A stretch of 64,000 bases of DNA from Alistipes sp. ZOR0009. Lineage in GTDB: Bacteria > Bacteroidota > Bacteroidia > Bacteroidales > ZOR0009. Positions 1-64,000 of the stretch are shown here, piece after piece (position 1 is the first letter of the stretch; every line of letters begins with the position of its first letter). The position numbers and the translations under genes are program-made. Under the pieces are notes generated by a model. The model was not told the origin of the DNA, did no database searches, and saw nothing but the letters and a program-made list of their open reading frames with translations. Where the stretch lies: contig NZ_JTLD01000050.1 of the NCBI RefSeq assembly GCF_000798815.1, forward strand, positions 1-64,000, written 5' to 3'.

Positions 1-1027
1 TTCCTCTAAAAAGCCCCTTTATTTTCTGCTTCCACTTAAAAAGCGAACGGTTGATGGTGTGGTTGTAGAGGTTGTGCCAGTCGTCGGCCGATCGGCACGG
101 ATTGATGGTTACCTCCTGCTTGGGTAGCGCTGGATTCATCGTGTCTAGCAGCGAGCCGATGTAGTCGAACATGTTGTACTGGTTAAGCACCATCTGCTTG
201 CACTGGTGCAGCGCGTGGGCGCTTTGGGCGTAGGCATCCTCGGCCAGTAGCCGATCTATGGTGGCTACAGCCGCATCAAAATCGAGTATATCAATTGGCT
301 GGAAGGCTTCCTTGGGGAAGTAGTCCGAAAGGTTGGTACAGCCGTAGTAGATGGGAAACGTCTCTGCCAGGAAGCAGTCCGAAATTTTTTCAGTCCAGTA
401 GTAGGGCTGCGACGAGTTTTCGATGGATATATGGTACTTGTAGGGAGCAAGGACATCCCACTTGTCGTCAAAATCGCGAAATCCACGTCCAAATACATCT
501 ACCTGATCGCCGTAGCGGGCCTTGAGCTTCTCCACAAACTCAATTCGATCCAAATGCCCCTGTGTAAAGGCCTTGTTGCTGGTGATAACCGATATGAGCT
601 TGGTCTTTTTGGGGGCTGGTGCCTCCGTCAGGTCGTCGTAGGTGAGGCTGTAGCTGCATTTATCGTTCTTATCCTCGGTAAAGCCAACAAACCAAGGGAG
701 GATGGCCGGGCCAAACACCACGTCGCGATGCTTGGTTTGCTCCTGGCAGGTGCAAATTTTTCCAAACTGTTTGATGTAGCGCTTGGGGTAAACCAGCACC
801 GACTTGGGCTCGGTGGTAAGCAGCAGCGTGTTTTCTGGTGCCACATGGCAGGTTTGGGTTTTTTTTACGCCCTTTCCCTGTATTACCCAAAAGTCGGGAG
901 AGTCTACCTCTTCGTCAATAAAAAATTGGTATTTCCCGTTCGATGATACTCCTTTGCTACCCTTTGTTTGGCGAAACATTATTTCGCCTAGGTTTTTGCG
1001 GTACGGAACAAGCTTAACTTTGTACAT
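1..1027 (-). CDS. Glycosyltransferase family 10 (fucosyltransferase-like), partial at left edge
   Basis: The frame stays open for 342 codons from an ATG at 1027 and runs off the left edge, so the C-terminus is missing. Around residues 205-240 it carries the signature of family 10 alpha-1,3/1,4-fucosyltransferases: an E-N-S-S stretch, then W-T-E-K-I-S-D-C-F-L-A, then P-I-Y-Y-G and D-Y-F-P. That region binds GDP-fucose in characterised members. It probably adds fucose or a similar sugar to a surface polysaccharide in the cytoplasm. The start lies one base after the stop of the upstream phosphotransferase gene, so the two are co-transcribed. GC content is clearly higher than in the rest of the window. 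The family call is firm; sugar donor and acceptor are unknown. Confidence 0.8.
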   Translation of the reverse strand, partial: MYKVKLVPYRKNLGEIMFRQTKGSKGVSSNGKYQFFIDEEVDSPDFWVIQGKGVKKTQTCHVAPENTLLLTTEPKSVLVYPKRYIKQFGKICTCQEQTKHRDVVFGPAILPWFVGFTEDKNDKCSYSLTYDDLTEAPAPKKTKLISVITSNKAFTQGHLDRIEFVEKLKARYGDQVDVFGRGFRDFDDKWDVLAPYKYHISIENSSQPYYWTEKISDCFLAETFPIYYGCTNLSDYFPKEAFQPIDILDFDAAVATIDRLLAEDAYAQSAHALHQCKQMVLNQYNMFDYIGSLLDTMNPALPKQEVTINPCRSADDWHNLYNHTINRSLFKWKQKIKGLFRG

Positions 1028-1028
1028 G

Positions 1029-2078
1029 CTAGCGCCTTTTTACGTTTCCAAATGTCTTGATGCTGGTATACTTTCTCCAGATGTTGAGCTTGCGCGATTC
1101 GGGCACTCCATGGCGGCCTATGTAGTCCTGTGCGGCCTGTAGCATGCGTTCGCACACCTTTCCGTCGAGGTAGGGATCGTAGTTGTCTACCACCCATTGG
1201 CGCTTGGCGATGCTTTCCTTGTCGGTTAGCACCTTATCGTAGGCCTGGCACAGCTGGCTGGTTTCCTGTATATCTTCCCAGTAAAATTCCTTAGAGGCAG
1301 CTCTAAAGGTTATTACGGGGCGGTTAAGCAGCAAAAATTCGTATATGGTCGACGAGGTATCGCTAATCATCACATCCGACATTAGCATAAACTTGGTAAC
1401 GTTGTTCTGGTCTATCCAGATGATGTCTTTTTCTTGGCGGGCCAGCTCCTTGTATTCGTCAATCCACTCTTGCTTTGTCAGCGGGTGAAACTTGAGCAGC
1501 AGCAGCACATCGCGCTGCTTGACAAAATCGGCCAGCGCCTCCTTTAGGTGGGGTAGCGATGTAAGCGAAGGGGAGAAGGTTGGGGCGTAGAGCACCATTG
1601 TTTTCTTACCATGCTTTTGCAGCAGCTCCTCCTTTTGGGAGTCAAAATCGTGGAAATGCTCTTTTATCCAGTCCTGCTTTGGCCAGCCGGTTTCTACCAC
1701 CTCGAAATCGCGGTACTTTTTTGCCAGTTTCTCAAAGCCTTGGGTAAAGAATGGGCCTTGGGTAAAGTAGGTGTCAAAGTAGCGGCGTATTACCCAGTGA
1801 TCTTTTTTCTCGGCTGCGTAGCCGTGAAAAATTTGAATTTTAACGCCCGAAAGGTAGTAGGGCACGATGTTTCCCGGACAAAAAACGGCTTCGGGAGCAA
1901 AATCGTAAGCCTCCTGTATGCTGTTCGTCCACTTTACGCTATCCTTTAGCGGAAAATTTTCTATACGCTTGCGGTGTACGTACCATAAAACGTGGTGATC
2001 TCCTTTTTCGGCTTCGCGCTGTAGGGGCGAGAGGATATCTATGGCGTATTTGTTTTCACAAAAAAGCAGTATTCTCAT
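1029..2078 (-). CDS. CDP-glycerol glycerophosphotransferase family protein (TagB/TagF-like)
   Basis: 349 residues matching the PF04464 catalytic fold. Visible landmarks are H-G at residues 85-86, a P-T-F motif at 166-168, K-F-H-P at 196-199 and S-D-T-S-S at 239-243 followed by an L-N-R-P segment, equivalent to the catalytic and CDP-binding motifs of TagF and TagB. These enzymes transfer a phospho-alcohol from a CDP-activated donor. Wall teichoic acid is not expected in a Gram-negative organism, so here the enzyme more likely puts a phospho-substituent on LPS or capsule. The cytidylyltransferase gene just upstream (32-bp gap) could supply the donor, and a GT10 gene follows. The actual donor (glycerol, ethanolamine, serinol or other) cannot be read from sequence. 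Confidence 0.75.
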   Translation of the reverse strand: MRILLFCENKYAIDILSPLQREAEKGDHHVLWYVHRKRIENFPLKDSVKWTNSIQEAYDFAPEAVFCPGNIVPYYLSGVKIQIFHGYAAEKKDHWVIRRYFDTYFTQGPFFTQGFEKLAKKYRDFEVVETGWPKQDWIKEHFHDFDSQKEELLQKHGKKTMVLYAPTFSPSLTSLPHLKEALADFVKQRDVLLLLKFHPLTKQEWIDEYKELARQEKDIIWIDQNNVTKFMLMSDVMISDTSSTIYEFLLLNRPVITFRAASKEFYWEDIQETSQLCQAYDKVLTDKESIAKRQWVVDNYDPYLDGKVCERMLQAAQDYIGRHGVPESRKLNIWRKYTSIKTFGNVKRR

Positions 2079-2110
2079 GCTATCTTGGTGGTGTAAATGG
2101 TGAAATGGAT

Positions 2111-2842
2111 TTAGGCCAGCTCGCAGGGTATGGTATTAACCGCATTCTCAAAATCTTCAACGGTATCCAGCTCCATCGAAAATAGGTTGGTTACGTCAAC
2201 AATGTTGAAGGTGTGCCCTTGGGCTATCAGCCTTTCGAAGGCTTTTTCGTAGAAAACGTTGTCAAGGCCTTCCTCTAAAATCATTTTATCGAGCTTTGCA
2301 AATAGCGCAGTCTGGTAGGCCACCGACATTTTTTCGATACCAATCGACTCTCCAATGGCACTTTTAGGATCGCAGGTTTTGTTGATTTCGATCATCTTTC
2401 CATCGGCATCAACCACAACCTTTATCTCCTCCTCGCCAAGAGGGTGGTCGTTTAACGCCAAAGCGTTAGGATACTTTGCGTCAATTAGGTGTGCTATAAT
2501 CTTAGAGTCGAAAAGAATGTCGCTATCCAGCAGCAGCACATCCTGGTCCTGCACCGCCTTTTTGCACATCCAAAGCGAGTAGATGTTGTTGGTCGCAGCA
2601 AACTTTTCGTTGTGTATGTAGGTAAAGCGGCAGTCCTTGTAGGTGCTGCTTATAAAATCCTCAATTTGCTGGTGTAGGTAGCCAGTAACTACAACAAACT
2701 CCTTAATTCCATTCTTTAAAAGCGCATCAATCGTTCTTTGAAGCAGGTTTTTATCGCCAACTTTAAGAAGGCATTTAGGGGTGTTATTTGTTAATGGGCG
2801 TAGCCTCGACGCTGTCCCCGCAGCTAGTATTATGGCTTTCAT
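2111..2842 (-). CDS. LicC/PntC-like nucleotidyltransferase (probable CTP:phospho-alcohol cytidylyltransferase)
   Basis: 243 residues, one nucleotidyltransferase (GT-A-like) domain. The N-terminus has the A-A-G-T-A-S-R-L-R-P-L-T nucleotide-binding loop (residues 7-18) with K23, followed by V-V-T-G-Y at about 51-55, N-N-I-Y-S-L at 85-90 and a metal-binding D-S-D at 106-108. The N-x-I-Y-S-L motif and small size resemble CTP:phosphocholine (LicC), 2-aminoethylphosphonate (PntC) and phospho-amino-alcohol cytidylyltransferases rather than sugar-1-phosphate enzymes. It would make a CDP-activated head group for the phosphotransferase downstream. Its start is fixed by the conserved N-terminus, which forces a 59-nt overlap with the end of the preceding PLP-enzyme gene. 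Substrate is inferred. Confidence 0.72.
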   Translation of the reverse strand: MKAIILAAGTASRLRPLTNNTPKCLLKVGDKNLLQRTIDALLKNGIKEFVVVTGYLHQQIEDFISSTYKDCRFTYIHNEKFAATNNIYSLWMCKKAVQDQDVLLLDSDILFDSKIIAHLIDAKYPNALALNDHPLGEEEIKVVVDADGKMIEINKTCDPKSAIGESIGIEKMSVAYQTALFAKLDKMILEEGLDNVFYEKAFERLIAQGHTFNIVDVTNLFSMELDTVEDFENAVNTIPCELA

Positions 2843-3893
2843 TAGATTCTGAACGTTGATTTGCTACACGAATAATAATATCACGAATGTCCTGGTTGTG
2901 TTTAGGCATTCCTAACGTGATGCGCATGTGGGTATTGATATCCTCCTCATTCATAAACTTAACTATGTAGTCTTTCTCCAAAAACTCGTTGTTAAGCTTA
3001 TTTTTTAGCTCGATAGGATATTTAACCAGTATAAAGTTTGCGTACGAATCGTACACCTTAAAGCCTTCAAGAGGCCTTATCTGGCTGTAGTACTTTTCCC
3101 TTTCTAGCTGCATTTCATTCGCAATACCTCTATAGTAATCGGTTGCTTTTAAAATGGCAATGCCTAGCTCTTCCGAGAGCCTGTTGTATCCAAGGTACTT
3201 GGTCGTAAATGGAAGGAATTTTTTGCAGATCATTTGTCCCGCAAATGCAAATCCAAGTCTTAAGCCAGGCGCTCCGTAGAACTTAGATAGGGTACGAACA
3301 ATTAGTATGTTCGAATACTCGCTTATGAGGTCTTTGATGTAGCTATCATCTTCATTGGCAAAAGAGGAGTAGGCCTCATCAATAATGACAACGGTTTCCT
3401 TGTCGATTCTCTCGAGCAATCGCTTTAGATCGTTTACCGAAAGTGCGTTTCCTGTAGGATTGTTAGGAGATGCAATTAGTATAACCTTTGGCTGTTCTTT
3501 TTTTACGATCTTCTCAAACTCGTCGAAGTCATATTCAAAAGAGTTGCCTTTTTCGATAAGAGGATATTGAGCGCTAACTCCATCAACTTCTTTTGCAATT
3601 GACTTGTAGTACCACCACGAATATTTTGGTAGCAAGATCTTTTTGTTTGACGATTCTGTTAAGAAGTAGTGTATGGCATCTTTAAGAATACTTTCGCCTC
3701 CATAGCCTAAAATCACCTGCCTTTCGTCAACTTGATACTGCTTAGCGATAAAATCAGAGAAAACACTTTTTTTTCCTTCCTCGTGAATCCGGGTGTAAAA
3801 ACAAAGTAGACTAGGATCAAACTCCTTTAACGTCTTTTCCAGAACTGCTGCAGCCCTGTAGTTGAATTCATTTCTATCTAAATAAGTAATCAT
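2784..3893 (-). CDS. PLP-dependent aminotransferase/decarboxylase of the HisC-CobD class
   Basis: 369 residues, fold-type I PLP enzyme. Visible motifs are S-P-N-N-P-T-G at residues 142-148, D-E-A-Y at 172-175, and T-L-S-K-F-Y at 201-206 with the PLP lysine at K204, followed by P-G-L-R-L-G-F. The K-F-Y-x-x-P-G-L-R-L-G wording is closer to CobD (threonine-phosphate decarboxylase) and serine-phosphate decarboxylases than to HisC. Next to a cytidylyltransferase it may form the amino-alcohol phosphate that is then activated, for example phosphoethanolamine or serinol phosphate. It is the first gene of the cassette. The last ~20 codons lie inside the next gene and look unlike the family, so the C-terminus may have drifted. 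Histidinol-phosphate transamination cannot be excluded, but no his genes are nearby. Confidence 0.68.
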   Translation of the reverse strand: MITYLDRNEFNYRAAAVLEKTLKEFDPSLLCFYTRIHEEGKKSVFSDFIAKQYQVDERQVILGYGGESILKDAIHYFLTESSNKKILLPKYSWWYYKSIAKEVDGVSAQYPLIEKGNSFEYDFDEFEKIVKKEQPKVILIASPNNPTGNALSVNDLKRLLERIDKETVVIIDEAYSSFANEDDSYIKDLISEYSNILIVRTLSKFYGAPGLRLGFAFAGQMICKKFLPFTTKYLGYNRLSEELGIAILKATDYYRGIANEMQLEREKYYSQIRPLEGFKVYDSYANFILVKYPIELKNKLNNEFLEKDYIVKFMNEEDINTHMRITLGMPKHNQDIRDIIIRVANQRSESNESHNTSCGDSVEATPINK

Positions 3894-4049
3894 GCCCCCA
3901 TAATTTATTATTCCAAAAGCAAAAGTAGCTAAATGATGTCTCTGAGTTAACTATTTATACACATATCTTAAGTTAATTTGCTTTTATTAAGAGACTGTTT
4001 TGCTAAAATAGTGTTATTAGTAAAGTTAATAAAAGGGTGGGGTATATAA

Positions 4050-4082
4050 AATATCGTTCAACCTTTTGGGTTGAGCGATATT
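4050..4082 (-). terminator. Terminator-like hairpin after ygiQ
   Basis: A 14-bp inverted repeat with one G-U-type mismatch (arms 4050-4063 and 4069-4082) lies 18 bases past the ygiQ stop and is followed on the minus strand by a T/A-rich stretch. The T-run is weak. Confidence 0.55.
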
Positions 4083-4100
4083 CTTGCTATGGGGTGTTTT

Positions 4101-5999
4101 TTATTTGCCGTGTTTTTTTTTGTAAACATCCTGTCCTTTGTAGCGGGTACTTTCATTTTTACTTCTAAACGCTTCTTTGCCTCCGAGTTTTTTTGATTTC
4201 GCAGTGTATGATGGACGGTTGCCCGTTGGCTTTCCTTCGTTTTTGTACCAAAAAAAGGCGTCGCGCTGCCGTAATTTTTCCTCGCGAGAAGTCGCAGTGT
4301 AAACTTTTTCCAACGTGTATGGGTCTATTCCTGTGTAGAATACGGTTGATGACAACGTCATTGGAGTTGGGGTGAAATCTTGAACCTGTTCCAGCTTGTA
4401 GTTGAGCTTTTTGGTAAGATCTACCAAGTTTTTCATATCCTTGTCTTCACAAGCAGGGTGGCTCGAAATAAAGTAGGGTATGAGCTGCTCCTTTAGGTTA
4501 TGCTTCTGGTTGATGGTCTCGAAGTCGGCCTTTAGCTGCTCGAATAGCTTAAACGATGGCTTGCGCATCATTTTAAGCACCTCGTCAGAGGTGTGTTCGG
4601 GGGCAACTTTCAATCGTCCCGATACATGGTGGAGCATAATTTCTTCCAAGTAGCTGCGGTTTGCTTCTCCACTCTTATAAAGACCGTTCATAAACAGGTC
4701 GTAACGAATGCCGCTGCCTACAAATACCTTTTTTATGCCGTCTATTTTGCGAACTTTTTTGTAGAGTTCTAGTAGGCGGGCGTGGTTATTGTCGAGGTTC
4801 TGGCAAACGTTGGGGAATATGCATGAGGCCCTTTTGCACTTTTCACACATCTCTTTTACGCGGCCTTCCATTTTGTACATGTTGGCAGATGGTCCGCCTA
4901 AGTCTGTGAGGTAGCCTTTGAAATCGGGATGCTGGGTTAGGGCGCGTATTTCTTTCAGGATCGAGTCTTCGCTTCGGGAGGATATAAACTTTCCTTGATG
5001 AGCGGAAATGGTGCAGAAGGAGCACCCTCCAAAGCAGCCTCGGTGGGCATTTACCGAAAATTTTATCATGTCGTATGCCGGAATTTGCCCTTTACCGTTG
5101 TAACGAGGATGGGGCATTCGGGTGTACGGAAGGTCAAAACTGTGATCTATTTCCTCTTCGGTTAGGAAGGGATATGGAGGGTTCACCACCACCATCTTAT
5201 CTCCATACGCTTCAGCCAGAAAGGCTGCATGGTATTTATTTGATTCTTCTTCTATATGCTTGAAGTTAAGCGCGAATTTTGTTTTGTTTTCAACGCATTC
5301 TTCAAATGAATTTAGGCGTATCAGTGGTGTTAAATGGCTTAGGTCGGTATCGTTTGGAAGTGTAAACACCGTTTGGCGGATGTCCGTAAGGCTCTCTATG
5401 GTGTATCCTTCATTTAATCTTCGGGCTATTTCTACAATGGTTTTTTCACCCATTCCGTACACCAAAAGATCGGCACCGCATTCCGCTAAAATGGAGGGCT
5501 TTACCTTGTCCTGCCAGTAGTCGTAGTGAGTCAGGCGTCTAAGTGACGCCTCTATACCTCCGATAATGAGCGGAATGTTAGGGTACAGCTGCTTGATGAT
5601 ACGGCTGTAAACGTACGTCGCGTAGTCAGGGCGCTGTCCTGCCTTTCCGCCTGCCGTATAGGCATCATCGCTACGTAGGCGGCGGTTGGCGGTGTAGTGG
5701 TTTACCATGCTATCCATGCTACCTCCGCTAACGGCAAAAAATAGGCGAGGAGTTCCAAATTTTTTGAAGTCACGCAGGTCGTCCTGCCAGTTTGGTTGTG
5801 GAACTATGGCAACCTTAAAGCCTTCGTATTCAAGAATTCTGCCAATAACAGCCGCTCCAAACGAGGGGTGGTCGATGTAGGCGTCTGCGGTGAAAAGCAC
5901 CACATCCACTTCGTCCCATCCGCGTTTTTCCATTTCCTTTTTCGAGGTCGGAAGCCAGTCGGTAAGCTTTAATCCCGTGTTAACCCTAACGTGCGACAT
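4101..5999 (-). CDS. ygiQ: YgiQ family radical SAM protein
   Basis: 632 residues with the UPF0313/YgiQ layout: an N-terminal B12-binding-like domain (about residues 30-180, with D-H-P-S-F-G at 43-48), then a radical SAM core with C322-x3-C326-x2-C329 for a [4Fe-4S] cluster, and a basic C-terminal tail. The substrate of this widely conserved family is not established. I chose the ATG at 5999: the conserved N-terminus begins there and a perfect -7 element (6028-6035) sits upstream, so a longer 5' extension to 6152 would lie mostly outside the transcript. It appears monocistronic, between hairpins at 6136-6161 and 4050-4082. Confidence 0.9.
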   Translation of the reverse strand: MSHVRVNTGLKLTDWLPTSKKEMEKRGWDEVDVVLFTADAYIDHPSFGAAVIGRILEYEGFKVAIVPQPNWQDDLRDFKKFGTPRLFFAVSGGSMDSMVNHYTANRRLRSDDAYTAGGKAGQRPDYATYVYSRIIKQLYPNIPLIIGGIEASLRRLTHYDYWQDKVKPSILAECGADLLVYGMGEKTIVEIARRLNEGYTIESLTDIRQTVFTLPNDTDLSHLTPLIRLNSFEECVENKTKFALNFKHIEEESNKYHAAFLAEAYGDKMVVVNPPYPFLTEEEIDHSFDLPYTRMPHPRYNGKGQIPAYDMIKFSVNAHRGCFGGCSFCTISAHQGKFISSRSEDSILKEIRALTQHPDFKGYLTDLGGPSANMYKMEGRVKEMCEKCKRASCIFPNVCQNLDNNHARLLELYKKVRKIDGIKKVFVGSGIRYDLFMNGLYKSGEANRSYLEEIMLHHVSGRLKVAPEHTSDEVLKMMRKPSFKLFEQLKADFETINQKHNLKEQLIPYFISSHPACEDKDMKNLVDLTKKLNYKLEQVQDFTPTPMTLSSTVFYTGIDPYTLEKVYTATSREEKLRQRDAFFWYKNEGKPTGNRPSYTAKSKKLGGKEAFRSKNESTRYKGQDVYKKKHGK

Positions 6000-6027
6000 T
6001 TTAATTGAAATGATTCTAAGTAAGGTG

Positions 6028-6035
6028 CAAATATA
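6028..6035 (-). promoter_or_regulatory. Bacteroidota -7 element of ygiQ
   Basis: Reads TATATTTG on the minus strand, an exact match to the TAnnTTTG -7 consensus. Transcription would start near 6022, about 23 bases before the ATG at 5999. No clear -33 TTTG was found. Confidence 0.55.
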
Positions 6036-6135
6036 GTGCCTTTTTATGGAAGTGAAGGGCAGAATATAAAAGTTAAGAAACTGCTGCAAAAAAGTTTGTC
6101 TTCGTTTTTTAGGGCTTATTGCGTAAAAACAAGGA

Positions 6136-6161
6136 GAGCCGAGGAAAAACAACCTCGGCTC
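6136..6161 (-). terminator. Terminator hairpin between the cold-shock gene and ygiQ
   Basis: Perfect 9-bp GC-rich stem (GAGCCGAGG, 6136-6144; complement 6153-6161) with an 8-base loop, 24 bases past the cold-shock gene stop. On the minus strand a T-rich stretch follows after a few bases. Confidence 0.65.
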
Positions 6162-6184
6162 TTTATTTTGCTATTCGGAAATTA

Positions 6185-6634
6185 CTATCTATCAATTTTT
6201 ACTTTTACGGCAACAGGACCTTTTGCCCCTTTTTGCACTTCAAAAACCACCTTATTGTTTTCTTTTATGGTGTCAATAAGGTCGTTCACATGCACAAATA
6301 TGCTTTGTTCTGATTTCAGATCTCTAATAAAGCCGTAGCCCTTCGACTCGTTAAAGAAGGTAACAATACCTCTTCTGAGTAAATCTTCGGGTTCTAACTC
6401 GCTTGCCTTTGGAACTGATATAGCAATATCCTCCAATTCAATTTCAACTTTTTTAGTAGGATCGGGAGGCGTAGAGGTTATCATTCCATTCTCGTCTACG
6501 TAAGCAATCATATCGTCCAAAGAAGTTTTTCCACCTTCCTTGCGTTCTAGTTTTTTGTTTTCCTTATCCTTACGCTTTTTTTCTTTTTTGTTGCGTACCT
6601 CTTTCTTGTTCCACGACTCCTTGGATTTTGCCAT
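6185..6634 (-). CDS. Cold-shock domain protein with lysine-rich N-terminal extension
   Basis: 149 residues. The first ~35 are almost entirely K, E, N and R; a linker (40-85) follows, then a C-terminal cold-shock OB-fold (about 86-149) with the RNP1-type motif G-Y-G-F-I and the RNP2-type motif S-I-F-V-H-V, which bind single-stranded RNA or DNA. It probably acts as an RNA chaperone. The basic extension is typical of a Bacteroidota subgroup and is absent from the ~70-residue CspA type. Monocistronic, with 224 bases of non-coding sequence upstream in which no clear -7 element was seen. Confidence 0.85.
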   Translation of the reverse strand: MAKSKESWNKKEVRNKKEKKRKDKENKKLERKEGGKTSLDDMIAYVDENGMITSTPPDPTKKVEIELEDIAISVPKASELEPEDLLRRGIVTFFNESKGYGFIRDLKSEQSIFVHVNDLIDTIKENNKVVFEVQKGAKGPVAVKVKIDR

Positions 6635-6827
6635 TTTTGATGATTTAGTTGAATATTATACCCATGCTATCGAAATTAAGTCAATATTAAAACATAGATA
6701 GACTATTTACAAAGATGCCTAAATAAAATGGTATTTTCTCACTTTTCAGCTAATATTGTGCATATTTCAAGGATTTTACCGTTTAAGTAAGCCATTTTTG
6801 TGGTAAATATTACATTAAAGGGTATAA

Positions 6828-6851
6828 AAAAAGGAGGGATAACCTCCTTTT
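6828..6851 (-). terminator. Terminator after the TlpA-like thioredoxin gene
   Basis: 8-bp stem (AAAGGAGG 6830-6837, complement 6843-6850), 5-base loop, followed on the minus strand by a run of seven T. It lies just past the stop at 6859. Confidence 0.75.
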
Positions 6852-6858
6852 GATCTTT

Positions 6859-8091
6859 TTATTCGTTTAGTAGTTCTTCTATAATTTTGATTGTTTCTTT
6901 GACGAGCTCGTCGTAATGCTTTCCTGTTCCTGGTCCTGAAAAACCGGTGTGTACTGTCCGCATTTCTCCTTTCTTATCAATAAATACAGTTGTTGGGAAT
7001 GCAACAACTCCCTCAAACGGATAGAGAACATCTTCCTTATTTTGTTTGCTTCGAGATCCTGCATAGAAAAAGCGGTATTTCGCCCCAGTTTGGTTAATAA
7101 ACCGTTGCATGCGGTATGCTGAACTTTCTAAGTCTTTTTCCTCAAACATTAGGGATATCACTTCTAGGCCTTTGTTCCTGTATTTTTCGTAGAGGCTTTG
7201 GAAGAGGCGAGTTTCGTCCAAACAGTTTGGGCACCAAGAGCCAGATGCTTGTACTACGAGTACCTTTCCTTTTAAACTCGGGTCATCGGAAGTGAATGTT
7301 TTCCCAAACATATCTTTTACAGTAAACTTAAAGTTTTTCACTCCATCTTTGATTCGGATGATGTCTTTACTTGCTGCTATTTGGGCATTACGATCCTTTA
7401 TGGCCATCCATGAGGGCTTGTTAGCAGGGCTTGTCATCATTTTCCCTTTTACAAGGTTTCCGTTGCCGTCTATCTCAGCTGTAAAGATGGAGGCTCTACC
7501 ACCATCAAATCCTGACATGTAGAATTTATTGCCTGCTATTTTCCCTTCTAAAAAGCGCATATCTCCAGTTGGATCGAGGATTGCACCTGTAAATCTGGAT
7601 CCTTGCTGCTTAAATTCTGCCACAAGGGTGTCCGATTTTGTTGTATTGGGGTTTAGGATATATTTCCAGCGCCCACTAATGTTGGATTTTGGAGCTTCCG
7701 TAAACCAAGGAAATCTATCCGTTTTACCTTTTAATGCATAAAATTTATAGGGTGCCCCTTTACCTTTTCCCTTTGGATAGTAAAGGCCTACAAGACTATC
7801 ACCTTTTGCTTTAAAGGTAAACTCGCTTACAAATACAGGCATTTTAAATAGGATAGAATCACCCTCTTCAAATATTTCTGTAACTTTTATTTTATCATTA
7901 GCTGTTGAAATGGTTATTAGAGACGGACTACCTCCTTTTATCGTAAAATTAAAAGGCACGTCCATCCCTTTTTCTTTTTGATCGAGTATTATGGCTCCTA
8001 ACCAACTTCCGTTAAGTGTTGGCTTTATTTGCGCTATACCAGCTTCCGATGCAATGCATAGAAATAGGCAGACGAGGTGTTTAAATTTCAT
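6859..8091 (-). CDS. Secreted TlpA-like thioredoxin-fold protein with an uncharacterised N-terminal region
   Basis: 410 residues. An N-terminal signal peptide (hydrophobic 4-20, cleavage likely after I-A-Q) exports it to the periplasm. The C-terminal third (about 255-410) is a thioredoxin fold with W286-C287-P-N-C290 and a later F-P-T cis-proline motif, as in TlpA/ResA disulfide reductases. The first ~240 residues look beta-rich and contain two similar stretches, each with a G-x-W and turn-rich strands, so they may be duplicated lipocalin-like barrels. This domain arrangement occurs in Bacteroidota thioredoxins of unknown substrate. The gene ends 12 bases before the queA stop region and follows queA on the same strand, so they may share a transcript. 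Confidence 0.8.
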   Translation of the reverse strand: MKFKHLVCLFLCIASEAGIAQIKPTLNGSWLGAIILDQKEKGMDVPFNFTIKGGSPSLITISTANDKIKVTEIFEEGDSILFKMPVFVSEFTFKAKGDSLVGLYYPKGKGKGAPYKFYALKGKTDRFPWFTEAPKSNISGRWKYILNPNTTKSDTLVAEFKQQGSRFTGAILDPTGDMRFLEGKIAGNKFYMSGFDGGRASIFTAEIDGNGNLVKGKMMTSPANKPSWMAIKDRNAQIAASKDIIRIKDGVKNFKFTVKDMFGKTFTSDDPSLKGKVLVVQASGSWCPNCLDETRLFQSLYEKYRNKGLEVISLMFEEKDLESSAYRMQRFINQTGAKYRFFYAGSRSKQNKEDVLYPFEGVVAFPTTVFIDKKGEMRTVHTGFSGPGTGKHYDELVKETIKIIEELLNE

Positions 8092-8103
8092 TGTCAGGAC
8101 TTG

Positions 8104-9342
8104 TTATTTGTTTTGTTTTCTCATTTTTGAAGGAAGTAGTAGTGAGCTATCTCCATAGCTCAAAAAGCGATATTGATTCTCCAATGCGTGCTTGTAGATG
8201 TTCTTCCATTCATCTCCAACCAAGGCAGAAACAAGTAGAAGCAGTGTGCTTTGAGGTTGGTGAAAGTTGGTTATTAGTCCTTTTATCATTTTAATGCTAT
8301 ACTCCCCAACAATTATTATTTGGGTAGATGCATGGAGTTCGCTCATTTCGTTTTTTTCTAAGTATGATATGAGCGCATTAAGAGCCTCCTTCGCACTGTA
8401 GTTTTCTTGATTTGAATACGGCTCCCACTGCTGTATTGGCTTTTCGAAGTCAGGTGTCTTATTCTTGATAATTCGTACACCATACCAGTATAAGCTTTCA
8501 AGGGTTCTTAAGCTTGTTGTGCCAACCGATATTATGTTACCTAAATGTGATTTAAGTTCATAAATAGCTTTTAGCGTTGCAGTAAAATGTTCTGTATGCA
8601 TTTCGTGATTTGCAACATCATCAGTTTTGACAGGCTTGAAGGTGCCTGCACCAACATGAAGGGTTAGCTCTGTGCTGTCAATGCCTTTCTCCTTTAGCGT
8701 ATTTATGATAGAGGGGGTGAAGTGCAGACCTGCAGTAGGAGCAGCAACTGAACCTTTATGTTTTGAATAAACCGTTTGATATCTATTTAAGTCAATTTCT
8801 TCCGTATCTCTATTTAAGTAAGGTGGAATTGGTATTTTTCCGCTTGCTTCAAGAATTTCGCTAAAGGTATAATCGCCGTCCCAGCTAAACATAATTACCA
8901 AGCTGTCAGCTAGCTGTTCAAGGCGGGCAGCCTTGAGGGTTACAGCTGTTCTGTTGATATCAAGCTTTTTCTCGAGTATTTCCTCTTTCCACTTTTTGAG
9001 ATTACCAACAATACACTTCCATGCAATGCAACCTTTTGATTGAAAGATGGTTTCATAGTCGGAGTTGTTGGCTGGTTCTAAGCAAAATATTTCGATTTTT
9101 GCTCCTGTTGCTCGGGTAAAAATCATCCTTGCCTGTATAACCTTCGTATTATTAAACACGAGTAGATCTCCAGAATTTAGGAGAGAAGGCAAATCAGTAA
9201 AGTTTTTATTATCAATATTTTCTCCGTCGTAAAATAGGAGTTTAGACAAGTCTCGTTCGGCTAGCGGGTACTTGGCTATTTTTTCGTCTGGCAATTCAAA
9301 ATTGTAACTGCTAATTGGGATATGCGGGTGCTTATTCGTCAT
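8104..9342 (-). CDS. queA: S-adenosylmethionine:tRNA ribosyltransferase-isomerase
   Basis: 412 residues. It transfers and isomerises the ribosyl part of SAM onto 7-aminomethyl-7-deazaguanine in tRNA, giving epoxyqueuosine, the second-last step of queuosine synthesis. Recognised from the N-terminal F-E-L-P-D-E-K-I-A-K-Y-P segment, G-D-L-L-V-F-N-N-T-K-V-I-x-A-R near residue 60, the central T-A-G-L-H-F-T motif and H-V-G-A-G-T-F-x-P-V. It is about 60 residues longer than the E. coli enzyme, with insertions in the middle, as in a known Bacteroidota subgroup. Promoter elements between queA and the divergent DUF2027 gene lie back to back. No other queuosine genes are in the window. Confidence 0.92.
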   Translation of the reverse strand: MTNKHPHIPISSYNFELPDEKIAKYPLAERDLSKLLFYDGENIDNKNFTDLPSLLNSGDLLVFNNTKVIQARMIFTRATGAKIEIFCLEPANNSDYETIFQSKGCIAWKCIVGNLKKWKEEILEKKLDINRTAVTLKAARLEQLADSLVIMFSWDGDYTFSEILEASGKIPIPPYLNRDTEEIDLNRYQTVYSKHKGSVAAPTAGLHFTPSIINTLKEKGIDSTELTLHVGAGTFKPVKTDDVANHEMHTEHFTATLKAIYELKSHLGNIISVGTTSLRTLESLYWYGVRIIKNKTPDFEKPIQQWEPYSNQENYSAKEALNALISYLEKNEMSELHASTQIIIVGEYSIKMIKGLITNFHQPQSTLLLLVSALVGDEWKNIYKHALENQYRFLSYGDSSLLLPSKMRKQNK

Positions 9343-9372
9343 TTTAAGCTTTTAATTTTACTATAAACCTCG

Positions 9373-9380
9373 CAAAATTA
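9373..9380 (-). promoter_or_regulatory. -7 element of queA
   Basis: Reads TAATTTTG on the minus strand, an exact TAnnTTTG match; transcription would start near 9367, 25 bases before the queA ATG. It lies two bases from an opposite-facing -7 element. Confidence 0.5.
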
Positions 9381-9382
9381 AC

Positions 9383-9390
9383 TATTTTTG
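9383..9390 (+). promoter_or_regulatory. -7 element of the DUF2027-Smr gene
   Basis: TATTTTTG, an exact TAnnTTTG match, about 37 bases before the ATG at 9427. No clear -33 element is seen. Confidence 0.5.
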
Positions 9391-9426
9391 CTCTCCAATT
9401 AGGAATTACTCATTAAGTTTCTGGTA

Positions 9427-10509
9427 ATGAATTGTAAAATAGGCGATAAAGTTCGATTCTTAAATTCTACAGGAGGCGGTATTGTTGTTCGTTTTTTGAA
9501 TAAGAATATTGTTGCGGTGCAGGATGAAGATGGTTTTGACATTCCGGTGCCAATTAGCGAGGTAGTTGTTATAGACGAGAAAAAGGATAGCGCTTTTGCA
9601 AGCAGCAGTTACATTCAAAAACCGACTCCTTCTTCTACTGGGAAGCAAGATCTTGCAAGTGAGGATGATGAAGAGTTTGACGATTTTGTTATTCCTGAAA
9701 GAAAGGAGGTCGAGGCAATTGATCCTTCTACCAATAATTATAATGTGCTACTGGCATTTGTGCCATTTAACAAGCAAAACCCGGCCAATTCAGAGTTAGA
9801 TTTGTATATTATTAATGATAGCGATTACAGAATTGCCTATTCTGTTGGTAAATGGACAGACAAAGAGTTGCTGCAGCCCATTGGATCTGGTATTATGGAA
9901 TCAGATTACAAAGAACGAATTTGTACACTTACTCGGGATGATTTTTCAAAGTTGCAGGTTTTTAATGTTAGCATTATCTACTTTAAAAACAGAGATTTTT
10001 TACCGTTGCCTCCAGAACAGGTCAATCTAGAGTTGACTCCATTGAAGTTTGTAAAAGCAAATTCTTTTAAGGAGACAGAATATTTTGAAGAGCCAGCGGT
10101 TATATTTACCGTTGCAACAAGCAGTAAGCCAAATACGCCTGTTTCAAGCATTACTAAAAAGGAGCTAGAACAATCTCTCAAAGAGAAAAAAGATATACGG
10201 CCTAAATTAAATCTCAAATCGACAACAGAGCAAGAAGAGATAGATTTGCATATCGATGAGCTTGTCGATAATTCGGAAGGAATGTCTAATGGAGAGATTC
10301 TCGAAATTCAAATGGCTCGATTTACGACAACCTTAGAGGGGGCAATACGTGCAAAAACTAAGCGTATTGTTTTTATTCATGGAGTTGGGAATGGAAAGTT
10401 AAAGAATGAGGTGCGTAAAACACTTGAACGAAGTTATCCAAAGCTCAAATTTCAGGATGCCTCATTTAAAGAGTATGGCTATGGAGCTACTCTTGTTATT
10501 TTAAAATGA
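9427..10509 (+). CDS. DUF2027 and Smr domain protein
   Basis: 360 residues. The N-terminal ~40 residues form a small beta-rich SH3-like piece (G-D-K-V-R-F-L, G-G-G-I-V-V) typical of DUF2027, followed by an acidic linker and a middle beta domain (about 100-215). The C-terminal ~85 residues are an Smr domain with D-L-H-I-D-E-L near the start and H-G-V-G-N-G-K-L-K, the motif of MutS2-type nucleases. Full-length members occur across Bacteroidales; their role, perhaps nucleic-acid binding or cleavage, is unproven. It is transcribed away from queA, and rnpB begins 10 bases after its stop, so rnpB may be partly expressed from the same transcript. Confidence 0.82.
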   Translation: MNCKIGDKVRFLNSTGGGIVVRFLNKNIVAVQDEDGFDIPVPISEVVVIDEKKDSAFASSSYIQKPTPSSTGKQDLASEDDEEFDDFVIPERKEVEAIDPSTNNYNVLLAFVPFNKQNPANSELDLYIINDSDYRIAYSVGKWTDKELLQPIGSGIMESDYKERICTLTRDDFSKLQVFNVSIIYFKNRDFLPLPPEQVNLELTPLKFVKANSFKETEYFEEPAVIFTVATSSKPNTPVSSITKKELEQSLKEKKDIRPKLNLKSTTEQEEIDLHIDELVDNSEGMSNGEILEIQMARFTTTLEGAIRAKTKRIVFIHGVGNGKLKNEVRKTLERSYPKLKFQDASFKEYGYGATLVILK

Positions 10510-10518
10510 AATATTAAT

Positions 10519-10867
10519 AAGGTTTAACATTCCGTCGCTAGCAGTACAACTGCTAGAGGAAAGTCTGGGCAGCGTAGAGCATCACGCTTCTTAACGGGAA
10601 GATACTCGTAAGGGTATAGTTTAACGTAACAGAAAATAACCGCCTTGTTTACAAGGTAAGGGTGAAAAGGTAGGGTAAGAGCCTACCGGTAATCATGGCA
10701 ACATGGTTAGCCGTACGACTGGTGAGCTGCAAGACCATGTATACCGGCGCTTGAGGGCTGCTCGTTCGAGCCGGAGGGTAGGTCGCTAGAGCTAATAGGT
10801 GACTATTAGTCGAGATAAATGGCGGAAACTCGAGAGAGTAACAGGACCCGGCTTATTGTCAAACCTT
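10519..10867 (+). ncRNA. rnpB: RNase P RNA (class A)
   Basis: Catalytic RNA that matures tRNA 5' ends together with RnpA. All universally conserved blocks are present in order: GAGGAAAGTC near 10555-10566, ACAGAAAATAACCGCC near 10630-10645, AGGGTGAAAAGGT, then AGAGCCTACCG, and the 3' block ACAGGACCCGGCTTA near 10841-10856. The ends pair as helix P1: AAGGTTT at 10519-10525 with AAACCTT at 10861-10867, then ACA with TGT after one mismatch. Length (~349 nt) fits. A strong intrinsic terminator follows at 10881. Confidence 0.96.
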
Positions 10868-10880
10868 TTAATATATTGAA

Positions 10881-10921
10881 GCGAGTGCTTAACGATTATG
10901 TTAAGCACTCGCTTTTGTTTT
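10881..10921 (+). terminator. Intrinsic terminator of rnpB
   Basis: Perfect 13-bp stem (GCGAGTGCTTAAC, 10881-10893, complement 10900-10912) with a 6-base loop and a trailing TTTTGTTTT. Confidence 0.9.
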
Positions 10922-10977
10922 AATATGCTTATCTCTTATAGAATTTACATCGTAAAATACAATTAAGGTCACTCTTG

Positions 10978-11099
10978 TTACATATGTAAACAAGAAAGGA
11001 GTACTATGTTTAATACATATGTAAATCAATCCAAGGTGATTTGGTAAGAGTTGAGATTGTTTATTAGCATTGTTAATGCAGAGGGTGTTACAAATGTAT
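10978..11099. promoter_or_regulatory. Upstream group of TTACAnnTGTAA operator-like palindromes
   Basis: Three sites: TTACATATGTAA at 10978-10989 (perfect), TACATATGTA at 11014-11023 (perfect 10-mer), and TTACAAATGTAT at 11088-11099. A degenerate relative, TTTACATCGTAAA, lies at 10944-10956. They match the sites in front of the XRE gene ~400 bases downstream and are probably bound by that regulator (inference). Confidence 0.5.
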
Positions 11100-11443
11100 C
11101 CCGCCTAAGTTTTTGTGTTTTAATATCTGATAATGAGCGCTTTAAATTGTTTTATATGCTTTTGTAGTTTAATTATATTGGTCTTGTTTTTATAAACTAA
11201 CACTAATAACCTGTTATGCGTAGTTTATAATCATAATAACCAGTATTTTAGGCTTATTTATTTAAACTTTTATTTTATTTGTTTTTAAGGGACTATAACG
11301 TCCCCCGTTTTACTCTAAAAGTAGGCTCTAATATTGCAGATTGGTGCTACTCTCGTGTAGTATTAAGTGGGAATAAAGCCATAATTGATCTACAACATGT
11401 CCTGTATCTACCATACTACCATATTTACCGCCATATCGGATAA

Positions 11444-11523
11444 TTACAAATGTAATTAAATATAAATTACAGATGTAATTAAAAGGAATGGGTTGTTTTC
11501 GCTTTTATTTGTTACATTTGTAA
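11444..11523. promoter_or_regulatory. Promoter-proximal group of TTACAnnTGTAA operator-like palindromes
   Basis: Three sites: TTACAAATGTAA at 11444-11455, TTACAGATGTAA at 11467-11478, TTACATTTGTAA at 11512-11523. Their spacing (23 and 45 bases) is roughly two and four helical turns, which would put them on one face of the DNA. The last one contains the likely -7 element of the XRE gene. Confidence 0.6.
11513..11520 (+). promoter_or_regulatory. -7 element of the XRE regulator gene
   Basis: TACATTTG, an exact TAnnTTTG match lying within the last palindrome, with a TTGT at 11493-11496 as a possible -33 element. The ATG at 11541 follows 20 bases later. Confidence 0.55.
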
Positions 11524-11540
11524 ATATTAAAGTTTCATCC

Positions 11541-12023
11541 ATGAATGATCGTTTGGACAAACTTCTACTAGCAGAACAGCTAACTCCTGCTAAGTTTGCA
11601 GACTTAATTGGTGTGCAGCGCTCTAGTATATCTCATATAATATCGGGCCGCAATAAGCCTAGTTTCGATTTTATAGCGAAGGTTCTTTCAAAGTTTCCGC
11701 GTGTTAACTCTGAATGGCTCATTCTCGGTAAAGGTGAGATGTATAAGCAAATGGTTCAAGCATCTTTGTTCGACAGTCCTGTCCTAAATCCGACTCCTTT
11801 AGGCGAAAATGCATCAAACGACGAGATTAAGCGACAAGAAGAGGTTTCTATTTCTGAAAATAGAAAGCCTAACAGCTTTTTATCTAATAACCATCCGGGA
11901 GATGAATCGGTCATGTCTAGCAATGATCAACGAATTGAGTCGTTATTTGGAAAAGATGTTGAAAGAATTGTTGTATTTTATAATGATAGAACTTTCAGAA
12001 GTTACACGCCATCAGAAGACTAA
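11541..12023 (+). CDS. XRE-family helix-turn-helix transcriptional regulator
   Basis: 160 residues. Residues 1-65 are a lambda-Cro/CI-type HTH: L-T-P-A-K-F-A-D-L-I-G-V-Q-R-S-S-I-S-H as helices 2 and 3, then I-S-G-R-N-K-P-S at about 34-41. A disordered S/N/E-rich linker follows and the tail ends with V-E-R-I-V-V-F-Y-N-D-x-T-F-x-S-Y, which I recall as shared by Bacteroidota relatives. I chose the ATG at 11541 rather than 11493: the HTH starts there and the likely -7 element lies between the two. Palindromes over its promoter suggest it represses itself. pyrD follows 27 bases after the stop but has its own -7 element. Confidence 0.85.
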   Translation: MNDRLDKLLLAEQLTPAKFADLIGVQRSSISHIISGRNKPSFDFIAKVLSKFPRVNSEWLILGKGEMYKQMVQASLFDSPVLNPTPLGENASNDEIKRQEEVSISENRKPNSFLSNNHPGDESVMSSNDQRIESLFGKDVERIVVFYNDRTFRSYTPSED

Positions 12024-12027
12024 TTAC

Positions 12028-12035
12028 TATCTTTG
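12028..12035 (+). promoter_or_regulatory. -7 element of pyrD
   Basis: TATCTTTG, an exact TAnnTTTG match 15 bases before the ATG at 12051. Its position supports that ATG over a TTG start at 12033, which lies inside the element. Confidence 0.5.
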
Positions 12036-12050
12036 CATAAAACTAATTTC

Positions 12051-13088
12051 ATGTATCGACTATTAGTACGTCCCTTTTTATTTCTTTTCTCTCCAGAGAC
12101 TGCACACCATATTACCTTTAGTATCTTAAACATATGGCGTAAAGTACCTGGTATGATGCATCTTGTAGGAAAATTGTACAAAGTACGCAACGAAAAGTTG
12201 GAGCGCACTGTGTGGGGAATTAAATTTCCATCTCCAGTAGGATTAGCTGCTGGTTTAGATAAAAATGCAACTGGCTATGATGTTTTTGATGCAATAGGAT
12301 TTGGTTTTGTAGAAGTTGGAACTGCGACGCCTAAGGCTCAAAAAGGCAATCCTAAACCACGCTTATTTAGGTTGATAAAAGATAATGCGATTATTAATCG
12401 TATGGGATTTAATAATATTGGTGTAGAGGAAATTGCAAATAATTTGAGCAAATCGTATCGAGAGGGCTTGATTATTGGAGGTAATATTGGAAAGAATACG
12501 CTAACTCCAAATGAAAATGCAGCGGATGACTACGAAAAATGTTTTATGGCTCTATACGACAAGGTGGACTATTTTGTAGTAAATGTCAGCTGTCCCAATA
12601 TTGCGAACTTATCAAAACTTCAAAACACAGATTCTCTCGGAGAGATTGTAGAAAAGTTAGTTCGCTTTCGAAAAACAAAGTCTGCTTACAAACCAATCTT
12701 ACTAAAGATATCTCCCGATCTGAGCTTCGAACAAATAGATGATTCGCTTAACATAATCAATCAGTTTTCTTTGGATGGAATTGTTGCTGTTAATACGACG
12801 ACTAAAAGAACGGGGTTGTCGCTAAGACAGGATAAGCTGGATCAAATTGGGAATGGCGGTTTGAGTGGTAAACCTTTATCAAGCAGGTCTATAGAGGTTG
12901 TTCGTTATATTAGTATGAAAACCAATGGGCAAATGCCTATTATTGGAGTTGGCGGAATCATGAGCGTTGACGATGCGTTGAACATGCTAAGGGCCGGCGC
13001 TTACTTGATTCAGGTTTACACTGGCTTTATTTATCATGGTCCCGATCTTATAAAGGACATTCATAGAGCAATTATTAAAGAATTTTAA
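12051..13088 (+). CDS. pyrD: Dihydroorotate dehydrogenase (quinone), class 2
   Basis: 345 residues. FMN enzyme that oxidises dihydroorotate to orotate in pyrimidine synthesis, passing electrons to quinone at the membrane. Class 2 features are visible: an N-terminal helical membrane-associating segment (residues 1-45), G-L-A-A-G-L-D-K-N near 64-72, N-R-M-G-F-N-N at 116-122, and N-V-S-C-P-N with the catalytic Ser180, followed by K-I-S-P-D and the C-terminal I-Q-V-Y-T-G-F-I-Y phosphate-binding end. Family length is normal. It stands alone between its own promoter and a strong terminator at 13106. Confidence 0.94.
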   Translation: MYRLLVRPFLFLFSPETAHHITFSILNIWRKVPGMMHLVGKLYKVRNEKLERTVWGIKFPSPVGLAAGLDKNATGYDVFDAIGFGFVEVGTATPKAQKGNPKPRLFRLIKDNAIINRMGFNNIGVEEIANNLSKSYREGLIIGGNIGKNTLTPNENAADDYEKCFMALYDKVDYFVVNVSCPNIANLSKLQNTDSLGEIVEKLVRFRKTKSAYKPILLKISPDLSFEQIDDSLNIINQFSLDGIVAVNTTTKRTGLSLRQDKLDQIGNGGLSGKPLSSRSIEVVRYISMKTNGQMPIIGVGGIMSVDDALNMLRAGAYLIQVYTGFIYHGPDLIKDIHRAIIKEF

Positions 13089-13105
13089 AATAATAGAATC
13101 ATAAT

Positions 13106-13134
13106 AAAAAGGTCGGTTTTGTGCCGACCTTTTT
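13106..13134 (+). terminator. Intrinsic terminator of pyrD
   Basis: Perfect 11-bp stem (13106-13116 with 13124-13134), 7-base loop, flanked by A-run and T-run. Confidence 0.88.
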
Positions 13135-13167
13135 AATTCAAGAGGTGGTAATATCCACGAAGACTGC

Positions 13168-13175
13168 TAATTTTG
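13168..13175 (+). promoter_or_regulatory. -7 element of prfC
   Basis: TAATTTTG, an exact TAnnTTTG match 26 bases before the prfC ATG. Confidence 0.5.
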
Positions 13176-13201
13176 CAAACTTGAAAATTCAAAAGTAAGA
13201 A

Positions 13202-14782
13202 ATGAGCCTAGAGCAAGAAATTAAACGTCGTAGAACGTTTGCTATCATAAGTCACCCTGATGCTGGTAAAACTACACTAACAGAAAAGTTACTTCTATTT
13301 GGAGGTGCTATTCATGTCGCAGGTGCCGTTAAGTCTAACAAAATAAAGAAAGGGGCAACATCAGATTTCATGGAAATTGAGCGTCAGCGCGGTATTTCTG
13401 TGGCAACATCAGTGATGGGCTTTGAATATAACGACATTAAGGTGAATATTTTGGATACTCCAGGTCACCAAGATTTTCAGGAAGATACATTTAGAACCTT
13501 AACTGCTGTTGATAGCGTTATTATTGTGGTAGATTGTGCAAAAGGGGTCGAAACGCAGACTCGAAAGCTTATGGAGGTTTGCAGAATGCGTAAAACGCCT
13601 GTCATTGTATTCATCAATAAGCTTGACCGTATAGGAAAGGATCCCTTTGAACTTCTAGATGAGGTAGAGGCTGAGTTGAAGATTAAAACCCGTCCGTTAA
13701 GTTGGCCAATAAGCATGGGGCCTACTTTTAAAGGCGTTTATAATATGTACGAGCGCAATCTAAACCTCTTTTTCTCCGAAGATAAAACAGTATTGGCCGA
13801 TGAGGTCATAAATATTGAGGATATTAATTCTCCTGTTTTGGATGAGTATGTAGGCGAGTTCGCTGATAAGCTTAGGGAGGATGTCGAACTTGTGGAAGGT
13901 ATTTATCCTGAATTTGTTATCGAAGAGTATCTAAAAGGTGATTTGGCTCCTGTGTTTTTTGGTTCAGCCCTTAATAACTTTGGTGTAAAGGAGTTGCTTA
14001 ATTGTTTCTGTGATATTGCTCCATTTCCAAAGCCTACCTTTACTGACGAGAGAGAAATTGATCCATTTGAGAATAAACTCTCTGGCTTTATCTTTAAAAT
14101 ACATGCCAATATCGATCCGAATCACCGGAATAGAATTGCATTCTTAAAAATTTGTTCTGGCGTATTTGAACGAAATAAGCCCTATTTTCATGTGGCCAGT
14201 GGTAAGTCCATGCGCTTTTCTAGCCCAAACTCATTTATGGCTTCAAAAAAGGAAATCGTTGATTTTGCTTATCCTGGCGATATCGTTGGTCTGCACGATT
14301 CAGGAAACTTTAAAATTGGGGACACTTTTTCAGAAGGCGAAAAGATAAACTTTAAGGGGATTCCTAGCTTTTCTCCCGAGTTATTTCAGTACATTGAAAA
14401 TGCGGATCCATTAAAGTTTAAGCAGCTGGCAAAAGGTGTTGATCAGCTAATGGATGAAGGTGTGGCGCAGCTATTCACTCTAAAAATGAATGGACGTAAG
14501 ATTATTGGTTGCGTTGGGGCTCTTCAGTTTGATGTGATTCAGTACCGATTGGAGCATGAGTATGGTGCAAAGTGCCGCTACGAACCTATTTCTTTATATA
14601 AGGCCTGTTGGATTGAAAGTGACAATGCCGATGAACTTGAAGATTTTATGCGTCGTAAGTATACCCACGTGGCGTTAGATAAGCATGGGAGAAATGTATT
14701 TTTAGCAGATTCTCCCTACTCATTACAAATGGCACAAGATAAGTTTAAGAATATAAAATTCCACTTTACTTCGGAATTTTAG
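13202..14782 (+). CDS. prfC: Peptide chain release factor 3
   Basis: 526 residues. Translational GTPase that recycles RF1 and RF2 from the ribosome after termination. G1 is S-H-P-D-A-G-K-T at residues 17-24, the switch region has R-Q-R-G-I-S-V, G3 is D-T-P-G-H-Q-D-F and G4 is N-K-L-D-R. The F-x-E-D-T-F-R-T-L and C-A-K-G-V-E stretches and the length distinguish it from EF-G. The C-terminal domains end normally. Single gene with its own -7 element and terminator. Confidence 0.95.
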   Translation: MSLEQEIKRRRTFAIISHPDAGKTTLTEKLLLFGGAIHVAGAVKSNKIKKGATSDFMEIERQRGISVATSVMGFEYNDIKVNILDTPGHQDFQEDTFRTLTAVDSVIIVVDCAKGVETQTRKLMEVCRMRKTPVIVFINKLDRIGKDPFELLDEVEAELKIKTRPLSWPISMGPTFKGVYNMYERNLNLFFSEDKTVLADEVINIEDINSPVLDEYVGEFADKLREDVELVEGIYPEFVIEEYLKGDLAPVFFGSALNNFGVKELLNCFCDIAPFPKPTFTDEREIDPFENKLSGFIFKIHANIDPNHRNRIAFLKICSGVFERNKPYFHVASGKSMRFSSPNSFMASKKEIVDFAYPGDIVGLHDSGNFKIGDTFSEGEKINFKGIPSFSPELFQYIENADPLKFKQLAKGVDQLMDEGVAQLFTLKMNGRKIIGCVGALQFDVIQYRLEHEYGAKCRYEPISLYKACWIESDNADELEDFMRRKYTHVALDKHGRNVFLADSPYSLQMAQDKFKNIKFHFTSEF

Positions 14783-14811
14783 CAGTTTTCAGACTTTATT
14801 TACTAGGATAG

Positions 14812-14845
14812 AAAAAGGGATGGTTATATTTATACATCCCTTTTT
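14812..14845 (+). terminator. Intrinsic terminator of prfC
   Basis: Perfect 11-bp stem (AAAAAGGGATG, 14812-14822; complement 14835-14845) with a 12-base loop and T-run. Confidence 0.85.
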
Positions 14846-14854
14846 TATTTTCGG

Positions 14855-14891
14855 CTGCAAATGCAAATGATTAGTAATGTTGCATTTGCAG
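14855..14891. promoter_or_regulatory. 12-bp inverted repeat in the ltaE promoter region
   Basis: CTGCAAATGCAA at 14855-14866 and its exact complement TTGCATTTGCAG at 14880-14891, spacer 13 bases. Each arm contains TGCAwwTGCA, itself nearly symmetric. The right arm overlaps TGCATTTG, one mismatch from the -7 consensus, 20-odd bases before the ltaE ATG. Probably an operator; no adjacent regulator is evident. Confidence 0.5.
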
Positions 14892-14911
14892 TTTGATAAA
14901 AATATTTACTT

Positions 14912-15946
14912 ATGAAATCATTTGCAAGTGATAACTACTCAGGCATTCATCCTACGATAATGAATGCGATTATAGAGGCTAACCAAGGACATGTCTCTTC
15001 CTATGGATATGATGAGTATACTCGTAAAGCAGAGCTTCTATTTAAGCAGCATTTTGGGGAGCAAGCTGAAGCATTTTTTGTGTTTTTAGGTACAGCAGCC
15101 AATGTTTTGAGCCTTTCTTCAATTACAAAATCTTACGAAGCGGTGATTTGTACAGATTTGGCTCACATTAATGTGGACGAATGTGGAGCTCCCGAAAAAC
15201 ATGGTGGTTTCAAACTGCTTACGGTTCCGACCTGCAATGGAAAATTGGACCTAACGTTGGTGAAAAAACATTTAGAAAATGTTGGATTTGAGCACCATGT
15301 TCAACCTAGAGCTATTAGTATCTCTCAAACTACCGAGTTAGGGACGATATATACAACTGACGAAATTAAGGAAATAGCCGATTTTGCGCATGCTAATGGA
15401 ATGTTTTTGCATATGGATGGAGCGAGGCTATCAAATGCCGCTGCCACTTTGAGACTTCCCTTTAGGTCCTTTACAACAGATCTTGGAGTTGATGTTGTTT
15501 CATTTGGAGGAACAAAAAATGGGATGATGCTGGGAGAGGCTACCATATTCTTAAATCCTAATCTTGTAAGTGGATTTAAATACATGCGAAAGCAAGCGAT
15601 GCAACTTGCTTCTAAAATGCGTTTTATAAGTGCACAATTTATTGCTTACTTAACAGATAATCATTGTATAAAAACAGCGATGCATGCCAACCTAATGGCT
15701 AGTTACCTTGCTGACAGCGTAAAAAATATACCAAGTATATCAATAACCCAGTCCGTTGATGCAAATGCAGTATTTGTAACTTTTCCGAAAGAGTTAACAC
15801 CCATTTTGCAGGAGACATCTTTCTTTTATTTGTGGAATGAAGAATTGAATGAAGCAAGGTGGATGACATCTTGGGATACGGAACCTCATGATATCGACCA
15901 GTTTGTTAAAAAAATAGTTTTAGCTTTAAACGAAATTAAGTTATAA
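14912..15946 (+). CDS. ltaE: Low-specificity L-threonine aldolase
   Basis: 344 residues, fold-type I PLP enzyme of the beta-eliminating lyase family. It splits threonine or allo-threonine into glycine and acetaldehyde in the cytoplasm. Landmarks: F-A-S-D-N-Y near the N-terminus, Y-G-Y-D-E-Y at 31-36, F-L-G-T-A-A-N at 58-64, H-M-D-G-A-R at 167-172 and the PLP lysine K202 in S-F-G-G-T-K-N-G. Length fits. The inverted repeat over its promoter suggests regulated expression. The next gene begins 40 bases downstream without a terminator, so the two may be co-transcribed. Confidence 0.92.
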   Translation: MKSFASDNYSGIHPTIMNAIIEANQGHVSSYGYDEYTRKAELLFKQHFGEQAEAFFVFLGTAANVLSLSSITKSYEAVICTDLAHINVDECGAPEKHGGFKLLTVPTCNGKLDLTLVKKHLENVGFEHHVQPRAISISQTTELGTIYTTDEIKEIADFAHANGMFLHMDGARLSNAAATLRLPFRSFTTDLGVDVVSFGGTKNGMMLGEATIFLNPNLVSGFKYMRKQAMQLASKMRFISAQFIAYLTDNHCIKTAMHANLMASYLADSVKNIPSISITQSVDANAVFVTFPKELTPILQETSFFYLWNEELNEARWMTSWDTEPHDIDQFVKKIVLALNEIKL

Positions 15947-15985
15947 AATACTTTCCTATTTTGCGACGACTTTAAATGAGGAGAG

Positions 15986-17275
15986 ATGATGAGGGGGAAG
16001 ATAGCTACAGCTTATATTGTTAGCATACTAGGCTTTTTTAATACAACTGATTTATTTGCAAAAGGATATACGGATGTACCAGTACCAGCTATTGCAGTAC
16101 CAGGCAATCCTCCACAAGTTCCGTATGAAATTGCAATGATTGATCAAAGCATTCAAAGTTTTATAAGTAGGGCAAAAATAAAGGGGGCTTCCTTAGCCGT
16201 AGTAAAAGATGGATCTATAGTTTATGCTAAAGGGTATGGATATGTCAATGCGCAAGATAAAACACCTGTAGAACCATACCATCTATTCAGAATTGCTTCT
16301 GTATCTAAATTGATAACTGCGACTGGTGTTATGCAGCTAATTCAAAGTGGTCAACTTTCATTAGATCAGAAGGTTTTTGGTCCTGAAGGAATTCTTAATG
16401 ATCCAGCATATTCGGGTTATAAGGATCCTCGATATGAAAAAATAACGGTAAAAATGTTGCTTAATCATAGCGCAGGATGGAGTGGACGAAGAGCAGATCC
16501 GATGTTTAGCAAGGAGTTGATTGCAAAAACACTAAAAAAAACATTACCTCTTGCACTGCAAGATATTGTACAGTTTGTTTTTCGAAATAACTTAGACTTT
16601 GAACCAGGACAAAGAAGTTCTTACTCAAATTTTGGTTATGTTCTATTAGGTCAGATAATTAGTAAAGTTTCTAAAACTGACTATGAACGATATATTCGCT
16701 TAAATGTATTGGCTCCACTTGGTATTAAAACTGCCTATATAGCGAATAACTATCCCGAAGAAAAATACCCGAATGAAGTATCCTACTATGATCTTCGTGG
16801 TAATGGCGTGGTTTCAGCTTGGGATGGATCAGGAAGGTTGGTACCTCGTAATGCAGGAGGTAATGACTTAAAAATGTTAGGTCCTGCAGGGGGATGGGTA
16901 GCGTCTTCTGTTGATATCGCAAAACTGCTTATTGGCGTTGCTGGATACGAAAATCACAACATTCTTTCAAGGGAAATTATTAACGAAATGACCACCCGAG
17001 AGGCCTACATCCAACCATTAGGATGGATTGGTTCTGATAATAATGGACGATACTGGAGAAGTGGTTCTTTATCAGGTACTTCTGCAATGGTTGTTAAAGA
17101 AAAGAATGGACTCTCATGGGTTTTTTTAAGTAATACAAGTACGCGTTCGGGAAATAAATTGCCCCGTATGATTGATACTGTTGTGCATAGATCTCTAAAT
17201 AATGTGCAAGAATGGCCTACAGCAGGCAACTTGTGGTCGTTTACAAATCAGTTAGATTCGCTGAAGAACCTTTAG
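15986..17275 (+). CDS. Secreted serine hydrolase, beta-lactamase class C/PBP4* family
   Basis: 429 residues with an N-terminal signal peptide (hydrophobic 7-25). The catalytic S105-V-S-K108 motif sits in I-A-S-V-S-K, and Y213-S-N215 is the second motif. A G-G-W-V-A-S-S-x-D-I-A-K stretch precedes the C-terminal part, as in PF00144 proteins. Members are esterases, D-amino-acid peptidases or peptidoglycan hydrolases; true beta-lactamase activity should not be assumed. Two adjacent ATGs exist (15986, 15989); a GGAG lies at a better distance from the second. It ends ~45 bases before the selenium operon and could be co-transcribed with it. Confidence 0.85.
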   Translation: MMRGKIATAYIVSILGFFNTTDLFAKGYTDVPVPAIAVPGNPPQVPYEIAMIDQSIQSFISRAKIKGASLAVVKDGSIVYAKGYGYVNAQDKTPVEPYHLFRIASVSKLITATGVMQLIQSGQLSLDQKVFGPEGILNDPAYSGYKDPRYEKITVKMLLNHSAGWSGRRADPMFSKELIAKTLKKTLPLALQDIVQFVFRNNLDFEPGQRSSYSNFGYVLLGQIISKVSKTDYERYIRLNVLAPLGIKTAYIANNYPEEKYPNEVSYYDLRGNGVVSAWDGSGRLVPRNAGGNDLKMLGPAGGWVASSVDIAKLLIGVAGYENHNILSREIINEMTTREAYIQPLGWIGSDNNGRYWRSGSLSGTSAMVVKEKNGLSWVFLSNTSTRSGNKLPRMIDTVVHRSLNNVQEWPTAGNLWSFTNQLDSLKNL

Positions 17276-17302
17276 TTTTAAAAGAAATTGTTCTATTTCT
17301 GC

Positions 17303-17310
17303 TATCTTTA
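17303..17310 (+). promoter_or_regulatory. Likely -7 element of the selenium operon
   Basis: TATCTTTA, one mismatch from TAnnTTTG, 9 bases before the yedF ATG, with a TTG at 17288-17290. The transcript would be nearly leaderless. Confidence 0.35.
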
Positions 17311-17319
17311 TCATCAAAA

Positions 17320-17922
17320 ATGGTTGAAGTAAACTGTATCGGACAAAAGTGTCCAATGCCGCTAATTACTACGAAAAAGGCGTTAATTGGCAATCCAAAT
17401 GATACTCTTTGTATACTATTAGATAATGAAACCTCTTGCTCTAATCTTAAAACTTACTTAACTGACAATGGGTTAGAATTCTCAGTTGAAAAAGTTAATG
17501 GAGTTTTTCGAATAGTAACAGGTAATTCTATAGTGCAGATCGAATCTTTAGGGAATGAAGAAAATTACTGTAACTCAAACCTTGAACGAAGTTATATAGT
17601 TGTTTTGGACTCTAACGAAATGGGGCAGGGGAGCATGGAGTTAGGTACAATTCTTTTGAAAGGATTTCTTTCGGCACTTTCGGAGAGCGATTTTTTACCT
17701 GCAGAAGTAATATGCTATAATAAAGGAGTTCTTCTCGCATCCTCGAATACCCCTTTTGCTGGTTACCTAAAAGTTTTAGAGGATAAAAATGTAAAAATCA
17801 CACTTTGTGGTACTTGTGTTGACTACTTTGGTATAAAAGATGAGTTGCAGGTCGGGAAAATTTCTAATATGATGTACATTTTAGAGCGTTTAAGTTCCTC
17901 TTTCAAAATAGTAAAGCCATAA
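17320..17922 (+). CDS. yedF: Selenium metabolism protein YedF (TusA-like plus DsrE-like)
   Basis: 200 residues. Residues 1-72 are a TusA/SirA-like domain with G-Q-K-C11-P-M-P, the cysteine that carries persulfide or perselenide. Residues ~85-200 are a DsrE-like domain with further cysteines in L-C-G-T-C. This two-domain form is the one found beside selD in bacteria that use selenium. I chose the ATG at 17320 because the TusA domain begins there; an upstream start at 17212 would overlap the hydrolase gene. The stop overlaps the next start (TAATG), so translation is probably coupled. Exact role in selenium delivery is not established. Confidence 0.87.
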   Translation: MVEVNCIGQKCPMPLITTKKALIGNPNDTLCILLDNETSCSNLKTYLTDNGLEFSVEKVNGVFRIVTGNSIVQIESLGNEENYCNSNLERSYIVVLDSNEMGQGSMELGTILLKGFLSALSESDFLPAEVICYNKGVLLASSNTPFAGYLKVLEDKNVKITLCGTCVDYFGIKDELQVGKISNMMYILERLSSSFKIVKP

Positions 17923-19037
17923 TGAACGGCTATTTTGACAATGCCTCCACTAGTTTTCCCAAACCTGAAGATGTTGGCCGCTCAATTCTTAGCTACCTCT
18001 CGCTAGGAGGAACTTATGGGAGATCTAGCCATCAGAAAACTTTTTATGTGTCGAAGGTTGTAGAGGATACGCGTTCATTGCTAGCAAAACAGCTGGGCAT
18101 AGCTAATTCTGAAAATCTTATATTTTGTAGTTCTGCTACCGAAGCTGCAAACACAATAATTCAAGGATTTCCTTTTTCATCTAACGGAAAAATATTGCTT
18201 GACTCGATGAGTCATAATGCAATTGCTCGTCCTATATTTCGTAAATATCAGCAACAAGGTGTTTTGATGCAGGAAATACCACATTTATCAGATGGTCTTA
18301 TTGATATTGAGTCGCTTGGTCGTGTTGATACGAAAAATGTAGAGCTTATTGTTGTTAATCATGTAAGCAATGTAAATGGCGTTAAGCAAAATGTTCAAGC
18401 TATAAAGGAGTATTTTGGAAATATTCCTTTACTTGTTGATGTATCTCAATCTGTCGGGAAAGAAAGTATTAACGCAAGTTTATGGAATGCTGATTATCTT
18501 ATTTTTACAGGCCATAAAGGTCTATTAGGTCCAACAGGAGTTGGTGGTTTTTATGCAAAAAATACGGCATCAATTGATCCATTTAAATATGGAGGAACGG
18601 GAAGTTTTTCTGAATCATTAGAGATGCCAAATTTTTCGCCTGATAAATTTGAAGCAGGTACACCTAATGTTTTGGGTATTTTTGGTTTGAATGGTGCTTT
18701 AAATTCAAAATTAGAGCCATTTCATAGTAGATCTGACTTTGAGGATTTTCTAAGTGAAATAAAAAAACTGAAATTCTACAATTTTTTTGGAGCGATTGAC
18801 TTTGCCAATCAGTCGGAGCTTTTTTCGTTGTGCCACCAAAATATTAGTAATGATGATTTTGCATTTCGATTAGATCGTGAATTTAACGTGCAAGTCAGAA
18901 CAGGACTGCATTGTTCGCCGATGGCTCACAAGGCTATTGGTACTTATCCGCACGGAACTGTTCGTTTTGCTCCTTCTATATACCATTGGCCGGAAGATCT
19001 AGATAGGCTTCTTGCTATTTTGTTTAGTATTAAATAG
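17922..19037 (+). CDS. Class V aminotransferase, cysteine desulfurase-like, of the selenium operon
   Basis: 371 residues, PLP fold-type I. The N-terminal Y-F-D-N-A-S-T-S-F-P-K-P matches the subgroup often found beside selD. PLP lysine K199 lies in T-G-H-K-G-L-L-G-P-T-G, and C331 in R-T-G-L-H-C-S-P is the probable sulfur-accepting cysteine, so it should release sulfur from cysteine or selenium from selenocysteine. In this operon it likely provides selenide or perselenide for SelD. It starts inside the yedF stop and the next gene begins right after its stop. It is distinct from IscS/SufS housekeeping enzymes, which would normally sit in Fe-S clusters. Confidence 0.85.
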   Translation: MNGYFDNASTSFPKPEDVGRSILSYLSLGGTYGRSSHQKTFYVSKVVEDTRSLLAKQLGIANSENLIFCSSATEAANTIIQGFPFSSNGKILLDSMSHNAIARPIFRKYQQQGVLMQEIPHLSDGLIDIESLGRVDTKNVELIVVNHVSNVNGVKQNVQAIKEYFGNIPLLVDVSQSVGKESINASLWNADYLIFTGHKGLLGPTGVGGFYAKNTASIDPFKYGGTGSFSESLEMPNFSPDKFEAGTPNVLGIFGLNGALNSKLEPFHSRSDFEDFLSEIKKLKFYNFFGAIDFANQSELFSLCHQNISNDDFAFRLDREFNVQVRTGLHCSPMAHKAIGTYPHGTVRFAPSIYHWPEDLDRLLAILFSIK

Positions 19038-19247
19038 ATGAATATTATTGTTTTTCAAAATATTAGATTTGTTATTCTTGGAGAAGAAGTGCTGGTTAAG
19101 AATGGAATCTCTGTGACTATTCGCCCAGTACCGAATCAAATTTCTAGTGAGTGTGGAATGTGCATAGAAGTAGGTAGTGATGATTTAGATGCTGTAAAAA
19201 AACTACTAGACGATTGTGCTATAACTTTTCAATTGGTAAAAATATAA
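19038..19247 (+). CDS. DUF3343 protein, putative selenium/sulfur carrier
   Basis: 69 residues, cytoplasmic, matching the small DUF3343 family (Se/S carrier-like, PF11823) that co-occurs with yedF and selD. Two close cysteines lie in S-S-E-C-G-M-C-I-E-V (about residues 37-46) and could hold a persulfide or perselenide. It begins directly after the desulfurase stop and its own stop overlaps the selD start. Function beyond this association is inferred. Confidence 0.8.
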   Translation: MNIIVFQNIRFVILGEEVLVKNGISVTIRPVPNQISSECGMCIEVGSDDLDAVKKLLDDCAITFQLVKI

Positions 19248-20275
19248 TGATTGATTTGCTAAATACTGTAGAAAACGGAGGTTGTTCGGCAAAACTATCT
19301 GCTAAAGAGCTAGATAAGTTATTGCTAAACTTTCCTGTATTTCATTCAGATAATATATTGGTCGACAATAGCTTGCATGATGATGCTGGCGTGTACAAAA
19401 TATCTGATGATACTGCTTTAATTTTTACAGCCGATTTTTTTCCTCCAGTATGCTCTGATCCCTATACATTTGGAAGAATAGCTGCCGCTAATTCATTGAG
19501 TGATATTTATGCTATGGGGGGAATTCCTTTAATGGCATTGAATATTAACATGTATCCAGCAAATCTTCCTGTCGAAGGCTTATCTGAAATTCTAAGAGGT
19601 GGTAATGACATGGCTCGGCAAGCAGGTGTTGCCATTATGGGCGGCCATACGATTGAGGATGCTACGCCTAAATATGGAATGGCAGTTATTGGAACAGTCC
19701 ATCCTGATAGAATTATTAAAAATTCGGGATTAAAAATTGGGCAAAGGCTTATATTAACAAAGCCTATTGGAACCTCATCTGTTTTGTCTGCCCAAAAGGT
19801 TGGTTTGGCATCGGAATTTCATGTTGGGGCGGTTCTAGATTCAATGGCTAGGTTGAATGATGTTGCATTGAGTACAATGCTACCTTTTAATCCAACAGGA
19901 GGAACTGATGTAACAGGATTCGGGCTCGCTGGTCATTCTCATAGGCTCGCTTTAGCAAGTAATGTGAGCATCGAATTTGAGTTTCAAAAAATACCGTTGT
20001 TTGAAGGGGTAATGGAGTTCTATGAGCAGGGATGTATTCCTGGATCAACCTTTAGAAATAGAGAGTTCGTAGGCGATGAAATTCATTTTTCAGAGTACTT
20101 GAAATATGAAGAAAGAATGCTTCTTTTTGATGCACAAACTTCCGGCGGATTACTATTCGGAATTGATCAAGATCTGGCTAATATGGCTGTCAAAAATCTA
20201 AGAAATGCAGGGATAGAAGCATGTGATATAGGACGAGTTATAAGTCGTGATGCGAGTACTGTTTATGTTAAATAA
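19247..20275 (+). CDS. selD: Selenide, water dikinase
   Basis: 342 residues. It makes selenophosphate from selenide and ATP, the selenium donor for selenocysteine, 2-selenouridine tRNA and selenium cofactors. The N-terminal catalytic pair is present as C13 and K16 in G-G-C-S-A-K; this is a cysteine rather than selenocysteine form. AIRS-like ATP motifs follow: D-D-A-G-V, T-A-D-F-F-P-P, A-A-N-S-L-S-D-I-Y-A-M-G-G, G-G-H-T-I-E and T-D-V-T-G-F-G-L-A-G-H. I chose ATG 19247, which overlaps the preceding stop in TAATG; a TTG at 19214 lies inside DUF3343. Last gene of the operon, followed by a terminator. Confidence 0.93.
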   Translation: MIDLLNTVENGGCSAKLSAKELDKLLLNFPVFHSDNILVDNSLHDDAGVYKISDDTALIFTADFFPPVCSDPYTFGRIAAANSLSDIYAMGGIPLMALNINMYPANLPVEGLSEILRGGNDMARQAGVAIMGGHTIEDATPKYGMAVIGTVHPDRIIKNSGLKIGQRLILTKPIGTSSVLSAQKVGLASEFHVGAVLDSMARLNDVALSTMLPFNPTGGTDVTGFGLAGHSHRLALASNVSIEFEFQKIPLFEGVMEFYEQGCIPGSTFRNREFVGDEIHFSEYLKYEERMLLFDAQTSGGLLFGIDQDLANMAVKNLRNAGIEACDIGRVISRDASTVYVK

Positions 20276-20302
20276 AAAAAAGAGCGATTTCGCTCTTTTT
20301 TT
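20274..20302. terminator. Bidirectional terminator between selD and the acidic protein gene
   Basis: AGAGCG (20281-20286) pairs with CGCTCT (20291-20296), extended by an A-run and T-run, serving the convergent genes on both strands. Confidence 0.85.
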
Positions 20303-20621
20303 AATCATCATTATCGTCATATGAATCGTCAGCTGAATCTGGAAAATCGTCGCCTCCCGAATCATTGTCGTCATCAAAAATATCTTTGTCTTCCTCTTCC
20401 TTATTGCGATTGTCAATTTTGACATCTACCTTAATCAGGTAGCTTACGTCTACTAAATCTAGCGTAATCGCATAAAAGAAGTCTCCTGGAGCCTTTTCAA
20501 CCTTAATTACATAATCATTCCAGCCATTGGGATATTTCTTTTTTACTTCCTCAAGAATTTCAGGTGCTAGATTTTTATAACTAGTCACCACTCGTTTCTT
20601 AATAGCAGGTTTCTTTTCCAT
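20301..20621 (-). CDS. Conserved small protein with acidic tail, function unknown
   Basis: 106 residues. The first ~70 form a compact alpha/beta region (S-Y-K-N-L-A-P-E-I-L, K-Y-P-N-G-W-x-D-Y, F-F-Y-A-I-T-L, Y-L-I-K-V-D-V-K-I), and the last ~35 are nearly all D, E, N and S. I recall similar proteins in other Bacteroidales, always small and soluble, but no function. The acidic tail could bind a basic partner or metal. It is alone on the minus strand, convergent with selD, and shares its terminator. Confidence 0.7.
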   Translation of the reverse strand: MEKKPAIKKRVVTSYKNLAPEILEEVKKKYPNGWNDYVIKVEKAPGDFFYAITLDLVDVSYLIKVDVKIDNRNKEEEDKDIFDDDNDSGGDDFPDSADDSYDDNDD

Positions 20622-20771
20622 ACACAGTGATCAATTGTCCAAATTATTACCACAATTATAAGACAAAAAATATTATCGTATCAAGCCTATGCTAATTTTT
20701 TTTTGTCCTTTTTTTAATAGAAATTGCTATATGAAGTATCATCTTTGTGTGCAACCATTTAATCATTAATT

Positions 20772-21263
20772 ATGAAAAAGGTAATTGTTTTGATTTTCAT
20801 GTTTTTAGGGGCACTTGTGGCAAATGCTCAAATTGAGGTGCCGGCGGCTAAAATTTACAATCCGGAGGCGGATGCTAAGGCTGATCTTGATAAGGCCGTT
20901 GGTCAGGCTCTAAAAGAAAGCAAAAATGTATTAATTCAAGTTGGAGGGAACTGGTGTCCATGGTGTCTTCGGTTACATAAGTTTATCGATGCTGATGCAG
21001 ATATAAAAAAAGTAATTCAGGATAACTACGTTTTTTTACTTGTAAACTACAGTAAGGAGAACAAGAATGAAGCTGTTCTAGAATCTTTAGGCTTTCCTCA
21101 AAGGTTTGGATTTCCTGTTTTTGTAGTGCTAAATTCGGCTAGAAAAGTTATACATATTCAAGATTCAGGCTACTTGGAATCCGAGAAAACGTACAGCAAG
21201 GAGAAGCTAATTCGATTTTTCAAACTATGGACTCCAGCGGCTTGTTCTGGAATCAAGGAATAA
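20772..21263 (+). CDS. Periplasmic thioredoxin-like protein (W-C-P-W-C)
   Basis: 163 residues. A signal peptide (1-19, cleavage after A-N-A) exports it. The thioredoxin-fold domain has W61-C62-P-W-C65 and a F-G-F-P-V-F cis-proline motif, close to the DUF255/thioredoxin_7 group. C65 to L-R-L-H-K is as in proteins that handle oxidised thiols or act in peroxide defence, but the partner is unknown. Single gene, with the acidic-protein gene divergent upstream and a shared hairpin downstream. Confidence 0.82.
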   Translation: MKKVIVLIFMFLGALVANAQIEVPAAKIYNPEADAKADLDKAVGQALKESKNVLIQVGGNWCPWCLRLHKFIDADADIKKVIQDNYVFLLVNYSKENKNEAVLESLGFPQRFGFPVFVVLNSARKVIHIQDSGYLESEKTYSKEKLIRFFKLWTPAACSGIKE

Positions 21264-21311
21264 TCAAATGTCTCATAATGCATATTATGATAAATAAAAG
21301 AAAGGATAAAT

Positions 21312-21336
21312 AGGGCTGCTATTTTTAGGCAGCCCT
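21312..21336. terminator. Hairpin between convergent thioredoxin and TPR genes
   Basis: AGGGCTGC (21312-21319) pairs with GCAGCCCT (21329-21336). T-runs are weak on both sides; it lies 6 bases past the stop of the minus-strand TPR gene. Confidence 0.6.
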
Positions 21337-21341
21337 ACTTA

Positions 21342-22646
21342 TTACATGCTTTGAAATATCGCATTAAATTCTTCGTACTTCTTTTTCATGTCTTCACTTT
21401 CATTTCGGAAGCGGAAATAAATATTTTTGATATTTTCCACAAGATTTTTATCCTTTGGATTAATGTTGTATGCAACTAAAAATTGCTCTAGCGACATTTT
21501 TAACTTTGCATCGGCATCTTTCAGAAGCTTTTCATACTCTTGCTTATTATTGACATCGACGCTGTTAGATTTATTAACGAGTTCAAGAGCTTGGTTGTAG
21601 TATGTTACTCCAACGTTATTCCATCCCTCAAAATATTTGCTATTTATGGCTACTGACTTTTTGTACCAAATCAATGCTTGCTCGTAATCTTTAAATTTTT
21701 CATAAAAAGAACCTTTTATCAAGTAAAGTGATGGATTTTGTGGATCAAGCAGAATTGCCTTGTCTAAATAAGGGATAACATTCTTTGGATCTTCGTTTTG
21801 TGATAAGTATAAGTTTATGATTCCAAATATATTGGCTGTATTTGCTGGGAACATCTCAAGCCCTTTTAAGTAGCATTCTTTTGATTTTTCAACCTCTTTA
21901 ATAGCGCTATAGGCTTCTCCTAATAGTTTGTATGTATCTCCATTTTGATAGCATCTATTACTAATTGCTATTTGTCCATATTTAGCTGCTTCTGAATAAT
22001 TTGAGGCTTCAAGCGATGCAAATGCAGCAAAGTAGGCAATTAAAGTATCTGGAGTGTTTACAGCAGCATGCGCAGAAGACTGAAAGCCAAGGGCGAAGTA
22101 TTTTGCTGCTTCTGCTTTGTTCCCTGCTCCGTAAGCATTATTTGCTGTTTTTATAAAATAGTTTTTGTATGTTACTAAGGCTTCTTTTACCTTTTTCGTA
22201 GATTTGCTTGGATCAATCGAATATGCTTTTTCGATTGCCAGATAGCCTGTTTCTAACGGATTTTCAACCCCACTATCTTTTATTGTCCAATATAGCAGCT
22301 TCCCATTTTCAAAAAATAGATCAATGTAGGGATATTCAAACTTAGTTAAAGGCTTTCCTCCTACTTGAATTTCTGAATTTGTGTTTGCTTTTCCTAGAAG
22401 AAGTTCTGCTTCTGCTTGTCCCATGTTTAGGTATGCGCCAGCAAGCGGACTTTCTGCTATCTCTCCAAAAATATCAGCTCTTTTGAGCCATATTTTATAG
22501 TTAGAGCTCGCTTTTGCATCCGTAACTTCATTGTTACTTTTTTCTGCTTTTGCTTTAACATCTGCAGGGTCGTAGCCTTTTTGGGCAAATATAATGTTGG
22601 ACGTAAGAAGCAACATTAATGCTGAGAATAGAATTTTTCGTGTCAT
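21342..22646 (-). CDS. Secreted TPR protein, paralogue B of a tandem pair
   Basis: 434 residues with signal peptide (1-21, cleavage after F-A-Q). The mature start K-G-Y-D-P-A-D-V-K-A-K-A and the whole length align with the neighbouring 432-residue protein; by eye about two thirds identical. TPR helices run from ~150 to 370, with a repeat ending Y-L-D-K-A-I-L-L-D-P-Q-N-P-S-L-Y. The C-terminus ends with F-R-F-R-N-E-S-E-D-M-K-K-K-Y-E-E-F. It probably serves as a periplasmic scaffold. A terminator lies between the paralogues, so this copy likely has its own promoter, though no clear -7 element was found. Confidence 0.8.
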   Translation of the reverse strand: MTRKILFSALMLLLTSNIIFAQKGYDPADVKAKAEKSNNEVTDAKASSNYKIWLKRADIFGEIAESPLAGAYLNMGQAEAELLLGKANTNSEIQVGGKPLTKFEYPYIDLFFENGKLLYWTIKDSGVENPLETGYLAIEKAYSIDPSKSTKKVKEALVTYKNYFIKTANNAYGAGNKAEAAKYFALGFQSSAHAAVNTPDTLIAYFAAFASLEASNYSEAAKYGQIAISNRCYQNGDTYKLLGEAYSAIKEVEKSKECYLKGLEMFPANTANIFGIINLYLSQNEDPKNVIPYLDKAILLDPQNPSLYLIKGSFYEKFKDYEQALIWYKKSVAINSKYFEGWNNVGVTYYNQALELVNKSNSVDVNNKQEYEKLLKDADAKLKMSLEQFLVAYNINPKDKNLVENIKNIYFRFRNESEDMKKKYEEFNAIFQSM

Positions 22647-22747
22647 TTATGTTAGGTTTTACAGTAATGTAGAAGATTGGAGGTCGGTTGACTTGTTTAA
22701 TTTTGTAGGATTGTCATAATAAGGTTACCAATATTAAGTAATAGTAT

Positions 22748-22776
22748 AAAAAAAAGGGGCTTAAGCCCCCTTTTTT
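22748..22776 (-). terminator. Terminator of the first TPR gene
   Basis: GGGGCTTAAGCCCC palindrome (22756-22769) with an eight-base A-run on one side and T-run on the other, overlapping the stop codon at 22775. Confidence 0.85.
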
Positions 22777-24073
22777 ACATACCTTGAAGTATTTGATTAA
22801 ATTCTTCGTATTTCTTTTTCATATCCTCACTTTCGTTGCGGAAGCGGAAGTAGATATTCTTGATGTTTTCAACAACAAATTTGTCTTTAGAATTAATGCC
22901 GTAAGCAACTAAGAATTTCTCTAACGATTTTTTGAATTGAACGTCGGCCTCTTTTAGGAGCCTATCGTATTCTTTTTGGTTGTTTACATCAATTGTTTGA
23001 GATTTAGTGATAAACTCAACACCCATATTGTAATAAACAACACCTTGATTCACCCAACCTTCAAAATACTTAGGGCTGATTTCTGTTGATTTAACATAAG
23101 CCGCTAAAGCGTTGTCTAACTCCTTGAATTTTTCATAGAAGGTTCCTTTTACAAAATATAGAGAAGGATTTTTGGGATCTAGTTCGATTGCCTTATCTAA
23201 ATAAGGAAGAACATTTTTAGGATCTTCGTTTTGGCTTAGGTAAAAGTTAATGATGCCAAAAATAATAGATGTATTTGTTGGATATTTCTCCAAACCTGTT
23301 AGGAAGGCTTCTTTTGCTTTGGTTGAGTTTTTCAATCCGCTATAGGCCTCTCCCATTATTTTGTATACATCGCCATTTTGGAAGCATTTGTTATCAATGG
23401 CAAATTGGCCATATTTTACAGCGTCATTAAAGTTAGAAGCTTCTAATGCGGCATAGGCTGCATAGTAGGCTACTAAAGTATCAGGATTATTTACAGTTTG
23501 ATGGGCTGATGCCTGAAAACCTAGCGCAAAGTATTTTGCTGCTTCTGCCTTATTTGCAGCGCTATAAGCGTTATTAGCAGCCTTTACAAAATAGTTTTTG
23601 TAGGTTACTAGCGCTTCCTTTACCTTTTTTGCTGATTTGTTCTGATCGATTGAGTAGGCTTTTTCAATAGCTTCGTAACCGGTTACTAGCGGATTCTCAA
23701 CTCCAGCATCTTTAATTGTCCAGTAAAGAAGTTTTCCTCCTTCAAAGAAAAGATCGACGTAGTTGTATTCTAACTTCGTTAGCGCTTTTCCGTTAACTTG
23801 AACTTCTGATGTTGTATTCGCTTTTCCTACAAGTAGTTCTGCTTCTGCTTGTCCCATTCCTGGATATGCGCCAGCAAGAGGAGCCTCTGCTATTTCTGCA
23901 AAGTTGTCTGCTCTCTTTAACCATGTTTTATAGTTTGCTCCAGCTTTTGCATCTGCAATTTCTGCATTGCTTTTCTCTGCTTTTGCCTTAACATCTGCAG
24001 GGTTATATCCCTTTTGTGCAAAGCCCAAATTAAGTGCAAATGCTAATGCGATTGCAAGTGTGAACTTTTTCAT
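22775..24073 (-). CDS. Secreted TPR protein, paralogue A, downstream of gyrA
   Basis: 432 residues, signal peptide 1-19 (cleavage after F-A-Q), then K-G-Y-N-P-A-D-V-K. TPR-like helical repeats cover about residues 150-370, including F-A-I-D-N-K and Y-L-D-K-A-I-E-L-D-P-K-N-P-S-L-Y. The gene starts 26 bases after the gyrA stop with no terminator between, so it is probably co-transcribed with gyrA, an order I recall from other Bacteroidales. Function unknown; likely a periplasmic protein-interaction platform. See the duplicate at 21342. Confidence 0.82.
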   Translation of the reverse strand: MKKFTLAIALAFALNLGFAQKGYNPADVKAKAEKSNAEIADAKAGANYKTWLKRADNFAEIAEAPLAGAYPGMGQAEAELLVGKANTTSEVQVNGKALTKLEYNYVDLFFEGGKLLYWTIKDAGVENPLVTGYEAIEKAYSIDQNKSAKKVKEALVTYKNYFVKAANNAYSAANKAEAAKYFALGFQASAHQTVNNPDTLVAYYAAYAALEASNFNDAVKYGQFAIDNKCFQNGDVYKIMGEAYSGLKNSTKAKEAFLTGLEKYPTNTSIIFGIINFYLSQNEDPKNVLPYLDKAIELDPKNPSLYFVKGTFYEKFKELDNALAAYVKSTEISPKYFEGWVNQGVVYYNMGVEFITKSQTIDVNNQKEYDRLLKEADVQFKKSLEKFLVAYGINSKDKFVVENIKNIYFRFRNESEDMKKKYEEFNQILQGM

Positions 24074-24099
24074 AAAAATATGCGTATTTAAGTGTGTTA

Positions 24100-26607
24100 C
24101 TATTCTTGAACGTCAGTGATAATCTCAATGTTGCTAGCCGATTCTTCAATTTCATCGTCTTTGTCATCAGACTTAGGAACACTTGCGACAGATGCGATTG
24201 AGTCGTTATTTCTTAAATTTATCAACTTCACACCTTGAGTTGCTCTACCTGTTACGCGAATGTCACAAATTGCTAATCGAATTGTCAGACCCGATTTATT
24301 GATAATCATTAAATCATTCTGATCAGTAACCGATTTAATAGCAATAAGTTCTCCTGTTTTGTCTGTTATATTCATGGTACGAACACCTTTACCTCCACGA
24401 TTGGTGATACGATATTCGTCTAGAAGCGATTTTTTTCCGTAACCATGTTCAGAAACTACTAGTACATTTTCAAGTTCTTGGTTTTCAACGCAAATCATAC
24501 CAACAACTTCGTCGGTATCAGACATTGCGATTGCTTTTACACCCGCTCCTGTACGTCCTATTGCACGTATTTTCTGTTCATTAAATCTGATGGCTTTTCC
24601 TTCTCTAGAAGCTATCAATATTTCGTTTGATCCGTTGGTTAGGCATGCCTCTAATAGCTGATCACCATCTTTAATTGTAATGGCGTTGACCCCATTTGCC
24701 CTTGGACGCGAATATGCTTCTAGCTGAGTTTTTTTGATTATACCTTTTTTGGTACAAAGTACAATAAAGTTATTTTCAATATACTCCTTATCGGTGAGTC
24801 GCTTAACATTCATGTAAGCCTTAACTTTATCGTCAGGCTCGATGTTTAAAACATTTTGAATGGCTCTACCTTTTGAGGCTTTTGTTCCTTCTGGAATATC
24901 ATAAACTTTTAACCAGTAGCATCTTCCCTTTTCTGTAAAGAAAAGCATCATGTTATGCATACTAGTTACATATATATGCTCAATAAAGTCGGCATCGCGG
25001 GTTGTGCTACCTTTTGAGCCAACTCCTCCCCTTGATTGAGTTCTATATTCTGTTAAAGGAGTTCTTTTTACATAGCCTAAATGAGAAATTGTAATTACAA
25101 CATCTTCATCTGCATAAAAATCTTCAGGATTGAATTCTTCTGCATTAAGAACTATTTCTGTTTTACGAGCGTCTCCGTACTTATCTTTTACTTCTGCAAG
25201 CTCATCTTTAATTACTTGCATTTGCAAAATTGGATCTGCTAGAATAGCACGAAGTCTAGCGATAAGTTCCATAAGCTCATTGTACTCGTTTTGAAGTTTT
25301 TCACGTTCTAAGCCGGTAAGACTTCTCAAACGCATATCAATGATTGCTCTAGCTTGAATTTCCGAGAATTGCAGTTTATCGACTAACGTGTTTAATGCTT
25401 CGTCTGGAGTTTTTGAACCACGTATTATAGAGATTACTTCATCTAGATGGTCTAATGCTTTAAGTAAACCTTCTAAAATATGTGCTCGCTTTTCTGCTTG
25501 ATCCAACTCAAATTGGGTGCGACGTAAAATAACTTCGTGCCTATGGCGAACAAAGTATTTTATGAGCTGCTTTAGGTTTAGTAGACGAGGACGACCATCT
25601 ACGAGTGCAATGTTGTTTATTGGAAAAGACGACTGCAGCTGGGTATGCTTATACAGGTTATTTAAAACGACATTTGCAACGGCATCCTTTTTAAGGATAA
25701 TAACGATGCGCATTCCAGTTCTATCTGACTCGTCATTTATGTATGAAATTCCCTCTATTTTCTTTTCATTAATAAGGTCTGCGATCTTTTTGATCATTTC
25801 AGCCTTATTTACCATGTAAGGAATTTCGGTTATGATGATTTTGTCTCGTCCTGAGTCTGTAACCTCAATTTCTGTTTTAGAACGAAGGATTACCTTACCT
25901 CTACCCTTTTCAAAAGCATCTCTAACACCTTGATAACCATAAATAATTCCTCCTGTTGGAAAATCTGGCGCCTTAACAAAGGCCATCAATTCTTCAACAG
26001 TAATTTCATTGTTATCGATATACGCAATTGTTGCATCAACAATCTCAGAAAGATTGTGAGGGGCCATGTTTGTAGCCATCCCAACCGCGATTCCTGATGC
26101 TCCATTAACTAATAGCATTGGAATCTTGGCTGGCAATACGGTTGGTTCCTCAAGCGTATCGTCAAAGTTTGGTTTGAAGGAAACGGTATTCTTTTCTAGA
26201 TCGGCTAACGCCTCTTCTGCAATTTTCTTTAACCGAGCTTCGGTATAACGCATTGCAGCAGGGCTATCTCCATCTATCGAACCAAAGTTTCCCTGCCCTT
26301 CTACTAGAGGATAACGCATTGCCCAATCCTGAGCCATGCGAACCATTGCCTCATATACAGATGAGTCTCCATGTGGGTGGTATTTACCAAGAACTTCCCC
26401 GACAATTCTCGCAGACTTTTTATATGCGCGATTGGAGAAAACCCCCAACTCGTTCATTCCGTAAAGAACCCTTCTGTGTACAGGCTTTAATCCATCTCGA
26501 ACATCTGGGAGTGCACGAGCAACAATAACCGACATTGAATAGTCGATGTATGCTGTTTTCATCTCCTCTTCAATGTTGATTTTAATGATCTTTTCTCCTT
26601 GAGTCAT
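24100..26607 (-). CDS. gyrA: DNA gyrase subunit A
   Basis: 835 residues. Type IIA topoisomerase subunit that cuts and rejoins DNA to introduce negative supercoils with GyrB. The breakage-reunion domain has the catalytic Y121 in A-A-M-R-Y-T-E-A-R. The quinolone-pocket region reads [10 protein letters not shown], with serine at the position equal to E. coli S83 and glutamate at D87. The C-terminal beta-pinwheel contains R-G-G-V-G-S-K-G and N-R-G-G-K-G, relatives of the GyrA box, supporting gyrase rather than topoisomerase IV ParC. An acidic tail ends the protein. clpC lies divergent 218 bases away. Confidence 0.92.
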
Positions 26608-26825
26608 ATTATGTTATCTCTCAAATATTGACAAATTCAGTTTGCTAAGTTACTTAATTAAGCTTTAAAATCATTGCTTTAATCAATGTATTTTCAACAA
26701 TTGCTTATTTTGTTCGTTATATGATAAAGATACAGGAAAACTTCGTATCTTACAAATATGATTATCGTTAAATGACTTGTATTATAAGCATTTGATAGAT
26801 AATTTAGTACCCAAATTTTACATTT

Positions 26826-29363
26826 ATGGATTCAAAATTCAGCGATAAGATTAAAAACGTCATTACTTACAGTAAAGAGGAGGCTGCCCGCTTGGGCAAC
26901 CAATCTGTTGGTGCAGAGCACTTACTGCTAGGAATTATAAGAGAGGGGACGGGAGTTGCTATCGAAGTTTTGAACGCATTAGACGTAGACATTGATACGC
27001 TTAAACGATCGATAGAGGATAAAATCCGAACCGATTTTGTGATACCTATAAATGAACTTGAGAGTATTAATCTTCTCAAGTCTGCCGAAAGAGTTTTAAA
27101 ACTTGTTCATTTGGAGGCTAAAGCATTGAAAAATGATGTAATCGGAACAGGACACCTGCTCCTTGCGCTTATGCGCGACGGCTCTAATTTAGGAAGTATT
27201 TCTTTGAGCGAGCAAAGCATTGATTATGTTAAGGTAAAGCAGCAGCTCGAGTCGAAGACCATTAAAGCTCAAAGCGACTTTAATGATGATGATGAGGATA
27301 AAGATATTTTCTCTTCAAAATCCTCTCAAAACTCAAAATCGAACTCCAATACACCTGTTTTGGACAATTTTGGGATTGACCTCACAAAGGCGGCGGAAGA
27401 AAATAAGTTGGACCCCATTGTAGGAAGAGAAAAGGAAATTGAGCGAATAGCTCAAATACTGAGTAGAAGAAAAAAGAACAACCCCATTCTTATTGGGGAG
27501 CCTGGAGTTGGAAAATCAGCAATTGCAGAAGGACTAGCCTTGCGGATTATTAAACGCCAAGTTTCGAGAGTCTTATTTGGAAAGCGTGTTGTTACACTCG
27601 ATTTAGCTTCAATTGTTGCTGGAACAAAGTATAGAGGGCAATTTGAAGAGAGAATGAAAGCAATCCTAAATGAGCTTTCGCAGGTTAATAACATAATTCT
27701 TTTTATTGACGAAATTCATACAATTGTTGGCGCAGGAGGTGCTACAGGTTCGTTAGATGCGGCGAATATGCTTAAACCCGCATTGGCACGTGGTGAAATA
27801 CAATGTATTGGCGCGACAACACTTGATGAATACCGAGAGTATATAGAAAAGGATGGTGCATTAGAGCGTCGCTTTCAGAAGGTGATGGTTGATCCTACAT
27901 CTCCCGATGAAACGGTTGAAATTCTAAATAAGATAAAAGCAAAATATGAAGAGTACCATAACGTTATTTATACACCAGAGGCTATTGAAGCGTGTGTAAA
28001 ATTAACTATGCGTTATGTTACGGACAGATGCTTGCCTGATAAGGCCATTGATGCGCTAGATGAGGCTGGGTCGAGAGTTCATATCTCGAATATTAAAGTC
28101 CCAGAACGTATTTCTCTTGTAGAAATGCAAATTGAAGATGCTCGCTCTGAAAAACTTGCTGCGGTCAAGAATCTTCAGTTTGAAATTGCAGCAAACTTTA
28201 GAGATAAGGAAAAGAAGCTAATGGAAGCATTAGAATCTGAGCAGCAGCAATGGGAACGGGATTTATCTAAAAACAAGCAAATTGTTGATGAAGAAAAAGT
28301 AGCAGAGGTTGTTGCTTTAATGACAGGTGTTCCAGTGCAGCGCATTGCTCAAGGAGAAGGAACAAGGCTCCTTAAAATGGCAGATGAACTCAAAGGTAGT
28401 GTTATTGGGCAAGATGAGGCGATACAAAAAATAGTTAGGGCAATTCAGCGTAATCGTGCTGGACTAAAGGATCCTAATAAACCGATTGGAACATTTGTTT
28501 TTCTAGGTCCAACGGGAGTTGGTAAAACACAGCTCGCAAAGGTTCTCGCAAAATACTTATTCGATTCTACTGATAATTTAATTCGAGTAGATATGAGCGA
28601 GTATATGGAAAAATTTTCTGTAAGTAGATTGGTCGGTGCACCTCCTGGATACGTTGGATACGAGGAAGGTGGCCAGCTAACAGAGAAGGTGCGTCGTAAA
28701 CCATACTCTGTTGTTCTTCTCGACGAAATAGAAAAAGCTCATCCTGATGTATTTCATTTATTACTTCAAGTTCTTGATGAAGGCTTACTTACCGATTCTT
28801 TAGGTCGTAAAATAGACTTTAAGAATACGATAATCATAATGACGTCGAATATTGGAACTCGCGAGCTAAAAGAATACGGACAGGGTGTCGGCTTTACCAC
28901 TACATCTAAAGAAGAACAATTTAATGAAACTTCTAAAGGTGTTATTCAGAAGGCTCTTAGGAAAGCATTTGCACCTGAATTCTTAAATAGAATTGACGAT
29001 ATTATCTTATTTAATGCTCTTTCTAAGAAAGATATATTTAAGATTATCGATATAGAACTTAAGGGGCTATACTCTCGTGTTCTTCAGTTAGGCTTTAATA
29101 TCCATCTAACTCCTGCAGCAAAAGATTTTATTGCAGAAAAAGGGTTCGATATTCAGTTTGGGGCTCGCCCGTTAAAAAGAGCAATTCAAAAATATTTGGA
29201 AGATCCTATGGCTGAGGTTATTATTAAATCAGGAGCAAAAACTGGAGATACTTTATCTGTCGCATTGAACAAGGACAAGACAGATGTTGTAATAAAAAAA
29301 GTTACATCAAAAGAAGGTAAATCTGTAAAAGCAATTGAACAAAAGCAAGACGTACAGGTTTAA
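26826..29363 (+). CDS. clpC: ATP-dependent Clp protease ATP-binding subunit ClpC
   Basis: 845 residues, Hsp100 unfoldase. An N-terminal double Clp-N repeat (1-145) is followed by a D/S-rich linker, then AAA1 with Walker A G-E-P-G-V-G-K-S (224-231) and Walker B F-I-D-E-I-H. A coiled-coil middle domain (~410-500, V-E-M-Q-I-E-D-A and R-D-K-E-K-K-L) marks ClpC rather than ClpA. AAA2 has Walker A G-P-T-G-V-G-K-T near 561 and [13 protein letters not shown] tripeptide near residue 688 matches the ClpP-docking loop, so it should work with ClpP. No ctsR or mcsAB neighbours are present. tpx follows 28 bases on. Confidence 0.92.
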
Positions 29364-29391
29364 CGCATAACTTTACATTAAACAAAAAGCA

Positions 29392-29907
29392 ATGAATAAA
29401 AACGCATCAAAAGTAAAATTTGCAGGAGGCCCTGTAACATTAGTTGGAACAGAAGTTATATTAGGACAAGTTGCGCCAAACTTTACGGCAGTTGGGGCTG
29501 ATTTAAAGCCTGTGAGCCTTAACGATTTTGAAGGTAAAGTGAAGGTCATTTCTGCATTTCCTTCTGTTGACACGGGGGTTTGCGCGACTCAAACTAGAAC
29601 TTTTAATAAGGCTGCCGCCGATTTGAGCAATGACATTGTGATAATTAATATTTCTGTAGATTTACCATTTGCCCAAAAACGCTTTTGTGGGGCAGAAGGT
29701 ATTGACAAGGCTATTACTATTTCCGACCACAAAGCGGTTGACTTTGGGTTGAACTATGGATTCTTGATAGACGAACTTCGTTTGCTAGCAAGAGGAGTTG
29801 TTGTTATTGATAAAAATAATGTAATTAAGTATGTTGAATATGTTCCAGAAGTTACAACAGAACCTAATTACGAGGCAGCTTTAGAAATAGCAAAGACCTT
29901 GGTTTAA
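29392..29907 (+). CDS. tpx: Thiol peroxidase (Tpx, atypical 2-Cys peroxiredoxin)
   Basis: 171 residues. It reduces hydrogen peroxide and organic peroxides with thioredoxin as electron donor. Peroxidatic C64 lies in P-S-V-D-T-G-V-C-A-T-Q-T-R and resolving C99 in K-R-F-C-G-A-E-G, the Tpx arrangement. No signal peptide is visible, so it acts in the cytoplasm, or less likely the periplasm. It follows clpC closely with no terminator between, so it may be expressed together with clpC as stress genes. A strong terminator separates it from rimO. Confidence 0.94.
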   Translation: MNKNASKVKFAGGPVTLVGTEVILGQVAPNFTAVGADLKPVSLNDFEGKVKVISAFPSVDTGVCATQTRTFNKAAADLSNDIVIINISVDLPFAQKRFCGAEGIDKAITISDHKAVDFGLNYGFLIDELRLLARGVVVIDKNNVIKYVEYVPEVTTEPNYEAALEIAKTLV

Positions 29908-29913
29908 AAAACG

Positions 29914-29939
29914 AAGAGCGGCTAAAAGCCGCTCTTTTT
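29914..29939. terminator. Bidirectional terminator between tpx and rimO
   Basis: Perfect 10-bp stem AAGAGCGGCT (29914-29923) with its complement (29927-29936), followed by a T-run on the plus strand and an A-rich flank serving the minus strand. Confidence 0.88.
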
Positions 29940-31230
29940 ATATGAATTTAGCAAAAAGATCAAACTCTTCTGCATCTATAATTTCTACGTCATAAAAATG
30001 ACCGATTTTTGCATTCCCATTAACTTCAATAAGAACCTCTTGATCTACCTCTGGAGAATCGTATTCAGAACGTGCGATATAGTAATCTCCTTCAATGCGA
30101 TCAATTAGAATGCGCATTGTTTTTCCAACTCGTTCCTTGTTTTTTTGTAGTGCTATTTCGGACTGAATTTGCATAATCTCCTCTACCCTATTCTGCTTAA
30201 CTTCTTCTGATATTGAATCTTCAAAATTTATTGCAGAAAAAGTATTTTCTTCTTCAGAATAGGGAAATACTCCAAGCCTATCAAATTTAACTGTACGTAC
30301 AAATTCTTTTAATTCCTCAAAATCAGCGCTAGATTCTCCCGGATGTCCTACTAAAAGCGTTGTTCTAATCGCAATGTCAGGGACTTCTTGCTTTAATTTA
30401 TTGATTAGCGCGTATGTTTCTTCTTTGTTAATACCCCTTCTCATCTTTTTTAGGACTCTATCGCTAATATGTTGGAATGGGATGTCTAAGTAGCTACATA
30501 CCTTTGGGTTGTTACGAAGAACTGCGATTACATCATCAGGAAAAAATGTAGGATAAGCATAATGAAGTCTTATCCATTCAATACCATTAACTTCCGAAAG
30601 TCTATTTAGTAATTCTCCTAGTTTTCTTTTACCGTAAATGTCTAGACCATAATACGTTGAATCTTGAGCAATAACAAGCAATTCTTTAACTCCTTTGTTG
30701 GCAAGAGTGGTGGCCTCTGCAACCAAATCTTCCATTGGAACTGAAATGTGCTTTCCTCTAATTAGGGGAATTGCACAGTATGAGCATCCCCAGTTGCAAC
30801 CTTCTGAGATTTTTAAATAAGCGTAATGGTTGGGCGTTGTAATGCTCCTTTCTCCAAGCAAATCCGATTTGAGATCTCCTCCAATTGCTTTTACAATATC
30901 TTCTAAATTGTTTACGCCAAAGAAATCGTCTACCTCTGGTATTTCTGCCTGCAAATTTTTTTTATAACGTTCTGCAAGACATCCCATAACAAAAAGATGA
31001 CGAATCTTTCCGCTAACTTTTGCGTGGGCAAATGATAATATGGTATCTATTGATTCCTCTTTTGCATCACCAATAAAGCCACAGGTGTTAATAACGACGA
31101 CTTTAGCACTCGTGTCGTTAGAGTCATGTACAACGCTAAAGCCATTGACTTCTAATTGCTTAATTAAACGCTCAGAATCAACAAGATTTTTAGAGCAGCC
31201 TAATGTTACTATGTTTATTTTCTTCTTCAT
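29938..31230 (-). CDS. rimO: Ribosomal protein S12 methylthiotransferase
   Basis: 430 residues. It methylthiolates the conserved aspartate of ribosomal protein uS12. The N-terminal MTTase domain has cluster cysteines C12, C50 and C84; the radical SAM core has C145-x3-C149-x2-C152 in G-C-N-W-G-C-S-Y-C; a C-terminal TRAM domain begins around residue 365. The S-K-N-L-V-D-S-E start and length mark RimO rather than MiaB. It follows ftsY by 23 bases on the same strand and is probably co-transcribed with it. Confidence 0.94.
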   Translation of the reverse strand: MKKKINIVTLGCSKNLVDSERLIKQLEVNGFSVVHDSNDTSAKVVVINTCGFIGDAKEESIDTILSFAHAKVSGKIRHLFVMGCLAERYKKNLQAEIPEVDDFFGVNNLEDIVKAIGGDLKSDLLGERSITTPNHYAYLKISEGCNWGCSYCAIPLIRGKHISVPMEDLVAEATTLANKGVKELLVIAQDSTYYGLDIYGKRKLGELLNRLSEVNGIEWIRLHYAYPTFFPDDVIAVLRNNPKVCSYLDIPFQHISDRVLKKMRRGINKEETYALINKLKQEVPDIAIRTTLLVGHPGESSADFEELKEFVRTVKFDRLGVFPYSEEENTFSAINFEDSISEEVKQNRVEEIMQIQSEIALQKNKERVGKTMRILIDRIEGDYYIARSEYDSPEVDQEVLIEVNGNAKIGHFYDVEIIDAEEFDLFAKFI

Positions 31231-31253
31231 TTAATTAATTTCATCCTTTTTTG

Positions 31254-32207
31254 CTAACTGTTGAAAAGCGAGTTTACAAATGATTTTCTGTCAAATAGTT
31301 GCAAGTCTTCAACGCCTTCTCCAACACCTATGAATTTTACAGGAATTTTAAATTGGTCTGAAATTCCTAAAACAACGCCACCTTTAGCCGTTCCATCAAG
31401 TTTTGTAAGTGCTAGTGCTGTAACTTCTGTAGCAATGGTAAACTGCTTGGCTTGTTCAAAAGCATTTTGTCCAGTGGAGCCGTCAAGAACCAATAAAACC
31501 TCATGAGGAGCATCTGGTATAACTTTTTGCATAACATTTCTGATTTTTGAAAGCTCGTTCATAAGATTTATCTTGTTATGCAAACGTCCCGCCGTATCTA
31601 TAATTACGACATCTGCATTATTCTTTTTGGCTGACGATAAAGTGTCAAAAGCTACAGATGCAGGGTCTGATCCCATTTGCTGCTTTATTATGGTTGCATT
31701 AGATCGTTCTGCCCAAACGCTAAGCTGTTCAATAGCGGCAGCCCTAAAGGTATCAGCAGCACCAAGAAAAACTTTTTTCCCATTCTTTGTTAGCTGTGCT
31801 GCAAGTTTTCCGATGGTTGTGGTTTTACCTACACCATTTACACCGACAACCATTACAACGTAGGGCTTTTTATTGTCTCCATAGGTTACCTTATCCTCGT
31901 ATACCGAATTGTTTTCTTCGAGGAGGTTGGCAATTTCCTCCTTTAAAATGAGATTAAGTTCGTCGGTTCCCATGTACTTATCTCTGGCAACACGATCTTG
32001 AATGCGCTCAATTATCTTTACCGTAGTTTCAACCCCGACGTCGGATGTGATTAATGCTTCCTCGAGGTTGTCTAGGACATCATCGTCTACTCGTGATTTA
32101 CCTGCAATAGCGCGTGATATCTTTGATAGAACGCTCTCTTTGGTTTTCTCTAACCCTTTGTCAAGCTGCTCTTTTTTCCCTTTCGAGAAGAAGTCGAATA
32201 ATCCCAT
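31254..32207 (-). CDS. ftsY: Signal recognition particle receptor FtsY
   Basis: 317 residues, SRP-type GTPase that docks SRP-bound ribosomes to the membrane translocon. The NG domain has G1 G-V-N-G-V-G-K-T-T at 122-130, D-T-F-R-A-A-A, D-T-A-G-R and T-K-L-D-G. The N-terminal A domain is nearly absent, only a short lysine-rich stretch with G-L-F-D-F-F-S-K-G, as is usual in Bacteroidota. It follows the DUF4295 gene but a terminator (32240-32266) separates them, and a TATATTTA sequence upstream may be its -7 element. Confidence 0.94.
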   Translation of the reverse strand: MGLFDFFSKGKKEQLDKGLEKTKESVLSKISRAIAGKSRVDDDVLDNLEEALITSDVGVETTVKIIERIQDRVARDKYMGTDELNLILKEEIANLLEENNSVYEDKVTYGDNKKPYVVMVVGVNGVGKTTTIGKLAAQLTKNGKKVFLGAADTFRAAAIEQLSVWAERSNATIIKQQMGSDPASVAFDTLSSAKKNNADVVIIDTAGRLHNKINLMNELSKIRNVMQKVIPDAPHEVLLVLDGSTGQNAFEQAKQFTIATEVTALALTKLDGTAKGGVVLGISDQFKIPVKFIGVGEGVEDLQLFDRKSFVNSLFNS

Positions 32208-32239
32208 TGCTTTAAATTTTAATCGAGTGTAAATATAAA

Positions 32240-32266
32240 AAAAGCTTCTTTATTCAAGAAGCTTTT
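32240..32266 (-). terminator. Terminator after the bL28-bL33-DUF4295 unit
   Basis: 11-bp stem (32240-32250 with 32256-32266), 5-base loop, followed on the minus strand by a seven-base T-run. It lies between DUF4295 and ftsY. Confidence 0.75.
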
Positions 32267-32291
32267 CTTTTACAATGAAATATGGTCGAGA

Positions 32292-32450
32292 TTACTTTTT
32301 CGAGAAAAATTCCTTAACGTCTCCGGTTGGAACCATTTCTTCTTTAAAAGTGTAAGCTCCTGTCTTTTCAGACTTTACCATTTTGATACACTTCGTAAGG
32401 GCTTTTCCGCCTCCCTCTTTTTTAAGAGTTGCAACTACTTTTTTTGCCAT
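32292..32450 (-). CDS. DUF4295 protein, probable ribosomal protein bL38
   Basis: 52 residues, very basic: starts M-A-K-K-V-V-A-T-L-K-K-E-G-G-G-K and ends E-F-F-S-K-K. It sits directly after rpmG on the minus strand (10-base gap) in the arrangement shared by Bacteroidota. I recall that the cryo-EM structure of the Flavobacterium johnsoniae ribosome identified an extra Bacteroidota-specific large-subunit protein named bL38, and I believe this is that family; this identification is from memory. The gene is too short for many gene callers but start, stop and context are clear. Confidence 0.85.
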   Translation of the reverse strand: MAKKVVATLKKEGGGKALTKCIKMVKSEKTGAYTFKEEMVPTGDVKEFFSKK

Positions 32451-32460
32451 GGTTCAATAA

Positions 32461-32643
32461 CTATTTAATTTCTCTGTGGAGAGTTACTCTTTTCAGAATT
32501 GGGTTATACTTTCTTCTTTCGATACGTGCTGGAGTGTTTTTCTTGTTCTTTGTAGTCACGTAACGAGAAGTTCCTGGCATTCCGCTTTCTTTATGCTCGG
32601 TACACTCAAGAATTACTTGTACTCTATTACCTTTTTTTGCCAT
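32461..32643 (-). CDS. rpmG: Large ribosomal subunit protein bL33
   Basis: 60 residues. Starts [17 protein letters not shown], with the [13 protein letters not shown]-x-R-I-E-x-R-K-Y-N-P core and a K-R-V-T-L-H-R-E end. The zinc-binding cysteine pairs of some bL33 copies are missing (only one cysteine), so this is a zinc-independent form. It starts 15 bases after the rpmB stop, with an AGGAG sequence between. Confidence 0.95.
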
Positions 32644-32658
32644 TTCTTGAATCTCCTA

Positions 32659-32901
32659 TTAGTAAATGCCGATTAAACCTAGTTCTTGAGCCTTTGCTAG
32701 TGCATTCTTAAGCCCAATCTTGTTAATTGTACGGATGCCCTGAGTTGAAACTTTAAGGGTAATCCATCTGCTTTCTTCAACTAGGAAGAATTTTTTTACT
32801 TTCAAATTTGGCTCAAACGTTCTCTTAGTTCTTCTCTTAGAGTGAGATACGTTGTTTCCAACTTGAACTTTTCTTCCGGTGATTTGACAAACTTTTGACA
32901 T
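32659..32901 (-). CDS. rpmB: Large ribosomal subunit protein bL28
   Basis: 80 residues: M-S-K-V-C-Q-I-T-G-R-K, N-N-V-S-H-S-K-R-R-T-K-R-T-F-x-P-N and a C-terminal A-x-E-L-G-L-I. First gene of the small ribosomal unit rpmB-rpmG-DUF4295. Upstream is a plausible promoter with TTTG near -33 (32970-32973) and TAATTTG near -7 (32942-32948) separated by 21 bases. Confidence 0.95.
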   Translation of the reverse strand: MSKVCQITGRKVQVGNNVSHSKRRTKRTFEPNLKVKKFFLVEESRWITLKVSTQGIRTINKIGLKNALAKAQELGLIGIY

Positions 32902-32941
32902 TGCTATACCGTTTTTCTTTTCTTTCTCTTCAAACAGGGTG

Positions 32942-32973
32942 CAAATTACGTGATTTTATTTCAAAAATACAAA
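32942..32973 (-). promoter_or_regulatory. Promoter of the rpmB operon
   Basis: On the minus strand TTTG (32970-32973), 21 bases, then TAATTTG (32942-32948); the -7 element is one base short of the TAnnTTTG consensus, but both boxes and spacing fit a strong housekeeping promoter. Confidence 0.45.
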
Positions 32974-32996
32974 GGATCAGCTACTTTTTTTCGAAT

Positions 32997-34241
32997 TTAC
33001 CGCTTTTTTAAAATTTCAATCCTAAGCATGTTTAAAGCTGCTGCAGTTGCTCTTACCATTGTTCGCTCTCGATTGTCTCCGAAATTGAAAACTTTAGAGA
33101 AAGTTCCATGTTCGGATGCGACTGCTATCCAGGTTGTTCCAACTGGTTTTGAATCTGTGCCTCCATCAGGACCTGCTATTCCTGATGTTGAAATAGCAAA
33201 GTCTGTTTTAAGTAATTTTCTGACCCCTTCGGCCATCTGTTCAACAACGCTTTTGCTGACAGCTCCATCTGTAAAAAGTATACATGGGTTTACGTTTAAC
33301 AAATCTGTTTTAACGTTATCATCGTAAGCTATAATGCCTCCTTTAAAATAGCGAGATGCTCCTGATACCGAAACAATGGTACTAGCCACAGTGCCTCCTG
33401 TGCAAGATTCTGCTGTTGAAACCGTAAAATTTTCTGTTTTCAGTATACGTCCAACGACAACTTCCAACTTTTCATCTTCAAAACTGAAGATATTGTCATT
33501 CAAAATATTAGTGATTTCTGCGATTTTCGAATTTGTTTCGTTATTCAGACTATTTTTATCGGATCCTATTGCGGTTATTCTAAGTCTAACACCTTGCAAA
33601 CTTGGGAGGTATGCCAACTTCATATTTGAAGGTAAATTATCTTCCCAGCTTTCTATTTTCTTTGCTAAAACAGACTCCGGAATTCCTGTAGTCATAATTG
33701 TTCTATGCAAAATAGCATTGTTGCCAGCTTCCTTTTCAAGTATTTTTATAATTTGTTGCTCCATTAGCAATTTCATCTCAAATGGAACTCCTGGCATTGA
33801 AAAAAGGAACTTTCCTTCTTTTTTAAATAGCATGCAGGGGGCTGTTCCGTTAAAATTTTGAATAACTTCGCAAATATCAGGAACTTCTGCTTGCATTCTA
33901 TTTATATCAGAAAGGGCTATACCTCTTTTGCTGAGAATTGAAACGACTCGATCAAGAGTGGGAGTATCTGTTTTAAAACCGCACTCAAAATATTCTGCTA
34001 ATGCTTTTTTTGTAATATCATCTTTGGTTGGTCCCAATCCACCTGTCATAAGAATGGCATCTGCATTTGCAAAAGCGTCGTTTAGGGCTTTAAATATTTG
34101 ATTTTTATTATCTCCGATTGATGTAATCTTAGATATTTCGATTCCTACCTCATTGAGCTTTTTTCCTATCCAAGCGGAATTTGTATCAACAACCTGACCT
34201 ATTAGCAGCTCGTCTCCTATCGTGATTATTTCTACCTTCAT
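32997..34241 (-). CDS. cinA: CinA-family nicotinamide mononucleotide deamidase / competence-damage protein
   Basis: 414 residues. The N-terminal MoaB-like COG1058 domain (1-170) has T-I-G-D-E-L-L-I-G and T-G-G-L-G-P-T-x-D-D; the C-terminal CinA domain (~255-414) has S-T-A-E-S-C-T-G-G, G-G-I-I-A-Y and S-T-S-G-I-A-G-P-D-G-G, the deamidase active site. It salvages NMN to nicotinic acid mononucleotide and may hydrolyse ADP-ribose. The start ATG 34241 is where the conserved N-terminus begins; an upstream start at 34268 is less likely. No recA neighbour. Confidence 0.9.
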   Translation of the reverse strand: MKVEIITIGDELLIGQVVDTNSAWIGKKLNEVGIEISKITSIGDNKNQIFKALNDAFANADAILMTGGLGPTKDDITKKALAEYFECGFKTDTPTLDRVVSILSKRGIALSDINRMQAEVPDICEVIQNFNGTAPCMLFKKEGKFLFSMPGVPFEMKLLMEQQIIKILEKEAGNNAILHRTIMTTGIPESVLAKKIESWEDNLPSNMKLAYLPSLQGVRLRITAIGSDKNSLNNETNSKIAEITNILNDNIFSFEDEKLEVVVGRILKTENFTVSTAESCTGGTVASTIVSVSGASRYFKGGIIAYDDNVKTDLLNVNPCILFTDGAVSKSVVEQMAEGVRKLLKTDFAISTSGIAGPDGGTDSKPVGTTWIAVASEHGTFSKVFNFGDNRERTMVRATAAALNMLRIEILKKR

Positions 34242-34336
34242 ACTGTTGTGTTTTAACTTATTTCCCAACTAAATGTTTGAGGTAAATGTAGGGAAAGGAT
34301 GTTGGTGTTAATTGATTTTTATAAAAATTAAACAAT

Positions 34337-34369
34337 AAATCCTCAAAAAGAAGATCTTTTTGAGGATTT
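34337..34369 (-). terminator. Terminator of tRNA-Thr
   Basis: Perfect 14-bp AT-rich stem (34337-34350 with 34356-34369) 5 bases after the tRNA 3' end, followed on the minus strand by ATTGTTTAAT. Confidence 0.7.
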
Positions 34370-34374
34370 ATATG

Positions 34375-34446
34375 AGCCTCTCATGGGATTTGAACCCACG
34401 ACCTGCTCATTACGAGTGAGCTGCTCTACCGCTGAGCTAAAGAGGC
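34375..34446 (-). tRNA. trnT: tRNA-Thr (anticodon CGT)
   Basis: 72 bases fold into a full cloverleaf: acceptor GCCTCTT/GAGAGGC with one G-U pair, D-stem GCTC/GAGC, anticodon stem GCTCA/TGAGC around loop CTCGTAA (anticodon CGT, reads ACG), variable AGGTC, T-arm with TTCAAAT. CCA is not encoded. A perfect -7 element lies immediately upstream. Confidence 0.97.
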
Positions 34447-34453
34447 GTTTTGG

Positions 34454-34461
34454 CAAATTTA
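34454..34461 (-). promoter_or_regulatory. -7 element of tRNA-Thr
   Basis: Reads TAAATTTG on the minus strand, an exact TAnnTTTG match ending 7 bases before the tRNA 5' end. Confidence 0.55.
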
Positions 34462-34479
34462 GTATTTTTTGTAAAAAAA

Positions 34480-35415
34480 CTACTCCAAAATTTGGCCTGT
34501 TTCACTTTGTCTGCTTAAAAGAATTGCCTCATATAAGTTTGTTGTGTAGTCAGATTTAATTTTCTTACACTTTTCTATCCATTTTAGAGCTAAATCAAAA
34601 TTCCCCATCATTTCGCATGCTAAAGCAATGTTAAAAGAAGCCGCATAGGCATCATTTTTATCTCCTGTTTCTAAGTACAATTTCATTAAGCCGATAACTT
34701 CTTTCCATCGAAATTCTTGAATAAATGTTCTTACTTTTAAGAAGGAAGGATCTTGGATTAACATATAAAAACGGGCTTGTTCTTCCCAATATGGGAAAAA
34801 CTCCTTTCCCATTCTATCTGCAATTTTGAAAGATATATCAGAAGCAATGGTGGAATCTAGCTCATCTCTACGAACTTTTTCGTACTGATCATAGTATAAA
34901 GAGTCTTTAAAAACCATTTCTCTGATCATACTGCCGTTTGTTGCGTCATAGGCTCTCCACAAAGACGCAAATGTGGCTTTATAGGTTAGCCCATCTACTT
35001 TTTCAATTAATGTTCGTAATAAGGAAATGTCGATGAGATATCTTGATTTATCCAGAATGGTATAATTGAATATTTCCTTTTTTGTCAAATCTACGGGCTC
35101 ATTAGAGTCTGTTTTAGTGCGTAATTTGTACTTAATCGGGATATATGAGGTCGTAAAAGTGCCTAGCGATCTGTAGTAATCGGAAAATAAGTTTGCGGTA
35201 GATGCAACCTGGAGGGAGTCATCTACAAATGCGGTTACCTTTTTTCGAAAGTACCTTGCATTGGGATTATAGTTAGCAACAACCATTACCCTATCGTTGG
35301 GGGATAATTTCAAACTGTGTGTGCCAGCCTTTAATATTTCTACATTTACCGTATGTGTGGTAACAGCACAAGATGAAACGCTTGCGATAAAAAATAAATA
35401 TAGAATTTTTCGCAT
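34480..35415 (-). CDS. Lipoprotein of unknown function (DUF6340-like)
   Basis: 311 residues. The signal sequence M-R-K-I-L-Y-L-F-F-I-A-S-V-S-S-C has a lipobox with cysteine 16, so it is membrane-anchored and probably faces the periplasm. The body is mixed alpha/beta with N-Y-N-P-N-A-R-Y-F-R-K and a W-R-A-Y-D region; the last ~90 residues look like paired TPR helices. It resembles a Bacteroidota family I recall as DUF6340, but I cannot confirm it. I chose ATG 35415 because the signal peptide begins there; a longer start at 35481 would lie in the fabG terminator. It is flanked by the tRNA gene and fabG. Confidence 0.72.
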   Translation of the reverse strand: MRKILYLFFIASVSSCAVTTHTVNVEILKAGTHSLKLSPNDRVMVVANYNPNARYFRKKVTAFVDDSLQVASTANLFSDYYRSLGTFTTSYIPIKYKLRTKTDSNEPVDLTKKEIFNYTILDKSRYLIDISLLRTLIEKVDGLTYKATFASLWRAYDATNGSMIREMVFKDSLYYDQYEKVRRDELDSTIASDISFKIADRMGKEFFPYWEEQARFYMLIQDPSFLKVRTFIQEFRWKEVIGLMKLYLETGDKNDAYAASFNIALACEMMGNFDLALKWIEKCKKIKSDYTTNLYEAILLSRQSETGQILE

Positions 35416-35448
35416 ATCAACTTTTGTTAAAGTACTACCAATATAAGC

Positions 35449-35480
35449 AAAAAAAATGCCAACCTTTATTAAGATTGGCA
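35449..35480 (-). terminator. Terminator of fabG
   Basis: TGCCAA/TTGGCA stem (35457-35462, 35475-35480) followed on the minus strand by an eight-base T-run. Confidence 0.75.
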
Positions 35481-35502
35481 ATATATTTTAGGTGAACTTT
35501 GA

Positions 35503-36249
35503 TTAAATGTTCATTCCGCCGCAAACGGTTAGAACTTGACCTGTTACATAAGCAGAAAGATCTGAAGCAAAAAATACGCAGGCGTTTGCAACATCTTCAG
35601 GTGTTCCTCCTCGTTGTAAAGGTATTTTTGCAGCCCACTCTTTTTTCACTTCTTCAGGAAGTTGACCTGTCATTTCAGTAATTATAAAACCTGGGGCAAT
35701 CGCGTTGTGGCGAATATTACGAGTTCCCATTTCTTTCGCTGCAGATTGGGTGAAACCAATAATTCCTGCTTTAGATGCAGCATAGTTGCATTGGTTTGCA
35801 TTTCCAGATACACCGACAACTGAACTCATGTTGATTACGCTTCCTCCGGCTTGCTTCCACATGATTGGTTGCACTGCTTTGGTAAAGTTAAATACAGATT
35901 TTAAATTTACAGCAATAACCGCATCCCATTGGGCTTCTGTCATACGCTTGAGGGCACCATCTTTGGTTATACCTGCGTTATTAACTAAAATGTCTATACG
36001 TCCAAAATTAGCTACAATTTCATTTACAACTCGTTGAGTGTCTTCGTAGTTGGCTGCATTTGATGCATATCCTTTTACTTTAACGCCCAATGCTGCGATC
36101 TCGATTTCAGTAGCCTTTGCCGCTTCGTTATACTCTAGGTCGGTAAATGCAACGCTACAACCTTCTGCCGCAAAGCGCAGGGCGATAGCCTTACCAATAC
36201 CACGTGCTGCTCCCGTTACAAGGGCTACCTTTCCTTCTAATAATTTCAT
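35503..36249 (-). CDS. fabG: 3-oxoacyl-ACP reductase
   Basis: 248 residues, short-chain dehydrogenase/reductase. It reduces 3-oxoacyl-ACP with NADPH in fatty acid elongation. The Rossmann motif T-G-A-A-R-G-I-G (12-19), N-N-A-G-I, the catalytic serine in N-M-S-S-V-V-G, and Y-x-x-x-K in C-N-Y-A-A-S-K-A-G are all present, and the end V-T-G-Q-V-L-T-V-C-G-G-M matches FabG. No other fab genes are adjacent, so a relative SDR role is possible but less likely. A -7 element lies at 36281. Confidence 0.9.
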   Translation of the reverse strand: MKLLEGKVALVTGAARGIGKAIALRFAAEGCSVAFTDLEYNEAAKATEIEIAALGVKVKGYASNAANYEDTQRVVNEIVANFGRIDILVNNAGITKDGALKRMTEAQWDAVIAVNLKSVFNFTKAVQPIMWKQAGGSVINMSSVVGVSGNANQCNYAASKAGIIGFTQSAAKEMGTRNIRHNAIAPGFIITEMTGQLPEEVKKEWAAKIPLQRGGTPEDVANACVFFASDLSAYVTGQVLTVCGGMNI

Positions 36250-36280
36250 AATTTGAAATGAATTAGGTTTATGATTGGCT

Positions 36281-36288
36281 CAAAGGTA
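36281..36288 (-). promoter_or_regulatory. -7 element of fabG
   Basis: Reads TACCTTTG on the minus strand, an exact TAnnTTTG match 32 bases before the fabG ATG. Confidence 0.5.
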
Positions 36289-36348
36289 TGAAAAAAATAT
36301 CTCTAAGATAAAAAGTGTGTGTGTTGTAAGAATAATTAAAGAATGTTG

Positions 36349-36356
36349 ATATTTTT
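36349..36356 (+). promoter_or_regulatory. -7 element of the membrane sensor gene
   Basis: TATTTTTG, an exact TAnnTTTG match 43 bases before the ATG at 36400. Confidence 0.4.
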
Positions 36357-36399
36357 GTTTGCAAAGTTTGGCTGTATTTTAAAGTAATTCAATTAATCA

Positions 36400-38739
36400 A
36401 TGAAGTTGAAACTCAAACTCCGCTCAAAACTTATTTTAGGCGTACTTGCTGTTGTGTTTGTTGCCTATGCTTTAAGTGTTTATGAGGAAATTCGCGGGTT
36501 AAAGGAAGTGTATGGGAAGTATGCGGATGAAATAGCTCTCCGCGTGGGGAAGGAAAACACTACAAAGGTACAGAGAGAGATTGATTCTTTATTCTCTTAT
36601 TCCTCTCAAATGGCTAATAGTGTACTTAATTGCTTGAATTCTCCTGTTAATGAGAGATTGGAAAGGGTTAAGCAAGAGGTATATCGTGCTGCTGTTGCTC
36701 ATCCAGAATGGGTGTCTGTTTGGGCTAGTGTTGAACTTAAAAATCTTGATCCTCTTTTTGATAAGGAGACAGGAAGAATTAGCATTACTTATTTTAGAAA
36801 TAAGGGGAAGCTAGAGTATATACAGGATACTCTTGATTTGGTAAAAAACAAGCGTGCAGAACTTTATGCTGGATTTAAGGCTTCTAAAAAGAATATACTT
36901 ATGGATCCTTACTGGTATAGCTATAACAAGAAGGATAGCATTTTCGAGACAAGTATTGGATCTCCAGTCTTAATAGATAACAAATTTCAAGCATTGGTAG
37001 GTTATGATGTAGAATTAGAGTCAATGCAAGGTATTGTTGCAAAGATAAAAACGCTCAATAAAGCCAAATCTTTTATTTTGTCAGGAAATGGTTCTGTTGT
37101 GGCCGCAACCGAAAATGCATTGCGCGGTAAGAATCTGAAAGAGTTTCTAAATATTTCAGAGGACAATGATATTGCAAAGCAAATTTCAAAAGGTATTCCA
37201 TTTAGTTTTAATGTTGATAATAGTATTACAAGCGAGGAGTATCGATATGTTATTGTGCCAATGGTTAATAAATCTGCAAATGTTAACTGGGCGTTTGGAT
37301 TTGCAGTGCCTACCAGTGAAATGTTGGGAATGGCTTCAGATACCCTTAATAGGCTTTGGATTGTAGCAGCAATATCTCTTTTGCTTGTTATTCTTGTTAT
37401 TGGTCTTCTATCGCATCAAATTACTCGTCCTTTGGTGAAGGTAAATGTTGCTTTAAAAAATTTGGCATCGGGTAAGGTTGATGTTTCTAATAAGGTTACG
37501 GTTACTACCAATGATGAACTTAGCGATATTTCTCAATCAACAAATACTCTAATAGACAGCTTATTAAGCACTGTTGATTTTGCAAGAGAAGTAGGAAAAG
37601 GAAACCTGTCAGTCAAATTCGAACCACAGAGTAATGACGATGTTCTCGGGATTGCGCTGTTGGATATGAAAAAAAATCTAGAGGAAGCTAAAAGGCTTGA
37701 AGAGTTACGAAAAATAGAAGACGAGAAAGTAAACTGGGCAACTAAAGGTGTTGCGCTATTTGGAGAGCTTTTACGCCATAATGAAACAAATCTAGAGGAG
37801 TTTTCATATCATATTTTAAGTAATCTAATCGACTACATACGAGCTGATGTTGGAGGCCTTTTCCTTATATCGGAGAAAGAAGATGGCTCTAAATCTATCG
37901 ATTTGATGGCTTGCTATGCATACGATAGAAGAAAATATGAGGAAAGAAGCTTATCTGTTGGCGAAGGCTTAGTTGGAAGGTGTGTCCAAGAAAGTGAAAC
38001 AATTTTCTTGTCTGAAATTCCAGAAGGATATATTTCAATAGGTTCTGGGTTAGGTAAAGATAATCCTAGATGTATACTTATAGTTCCATTGAAGCTTAAT
38101 GATGAGGTGTATGGGGTAATTGAACTTGCTGCATTTGATGTATTTGAAAGACATGTTATTGATTTTGTCGAAAAAATAGGAATTACGATAGCTTCTACCA
38201 TATCTACAGCAAAAGTAAATATCAAAACGAAGCAGCTTTTAGAAGCGTCTAAATTCCAAGCTGATGAGCTGTCGGCACAGGAAGAGGAAATGCGACAAAA
38301 TATGGAAGAGTTAATTGCAACCCAAGAAGAGTCTGCTAGAAAATCTAAGGAAATAGAAAACTTGTTAACCTCTTTAAGCGCTGCAAGCTATATTTTTGAA
38401 TATGATATTGAAGGATTCGTAGTTACGGCAAATGATTCTGTTCTTTCTCTTCTAGGTATGAGACGAGAAAACTTAATAGGTCTTAGTGTTAGGGATGTAG
38501 ATACTTATGTATCTGCAAACTTTGGCGAATTTTGGAATAACCTAAAGAGGGGAATCCCATCAAAGGTAAAGTCGACAATAAAGGGAATTGGGGCAAAAGT
38601 TGTTTTATACGAAACTTTCATACCAATTGCTGATGAGGATGGAAAAGTGTACAAAATTATGGTTATTGCCTATAGCATTGACGATTTTGACAAGTTAAAA
38701 GAGCAGCAATCCCCGCAGGTTGCTAATTACAAAGCATAA
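36400..38739 (+). CDS. Membrane sensor: Cache-HAMP-GAF-coiled coil-PAS, no output domain
   Basis: 779 residues. A transmembrane helix (about 12-28), a periplasmic double-Cache-like ligand domain (~40-300, with D-P-Y-W-Y near 170), a second transmembrane helix (~325-345), then HAMP (I-T-R-P-L-V-K-V) and a second HAMP-like unit with V-G-K-G-N-L-S-V. A GAF domain (~450-610, with G-E-G-L-V-G-R-C and P-L-K-L-N-D-E-V-Y-G-V-I-E-L) leads to a Q/E-rich coiled coil and a C-terminal PAS-like domain (~660-765). No histidine kinase, GGDEF, EAL, phosphatase or chemotaxis signalling tip is seen. Monocistronic with its own terminator, so its partner is unknown. Confidence 0.8.
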   Translation: MKLKLKLRSKLILGVLAVVFVAYALSVYEEIRGLKEVYGKYADEIALRVGKENTTKVQREIDSLFSYSSQMANSVLNCLNSPVNERLERVKQEVYRAAVAHPEWVSVWASVELKNLDPLFDKETGRISITYFRNKGKLEYIQDTLDLVKNKRAELYAGFKASKKNILMDPYWYSYNKKDSIFETSIGSPVLIDNKFQALVGYDVELESMQGIVAKIKTLNKAKSFILSGNGSVVAATENALRGKNLKEFLNISEDNDIAKQISKGIPFSFNVDNSITSEEYRYVIVPMVNKSANVNWAFGFAVPTSEMLGMASDTLNRLWIVAAISLLLVILVIGLLSHQITRPLVKVNVALKNLASGKVDVSNKVTVTTNDELSDISQSTNTLIDSLLSTVDFAREVGKGNLSVKFEPQSNDDVLGIALLDMKKNLEEAKRLEELRKIEDEKVNWATKGVALFGELLRHNETNLEEFSYHILSNLIDYIRADVGGLFLISEKEDGSKSIDLMACYAYDRRKYEERSLSVGEGLVGRCVQESETIFLSEIPEGYISIGSGLGKDNPRCILIVPLKLNDEVYGVIELAAFDVFERHVIDFVEKIGITIASTISTAKVNIKTKQLLEASKFQADELSAQEEEMRQNMEELIATQEESARKSKEIENLLTSLSAASYIFEYDIEGFVVTANDSVLSLLGMRRENLIGLSVRDVDTYVSANFGEFWNNLKRGIPSKVKSTIKGIGAKVVLYETFIPIADEDGKVYKIMVIAYSIDDFDKLKEQQSPQVANYKA

Positions 38740-38744
38740 AAAGC

Positions 38745-38780
38745 AAAGCCTAATGTATTTTCATTAGGCTTTTGTTTTTT
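38745..38780 (+). terminator. Terminator of the sensor gene
   Basis: Perfect 11-bp stem (AAAGCCTAATG, 38745-38755; complement 38762-38772) with a 6-base loop and T-rich tail. Confidence 0.85.
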
Positions 38781-38830
38781 AGTAATGTTTATTTAAATTG
38801 TCCGCTCATGTGATTCAAAATCTAACTATT

Positions 38831-39820
38831 GTGAAGATTATTCTTATTTCGTTTTTATCGTTATCAGTGATGCTGCATGGGTGCAAGAACGAGCCTATTC
38901 CTGCTCTTCATACGACAATTGAAAATGGCATTGTAGAGGGTTTTGTTTATACGAATAGTGGATATTTTCTGATTTATAATAATAATGATAAAGATGCCAA
39001 TCATTTTAAGCTATCTATTAAGGCCGACAAATCGTCATCTCCAGCTCAAGTAATTTTTCCTTTATCATTAAGAGACACTTTATTTGCATCAAATCTTATC
39101 TATTCATGTGTTGGGAAAGAAGGCGTCTCGTGGCTACTTTTCGATAAAACAGAGGGGAAAAAAAATAGCCCCAAGCGTTATAAACTGATTAAATATGATT
39201 TTTTGCGACGAGTTACCGAGAAAACATACTTCATACTTCCGATTGCTGGTCGAGATTTTTCGTCCATTTCTGACCTTCAGGTCGATGAAAAACAAGAGGT
39301 TGTCATCTACATAGACAATGCAAAAAAGGATATTGTATCATTAAATGTTAAAGACGGAACTTTTAAGTCTTTTTCACCTCCTATTCGGCAAAAAAGCAGT
39401 ATTGTATTTCAGCTTATTGGAGATTCTTTGAGAGGTACGTCAGAGGATTTTAAATATAAAATTGCTCTAAATTTAAATAATTCAACACTTTATATTATTA
39501 ATAAAAAAATCGGTATGCTATATTCTGTACCGGAAAGTTATGTAATTCAAAAACAATTTTACAACAAAGATATTCAATCGCAAGTTATTGAAGAAGAAGG
39601 TGATCTTGAAGATGTAGTCGATATCGATTTTGACTATAAGTCGAGGCCAATTGTGGCTACTAAAAGATCAATCTACATCGTTAGGAATAGAGATAAAACA
39701 GTTCTGGTTAAAAACTTTAGGTATGGAGATATTATTGCAATTTCTTATGCCTGCAATAGAGTTTACTTTTGTGCTAAATCTGCAAAAGCTACAATTTATA
39801 GTATCGCTTTGACGAAATAA
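38831..39820 (+). CDS. Lipoprotein of unknown function, likely GTG start
   Basis: 329 residues if started at the GTG at 38831; the next residues K-I-I-L-I-S-F-L-S-L-S-V-M-L-H-G-C form a lipoprotein signal with lipobox M-L-H-G-C. A TTG at 38798 would give a longer, less typical N-terminus, and no ATG precedes the signal. The body is beta-rich with repeated short strands (for example V-D-I-D-F-D-Y-K-S-R-P-I-V-A-T-K), which suggests a beta-propeller. I do not recognise the family. It follows the sensor gene but a terminator separates them. Ends at a bidirectional hairpin. Confidence 0.62.
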   Translation: MKIILISFLSLSVMLHGCKNEPIPALHTTIENGIVEGFVYTNSGYFLIYNNNDKDANHFKLSIKADKSSSPAQVIFPLSLRDTLFASNLIYSCVGKEGVSWLLFDKTEGKKNSPKRYKLIKYDFLRRVTEKTYFILPIAGRDFSSISDLQVDEKQEVVIYIDNAKKDIVSLNVKDGTFKSFSPPIRQKSSIVFQLIGDSLRGTSEDFKYKIALNLNNSTLYIINKKIGMLYSVPESYVIQKQFYNKDIQSQVIEEEGDLEDVVDIDFDYKSRPIVATKRSIYIVRNRDKTVLVKNFRYGDIIAISYACNRVYFCAKSAKATIYSIALTK

Positions 39821-39848
39821 AAAAGGCTCTTTACTAAGAGCCTTTTTT
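39819..39848. terminator. Bidirectional terminator between the lipoprotein and the C1 peptidase
   Basis: AAAAAGGCTCTT (39820-39831) pairs with AAGAGCCTTTTT (39836-39847) with A- and T-runs, shared by convergent genes. Confidence 0.88.
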
Positions 39849-39856
39849 ATTTCATG

Positions 39857-41059
39857 TTACTTTATTCCAAGTTTCTTTTGAATTTCCTTTGGAATGGCAT
39901 TTTTATGAACCATAATGTTCATCGTTTTGTACTGAACAAAGGGACGAGAAGCGTAAAAATATCCTTTATATATGCCATCAGCACTCCAAGAATTTTTTAC
40001 GATATAAAAAGTATCACCCTTTTGATCTTTAGCGATACCTTCGAGTACCATTCCATGGTCATCGGTTGTTTGATAGTTGTCAAATGCATCTTGACGCATT
40101 TGTTGGGTTATAGTCATTTCTGAAACAGGCTCTTCTAGCTTGTAAATCATAGATTCACGCTCTTTTGCTGTTAGCTCAGACCATTTCGATTTTTCAGAGT
40201 TTGAAAGGTTTGCCACATTGGTTTGAGGAATTACAGCTACACCTTTATTGTATTGAAACCCTTTTTCGCTAACATCTGCTCCCCATGCTATTGAGTATCC
40301 ATTGTTTAAAGAGTTATCAACTACCTGCATTAGCTCATCTAATGGTAGGTTGTAAGATTCTTCCCATAGCCAGTTATCTGGAATTTCAAGAATCATTTTT
40401 TTATAAAATGGATGATGGGTATAGGATGTTAACGATACGTAATCGTCTGCATTGATGTTCAATTCTTTTGCAAATGATTGTGGGGTATACTCTTTCCCTT
40501 TGTAGGAGAATTTTTCAGGTGTTGTCCCAAGATAAGCATCTAGTATTCCGCTAAATCCATTTTTCCATGCAGTGCTTAATTTTTTGTTGGGATTTTTCAC
40601 AATTACGTCCACATATGCTTTTGTTAACGCATCAAGTTCTCCATGCACATGCTTTTCTTCTCCGTACTTTAGTCCAGGATAAGCTTCTTCTGGAACTAAA
40701 CCAAAATTATTCATAACCCAGAATAGATCGAAGAATCCGCCACCACCGGCAAAGTTGAAGTTGCCCTGTAGGCGCACATATTTTTCTGCTTTAGCAGCGT
40801 AACAGTTGCGAACTAACCACATTTCAGATAGGTCAAATTCTCCTTTTCCTGTTCGGATTAACTCATTTTCCAAAAAGCCAATTCCCGAAAAACTCCAGCA
40901 AGTTCCAGATCGAAATTGGTCTTTTACAGGGGTTCCTTGCACCTGCTTAACAACTGTGAATTTGTAACCCTCAGGTTTGGTGGCTTCCTTTTTAGCTTCT
41001 TGAGCCATTGCTCCTGCATATAGAAGCGTCGCTAAGGCAAAAATAGTGAACTTTTTCAT
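39857..41059 (-). CDS. Secreted C1-family cysteine peptidase (bleomycin hydrolase/aminopeptidase C-like)
   Basis: 400 residues. Signal peptide 1-19 (cleavage after A-M-A-Q) puts it in the periplasm or outside, unlike the cytoplasmic PepC. Catalytic C54 sits in Q-F-R-S-G-T-C-W-S-F-S, the histidine in D-D-H-G-M-V near residue 335 and the asparagine in V-K-N-S-W near 356. These are the papain-type triad with bleomycin-hydrolase spacing. The C-terminal K-I-x-K-K-L-G-I-K may act as the self-inserting tail of that family. Single gene with a -7 element at 41146. Confidence 0.87.
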   Translation of the reverse strand: MKKFTIFALATLLYAGAMAQEAKKEATKPEGYKFTVVKQVQGTPVKDQFRSGTCWSFSGIGFLENELIRTGKGEFDLSEMWLVRNCYAAKAEKYVRLQGNFNFAGGGGFFDLFWVMNNFGLVPEEAYPGLKYGEEKHVHGELDALTKAYVDVIVKNPNKKLSTAWKNGFSGILDAYLGTTPEKFSYKGKEYTPQSFAKELNINADDYVSLTSYTHHPFYKKMILEIPDNWLWEESYNLPLDELMQVVDNSLNNGYSIAWGADVSEKGFQYNKGVAVIPQTNVANLSNSEKSKWSELTAKERESMIYKLEEPVSEMTITQQMRQDAFDNYQTTDDHGMVLEGIAKDQKGDTFYIVKNSWSADGIYKGYFYASRPFVQYKTMNIMVHKNAIPKEIQKKLGIK

Positions 41060-41145
41060 TTAACTTTTTTTTGTCGCTTATCAGTCTGTTTAAATAGTTG
41101 TTATAAAAGAAGATAGGCGATGTGGTTTTTTATTTGGTATTGCGA

Positions 41146-41153
41146 CAAATTTA
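41146..41153 (-). promoter_or_regulatory. -7 element of the C1 peptidase gene
   Basis: Reads TAAATTTG on the minus strand, an exact TAnnTTTG match about 87 bases before the ATG. Confidence 0.4.
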
Positions 41154-41193
41154 TAAAAAATGTCTACAATCTAACCTTTTTTTGCATTAAAGA

Positions 41194-43101
41194 TCATTTG
41201 TACAAAACTCTCATTTCAGTTCTGCGATTTTTCTTTCTAGTGTTTTCGCTAATGTTATCTGCTACAGGTTTTTCTGACCCATAACCGACAGGCTTTATTC
41301 TGTTGCTGTCTATTCCGTTGTCTACTAGATATTTTTTTACGGCAAGAGCTCGATATTCGCTCAGTTTTTTGTTGTAATCTTTCTTCCCAATATTGTCGGT
41401 ATGTCCTGATATTTCAATCCACATAGTTGGATTTTCTTGCATCAGGATTACAAGCCGATGTAACTCGACGAATGATTCTGGAAGAAGCTTATATTCATTA
41501 AAATTGAAGTAGACATTTTGCAGAATAGAGGATGCTCCAATTGCAATAGGAGTTAACTCTGCTGTAATTACATACGGATTTTGTATTGTTCGTATGGAAT
41601 CTAACTTAAAACTTTCAGAATAAAAAAGATACCCTGCTTTTACAATTTGCATTGCATAGCTTGAAAATGCAGGCAGAGAAGTAAAAAAAGTTCCATCTTC
41701 CTTCTTTGATAAGGTAATAAAATCATCGTTTCCAGTTGAAAGATTGCCTAAAATTATTTTTGCATCGAGGGGCTTTTTTGTTTTAGAATCCAGAACAACT
41801 CCTTTTATATATGAGGTTCTCATTGGTTTATGTTGTTCTGGCATTTCAAAAGTATAAATATCTAACCCATTATTATCGCTGCGGTTTGTTGCAAAGTAGG
41901 TGTTTTTGGTATCGGGTGATATGACAATTCCTTGCTCCTCCCCTTTTGTATTGATTGGAAAACCTATATTTTCAGGTTTACTCCACTCGTTTTCTTTAAG
42001 TTTTCTGCTAACGAAAATGTCTAATCCTCCCATTCCCCAGTGACCATCAGAAGAGAAATAAAGGCTTGAGCCATCAAAATGAATAAATGGCGCGACATCG
42101 TTTTTGGGCGTATTAATTGTGCTTCCTAAGTTTTTTACGCTACTCCATTCTCCTGTCTCATCATCTCTAATGGCCATATATAAATCATAACCACCATACC
42201 CTCCTGCTCTATTACTGGTAAAGTAGAGATATTTGCCATCTGGACTTATCGATGGTTGCTTATCTGAAGCATTTGTGTTTACCGGTGCTGGTAGTTTTTC
42301 AGGTTTACTCCATCCATTATTGGTGTTTTTTGAATAAAAAAGATGGCATGTTGTTGTACAGATGGTAAAATACATTCCTTTTCCATCAGCAGTTAGCGAC
42401 AGGGCACCTTCGTTTGCTGCTGTATTTATATTTCCTGGCATTTTGATTGCTGAACTCCATCCCTTATCTTCAAGTTGGTATGATACGTAAAAGTCTTCTT
42501 GGTAGCCTGTTAGGTTATTTTTAATGGGAGTATTACTCGTTTTGACGAATGTCTTTCCATCTCCAGTTACGCTAGGCCAGTAATCATCGTACTGAGTGTT
42601 AATTGAATCTCCGAGATTTATGGGATTAAAAGTAACAGGATGCTCTTGTAAATTTACAGCAAACTTAGCTCTTTCAATTAGGTCAGATACTTTTGATTGT
42701 TGGCTGGGATTTTTTTCTACAAAAAATTGGAAATATTTAATAGCATCAGCGTATTCCCCTTTTTTTAACTTAATTTCTCCTAATTTTGCGCTTAAGAAAG
42801 GGTAAAATAGAGGGTTGATCTTATAGGCCTTTTCCCCAAATTTAAGAGCATTATCGGCGTCTCCCTTTTCCATACATGCTTGCATTGCCAAAAGATATGG
42901 CTCAATAAATTGATTATCTGCGGTTAAAACTTCATCAATGGTATTAAAAAAGTCGATGTAATTGTGATGTTCAAAAAAAGTTAAGGCTGTTTCGTACAAT
43001 TTGATAGCCTTCTTATTTTTAGAAGTATACGTCTGTGCATCCAGTTGATTTGCAATAAGAAACATGCATCCGAATAAAAAAACTTTCTTTAGGTAACTCA
43101 T
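41194..43101 (-). CDS. OmpA-family protein with TPR, PD40 propeller and CRD domains (PorE-like architecture)
   Basis: 635 residues with signal peptide (1-22, cleavage after L-D-A-Q). TPR-like helices (~30-150) are followed by WD40-like PD40 repeats (~200-420, with S-P-D-G-K-Y-L-Y-F-T-S-N-R and F-D-G-S-S-L-Y-F-S-S-D-G), a carboxypeptidase regulatory-like domain (~430-505) and a C-terminal OmpA peptidoglycan-binding domain with S-G-H-T-D-N-I-G and N-R-R-T-E-M-R. This order is that of PorE of the type IX secretion system, but that protein is a lipoprotein and this one is not clearly one; many paralogues share the layout. It likely links the outer membrane to the cell wall. Confidence 0.82.
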   Translation of the reverse strand: MSYLKKVFLFGCMFLIANQLDAQTYTSKNKKAIKLYETALTFFEHHNYIDFFNTIDEVLTADNQFIEPYLLAMQACMEKGDADNALKFGEKAYKINPLFYPFLSAKLGEIKLKKGEYADAIKYFQFFVEKNPSQQSKVSDLIERAKFAVNLQEHPVTFNPINLGDSINTQYDDYWPSVTGDGKTFVKTSNTPIKNNLTGYQEDFYVSYQLEDKGWSSAIKMPGNINTAANEGALSLTADGKGMYFTICTTTCHLFYSKNTNNGWSKPEKLPAPVNTNASDKQPSISPDGKYLYFTSNRAGGYGGYDLYMAIRDDETGEWSSVKNLGSTINTPKNDVAPFIHFDGSSLYFSSDGHWGMGGLDIFVSRKLKENEWSKPENIGFPINTKGEEQGIVISPDTKNTYFATNRSDNNGLDIYTFEMPEQHKPMRTSYIKGVVLDSKTKKPLDAKIILGNLSTGNDDFITLSKKEDGTFFTSLPAFSSYAMQIVKAGYLFYSESFKLDSIRTIQNPYVITAELTPIAIGASSILQNVYFNFNEYKLLPESFVELHRLVILMQENPTMWIEISGHTDNIGKKDYNKKLSEYRALAVKKYLVDNGIDSNRIKPVGYGSEKPVADNISENTRKKNRRTEMRVLYK

Positions 43102-43111
43102 GGTAAAAGAT

Positions 43112-43143
43112 TAAAAAAGACCTATCTCAGAAGGGATAGGTCT
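43112..43143 (-). terminator. Terminator of the 5'-nucleotidase gene
   Basis: AGACCTATC (43118-43126) pairs with GATAGGTCT (43135-43143), followed on the minus strand by a T-run. Confidence 0.8.
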
Positions 43144-43174
43144 AAGTTATAGAAAACGTGGTTTTCTACAAAGT

Positions 43175-44890
43175 CTATTTATTGAAAATTATCTTTCGAT
43201 CTACTGATTCTGCTTTTTGGCGCATATCTTCAGGTATAAACTTCCAGGAATTTAAAGGAGTGTGGTTTAGTTTTCCTGTTCTAATAATTTCATTCATTAT
43301 AAGATAGCGCAGGTCAAATTTGCTAACATAAACAATCCTTTTCGATATTTCCTCTTGTGGAATCTTGGCTCCAAAGGTCAAATGTCCTCCACCTCCGTTG
43401 CCTCTATAGCTGCTCATGGCAACAGTATAAGTGTTAGTTAACTCAAACGGCTGTCCGTTTGCTAAAGAAATGATGTTGATTCTACTTCCTGCATCCTTGG
43501 TTATATCTACCGTGTAAATTAAGCCTGCACCAGAGTCAAAATTGTAATATGGATTCTTAAAGTGCGTACTAGAGTTTAATAGAAGCATTCCATTGTTAGG
43601 GTCGTCCACTTTTTTAATCCACAGATTATAAGAGTATTCTAAAAAATCTTTAATTTCCTGCCCACTCATTTTGAGTCCATATAAAAGATTTTCGTATTTA
43701 TAAAGACGAAACATATCTCCAACGGTAATTGTACCTGCAGGGATTAATGCGTTGAACATAAGAGGGGAAGCCATGCTTATATCTGCCTTAGATTCTTTAA
43801 GGGCAGCTCTGTGAACAAGATCAACAAAGGACGAGCTCCCAAAATAGGCATCTTCAGCATTTATTGTTTCATCTAAAACACCAATTTCTTTAGAAGAATA
43901 GTCTTTGATTTTATTAAAATCAGAATTAAAAGCCGCCATAAAATCGGGATCAGGCTTAACGCTTTTGACATCAACAATCTCTCCTGAAAGTATTTTTTTA
44001 CTACCAGAGAAGTTGATGCTTAAAACGCCAACAGTTCGTGCAAATGCAGCAGGATTAAGCATCTGCACCGTATCTCCATAGCTATTTACTATTTTGCTAT
44101 TGTAAACTTCATGATCATGACCAAATAGAATAGCGTCGAATCCTTTTACCCGCTTTGCGACAATTGCAGCAGCATTTTCGTTTTTGTAAGTTTCTTCGTT
44201 CTGGTTGTTATAATTGAAATTTATGCCAGTATGGAATAAACCAATAATAGCATCGGGCTTCTCTTTTGTTTGGATGATGTTAATCCATTTTTTTGCGCTT
44301 TCTACCATATCTTCAAAAGTCATTCCGCTCCAGATATTTTCGGGGAGCCACGAAGGGATTGCTGGTGTAATTAAGCCTAAGACGGCAATTTTTTTCCCAG
44401 CAACTTTGAATACTTTATATGGCTCGAAATAAGGTTTTCCTGATGGCTTAACAGCATTGGCTGCTAACCAAGGAAAGTTGGATTCTGCTCTTACACGATC
44501 GTAAACGGGATGTCCTGGTTCTAAATCGTGATTTCCAACTGTTAATGCGCTATATCCCATATAGTTCATTACTCTAGACTGTAGATGCCTACTTAAGGTA
44601 TCTACAAAGTTGTAATAGTAAACAGTTGGCTGGCCTTGAAGCATGTCTCCATTGTCCAGAAGCAAATAGTTTTCCTTAGCGGCCTTTAAACTTTTTATAT
44701 AGGCATAAACTTGTGATAAGCTGCCTTCTTTGGGCTTTTGCTCAATGAAGTCATACGCAAATATTGCTCCATGAACATCAGTTGTAAAAACTACTCTTAC
44801 TTTGTTGATTTTGCTATTGGCAAATCCAGTTAAAGACAAGAGTAGTACAGTTGCTATTGACAATAGCTTTAATTGAAATGTTCTATTCAT
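43175..44890 (-). CDS. Periplasmic 5'-nucleotidase / 2',3'-cyclic phosphodiesterase family protein
   Basis: 571 residues. Signal peptide 1-24 exports it. The N-terminal metallophosphatase domain has D38-V-H40-G, D-N-G-D, G-N-H-D-L-E-P-G and G-H-D-H-E-V that bind two metal ions. The C-terminal 5'-nucleotidase domain (~340-540) contains the substrate-binding Y-x-x-N and G-G-G-G-H-L-T-F stretches. It dephosphorylates external nucleotides for uptake. I chose ATG 44890 because the signal peptide starts there; a longer start at 44974 lies upstream of the -7 element. Monocistronic. Confidence 0.88.
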   Translation of the reverse strand: MNRTFQLKLLSIATVLLLSLTGFANSKINKVRVVFTTDVHGAIFAYDFIEQKPKEGSLSQVYAYIKSLKAAKENYLLLDNGDMLQGQPTVYYYNFVDTLSRHLQSRVMNYMGYSALTVGNHDLEPGHPVYDRVRAESNFPWLAANAVKPSGKPYFEPYKVFKVAGKKIAVLGLITPAIPSWLPENIWSGMTFEDMVESAKKWINIIQTKEKPDAIIGLFHTGINFNYNNQNEETYKNENAAAIVAKRVKGFDAILFGHDHEVYNSKIVNSYGDTVQMLNPAAFARTVGVLSINFSGSKKILSGEIVDVKSVKPDPDFMAAFNSDFNKIKDYSSKEIGVLDETINAEDAYFGSSSFVDLVHRAALKESKADISMASPLMFNALIPAGTITVGDMFRLYKYENLLYGLKMSGQEIKDFLEYSYNLWIKKVDDPNNGMLLLNSSTHFKNPYYNFDSGAGLIYTVDITKDAGSRINIISLANGQPFELTNTYTVAMSSYRGNGGGGHLTFGAKIPQEEISKRIVYVSKFDLRYLIMNEIIRTGKLNHTPLNSWKFIPEDMRQKAESVDRKIIFNK

Positions 44891-44942
44891 AAAATGATTT
44901 TTTGTACGACAGCATTGAGTTTCAACTTTATGTTCGTATAGG

Positions 44943-44950
44943 CAAATATA
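44943..44950 (-). promoter_or_regulatory. -7 element of the 5'-nucleotidase gene
   Basis: Reads TATATTTG on the minus strand, an exact TAnnTTTG match 53 bases before the chosen ATG. Confidence 0.5.
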
Positions 44951-44970
44951 ACATAAGGATTGTATTAAAA

Positions 44971-45000
44971 ACAAAGGCTCTCAATTTCGAGAGCCTTTGT
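44971..45000 (-). terminator. Terminator of the ABC-2 export operon
   Basis: 12-bp stem ACAAAGGCTCTC (44971-44982; complement 44989-45000), 6-base loop, T-rich flank on the minus strand. Confidence 0.8.
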
Positions 45001-45003
45001 TTC

Positions 45004-46236
45004 TTAGTTTGAATCTTTCGACTCATTATCAATTTCTTGTAATTCTAACTCTTTGTTGTTTTGTTTAATACGGTATCTTAGAATTAAATAAGCTACGGTA
45101 AAATAAAATACCATTAGTGATAAAAGCATAACGAATTCATGCGATACTTGTTTTAAACTAGCACCCATTGTATTGAGCCTCAAAAAGCCTTGAATGGCAG
45201 CTGTACTTGGAATTATTTTTGTAAAATATTGAAGTACAGTTGGCATTTCATTTATCGGCCATGACATGCCACTTAAAAATACGAACGGAATAGAAGTGAA
45301 AAACATGAAGACCAATGAGTGTTCTCTTTTCTTAATCATCGATGCGATGGCTACTCCTAAAAATCCAACTGACAATAAGTAGGGGATTATTAAAATAATG
45401 ATATCTATTGGATTTCCTTTTTGAGGGAATCCAAAAATCTTATATATAATAACAAGAGCAAAGAATACATTGAGAATGTGTAACAAGAAAAAAGCAGATA
45501 CCTTTCCTAGTAAAATGGGAATAGCACTTCTCGGATTTAGTGTGTTTTCTAGAAAATAATACTTCCTATTACGTTCTCTGTTGGTTCCTCCTAACATTCC
45601 GATACTTAATAGTAAAGTTTGTTGAAGTATTAGTATTAGAAGTCCTGGCATGGCATATGATGCATATCCTGCAGATGGATTAAAAAGGTAGTTTGTTTCA
45701 ACAGATAGCGGTTGACTTTGCGCTAATGCTTTATTCATATCCATTCCTTTCTGCATTAAGCGAGCAACTTCTATTTTAACTCCCATCGTAGTCCCAGCAG
45801 AAACTGCAGCAGATAGTACTTGTTTGTATATCATAAAGTACGTGGCATCTGCATATGCTTTTATGGATGTCTGTTCTCCTCGAAAAATTTTTCTTTCAAA
45901 ATCTTTGGGTATGATAATTATTCCATGTACGATGTCGTCATAAAATAAATTTTGCGCCTCTTTGAAATTGTAAATATGATAATCTACCTTAATTTGAGAG
46001 CTGGCATCAAGCATTTGAGTTAAAGTGCGGCTGCTTTTTGTTTCGCTCAAATCTACGACAGCAACAGGTATTTCTCTTACCACTTCCTTTGAATAGGCAA
46101 CAGAGTATATTACCGGATACATAATTGTTGCCCCAAAAAGAATTATCAAAACACCAGGATCTTTAACTATGTGCTTAAAATCAGTATAAAATGTATGAAT
46201 AAATACATCCAAGGATCTTTTAATAGATTTCAACAT
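45004..46236 (-). CDS. ABC-2 type transporter permease (second of the operon)
   Basis: 410 residues, six predicted transmembrane segments. An N-terminal helix (~28-50) is followed by a ~130-residue periplasmic domain (I-P-V-A-V-V-D-L-S, I-I-I-I-P-K-D-F-E) and a C-terminal five-helix core with F-L-S-G-M-S-W-P. This is the PF12698 (YhhJ/YbhR) type used for drug or lipid efflux. No ATPase domain is fused. It starts one base after the upstream permease stop with GGGGAGG at a good distance, so translation is coupled. Confidence 0.87.
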   Translation of the reverse strand: MLKSIKRSLDVFIHTFYTDFKHIVKDPGVLIILFGATIMYPVIYSVAYSKEVVREIPVAVVDLSETKSSRTLTQMLDASSQIKVDYHIYNFKEAQNLFYDDIVHGIIIIPKDFERKIFRGEQTSIKAYADATYFMIYKQVLSAAVSAGTTMGVKIEVARLMQKGMDMNKALAQSQPLSVETNYLFNPSAGYASYAMPGLLILILQQTLLLSIGMLGGTNRERNRKYYFLENTLNPRSAIPILLGKVSAFFLLHILNVFFALVIIYKIFGFPQKGNPIDIIILIIPYLLSVGFLGVAIASMIKKREHSLVFMFFTSIPFVFLSGMSWPINEMPTVLQYFTKIIPSTAAIQGFLRLNTMGASLKQVSHEFVMLLSLMVFYFTVAYLILRYRIKQNNKELELQEIDNESKDSN

Positions 46237-46237
46237 G

Positions 46238-47434
46238 CTATATTCCTCCCCAATATTTTTGATACATCATAAACTTTTTCAGTCTGGGTAAAAAAGTAAG
46301 AGGTACAAGGATAAAGAAACCCATCATTCCAAGAGGAAAAAGTGCGGTATAAAGTGGTGCACCACGTAATCCTTGACTGATATAAATATCTAAATAGTGA
46401 GTAAATGGGAAAAATTGTCCGGCTACAACAAGTGCATGAGGCATTCCTACAAAAGGAAACGTTAATCCTGAGAATGTAAATGCGCATACCGCATATGCGC
46501 TTGAAATTGATAGCGCCATTCGAAGATTACTTGTCATATTTGCAATTAAGACGCCAATACCTTGATAGGAAAGAACAAAAAAGAGGTTTGAAAGCATAAG
46601 AACAATTCTACTTCCTCTTAGTGGTACCCCTATAAATCGGTAGAGCAAGGTGCTCATGAAAAGGCTTACAATGAAGAAGACTATCGAATAAGGTATAACT
46701 TTTCCTGTTATTGCACTGATAACATTAAAGCCAGAAGCCTTTAGCCATTCGCGGGCTGTTCCTTCCTTCATCTCTACATTTATAGCATAAACCGTAGCTG
46801 TTAAAATAAACATCTGCAGCATGATAGGAAGTAGTGCTGTAAGCAAATAGTAGGCGTAACTTCCAAAAGGATTATAAAGCATTCTCTTTTCGACCACTAT
46901 TGGCATAATCTGTTGAGCAGCAACATTTAAATCTTCTCCCTTTTTTGCCCTTGATTGCAGATCAACACCTGCATTTAAGGTTAGCAAAGCTGTTCTAATA
47001 TCTCGATCTAAAAGGCCTCCTTTTAAAATGTTAACATTACTAACAGATACGTATACTTTACTAGGGATACCTCGATAAAGATTATGTTCAAAATCTTTGG
47101 GTATAACTACTAGGGCATTACTTTTCCCTTCTAGAATAAGATTTTTTCCTTCTTCATAGCTTGTAACTCGATAGGCGACATCAACGGATTGGGTTGCTCC
47201 AATCATTCGTATTGCCTTACGAGACATGGATGTTCCATCCTGATCGTGAACAGCAATAGGTATTTTGTGGGGAACTCCCTTGTCGAATATTTCTGTAAAA
47301 AGGAAAAACGATGCTAGCGGAAATATTAGTAAAACAAATAGATATAGCGAGCTGCTAGATATTCGTTTTAATTCCCTACTTAGCACACACAAAATTCCTT
47401 CTCGCATCGAATGTTTAATTCTTTTGCGCATCAA
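46238..47434 (-). CDS. ABC-2 type transporter permease (first of the operon)
   Basis: 398 residues of the same PF12698 type: helix ~25-48, periplasmic domain with I-P-I-A-V-H-D-Q-D-G-T and V-V-I-P-K-D-F-E, then a membrane core with F-S-G-L-T-F-P-F. Only distantly similar to the second permease, so a heterodimer is likely. It follows the HlyD-like gene by 14 bases. The usual ATP-binding subunit is missing. Confidence 0.86.
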   Translation of the reverse strand: MMRKRIKHSMREGILCVLSRELKRISSSSLYLFVLLIFPLASFFLFTEIFDKGVPHKIPIAVHDQDGTSMSRKAIRMIGATQSVDVAYRVTSYEEGKNLILEGKSNALVVIPKDFEHNLYRGIPSKVYVSVSNVNILKGGLLDRDIRTALLTLNAGVDLQSRAKKGEDLNVAAQQIMPIVVEKRMLYNPFGSYAYYLLTALLPIMLQMFILTATVYAINVEMKEGTAREWLKASGFNVISAITGKVIPYSIVFFIVSLFMSTLLYRFIGVPLRGSRIVLMLSNLFFVLSYQGIGVLIANMTSNLRMALSISSAYAVCAFTFSGLTFPFVGMPHALVVAGQFFPFTHYLDIYISQGLRGAPLYTALFPLGMMGFFILVPLTFLPRLKKFMMYQKYWGGI

Positions 47435-47448
47435 AATAGTTTAAGGTG

Positions 47449-48441
47449 TTAGTCCTCTATTTTATTCCAATCAACGAGAACGCTCATTCCTGGACGTAAT
47501 CCTAAGTTTTGTTGTACTGGTTTTGCCTTAACCTCAAATGTTTTGCGGTCAAAATCACCAGATGTTTTAGTTGCAGTCCATGTGGCATAGGCTCCCAAAA
47601 CAGCAATGTGACTAATTTTAAACTCAATTTCTTTATCGCCTAGGGCAGGAACTTTGCCTTTAAAAGATTTGCCCATTTTTATTTTAGAAAGAAAATCTTC
47701 GCGCAGGTTAAATGAAACCCATACATCTTTTAAATCTACAAGCGTAATAACGGGATAGCCAGTTCCAATAAGTTCTCCCTTCTCGGCAATAATAGATGAA
47801 ATTTCGCCATTGATTGGTGACATGAGATGGGTTTCGCTTAAGTAAGATGAAACTTCACTAACAGCACCAGTTGCTTGGTTTACTAGCGCTCCTGCTGCGG
47901 CTTTATCCTCATTTCTAGCTCCTTTTTTGGCCATATCATATACTGCTTTGGCCGCTTCTGCCGTATACTTTGCTGCTTTATATTGCGTTTCTACTTCATC
48001 GCGTTTTTGAGCAGCAACTACTCCTTTATTGAATAAATTTTGAATTCGTTTAAAACTTTTTTCTGCAAAATCAGCAGCCGCTTCTGCTTTTTGCCAAGTT
48101 GTATATGCTGCTTGTATCTCTTCGATTCTTGCTCCGTTATTAGCTTTCAGACGTTGAGCTTCTGCCGCTGCTTTAACAGCGTTTACTTGCGCAAATTTGG
48201 CTGTAACTTCTGGGCTACTTAAAGTATACAATAGCTGACCGACAGCTACTGCATCACCTTCTTTCACATAAAGGCTGTCGATGCGTCCTGGTAGTTTTGA
48301 AGCCACCTTAACCTGTGTCGCTTCTATTTCGCCTTGAATGATATATGGTTGCGGTTTTAGAATGTACCATCCAACCAATATTATAAGTGTAAGCAATCCA
48401 ATAGTGCCTACAGCAAGCATAAAAAACCTATTGTTTTTCAT
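47449..48441 (-). CDS. HlyD-family membrane fusion (periplasmic adaptor) protein
   Basis: 330 residues. One N-terminal transmembrane helix (~8-27), then a biotinyl-lipoyl-like half (V-A-S-K-L-P-G-R-I-D-S-L-Y-V-K-E-G-D), an alanine-rich coiled-coil hairpin (~75-195) and the second half L-M-S-P-I-N-G-E-I-S-S, followed by a beta-barrel domain. It should bridge the inner-membrane permeases to an outer-membrane TolC-like channel, which is not in the operon. 24 bases after tetR, same strand. Confidence 0.88.
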   Translation of the reverse strand: MKNNRFFMLAVGTIGLLTLIILVGWYILKPQPYIIQGEIEATQVKVASKLPGRIDSLYVKEGDAVAVGQLLYTLSSPEVTAKFAQVNAVKAAAEAQRLKANNGARIEEIQAAYTTWQKAEAAADFAEKSFKRIQNLFNKGVVAAQKRDEVETQYKAAKYTAEAAKAVYDMAKKGARNEDKAAAGALVNQATGAVSEVSSYLSETHLMSPINGEISSIIAEKGELIGTGYPVITLVDLKDVWVSFNLREDFLSKIKMGKSFKGKVPALGDKEIEFKISHIAVLGAYATWTATKTSGDFDRKTFEVKAKPVQQNLGLRPGMSVLVDWNKIED

Positions 48442-48465
48442 TTTTCGTTTACCCTTATTTTGTTT

Positions 48466-49047
48466 TTAATTAATTGCTTTAAAACACAAGTTGGCAACTC
48501 TACTAACAATGGCATCGTCAAATTCTCGATGTCCGAAATGATTTCTATATCGAGAATCAATGTATAGTAGTGATTGTCCTATGATTAAAACATACAAATC
48601 TTCCGATGTTATATGTTCGTTAATTTCGTTATTTTTTTTCCCTTTATCAAGTAATTTTTCAAAGGTTGTCTTTAGACGATTGGCAACTTCAATGTTTATC
48701 TCAAAGTTATAATCGTGAATAAGCATAAAAAGGAACTTGATTTGAACAGGAAATTCTTTGGCACGGTTCATTATGTACGCAACAAATTCATGTACGATCT
48801 CTTTTATGCTACTTTTAGTCTCGTACAGATAGTCAAAATAGTCGACAAGCGTTTCGACCTTATCTTTAAAAATGTCAGAAACAAGATCGTACTTGCTATT
48901 GTAGAAACGGTATAAGTAGCCATCTGCTACACCTGCCCTTTTGGCTATGAGTGATACGGATGCTGCGTTATAGCCGTGGCTTACTACCAGTTCGACGGTA
49001 GATTCTTTAATTCGTTCAAGCTTACTTGCATCAATGCTCTTTGCCAT
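48466..49047 (-). CDS. TetR-family transcriptional regulator of the efflux operon
   Basis: 193 residues. The N-terminal HTH (about 25-45, A-A-S-V-S-L-I-A-K-R-A-G-V-A-D-G-Y-L-Y-R-F-Y) is typical of TetR/AcrR; the C-terminal helical part should bind a ligand. As first gene of the operon and with an 18-bp palindrome just in front of it, it most likely represses itself and the transporter until a substrate releases it. Confidence 0.87.
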   Translation of the reverse strand: MAKSIDASKLERIKESTVELVVSHGYNAASVSLIAKRAGVADGYLYRFYNSKYDLVSDIFKDKVETLVDYFDYLYETKSSIKEIVHEFVAYIMNRAKEFPVQIKFLFMLIHDYNFEINIEVANRLKTTFEKLLDKGKKNNEINEHITSEDLYVLIIGQSLLYIDSRYRNHFGHREFDDAIVSRVANLCFKAIN

Positions 49048-49054
49048 CTTTATA

Positions 49055-49072
49055 TGACTGAGTATTCATTCA
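49055..49072. promoter_or_regulatory. TetR operator palindrome
   Basis: TGACTGAGTATTCATTCA has the symmetric form TGAnTGAnTAnTCAnTCA, 18 bp, 8 bases before the tetR ATG and directly after the predicted transcription start. Confidence 0.65.
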
Positions 49073-49081
49073 TTTAACATG

Positions 49082-49089
49082 CAAATATA
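49082..49089 (-). promoter_or_regulatory. -7 element of the tetR-hlyD-ABC operon
   Basis: Reads TATATTTG on the minus strand, an exact TAnnTTTG match; transcription would start near 49076, just before the operator. Confidence 0.55.
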
Positions 49090-49176
49090 ACCTGTTGCTA
49101 ATACAAGTATTTCTCATTAACTAAATTTAAACGGCCATTTGAGCATTATTGGTACACAGACTTTCTCAAATGGGCA

Positions 49177-49214
49177 AAAAAAGAGGCTACACTTCTAGTG
49201 TGTAGCCTCTTTTT
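49177..49214 (-). terminator. Terminator of the V-ATPase operon
   Basis: 15-bp stem (49178-49192 with 49200-49214), 7-base loop, A-run and T-run flanks, 13 bases past the ntpK stop. Confidence 0.88.
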
Positions 49215-49226
49215 GTTGCTTTTTTA

Positions 49227-49733
<507 letters not shown>

Positions 49734-49736
49734 TTA

Positions 49737-51524
49737 TTAATCTTTTTGTTGTGTTACTTTTTTTGCAAAAGGTCTATAGTAGCGTCCACTACCCTCAAAT
49801 CCGGAGTTTTTATAAAACTCCACGAAGCTTAAACGAAGTGGGTGTACAAAAGCACCTAATGACGATAGAGCAAGATTTGCTCCATGACCAAATACCAAAA
49901 CGATCCCAAATAGCAAATAATCGAGTCCGAAAGGCAATGATCCTAATGCCAGTGCCGCAATCTGATTTACCACAAGTCCTAAAATAGAACCCGCTAAACC
50001 TAGGGCAAATAGACGGATATATGACAGTAAATCTCCAAAGAATCCGGTTACTTCATATAGCTCTACGAGCCCCATTCCAATGCGTCCAAATATACCTTTA
50101 TCTGGGTCGCTAAAAAGCAAAAGCAAACCGACACCAGAATAAACAAGATAGGTAAAATACGGCTTTAAAGGTTCTACAAAATACATTGCCGCGCCTATCA
50201 AGATTATCATCCAAGCAATTGGGCCAATTGCAAATTGCCAGTTGGAATGCTTTCTTGCCCTATTGTAAGCCTTTATTGATAATCCAAATAGAATTTGGAC
50301 AAATCCGATTCCGACAGCGAACAGCATCATTTGATTTCTGTCAAGGAATAGCTTCTGAATATTGTGAGGAAGGAAGGGCCAGCTAGCCATTTCTTCGCCA
50401 AATATTCCACCAGAGAGCAATCCCATTACAACAGTCCCCAAGCCTAACCATTGCATAAGAATCAGAAACGGTCTGAAGTTTGCTAATGCTGGTTTATTTC
50501 TTAAAATAAATCCGGCAATGATGAAAACAACTCCATAGCCAATATCTCCCATGCACAATCCAAAGAACATTACAAAGAATGGTGCAAAGAAAGGCGTCAA
50601 ATCCAGCTCATTATATGATGGTGGTACGTATAACTCCCCAATCCATTCAAAAAGCGATGCAAATTTGCCATTTTTGAGTTTTATCGGGGGATTATCCTTT
50701 ACGGTAGCCTCCTCTGTCAAATAGACTATTGATTTTGACTCCAGATATTGATTTAATTCATCAACTGAAGTTACAGGCGCAAATCCAGAAACAACCGCTA
50801 CGCTACCTCCAACCTCTCGCTTTACTCCATAGTAAATCGATTTAACATCAATCTTTTCAAGTAAAGACGATCGGGTGTTGACAAGCATCTCGACATACTG
50901 CGATAGACTTAATAGCTCTTTTTTTAGCGATTCTTGTTCGCTTTCAACTTTGTCTATGCTGTCTTTTAATTTTGACGCAGATTGCTGTGGTGCCTTTACC
51001 TCTGTTGCTGGAACAGAAAAATTTTCGGCATCAGGTTGAACGCAAGCAAAGTAGGTAATTCCGTTTAATTCATTAATTACTTGGATGGGGTATAATAGCT
51101 CCCATTCAGGGTTAAAACGCTTTGATGGTATCGTAAAATACCTAATTTTAAGCTCTTTCGATTCTAGATCTTGAATTGCGTTAGAATCAAAATCCCCCCA
51201 AGGTGAATGTTCTGAATACTCCTTTTTCAGCTTCTTCAGATCAGCCTCGAGAATCTCACGCTCTTTGAGAATTGCTTCAAAGCGCTCAAGAACATCTTGA
51301 GAATCTCTATCAAAAAGTTGATCCTGATTCTCCTGATTTCTTTGTAGCACTTTGATCGCCGCATTGTACCTTCCTGACAACTCAAGCAGCGCTTTTTCTT
51401 CTTCGTTCAGATTTCTCTTTTCTTTGGTAACATCCAGCACTCCAATGCGCTGAACATCCTCCAAAAATGAAGCGAAATCTTCATGATGAACAAGGAAAGC
51501 ATACTTAATCATTTTTATAATCAT
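49737..51524 (-). CDS. ntpI: V-type ATPase subunit I (stator membrane subunit)
   Basis: 595 residues. The N-terminal half (~1-310) is soluble with two long coiled coils (around 40-110 and 185-230) forming the peripheral stalk base; the C-terminal half (~320-595) has about eight transmembrane helices including G-D-I-G-Y-G and L-S-Y-I-R-L-F-A-L-G-L-A-G, which carries the essential arginine facing the rotor ring. Its start overlaps the subunit D stop (ATGA) with GAGGAGG upstream, so translation is coupled. Confidence 0.93.
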   Translation of the reverse strand: MIIKMIKYAFLVHHEDFASFLEDVQRIGVLDVTKEKRNLNEEEKALLELSGRYNAAIKVLQRNQENQDQLFDRDSQDVLERFEAILKEREILEADLKKLKKEYSEHSPWGDFDSNAIQDLESKELKIRYFTIPSKRFNPEWELLYPIQVINELNGITYFACVQPDAENFSVPATEVKAPQQSASKLKDSIDKVESEQESLKKELLSLSQYVEMLVNTRSSLLEKIDVKSIYYGVKREVGGSVAVVSGFAPVTSVDELNQYLESKSIVYLTEEATVKDNPPIKLKNGKFASLFEWIGELYVPPSYNELDLTPFFAPFFVMFFGLCMGDIGYGVVFIIAGFILRNKPALANFRPFLILMQWLGLGTVVMGLLSGGIFGEEMASWPFLPHNIQKLFLDRNQMMLFAVGIGFVQILFGLSIKAYNRARKHSNWQFAIGPIAWMIILIGAAMYFVEPLKPYFTYLVYSGVGLLLLFSDPDKGIFGRIGMGLVELYEVTGFFGDLLSYIRLFALGLAGSILGLVVNQIAALALGSLPFGLDYLLFGIVLVFGHGANLALSSLGAFVHPLRLSFVEFYKNSGFEGSGRYYRPFAKKVTQQKD

Positions 51525-52117
51525 GATGCAACCTCCTCGTATCGTTTTTTTACAATCTTTTGCGCTGATTTAGAAAGGTTTTCCTCATCCTCTAAGAATC
51601 GTTTGATCTTTCGTATAGCATTTTCGTAATCAGGAATTTGAACTTTCTCGTAAAGATTCACTTTTTGGGTAGTTTTCTTTCGAGCTCTATCTAAAAGTCT
51701 CATCTTTTGCAGGTAAAACTCTCTTTCAATTCCTAATGTTGAAAGTTCCTTTAATATTTGAATGCCATCGGCATACCAAAAGGGGCTACTAAAAAGATCG
51801 AAGTCTTGAACCTCAAAGATAACCTCCTTCAAAACGGGTATTTTAACACCTGCAATTTTGCTAAGGGTTACTTTCACATCGGTTACAGCAACGAGGCCTG
51901 GTTCAAATTCAGCCCACAGGCCATGCATGTACTGCATACGATGCATCAGTTCTTTTTGTCGCTCTTCAACCTCATCGGCCATTGTTTTGGCCTTTTTTAC
52001 TTCGAGACGTAGAGCTGACTCCTTATTCTTAATGGTTGGGAGCGCACGCATTCTAACTCGGAGCTGTTTGTTTAGCTCGTTTAGCGCTGTTTTGTTTATT
52101 TGATACTTAACTCCCAT
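51521..52117 (-). CDS. ntpD: V-type ATPase subunit D (central shaft)
   Basis: 198 residues, almost entirely helical with long N- and C-terminal coiled-coil arms (about 5-70 and 150-195), as expected of the rotating shaft. The start T-A-L-N-E-L-N-K-Q-L and the end R-R/K-I-K-R-F-L-E-D-E-E match the family. No strong Shine-Dalgarno site precedes it. The usual partner subunit F is not encoded nearby. Confidence 0.9.
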   Translation of the reverse strand: MGVKYQINKTALNELNKQLRVRMRALPTIKNKESALRLEVKKAKTMADEVEERQKELMHRMQYMHGLWAEFEPGLVAVTDVKVTLSKIAGVKIPVLKEVIFEVQDFDLFSSPFWYADGIQILKELSTLGIEREFYLQKMRLLDRARKKTTQKVNLYEKVQIPDYENAIRKIKRFLEDEENLSKSAQKIVKKRYEEVAS

Positions 52118-52128
52118 GTTCTTATTTT

Positions 52129-53451
52129 TTAGTTCTTAGGCCAGTATTTTTCTACAAACTCTTGCTTTATAGCAACTTCTGTTTGGTTGAAATACTTAGC
52201 TAGCAAGTCCCATGCTGTATCAAGCATTTTGGTTGTGTCAATATTTACGTCGATAGCAAGCAAGAACTTGGAGTAGTCGTAGGCAAACTTAAGAGCCCGT
52301 TCATCGTAATCGGTTAGATCGAAACCATTCTCCAGCTTAGTTTTTGCATTTGCAGCATCAGCATAAAGGCGAACTGCAGCATTCATAACTTGAGGATGAT
52401 CTTCTCTGGTCTTCTTTCCAATTACCAGCTGTTTTAAGCGTGATAGGCTTCGGAATGGATCGATAATCACCTTTCCTGTATCCGAATCGGCACGTAAAAA
52501 CAGCTGTCCTTCTGTGATATATCCTGTGTTATCAGGAATTGCGTGAGTAATATCTCCTCCGGATAGCGTTGTTACGGCAATAATAGTGATAGATCCTCCA
52601 TTCGGAAGTTGTACTGCTTTTTCATAGATCTTGGCAAGATCGGAGTACAACGAGCCTGGCATTGAGTCTTTAGATGGAATTTGATCCATACGGTTAGATA
52701 CAATTGCTAGAGCATCCGCATAAAGAGTCATATCCGTTAATAAAACCAGAACTTTTTGCCCTTTATCAACTGCAAAATATTCAGCGGCTGTAAGCGCCAT
52801 ATCTGGAATGAGAAGACGCTCTACAGGAGGTTGTTCTGTCGTATTTACAAATGATATAATACGATCTAATGCGCCAGCATTGTCGAATACATTTTTAAAG
52901 AAAAGGAAATCGTCATTAGACAGCCCCATCCCTCCAAGAATGATCTTATCTGCTTTTGCACGTAGCGCTACCATTGCCATTACTTGGTTGAATGGTTGGT
53001 CTGGATCTGCAAAAAATGGGATTTTTTGGCCAGAAACCAGCGTATTATTCAAGTCGATACCTGCAATGCCAGTTGCAATTAACTCTGAAGGTTGCTGACG
53101 TCTAAACGGGTTAACAGAAGGTCCTCCAATTTCACGTTCTTCTCCTTGAAGTTCTGGTCCACCATAAATAGGTTTTCCGTAAGCATTAAAGAAGCGGCCA
53201 GCCAAATCGTCTCCAACTGTTAATTTTGGAGCATGACCGTAAAATACCACTTCTGTATTAGTTGCAATCCCTTCAGTTCCTGAAAAAACTTGAAGAGTTA
53301 CAAGGTTCCCGCTAATCTTAACTACCTGAGCAAGCTTATCTCCTACTTGAGCAAGTTCTTCATTCATAACACCTTCTGCACGAAGCGTTACGGTAGCCTT
53401 GGTGATATTTTCAATTTTTGTATAAATTCGTTGAAAAGCAGTCGTTTCCAT
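52129..53451 (-). CDS. ntpB: V-type ATPase subunit B (non-catalytic)
   Basis: 440 residues. It forms the A3B3 head with subunit A; nucleotide sites lie at the interface and the B P-loop is absent, as usual (S-G-Q-K-I-P-F-F in its place). Y-T-x-I-E at the start, N-P-x-x-R near 100, and the later S-R-L-x-x-L match the family. The start overlaps the subunit A stop (TAATG), preceded by AAAGGAGG at ideal distance. Confidence 0.95.
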   Translation of the reverse strand: METTAFQRIYTKIENITKATVTLRAEGVMNEELAQVGDKLAQVVKISGNLVTLQVFSGTEGIATNTEVVFYGHAPKLTVGDDLAGRFFNAYGKPIYGGPELQGEEREIGGPSVNPFRRQQPSELIATGIAGIDLNNTLVSGQKIPFFADPDQPFNQVMAMVALRAKADKIILGGMGLSNDDFLFFKNVFDNAGALDRIISFVNTTEQPPVERLLIPDMALTAAEYFAVDKGQKVLVLLTDMTLYADALAIVSNRMDQIPSKDSMPGSLYSDLAKIYEKAVQLPNGGSITIIAVTTLSGGDITHAIPDNTGYITEGQLFLRADSDTGKVIIDPFRSLSRLKQLVIGKKTREDHPQVMNAAVRLYADAANAKTKLENGFDLTDYDERALKFAYDYSKFLLAIDVNIDTTKMLDTAWDLLAKYFNQTEVAIKQEFVEKYWPKN

Positions 53452-55208
53452 TAAGCAACCCTCCTTTCTTCAAGTATTGCGTTTAGTTCGCTTTCATAGC
53501 CATTGAACTTATCACTCTCAAATTCAGAGTAATTCATTTGCTTTAGAACGTTGATTATGCGCTTGTAGTAGTTGCCTACAACATCAAAAGATTCGAAGTT
53601 ATACTTGGAATTGATGATGTGAGAAACTAAGTTAAGCATGTAGTGTTGTCGATTCAATGGTGTAGAGGAGTCGATCTTATCGAAAGCGTCTTGTTGTAAT
53701 ATAACAAAGTCAACAAGCTCTGACTTCCAGAACCTATCATGGTATTCAACAGGAACACCGTCATCTCCAAGAATATTGATTTGCTCGTAAGCCTCACGGC
53801 CTCTAAGTACAATATTTTTTACATCAAGTACCTTATCAACCCACTCTTCGGAAATCTTTTTCTTCAGATATTCTACAATTTCAGGATACTCTAAGTATTT
53901 AGAGTATGATTCAATTGGATCTACTGCTGGATATCGCTTAGAATCAGCTCTTTGTTGCGAAAGAGCATAAAAGCATCTTGCAGCCTTTTTGGTTGATTCT
54001 GTTACTGGTTCTTTCAGGTTACCTCCAGCAGGAGATACTGTTCCTATAAAAGTTACAGAACCTGATTTTCCGTTGTTTAGATATACGAAACCAGCACGCG
54101 AGTAGAAATTTGAAATAATAGCGGGAAGGTCCATTGGGAATGCATCAGCACCTGGAAGCTCTTCCAAACGATTTGACATTTCACGAAGTGCTTGTGCCCA
54201 GCGAGATGTTGAATCGGCAAGAAGAAGCACTTTGTAGCCCATTGCTCTATAGTACTCTCCTATTGTCATTGCTATATATACAGATGCTTCACGGGCGGCA
54301 ACTGGCATGTTAGAGGTATTACAGATAATTGTAGTACGCTCAATCAGCTTACGTCCAGTTCTTGGGTCTTCTAGGTGAGGAAACTCAACAAACATCTCAA
54401 CAACCTCATTCGCACGTTCCCCGCAGGCTGCAAATATGATGATGTCAGCTTCGGCATGTTGTGATAGCGCATGTTGTAGAACTGTTTTTCCTGCACCAAA
54501 AGGGCCAGGAATAAAGCCAGTTCCTCCTTCAGCCATTGGATTTAGCGTATCAATACATCTAACGCCAGTTTCCATTACCTTGAAGGGACGAGGCTTTTCT
54601 TTGTAGGCTTTAATAGCCAACTTAACAGGCCATTTCTGAACCATTGTGATACTGCATTCTTCCCCATTTTCATCGGTAAGAGTTGCAATGGTTTCAGTTA
54701 TTTTATAGTTGCCTGCAGGTGCCAACGATTTTATGGTGTATTTTCCTTCAAACTTGAAAGGAACCATAATCTTGTGGTTCACCCAGTTTTCTTTTACTTC
54801 ACCTAACCAATCCCCTGCTTCGACCTCATCTCCAACATTGGCAATGGGGTTATACTCCCAAAGCTTGTCTTCATTAAGAGGTTTGGTGTAAATTCCTCGT
54901 TTCAAAAATACACCGTCAAGTTCTTCAAGGTCATTCTGCAAGCCATCGTAATTACGTTGCAGTAGCCCTGGTCCTAGAGTCGCTTCGAGCATATGCCCCA
55001 TGAACTCCACTTCATTACCCACCTTAAGACCACGGGTTGATTCAAAAACTTGAACGAAAGCCTTATCGCCATTGATCTTAATGACCTCGGCCATAAGTGT
55101 TACATCTCCAAGCTTAATATACCCGATCTCATTTTGGGCAACAGGACCATCAACTTGAACAATTACAAGGTTTGAAATAATTCCTGTAACTCTTCCTTTT
55201 GTTCTCAT
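53451..55208 (-). CDS. ntpA: V-type ATPase subunit A (catalytic)
   Basis: 585 residues. P-loop G-P-F-G-A-G-K-T near residue 233 and a following catalytic region with G-E-R-x-N-E and S-T-S-R-W-A-Q-A-L-R identify the ATP-hydrolysing subunit. The family-specific bulge domain (~115-185, with W-L-G-E-V) is present. It starts 15 bases after the DUF2764 gene stop, without a strong Shine-Dalgarno site. The complex should use ATP to pump Na+ or run in reverse as a synthase. Confidence 0.96.
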   Translation of the reverse strand: MRTKGRVTGIISNLVIVQVDGPVAQNEIGYIKLGDVTLMAEVIKINGDKAFVQVFESTRGLKVGNEVEFMGHMLEATLGPGLLQRNYDGLQNDLEELDGVFLKRGIYTKPLNEDKLWEYNPIANVGDEVEAGDWLGEVKENWVNHKIMVPFKFEGKYTIKSLAPAGNYKITETIATLTDENGEECSITMVQKWPVKLAIKAYKEKPRPFKVMETGVRCIDTLNPMAEGGTGFIPGPFGAGKTVLQHALSQHAEADIIIFAACGERANEVVEMFVEFPHLEDPRTGRKLIERTTIICNTSNMPVAAREASVYIAMTIGEYYRAMGYKVLLLADSTSRWAQALREMSNRLEELPGADAFPMDLPAIISNFYSRAGFVYLNNGKSGSVTFIGTVSPAGGNLKEPVTESTKKAARCFYALSQQRADSKRYPAVDPIESYSKYLEYPEIVEYLKKKISEEWVDKVLDVKNIVLRGREAYEQINILGDDGVPVEYHDRFWKSELVDFVILQQDAFDKIDSSTPLNRQHYMLNLVSHIINSKYNFESFDVVGNYYKRIINVLKQMNYSEFESDKFNGYESELNAILEERRVA

Positions 55209-55223
55209 ATTTGGTTCTTTATC

Positions 55224-56084
55224 CTATTTCTCATTTTCAATATCGAAGGCCGCATTTAGATCAAATTCTCCTTTTAATTCTGTAAAATACCTTTTAAGAA
55301 GTTCTTCTCCTGTTGCGGGATCTAGCTTAATCCAACGAGCAACTATTTCGGTTTTAATCCAGAAACCAAGAATTTTATCTATATTAAAATAGTTAAAAGT
55401 GTTGATTTCTTCAATTAGGTTCCATCTTAGCTGGTCGATGCGCCTTTCTCTTTCTAAAAAATTACTGGTATCCAAGGCATGTATAACCTTGTCCATTAGT
55501 GCAACCTCTCCCCTTAGTCCAAAGTCGGCCGATAAGTTTTTAGACAGATGTTCCGTTATAGGGTCGTTACCAACTAAAAACTGAGAGACATCTTTATCTA
55601 ACTTCCGAGCGCTAAAGGCTGCCAAAATATTTCTTAGCTGCCTGTCAAACATAAACCAAACTTTTAAAAACTTATTATCATATTGTTCAACAAAATGATA
55701 GTAGCGAGTTGTGAGGTCTACTTCGGGTGAAATTTCTCTTTTTTCTTCCTCCTCTATCTTTGTTTCTTCAGATTTTTCTTTTGCTCTATCTGCAAAAAAA
55801 TCCTGAATATACAGAGGGAAAAGCGACTTGTTTTCTGAAAATTCTTCGTATGCAGCAACAGGAACTGTACCTAAATCATTAGTAACAGGCTTATTTCTGA
55901 GGTATGCGAATACGTTTTCATTGTCATAATGGAGAAAAAGAGCATCTAGGAACTTTTGATGTTCCTCTGCAACGTTCACCTTTAGTTCCTTTTTAATGCC
56001 TTGCAAATCAACTTTCCGATTTTCAGCATCAAAAACGAGCTCTGGCAATCCAGTAACCAAATAGTAATATTGGTTTGGAATCAT
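55224..56084 (-). CDS. DUF2764 protein, likely V-ATPase subunit C-like
   Basis: 286 residues. Starts with Y-Y-Y-L-V-T-G-L-P-E-L, the signature of the DUF2764 family that always sits between subunits E and A in Bacteroidota, spirochaetes and chlamydiae. Position and mostly helical character suggest that it takes the role of subunit C/d, which joins the ring to the shaft (inference). Start choice is uncertain: ATG 56084 fits the family, but a TTG at 56090 is better spaced from the GGAGG that lies within the end of the E gene. Confidence 0.82.
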   Translation of the reverse strand: MIPNQYYYLVTGLPELVFDAENRKVDLQGIKKELKVNVAEEHQKFLDALFLHYDNENVFAYLRNKPVTNDLGTVPVAAYEEFSENKSLFPLYIQDFFADRAKEKSEETKIEEEEKREISPEVDLTTRYYHFVEQYDNKFLKVWFMFDRQLRNILAAFSARKLDKDVSQFLVGNDPITEHLSKNLSADFGLRGEVALMDKVIHALDTSNFLERERRIDQLRWNLIEEINTFNYFNIDKILGFWIKTEIVARWIKLDPATGEELLKRYFTELKGEFDLNAAFDIENEK

Positions 56085-56090
56085 ATTCAA

Positions 56091-56708
56091 TTATTTTCCT
56101 CCAAAGAGTAGTTCTACAAGACGAGGACGCAAGAAGGATTTGAATAAATTTTCAAAATCTTGCTCTGTAAAGCTAACCTGATATCCACCATCTTTGGGGG
56201 CTATCTTAAATCCGGATTTTACTCCTTTGCTAAACTGAACATCTAAGTATACGCTTAGTGCTTCTCCCGCCTTACTAAAAAAGTATTGCTGAAGCTGTTC
56301 CTTCTTGTCTTTAGGAAGGAGGACTGCAAGTGAGTTATCCGCATCATTATTAGGATTAAATTTGGAAATTGCCTCCTTTACAATGGATTGAATAAATTCA
56401 GGACTTGCAAATGCAGCATCAAGTGAGGGCGTTATTGCTTTTGTTGCAATAATTTCTTCAACTTCCTGCTTAACTGAGTTAATCACTTGCCGTGCAGCCA
56501 TTTTAAACTCAGAATCGGAGTTTTTGGCCAATTCAGCAGCATTATGCTTTGCATCGGCAAGAATTTTTTCTGCATCCTTTTTTGCTTGCTCAATGATTTG
56601 CTGGGCGTCAGCTTTAGCTTTTGCTAGAACTTGCTCAGCTTCTGCAGCTCCTTTGCTTAAGCCTTCTTTATAGAGCTTTTCGGTGAGCTCCTGAAGCTTA
56701 TTTTGCAT
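56091..56708 (-). CDS. ntpE: V-type ATPase subunit E (peripheral stalk)
   Basis: 205 residues. The N-terminal ~90 are an A/K/E-rich coiled coil with repeated A-K-x-D-A-x-x-I-x-x-A-K; the C-terminal part is globular and ends R-L-V-E-L-L-F-G-G. It forms the peripheral stalk that holds the head still, probably alone since no G/H subunit is present. First gene of the operon, with a near-ideal Shine-Dalgarno AAAAGGAGG 6 bases before the ATG, which is unusual for this phylum. Confidence 0.9.
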   Translation of the reverse strand: MQNKLQELTEKLYKEGLSKGAAEAEQVLAKAKADAQQIIEQAKKDAEKILADAKHNAAELAKNSDSEFKMAARQVINSVKQEVEEIIATKAITPSLDAAFASPEFIQSIVKEAISKFNPNNDADNSLAVLLPKDKKEQLQQYFFSKAGEALSVYLDVQFSKGVKSGFKIAPKDGGYQVSFTEQDFENLFKSFLRPRLVELLFGGK

Positions 56709-56826
56709 ATTAAACCTCCTTTTCTTCCCGAGGGAAATTTTATTTTGTTAGACTTCTTATCTGCTCGTACTAAAGGTGAATAAATGCCTATTGCACATTA
56801 TAACCTTGATTATCTTATATAAATAC

Positions 56827-56855
56827 TATTGACTAAGATAGATATTTAGTCAATA
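56827..56855. repeat. 10-bp inverted repeat upstream of the V-ATPase operon
   Basis: TATTGACTAA (56827-56836) and its exact complement TTAGTCAATA (56846-56855), spacer 9 bases, 119 bases before the ntpE ATG in a 250-base non-coding stretch. It may be an operator, or a weak terminator for the upstream gene. Confidence 0.45.
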
Positions 56856-56958
56856 AGCTATTCTAACAAGAGGTTAAAAAATTTCAATAGATCAATTTAT
56901 TGCCATAAAATCCTTCACTTTACGCTGAAATGGTAAATTATTACACCTTTGCGGATAT

Positions 56959-57540
56959 TTACCGTCCCAATCTCCATCTGTCAAGGAGCTGTCCTGTTCC
57001 TTCTTTTTTTGGGAAAATGCCTTTATTTACTTTTTTCACTTCTTCTATAGTATAAAAGGCATTTGGGTTATATCCTTTTATTATCGCCTCGACTTTTGCC
57101 AAATCTTTTCGATTGACAATTGTATAAACTAGATCAACGCGGCCCAAAGAACCGTCTGCATGAACATTTGTTGTCCCAAAGCTATTATTATTTAGATCTT
57201 TAACAAGTTCTTCTGCCGAGTTCGGGATCATTATTCGAAGAATAAGTGTTCCCATTGCCAACTTTTCTTCAAGAATCATTCCCACATAATTTCCTGTTGC
57301 AAAACCAGATGCATATGCAATATAGCAAATCCAATTATTCAAATTTGCCATTATTTGGCTTATTGCGAGAATCCAAATAAAAACTTCGGCAAAACCCAAG
57401 AATGGTGCAATACTTTTAACTCCTTTCGAAACAAGGATTATTCGAATAGTCCCGAATGTTACATCACATATTCTAGCAATGAAGATCAATAGCGGCAGAA
57501 GCAGGTATGTATATAAGGGATCATTGGTTAAAACGTCCAT
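56959..57540 (-). CDS. DUF5698/DUF2179 membrane protein (UPF0316 family)
   Basis: 193 residues. Three transmembrane helices (~12-32, 44-64, 68-88) with R-x-C-D-V-T-F-G-T-I-R near residue 23, then a cytoplasmic DUF2179 domain (~100-175, ending Y-x-P-N-A-F-Y-T-I-E-E-V). Members are conserved membrane proteins of unknown function. Single gene between gpx and the V-ATPase operon on the same strand. Confidence 0.85.
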   Translation of the reverse strand: MDVLTNDPLYTYLLLPLLIFIARICDVTFGTIRIILVSKGVKSIAPFLGFAEVFIWILAISQIMANLNNWICYIAYASGFATGNYVGMILEEKLAMGTLILRIMIPNSAEELVKDLNNNSFGTTNVHADGSLGRVDLVYTIVNRKDLAKVEAIIKGYNPNAFYTIEEVKKVNKGIFPKKEGTGQLLDRWRLGR

Positions 57541-57646
57541 TCTAAATAAATTTGACTATTTTCGAATATAGGTGCTTTTTTTCTTAAACCAATGGATTTT
57601 GCCCTATAAATGCTGCTTTTTTATCACAATTTGCTTTCCATTCACC

Positions 57647-58186
57647 TTATTTTTCTTCAATCCAATTTGTGATCTTTTCGCAATTAGGCTTTTGTCTAGG
57701 TCCGACAAAGTCTACTAAGTTTCCTTTCTCGTCTATCATGAATTTTTGGAAATTCCACTGGACTTCTGCATCAAATTTACCGTTTTCAGCTTTTTCTGTT
57801 AGCCATTTATATAGTGGTGCTATATCCTTCCCTTTTACAGAAATCTTCGACATCATTGGAAAGCTAACATTAAATTTTGATGTGCAAAAACTCTTAATTT
57901 CTTGATCTGTACCAGGCTCTTGTCCCATAAAATTATTAGCAGGAAAACCGATAACAACAAAATTCTGATCTTTGTATTTTTCATAAAGAGCTTCCAAGTC
58001 CTCGTATTGAGGGGTTAAGCCACATTTAGACGCTACGTTTACAACTAGTACTTTCTTACCTTTAAATTCAGATAAGCTCACTTTTTCGCCATCAATTGAA
58101 GTTACGGTGAAGCTGAAAAAGTTTTTCCCTTGCGACATCGCAAGTGAAGGGACGATGAGTGCCAACAAGAATAGTATTGGTTTCAT
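57647..58186 (-). CDS. Periplasmic glutathione peroxidase-like protein
   Basis: 179 residues with signal peptide (1-18, cleavage after A-M-S-Q), so it is exported, unlike the cytoplasmic BtuE type. The catalytic tetrad is present: C55 in N-V-A-S-K-C-G, Q89 in F-P-A-N-N-F-M-G-Q-E, W144 and N145 in Q-W-N-F-Q-K-F. The active residue is cysteine, not selenocysteine, despite selD in this genome. It probably uses thioredoxin-like electron donors to reduce peroxides. Confidence 0.9.
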   Translation of the reverse strand: MKPILFLLALIVPSLAMSQGKNFFSFTVTSIDGEKVSLSEFKGKKVLVVNVASKCGLTPQYEDLEALYEKYKDQNFVVIGFPANNFMGQEPGTDQEIKSFCTSKFNVSFPMMSKISVKGKDIAPLYKWLTEKAENGKFDAEVQWNFQKFMIDEKGNLVDFVGPRQKPNCEKITNWIEEK

Positions 58187-58280
58187 TTTAGTGCTTTTTT
58201 AAATTTTGACTAACTCCCAAAGGAGTATTACATGAAAACTGTACTATTAACATTAACCTTTAAGAAATGTTTACGCCTAA

Positions 58281-58318
58281 AAAAGTAAAAGCGACCATTA
58301 TTGGCCGCTTTTACTTTT
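58281..58318 (-). terminator. Terminator of the bat operon
   Basis: 13-bp stem (AAAAGTAAAAGCG, 58281-58293; complement 58306-58318) with a 12-base loop, 21 bases past the batE stop. Confidence 0.8.
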
Positions 58319-58339
58319 GAGATATAGACGAATCTTGTC

Positions 58340-59104
58340 TTAAATAACTTCGAATGTGCTGTTTTGAACCCACCCTACATTTCCGTCTGCAATTTTGATT
58401 TCTCTCCAACCTGGAACTGAAGGTGTGTCTGTTAGCGTAATTTTTGTGCCTTCATGAATTACATACAACTCTTTTCCAGATTGATCTGGAGAACTTTTAA
58501 CAACAACAACAGGTGCCATTACAATAGCTGAATTTGGGTATCGAATGCTTTGAGTTTTTGAGTTTGCATTCCAGATGGCTACAATTAGCACTAATACAAA
58601 GAAGCATGATAGGGAAAAGTAGATTTTTTTTAAAAATATCGTCCCTGTAAATCGATATAGTATGAAGAGAATTCCTGCAGATAGAAGGGATGCTAAGCTA
58701 AGCCAAGACCATCCATTCGCGCTTAGCAAATTACGAATTCCATCAGCCCATTCTTTTATAAAAAATGAAGGTATCGCTTCAATTTTGTCTCTTGTTTGAA
58801 GACGTGTAAATTCTAGGTTATGCTTTATTTGAGAATCAGAAGGATTGAGCACATACGCTTTTTCAAAATAAAGGATTGCTTTTGCATACTGTTTTTGCTT
58901 GTAGTATGCATTCCCCAAATTGTAAAAAAGTTTGCTAGATGCATATCCTGCATCTACAATTTTTTGATACTGAGAGGCTGCAGCCTTAAAGTTAGCCTCA
59001 GCATAAAGCTTATTTCCCTCTTCAAAAGTTTGCTCATAAACTTGAGCTGACACAAAATTTGTGCCCAATAGCAATGATATAACGATTAATAAATATCTTT
59101 TCAT
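58340..59104 (-). CDS. batE: BatE: TPR and SH3-domain membrane protein
   Basis: 254 residues. Signal peptide 1-20, then TPR helices (~25-100, with N-L-G-N-A-Y-Y-K-Q-K-Q-Y-A-K-A), two transmembrane helices (~130-175) and a C-terminal bacterial SH3 domain (~200-254, V-V-V-K-S-S-P-D and G-W-V-Q). Last gene of the Bat operon, which was named for oxygen tolerance in Bacteroides fragilis. It starts 2 bases before the batD stop region ends, so the genes are tightly coupled. Confidence 0.85.
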   Translation of the reverse strand: MKRYLLIVISLLLGTNFVSAQVYEQTFEEGNKLYAEANFKAAASQYQKIVDAGYASSKLFYNLGNAYYKQKQYAKAILYFEKAYVLNPSDSQIKHNLEFTRLQTRDKIEAIPSFFIKEWADGIRNLLSANGWSWLSLASLLSAGILFILYRFTGTIFLKKIYFSLSCFFVLVLIVAIWNANSKTQSIRYPNSAIVMAPVVVVKSSPDQSGKELYVIHEGTKITLTDTPSVPGWREIKIADGNVGWVQNSTFEVI

Positions 59105-59106
59105 GG

Positions 59107-60912
59107 CTACTTTTTTAATTGTTCCAACTTGCTAATCAATTCTATGGCAAGATTAAATCGATCTGATTTTTCCTCTCCTTGTCCACTTGGTGCATAACGG
59201 GCAAACTCGCACTCTTCGATTATTTGCATAAGTTCTGCAATGGTCTCTTCGTTAGCCCCCCTATTTTTGAGCAACTCACTTGCTCTTTCTTTCGATAAAT
59301 CGGAAACAGAAATAGCCAACTTGTCGCTTAAATAGCCCCAAAGTGCTTTCAACATTTCTTCATAAAAACCATGAGTATCACCTGATTTAATAAGAATTTC
59401 AGCTTTTTTTAATCGTTGGTGGGCTACCTTATTTGCTCGTTTATTTTTGATAAAGCGTAAATCAGAGTTCTCCCGTTCCTTTTTTTGAAGAAATAAGAAC
59501 ACTGCAACAGTTACAATTAGTATAAGAATTAAGATTAGCCAATAACTTGCTGTATTAAAGAAGTAGGTTCCCTTTGGAGTAAAGGATGTATTTCCCACTT
59601 TTATGTAAGCAATATCGTTACCGAGCATTTTTATAGATTCTTTTGTGCTTCCTCCTTGAAGAGAACTGCCAGAACCACCTGTCGGATCAGGATCAACTTC
59701 AATACTAATAGGTTCAGATTTAACTGTTCTGTATGAGTTCGTTCGGGAATCAAAGAACGAAAACTCTAATGCAGGAATTGTATATTTTCCAGCACTTCGA
59801 GGAATAAATGAGAATTCGAAAGTTTTTGTTCCACTCGAACCTGCGGCTGTTGTTTTAACATTATCGCTAATTTTTGCATCAAATGTTTCAAAATCTGCAG
59901 GAAAAGACACTTTAGGAGTTTCCAATAGCTTAACGTTGCCAGTACCTGAGATTTTTACCACTAGATTTGCGGCGTCATTTGCTCGCATTTTTACTTTAGA
60001 AGCAGAAGCCGAAATGCTATATGCTCCAATCGCACCGTTAAAAGAAGCAGGAGCACCTGATGGTAATTCGCGAACATTTATAGAAATAGCAGGACTTGAT
60101 AGTCTTTTTCGAACAAGAGTTCCTCCTCCTCCAAAAAAGGCATCAAAAGCACTTTGAGGGGCAACACGCTCTACTATTGAAGCAGATAGTTGGAAGGGAT
60201 CTATGGTTAATTTTCCAACTTGCTGTGGGAAAAGAACGTACCTACGTATCACCGCAGATTCGTATACCTTGTTGTTGTATTTCTCTCTACTAAAATTTAG
60301 CTTCAAGTCGCTGTCTTCAACAACTTGGTTCCAAAATCCATTAAACGATGGAAATTTAGGATCTCCAAGACCATCGATATCAACTCTGCTATATAACTTT
60401 AACGTGGCAATCAAAAATTCACCTCTATATAGAGAGGTTTTGTTGACTTCCATTTTTAAGAAAATATCTCCCTTCGTTTGTCCTGAAGATGTTTCTCTTG
60501 GAGCACTACCTCTCGAGGTAGTGCTATGCGCATCCCCTTTTACGACTTCAATAGCAAGGCTATTTGAGGTATATGTACGCCCATTAACCCGAATACTTGC
60601 TGCTGGAATGGAAAATTTACCTTCTTTTCCAGCTTCCAAAATGTAGGTATAGGTTATAGATGAGGATGAAGTGACCTGACCATTGATAATGCTGGTACTT
60701 CTAAACTGTGACATATTTGGACCAGCCAAAACATCAAAATTTCTAATGTCCGGATTGTTAAAATCATCTGGAGCAACGTTCATCTCGTATTTGAGCTGAA
60801 ACTGTTCACCAACTGATACAACTCTTGGGGCTTTTGCAACAAGCGTAACATTTTGAGCAAAGCCTACAATTGCAAAGCCGATTAAAGTTAATATTGAAAA
60901 AATGCGCTTCAT
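59107..60912 (-). CDS. batD: BatD: large periplasmic/membrane protein of the Bat operon
   Basis: 601 residues. Signal peptide 1-19 (cleavage after F-A-Q), several beta-sandwich domains (~20-440), one transmembrane helix (~455-475), and a cytoplasmic helical tail. The Y-E-M-N-V near 48 and P-G-F... style strands match PF13584 (BatD). It probably scaffolds the VWA proteins across the membrane. Between batC and batE with short gaps. Confidence 0.87.
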   Translation of the reverse strand: MKRIFSILTLIGFAIVGFAQNVTLVAKAPRVVSVGEQFQLKYEMNVAPDDFNNPDIRNFDVLAGPNMSQFRSTSIINGQVTSSSSITYTYILEAGKEGKFSIPAASIRVNGRTYTSNSLAIEVVKGDAHSTTSRGSAPRETSSGQTKGDIFLKMEVNKTSLYRGEFLIATLKLYSRVDIDGLGDPKFPSFNGFWNQVVEDSDLKLNFSREKYNNKVYESAVIRRYVLFPQQVGKLTIDPFQLSASIVERVAPQSAFDAFFGGGGTLVRKRLSSPAISINVRELPSGAPASFNGAIGAYSISASASKVKMRANDAANLVVKISGTGNVKLLETPKVSFPADFETFDAKISDNVKTTAAGSSGTKTFEFSFIPRSAGKYTIPALEFSFFDSRTNSYRTVKSEPISIEVDPDPTGGSGSSLQGGSTKESIKMLGNDIAYIKVGNTSFTPKGTYFFNTASYWLILILILIVTVAVFLFLQKKERENSDLRFIKNKRANKVAHQRLKKAEILIKSGDTHGFYEEMLKALWGYLSDKLAISVSDLSKERASELLKNRGANEETIAELMQIIEECEFARYAPSGQGEEKSDRFNLAIELISKLEQLKK

Positions 60913-60927
60913 ATATATATATGATTT

Positions 60928-61656
60928 CTACCAGTTTTTGTCAATTTTTCTTGTGCGAGCTTTCACTCTTTGGGCCTTTACACGCTCTTGAGCCCCATTT
61001 TCACTTGTTTGTAAAGCATCCAACATTCGTTGAGCATCCTCTTTAGAAATTTTAGGCTGAGGTTGCTTTTGCTGCTGCTTATTTTGGTCCTTATTATTCT
61101 TATTATCTTTGTTATCCTTGTCTTTGTTCTGGTCTTTTTTGTCATTCTTTTTATTTTGGTCTTTATTCTTGTCTTTGTTTTTATCCTTATTTTTATCTTG
61201 ATTCTTATTTTTATTATTATCCTTTTTCTGTTGGTCTTTCAATTTTTGTTGTGCGAGTGCTAGGTTATATCTCGTTTCGCTGTCAGTAGGATTTATTCGT
61301 AATGCCTTTTTGTAGGCTTCTATACTCTCCTTGTAGTTCTGCATTTTAAATAAAGCATTACCCGCATTATGCAAATTTATGGCCAACCTACCAGGTTCTT
61401 TATTCTGGCTAATGCTATGTTGGTAGGCATTCATTGACTCCTGATATTTCTTTTGCATATATAGGGCATTACCTATATTATAGGTAACATCTCCTGATGC
61501 AGTATCCGCAGCCTGAGCTTGGCGAAAGTTAAGTTCTGCCTGTTTGAAATTGCCTTTATCAAACTCTTTATTACCCTTTCTAACAAGTTTTCGAACTTGC
61601 CCAAAAGAAGATAAAGAAACGAATAAAAGCGTAATTATAAAGTAATATTTCATCAT
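60928..61656 (-). CDS. batC: BatC: TPR protein with a lysine/asparagine/aspartate-rich tail
   Basis: 242 residues. Signal peptide 1-19, three TPR units (~20-130, with N-I-G-N-A-L-Y-M-Q-K-K-Y and N-A-G-N-A-L-F-K-M-Q-N-Y), then about 65 residues made almost only of K, D, N and Q repeats (D-K-N-K), then a short mixed end. The charged stretch is likely disordered. The TPR part should bind other Bat proteins in the periplasm. The DNA of the tail is a lysine-codon-rich repeat that may vary in length by slippage. Confidence 0.85.
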   Translation of the reverse strand: MMKYYFIITLLFVSLSSFGQVRKLVRKGNKEFDKGNFKQAELNFRQAQAADTASGDVTYNIGNALYMQKKYQESMNAYQHSISQNKEPGRLAINLHNAGNALFKMQNYKESIEAYKKALRINPTDSETRYNLALAQQKLKDQQKKDNNKNKNQDKNKDKNKDKNKDQNKKNDKKDQNKDKDNKDNKNNKDQNKQQQKQPQPKISKEDAQRMLDALQTSENGAQERVKAQRVKARTRKIDKNW

Positions 61657-61662
61657 AGCCTT

Positions 61663-62682
61663 CTACTTACTTTTAAAAATATCGATTTTGCTTAACCAAA
61701 TGTTCTTGGTTTGAACAATAATGGAATCTAGCAGGAGAATGAGTAGAGAAGCTAACAGCAAAAGCTGAAACTGCTCATCGTAATCTTCGTATACGTAAGA
61801 CTTTAACTCCATTTTATCCATTTTTCGAACATCATCTAATATGCTGCTTAAACCAAAGTTAGCGCTTGTAGCGTGGATATATTTTCCACCAGCAGCTTCG
61901 GCTACCTTTTGGAGAGTTTGTTCGTCTAGCCGGGTTATGACAATGTTTCCATCTTTATCCTTTAAATAGCCGCTATTTGTGGGAATTGGCGATCCTTGAG
62001 GCTGCCCAACTCCTACTGTATAAATTCTGATACCTTCTTTTTTTGCCAATTCTGCAGCTGCTATAGGATCATCCTCGTGGTTTTCTCCATCTGAAATTAC
62101 GATTAGAACACGCGAGTTTTTGGAAGTACTAGAAAAGGATTTTACACCCAATTCAATGGCTTTACCTAATGCGGTTCCTTGTTGCGGAACCAAATTTGGA
62201 TTAATTGAGCTGAAAAACATTTTGGCCGATACAAAATCGGATGTTATTGGCAACTGCGTATAGGCATCACCTGCAAATACAACCAATCCAAGCCTGTCAT
62301 CTCTTAACCTATCAACCAAACGCGATAGCGCTAACTTTGCAGTAGATAACCGATCTGGTTTTAAATCGTCTGCCAACATGCTATTCGAGACGTCGAGTGC
62401 AACAACAATCTCAACTCCATTAGTTTTGACTTCTTTTATTTTAGAACCAAATTGTGGTCGAGATAGCGACAAGACAAGGAAAGCATAGGCAAGGCATAGT
62501 AGAATGAATTTCAGCATCATCCTTTTAGTTGAAACATTTGGAGCTAGCATTATAACGATGCTATGCTGGCCATATTTCTCCATGTTTTTACGCCGCATAC
62601 GCGCATAAAAGTAGTAGAGTACTACCAAAATCGGTATTACGAATAGTAAATAAAGATATACAGGTTCTGCAAATCTGAACAT
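61663..62682 (-). CDS. batB: BatB: von Willebrand factor A membrane protein
   Basis: 339 residues. Two N-terminal transmembrane helices (~8-25, 57-75), a VWA domain (~88-285) with MIDAS D-V-S-N-S near residue 96, T-x-L-P-I-T and S-D-G-E-N-H, and a C-terminal helix (~308-325). VWA proteins bind partners via a metal ion. Starts 11 bases after batA. Forms a pair with BatA. Confidence 0.9.
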   Translation of the reverse strand: MFRFAEPVYLYLLFVIPILVVLYYFYARMRRKNMEKYGQHSIVIMLAPNVSTKRMMLKFILLCLAYAFLVLSLSRPQFGSKIKEVKTNGVEIVVALDVSNSMLADDLKPDRLSTAKLALSRLVDRLRDDRLGLVVFAGDAYTQLPITSDFVSAKMFFSSINPNLVPQQGTALGKAIELGVKSFSSTSKNSRVLIVISDGENHEDDPIAAAELAKKEGIRIYTVGVGQPQGSPIPTNSGYLKDKDGNIVITRLDEQTLQKVAEAAGGKYIHATSANFGLSSILDDVRKMDKMELKSYVYEDYDEQFQLLLLASLLILLLDSIIVQTKNIWLSKIDIFKSK

Positions 62683-62693
62683 TTGAATACGTT

Positions 62694-63686
62694 TTAAGGG
62701 ATGCGTCTTAAAATTAGGTATCTAAACAGTACTTCTGCAAGCAGGGTAATAATTGCAAGCAGCGCAAAAAGAGAAAACTCTTCACTTCGTTTTGTAAAGC
62801 GATCAACCTGAAACTTAGTACGCTCGAGCTCGTTAATTTTGTTGTAAATTTCCTGAAGTTTCGTGTTGTCTGTGGCTCTAAAATACTCTCCTCCTGTAGT
62901 TTTTGATATCTTACGCAGCAAATCTTCGTCTATTTTTACATCTACATACGCCATTTGGATGCCAAAGCCGTTAGAAACAGGAGCCAACGCTCGACCACGA
63001 GTTCCAACCCCAATTGTATACACCCTAATACCAAATGTTTTTGCAATTTCTGCAGCAGTTAGAGGCGCCACTTCTCCCATGTTATTTTCTCCATCGGTCA
63101 TCAAAATAACAATTTTGCTTTTCGCTTTACTCTCTTTTAAACGGGCAACAGAGGTTGCCAATCCATTTCCGATTGCAGTTCCATCTTCAAGCATCCCGCT
63201 TTTAACATCTCTAATTAAATTAATTAGCGCAGCATGATCTGTAGTTAATGGCGATTGGGTGAAACTTTCACCCGAAAAAACAACCATTCCAATTCGATCG
63301 TTAGGTCGATCGTTGATAAACTGTATTGCAACATCTTTTGCAGCAGAGATACGGTCCGGACGGAAGTCCTGAGCAAGCATACTGCTGGATATATCCATTG
63401 ACAAAACAATATCAATGCCTTCTGTAGATACGTTGTCCTTGCTTTGAGTCGATTGAGGTCGTGCTAATGCAATTATAATCAAAGCAAAAGCAATACATCG
63501 TAGCACAAAAGGAATGTGGCGAAGCCTACGTCGGGTAGACGATTTCACTATATTTAGTGGAGCAATTGATGAAACCGTCAATTTGGGTGTAAAATGCCTA
63601 TTTCTCCAGATATACCATACCACCAATGGTAGTAAAATAAGCAAAAGGTAGAAAAAATTCGGATTATGAAATATGTAACTTCCCAT
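62694..63686 (-). CDS. batA: BatA: von Willebrand factor A membrane protein
   Basis: 330 residues. N-terminal transmembrane helices (~8-24, 60-78), a VWA domain (~90-290) with MIDAS D-I-S-S-S near 96, and a C-terminal helix (~305-325). Similar in layout to BatB. It starts 5 bases after the upstream gene. MoxR and DUF58 partners would be expected beyond the right edge. Confidence 0.9.
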   Translation of the reverse strand: MGSYIFHNPNFFYLLLILLPLVVWYIWRNRHFTPKLTVSSIAPLNIVKSSTRRRLRHIPFVLRCIAFALIIIALARPQSTQSKDNVSTEGIDIVLSMDISSSMLAQDFRPDRISAAKDVAIQFINDRPNDRIGMVVFSGESFTQSPLTTDHAALINLIRDVKSGMLEDGTAIGNGLATSVARLKESKAKSKIVILMTDGENNMGEVAPLTAAEIAKTFGIRVYTIGVGTRGRALAPVSNGFGIQMAYVDVKIDEDLLRKISKTTGGEYFRATDNTKLQEIYNKINELERTKFQVDRFTKRSEEFSLFALLAIITLLAEVLFRYLILRRIP

Positions 63687-63691
63687 TTCTC

Positions 63692-64000
63692 TTATTTGTT
63701 ATCTGAAGATGAAATTTCTTCGCTACTATTCTGCATATCAACGGTTACAACCGCCTTTGTATCATCAATAAAATCGTAAATGGATTTAGTTGCCTGATCG
63801 TTTTCTATAGGATCTGATGTATACTTGGCGAATTTTACCAAGTCTGAGGTATTCATTGTTGACATAAGTCGTTCAAAAAGGACTTTATTTGAGTAGCCTG
63901 CCCCTTTTAAGGAAGCCATAATCTCAAAAGAGGTCATTTCCATTGCATTGATATTCATTCTTTCTTCAAGGTACTTGCGAAGAATATCTGTTAGCTCAGA
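63692..64000 (-). CDS. C-terminal part of the conserved protein upstream of batA, partial at right edge
   Basis: The frame is open to the right edge; 102 residues are visible and ATG codons at 63958 are internal, because coding continues upstream (D-I-L-R-K-Y-L-E-E-R before the methionine). The I-N-A-M-E-M-T-S-F-E-I and S-D-L-V-K-F-A-K-Y stretches match the C-terminus of the ~300-residue membrane protein that sits between the DUF58 gene and batA in Bacteroidales. N-terminal transmembrane part lies outside the window. Function unknown; Bat operon member. Confidence 0.75.
   Translation of the reverse strand, partial: SELTDILRKYLEERMNINAMEMTSFEIMASLKGAGYSNKVLFERLMSTMNTSDLVKFAKYTSDPIENDQATKSIYDFIDDTKAVVTVDMQNSSEEISSSDNK

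Follow-up and report, generated by a model that had tools for sequence, protein, structure and literature searches.

Six palindromes of the TTACAnnTGTAA type lie in front of a small XRE regulator gene in Alistipes sp. ZOR0009 (contig NZ_JTLD01000050.1), and this locus raises the question of which protein binds such an array and what the array is for. We analysed it within the window, which here means the whole stretch of 64,000 nucleotides at the start of this contig. By direct reading, four of the six sites are perfect and two carry one mismatch, and they occupy the 670 bp (29% GC) that separate the RNase P RNA gene from the ATG of XRE at 11541 (Table 1). An earlier note on this DNA had described six shared 12-bp palindromic sites in two groups, which the reading and the shuffles below confirm. 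Five of its six positions were right, while the second site starts at 11013 and not at 11014, and the spacings of 23 and 45 bp that it gave for the proximal group are correct.

To judge the significance of the array, 2000 first-order Markov shuffles of the 670-bp gap were generated. It turned out that the 4 perfect sites compare with a shuffle mean of 0.008 (maximum 1), and the 6 sites with at most one mismatch compare with a mean of 0.13 (maximum 2). The 4.4-Mb genome as a whole contains 12 perfect sites, 4 in this array and 8 scattered, against 11 hits of the reversed control pattern, so the motif is not generally common here. Because the genome-wide number is about that of the control, the cluster is what stands out. 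By the shuffles, the array is real. A wider regulon in the genome of the window was considered and rejected on the same counts, and the whole-genome motif search found no clustering of sites elsewhere in this genome.

Table 1. Positions of the features discussed in the text, numbered within the window.
Feature	Position	Strand	Remark
RNase P RNA gene	10519-10871		
Distal operator (predicted), perfect TTACATATGTAA	10978..10989	+	sequence read
Distal operator (predicted), one mismatch ATACATATGTAA	11013..11024	+	sequence read
Distal operator (predicted), one mismatch TTACAAATGTAT	11088..11099	+	sequence read
Spacer element, single copy, core CAGTATTTTA at 11241	11225..11277	+	weight matrix
Proximal operator (predicted), perfect TTACAAATGTAA	11444..11455	+	sequence read
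Proximal operator (predicted), perfect TTACAGATGTAA	11467..11478	+	sequence read
Promoter-overlapping operator (predicted), perfect TTACATTTGTAA	11512..11523	+	contains TACATTTG at 11513-11520
XRE (HTH_3) regulator, 160 aa: HTH domain, low-confidence linker, C-terminal beta-hairpin	11541..12023	+	
Codons of Q73-A-S-L-F77, word resembling beta-clamp-binding motif	11757..11771	+	
Codons of conserved C-terminal hairpin, residues 143-155	11967..12005	+	
pyrD (dihydroorotate dehydrogenase)	12051..13088	+	27 bp after XRE stop
dif-like 28-mer	21268..21295	+	core at 21275 = genome's sole match to ATAATNNATATTATNNTAA

To find out whose sites these are, we compared XRE loci of other genomes. The XRE protein has a match at E <=0.001 in 167 of 198 genomes of the order, the weakest of which may be other HTH proteins, and a class-wide sample of 247 genomes contains 66 with a match at 1e-12 (8 of them belong to the order). 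The counts below refer to 75 non-redundant orthologous XRE loci (G134 included), 66 of which have 700 bp upstream, and some analyses took 73, 68, 66 or 65 loci. Left out of the 75-locus counts were L004, L005, L085, L086 and L087 as paralogues or weak matches, L047 and L083 as copies of L024, and L041, L046, L063, L069, L070 and L076 as near-duplicates; L088 matches the C-terminal part only.

It turned out that nearly all upstream regions contain at least one site (65 of 66), most contain at least three (50 of 66), and 46 of 66 have both a proximal and a distal group, compared with at least one site in 8 of 73 and at least three in 1 of 73 downstream control windows. Sites with at most one mismatch reach 19 per kb over the last 120 bp ahead of the gene. 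Their density falls to 1.5 per kb between -300 and -130, is again 3.9 per kb between -700 and -300, and comes to 0.16 per kb in the remainder of the same loci. Besides, the sites persist across loci with varied neighbours. Since the sites and the XRE gene are conserved together, the array is very probably a set of binding sites of the adjacent XRE regulator, and the proposal of the earlier note that this protein is the binder is strongly supported.

The single locus of the 66 without a site is G134, in which the recognition helix is altered (GRAVISH for QRSSISH). It contains five ACAnnTGT cores in 600 bp (e.g. ATACATTTGTAT) with the same two-group layout, compared with four in the other 19.4 kb, and its sites have altered flanks (ATACAnnTGTAT and similar). 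The changes of helix and flanks look like one instance of co-change, not proof. A relative of XRE with 36% identity and similar sites upstream is also found in a record titled Glaciecola amylolytica (L081 3001-3366), which is a possible transfer; Glaciecola amylolytica is a gammaproteobacterium.

The position of the sites tells how they might work. The distance from the gene-nearest site to the ATG is 24-32 bp in 46 of 62 loci, and in 55 of 60 loci this site has a TT centre and thus contains TAnnTTTG, which is described in a passage of PMC7366714 as the -7 element of the Bacteroides primary sigma factor; TACATTTG is the match in the window. Elsewhere a TT centre is less frequent, with 24 of 90 among the remaining proximal sites and 25 of 115 among the distal ones. 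As far as sequence can tell, the predicted operator overlaps the core promoter of its own gene. Autorepression of XRE is very likely because the gene-nearest site contains the -7 word in so many loci, and a protein on this site would block RNA polymerase. The idea that the distal group serves a second regulated promoter, also raised before, found no clear support: of the 115 distal-site centres 25 are TT and 36 AA, so TT is not strongly preferred in either direction.

The pairwise spacings of the sites peak at 24, 34, 46-47, 58 and 67 bp, a period of about 11.1 bp. The phasing R is 0.57, whereas uniform random distances reach 0.20 at their 99th percentile; the related loci are not independent. 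Spacings with such helical phasing mean that the sites tend to face one way. Together with a distal group several hundred bp away, the phasing supports cooperative filling and looping, and the DNA looping that had been suggested from the two groups is plausible as a looped complex over the spacer.

The spacer itself holds a second element, which is AT-rich, about 50 bp long and has the core YCAGTnTTTTA-N6-TTATnTnAAGTA. It was found by gapped-word (68 loci) and weight-matrix searches (66 loci, L046 kept). In the window it scores 21.5 bits and the next plus-strand hit 5.1 bits, with a matrix trained with this locus included. In 2.86 Mb of Bacteroidales DNA two places reach at least 20 bits, both of them XRE loci that were included in training the matrix, one being the copy in the window. 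For a split test, the matrix was built from each half of the loci alone and applied to the other half, the seed word coming from all loci. The element was found in 50 of 65 upstream regions, against 0.0 in shuffles and 0 of 64 downstream controls, and among the 30 loci with two hits the spacing is 105-106 bp in 20, 115-117 bp in 8, and 99 and 108 bp in one each. Counted over the full set, at least one copy is present in 58 of 66 loci and at least two in 38 of 66, and nearly all adjacent spacings (36 of 39) are 105-106 or 115-118 bp. Such pair spacings are close to 10 and 11 helical turns; the window locus has one copy and not a pair. When hidden RNA was searched for in window positions 10000-12100, RNase P alone reached E <=1, and the RNA search of 20 other loci, at gathering scores, yielded tRNAs on the downstream side of XRE and, in L002, RNase P.

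The XRE protein belongs to HTH_3 (PF01381), with 30.7 bits against a Pfam gathering cut-off of 23. In its predicted structure, the HTH domain is confident to residue 70 (blocks of 96-98), the linker is of low confidence and the C-terminal hairpin scores 85-91. Foldseek matched it to HTH repressors, as sequence searches did too. There is no match at E <=0.001 among the best 50 of 413, and the fold matches 434 Cro (2cro) with a TM of 0.81 by target length and a Foldseek E of 0.0085. A phage origin of XRE was considered and rejected: one scan of viral_contigs confirmed no relative, and the phrogs matches are generic repressors.

The linker is poorly conserved apart from a word Q-x-[STDN]-L-F. LF is found in 62 of 75 linkers (shuffle mean 6.6, maximum 14) and Q-x-[SDTNEL]-L-F in 25 of 75 (shuffle mean 0.2, maximum 3), while 13 of 75 have no LF word. 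The beta-clamp-binding consensus is given as Q-L-x-L-F in a part of PMC4549789. The word of XRE shares the Q, L and F positions with such clamp binders, within a low-confidence linker, but its second residue is usually P, A, G or T and not L, and we take the word as a lead resembling a clamp-binding motif. The clamp motif is near the C terminus in 1 of 1415 ORFs, an ORC-CDC6-like protein, which is too few to calibrate. In the same order, L187 (10996-12930, minus strand) encodes an ORC-CDC6-like protein with QLSLF near the C terminus.

Where the locus lies on the chromosome was read from GC skew and gene direction. Of four complete chromosomes, for which pieces of 20 kb were sampled, three (G002, G198 and G134) change from plus to minus skew at XRE, and G199 has no clear GC skew. 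Of 15 further drafts, 14 have a higher skew to the left of XRE than to its right, the exception being G126 with the reverse direction, and 9 are strictly plus to the left and minus to the right. The full-length 16S genes of G002, G198 and G134 (13 of 13, with one partial 16S of G199 set aside) and the rplB genes of all four complete chromosomes (4 of 4) point to XRE by the shorter arc, both counts being hand-derived. The skew and the gene directions have the polarity of a terminus and not of an origin, and a location of the XRE locus at the replication terminus is well supported. The earlier note did not see this location, nor the phased spacer element, the overlap with the -7 element and the clamp-motif-like word.

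The window also contains a dif-like site (Table 1), which lies 9.3 kb downstream of XRE, just before a gene at 21345 on the minus strand. In the first 20 genomes, 10 had one dif match each, all on the XRE contig, and 10 had none. When canonical dif was searched near XRE in eight 20-kb pieces and the window, only the sites of G002 and the window were convincing. The order-wide pairing covered 148 of the 167 XRE genomes and gave dif hits in at least 100; an accepted hit ends in TTATG[TA]TAA, other endings being left out after inspection. XRE and canonical dif are present in at least 85 genomes of the order. They share a contig in 31 of 85, 0.1-112 kb apart, and G120 and G201 also have both on one contig, yet stand outside this count. 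In the other 54 of 85 they are on different contigs and the distances are lower bounds only.

Without one closed genome, 30 of 84 share a contig against 1.0 expected by the numbers of contigs, or 3.1 if contigs are very unequal, an expectation which used a list of 86 genomes with G120 wrongly among them. Of the 31 same-contig genomes, 30 have XRE reading toward dif, and dif is on the same strand as XRE in 23 and on the opposite strand in 8. Outside the order, 15 of 25 genomes searched have a canonical dif core by hand reading; in 10 it shares the contig of XRE, nine at 15-83 kb and one at 317 kb, and XRE points at dif in 8 of the 10. In the closed genome G370, within the order, a dif core of the accepted form is 577 kb downstream of XRE, which counts against a close linkage there. 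In G142, G114 and G162, a dif core follows the matched end of XRE at a distance of only 115-346 bp.

Taken together, these features make it probable, at roughly 0.6 by our own estimate, that the locus forms an autorepressor complex at the chromosome terminus. The arrangement, conserved across the order, and the terminus position suggest an undescribed terminus-linked regulator. XRE dimers would fill both arrays, and the filled arrays would join across the spacer in a loop of about 0.5 kb, which would shut the promoter of XRE and, where pyrD follows, pyrD as well. More tentatively, the arrival of the replisome at the end of replication might read or remodel the complex, and the remodelling might give a late burst of expression or mark the terminus for segregation. 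This coupling to the replisome is considered because XRE has no other clustered target in the genome of the window, lies near dif and points at it, and carries the clamp-like word.

A role in termination or segregation is what we infer with the least certainty. A bolder form of the same idea is that Bacteroidia possess a dedicated terminus system, in which a clamp-binding XRE protein loops its own locus near dif and couples replisome arrival to its own expression and to processing or segregation of the terminus. This system would be unrelated to Tus, RTP, MatP and ZapT, and the paired elements of about 50 bp, 10 or 11 turns apart, would be a new structural DNA element. We regard this form as speculative and, as a whole, less likely than not.

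The locus could also be explained in other ways. XRE might be an ordinary repressor that controls itself and pyrD as one operon, may have a few targets besides, responds to a metabolic or stress signal and keeps its terminus position by symmetric inversions; we consider this a possible explanation, with a limited chance of being right. In the window XRE and pyrD are probably co-transcribed, as their close spacing would allow. A class-2 pyrD follows XRE in 48 of 75 loci, and pyrK-pyrD1B takes its place in 5 of 75 (L033, L015, L018, L019 and G134, the last as L170). Neither type is found within 1.4-3.6 kb downstream in 20 of 75, and 2 of 75 are too short. Two unlike pyrD types at the same place suggest a link of XRE with pyrimidine synthesis and keep the ordinary operon repressor alive, but the 20 loci with no pyrD in 1.4-3.6 kb still carry at least one site.

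Further targets were sought in nine relatives, for which perfect sites were compared with the reversed control. The two numbers are about equal in G001, G198, G201 and G203; perfect sites exceed the control in G002 (13 to 3), G134 (14 to 6), G199 (12 to 6) and G202 (21 to 12), and fall below it in G200 (10 to 17). The analysed 400 kb of G002, which is of the same genus, contain 10 perfect sites and 0 control hits, with 3 sites at XRE, 4 in one intergenic array, 2 in another and 1 alone, while other pieces (2.38 Mb) contain 5 perfect sites and 3 control hits. The extra intergenic arrays of G002 (L095 7149-7283, with sites about 41 bp apart, and L091 8872-9006) carry the core in a wider palindrome, ACTTTACAnnTGTAAAGT. 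They lie at about 0.45 and 1.33 Mb, and the terminus of G002 is at 2.35 Mb. These arrays may be further XRE targets or sites of another factor, and the former would suit an ordinary repressor. Because G002 has other arrays with the core, the claim of a single target is limited to the genome of the window, and the XRE protein may have more targets in some species.

The neighbourhood of the locus bears on the same explanation. Proteins of the window have 41 hits in other families in 1.34 Mb near XRE (pieces within about 110 kb of it, from 18 genomes) and 10 in 1.04 Mb far from it (pieces from three genomes). As recurrence near XRE is about three times that far away, part of the terminus neighbourhood is simply old, and the terminus position may be passively inherited. 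Look-alikes of gyrA, clpC, rimO, ftsY and cinA (by eye) from window positions 24103-34241 are found near XRE in 3-5 of 18 other genomes, and this segment appears to be a partly conserved terminus neighbourhood. Inversions symmetric about origin and terminus would preserve both distance and direction, and on this explanation they are why XRE has stayed at the terminus. Nevertheless, the distance to dif varies from 0.1 to 112 kb and dif stands on either strand, yet XRE points at it in 30 of 31 genomes, and the phased second element and the clamp-motif-like word would be left unexplained by an ordinary repressor.

A third explanation, which we consider improbable, is a replication fork barrier, with the protein stopping forks at terminus sites like Tus or RTP. 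Gene and sites are indeed together at the terminus, and the predicted sites in its own promoter recall tus/TerB, as described in part of PMC8707476, and the autoregulation of rtp, according to a title cited in PMC10331603. A fork trap has two opposed polar sets of sites flanking the terminus, whereas the clustered sites of the window's genome are all in one place, with the rest at control level, and they are symmetric palindromes, so that a polarity is not obvious.

The spacer with its paired elements might instead serve Xer-type recombination, as the site itself or as an accessory one, or be a cryptic origin at which XRE is the initiator; all this seems very doubtful to us. By eye, the core of the element has an 11-6-11 layout whose right half is like TTATnTnAArT and resembles a XerD arm, but its left half is unlike a XerC arm, and many of the same genomes have a separate canonical dif. 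Also in favour are the low GC content of the spacer (26% against 39% downstream) and the words like DnaA boxes, at 0.24 per kb upstream and 0.07 downstream (counts of 10 and 14); against it, the polarity of the skew is that of a terminus and not of an origin. CopY and BlaI repressors are winged-helix regulators. That such a repressor and not XRE owns the sites is hardly credible: TACANNTGTA is the core of a CopR-CopY operator published in PMC7253601 (in the part consulted), but the regulator adjoining the sites is HTH_3, the sites accompany XRE in 65 of 66 loci with varied neighbours, and in G134, where the recognition helix differs, the flanks of the sites differ too while the two groups are kept.

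In the open-licence PMC literature, we recognised no earlier description of such a locus. RTP of Bacillus subtilis, which acts with Ter, is a DNA-binding protein encoded at the terminus. The XRE protein, like Tus/TerB of Escherichia coli and RTP/Ter, would be a terminus-encoded DNA-binding protein with predicted sites in its own promoter, and it differs from Tus and RTP in being HTH_3 and in having symmetric sites, which form one cluster in the genome of the window. With the XRE repressors of the 434 Cro type it shares the HTH fold and several operators (here predicted) at its own gene, but its sites have a 2-bp gap between the half-sites, and it has the linker with the LF word, the C-terminal hairpin, the terminus position and, in one scan, no confirmed viral relative.

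The macrodomain system MatP/matS has many sites spread over the terminus region. Like MatP and ZapT, the XRE protein is a small DNA-binding protein with a link to the terminus. The matS sites to which MatP binds lie inside the terminus region, and ZapT, a MerR-type protein, bound 10 places, mostly near the terminus, as far as PMC7188993 was consulted; the XRE locus differs from both in having one 0.6-kb cluster beside the gene, with 8 scattered perfect sites against 11 control hits in the genome of the window. The tie between terminus and division in bacteria other than enterics is described as unclear in part of the same source, and chromosome dimer resolution had not been studied in Bacteroidetes as of 2011, according to the portion of PMC3091885 consulted. 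Set beside these systems, the XRE gene, conserved and with an array of its own at the terminus, offers a direct handle on the question of how terminus and division are tied.
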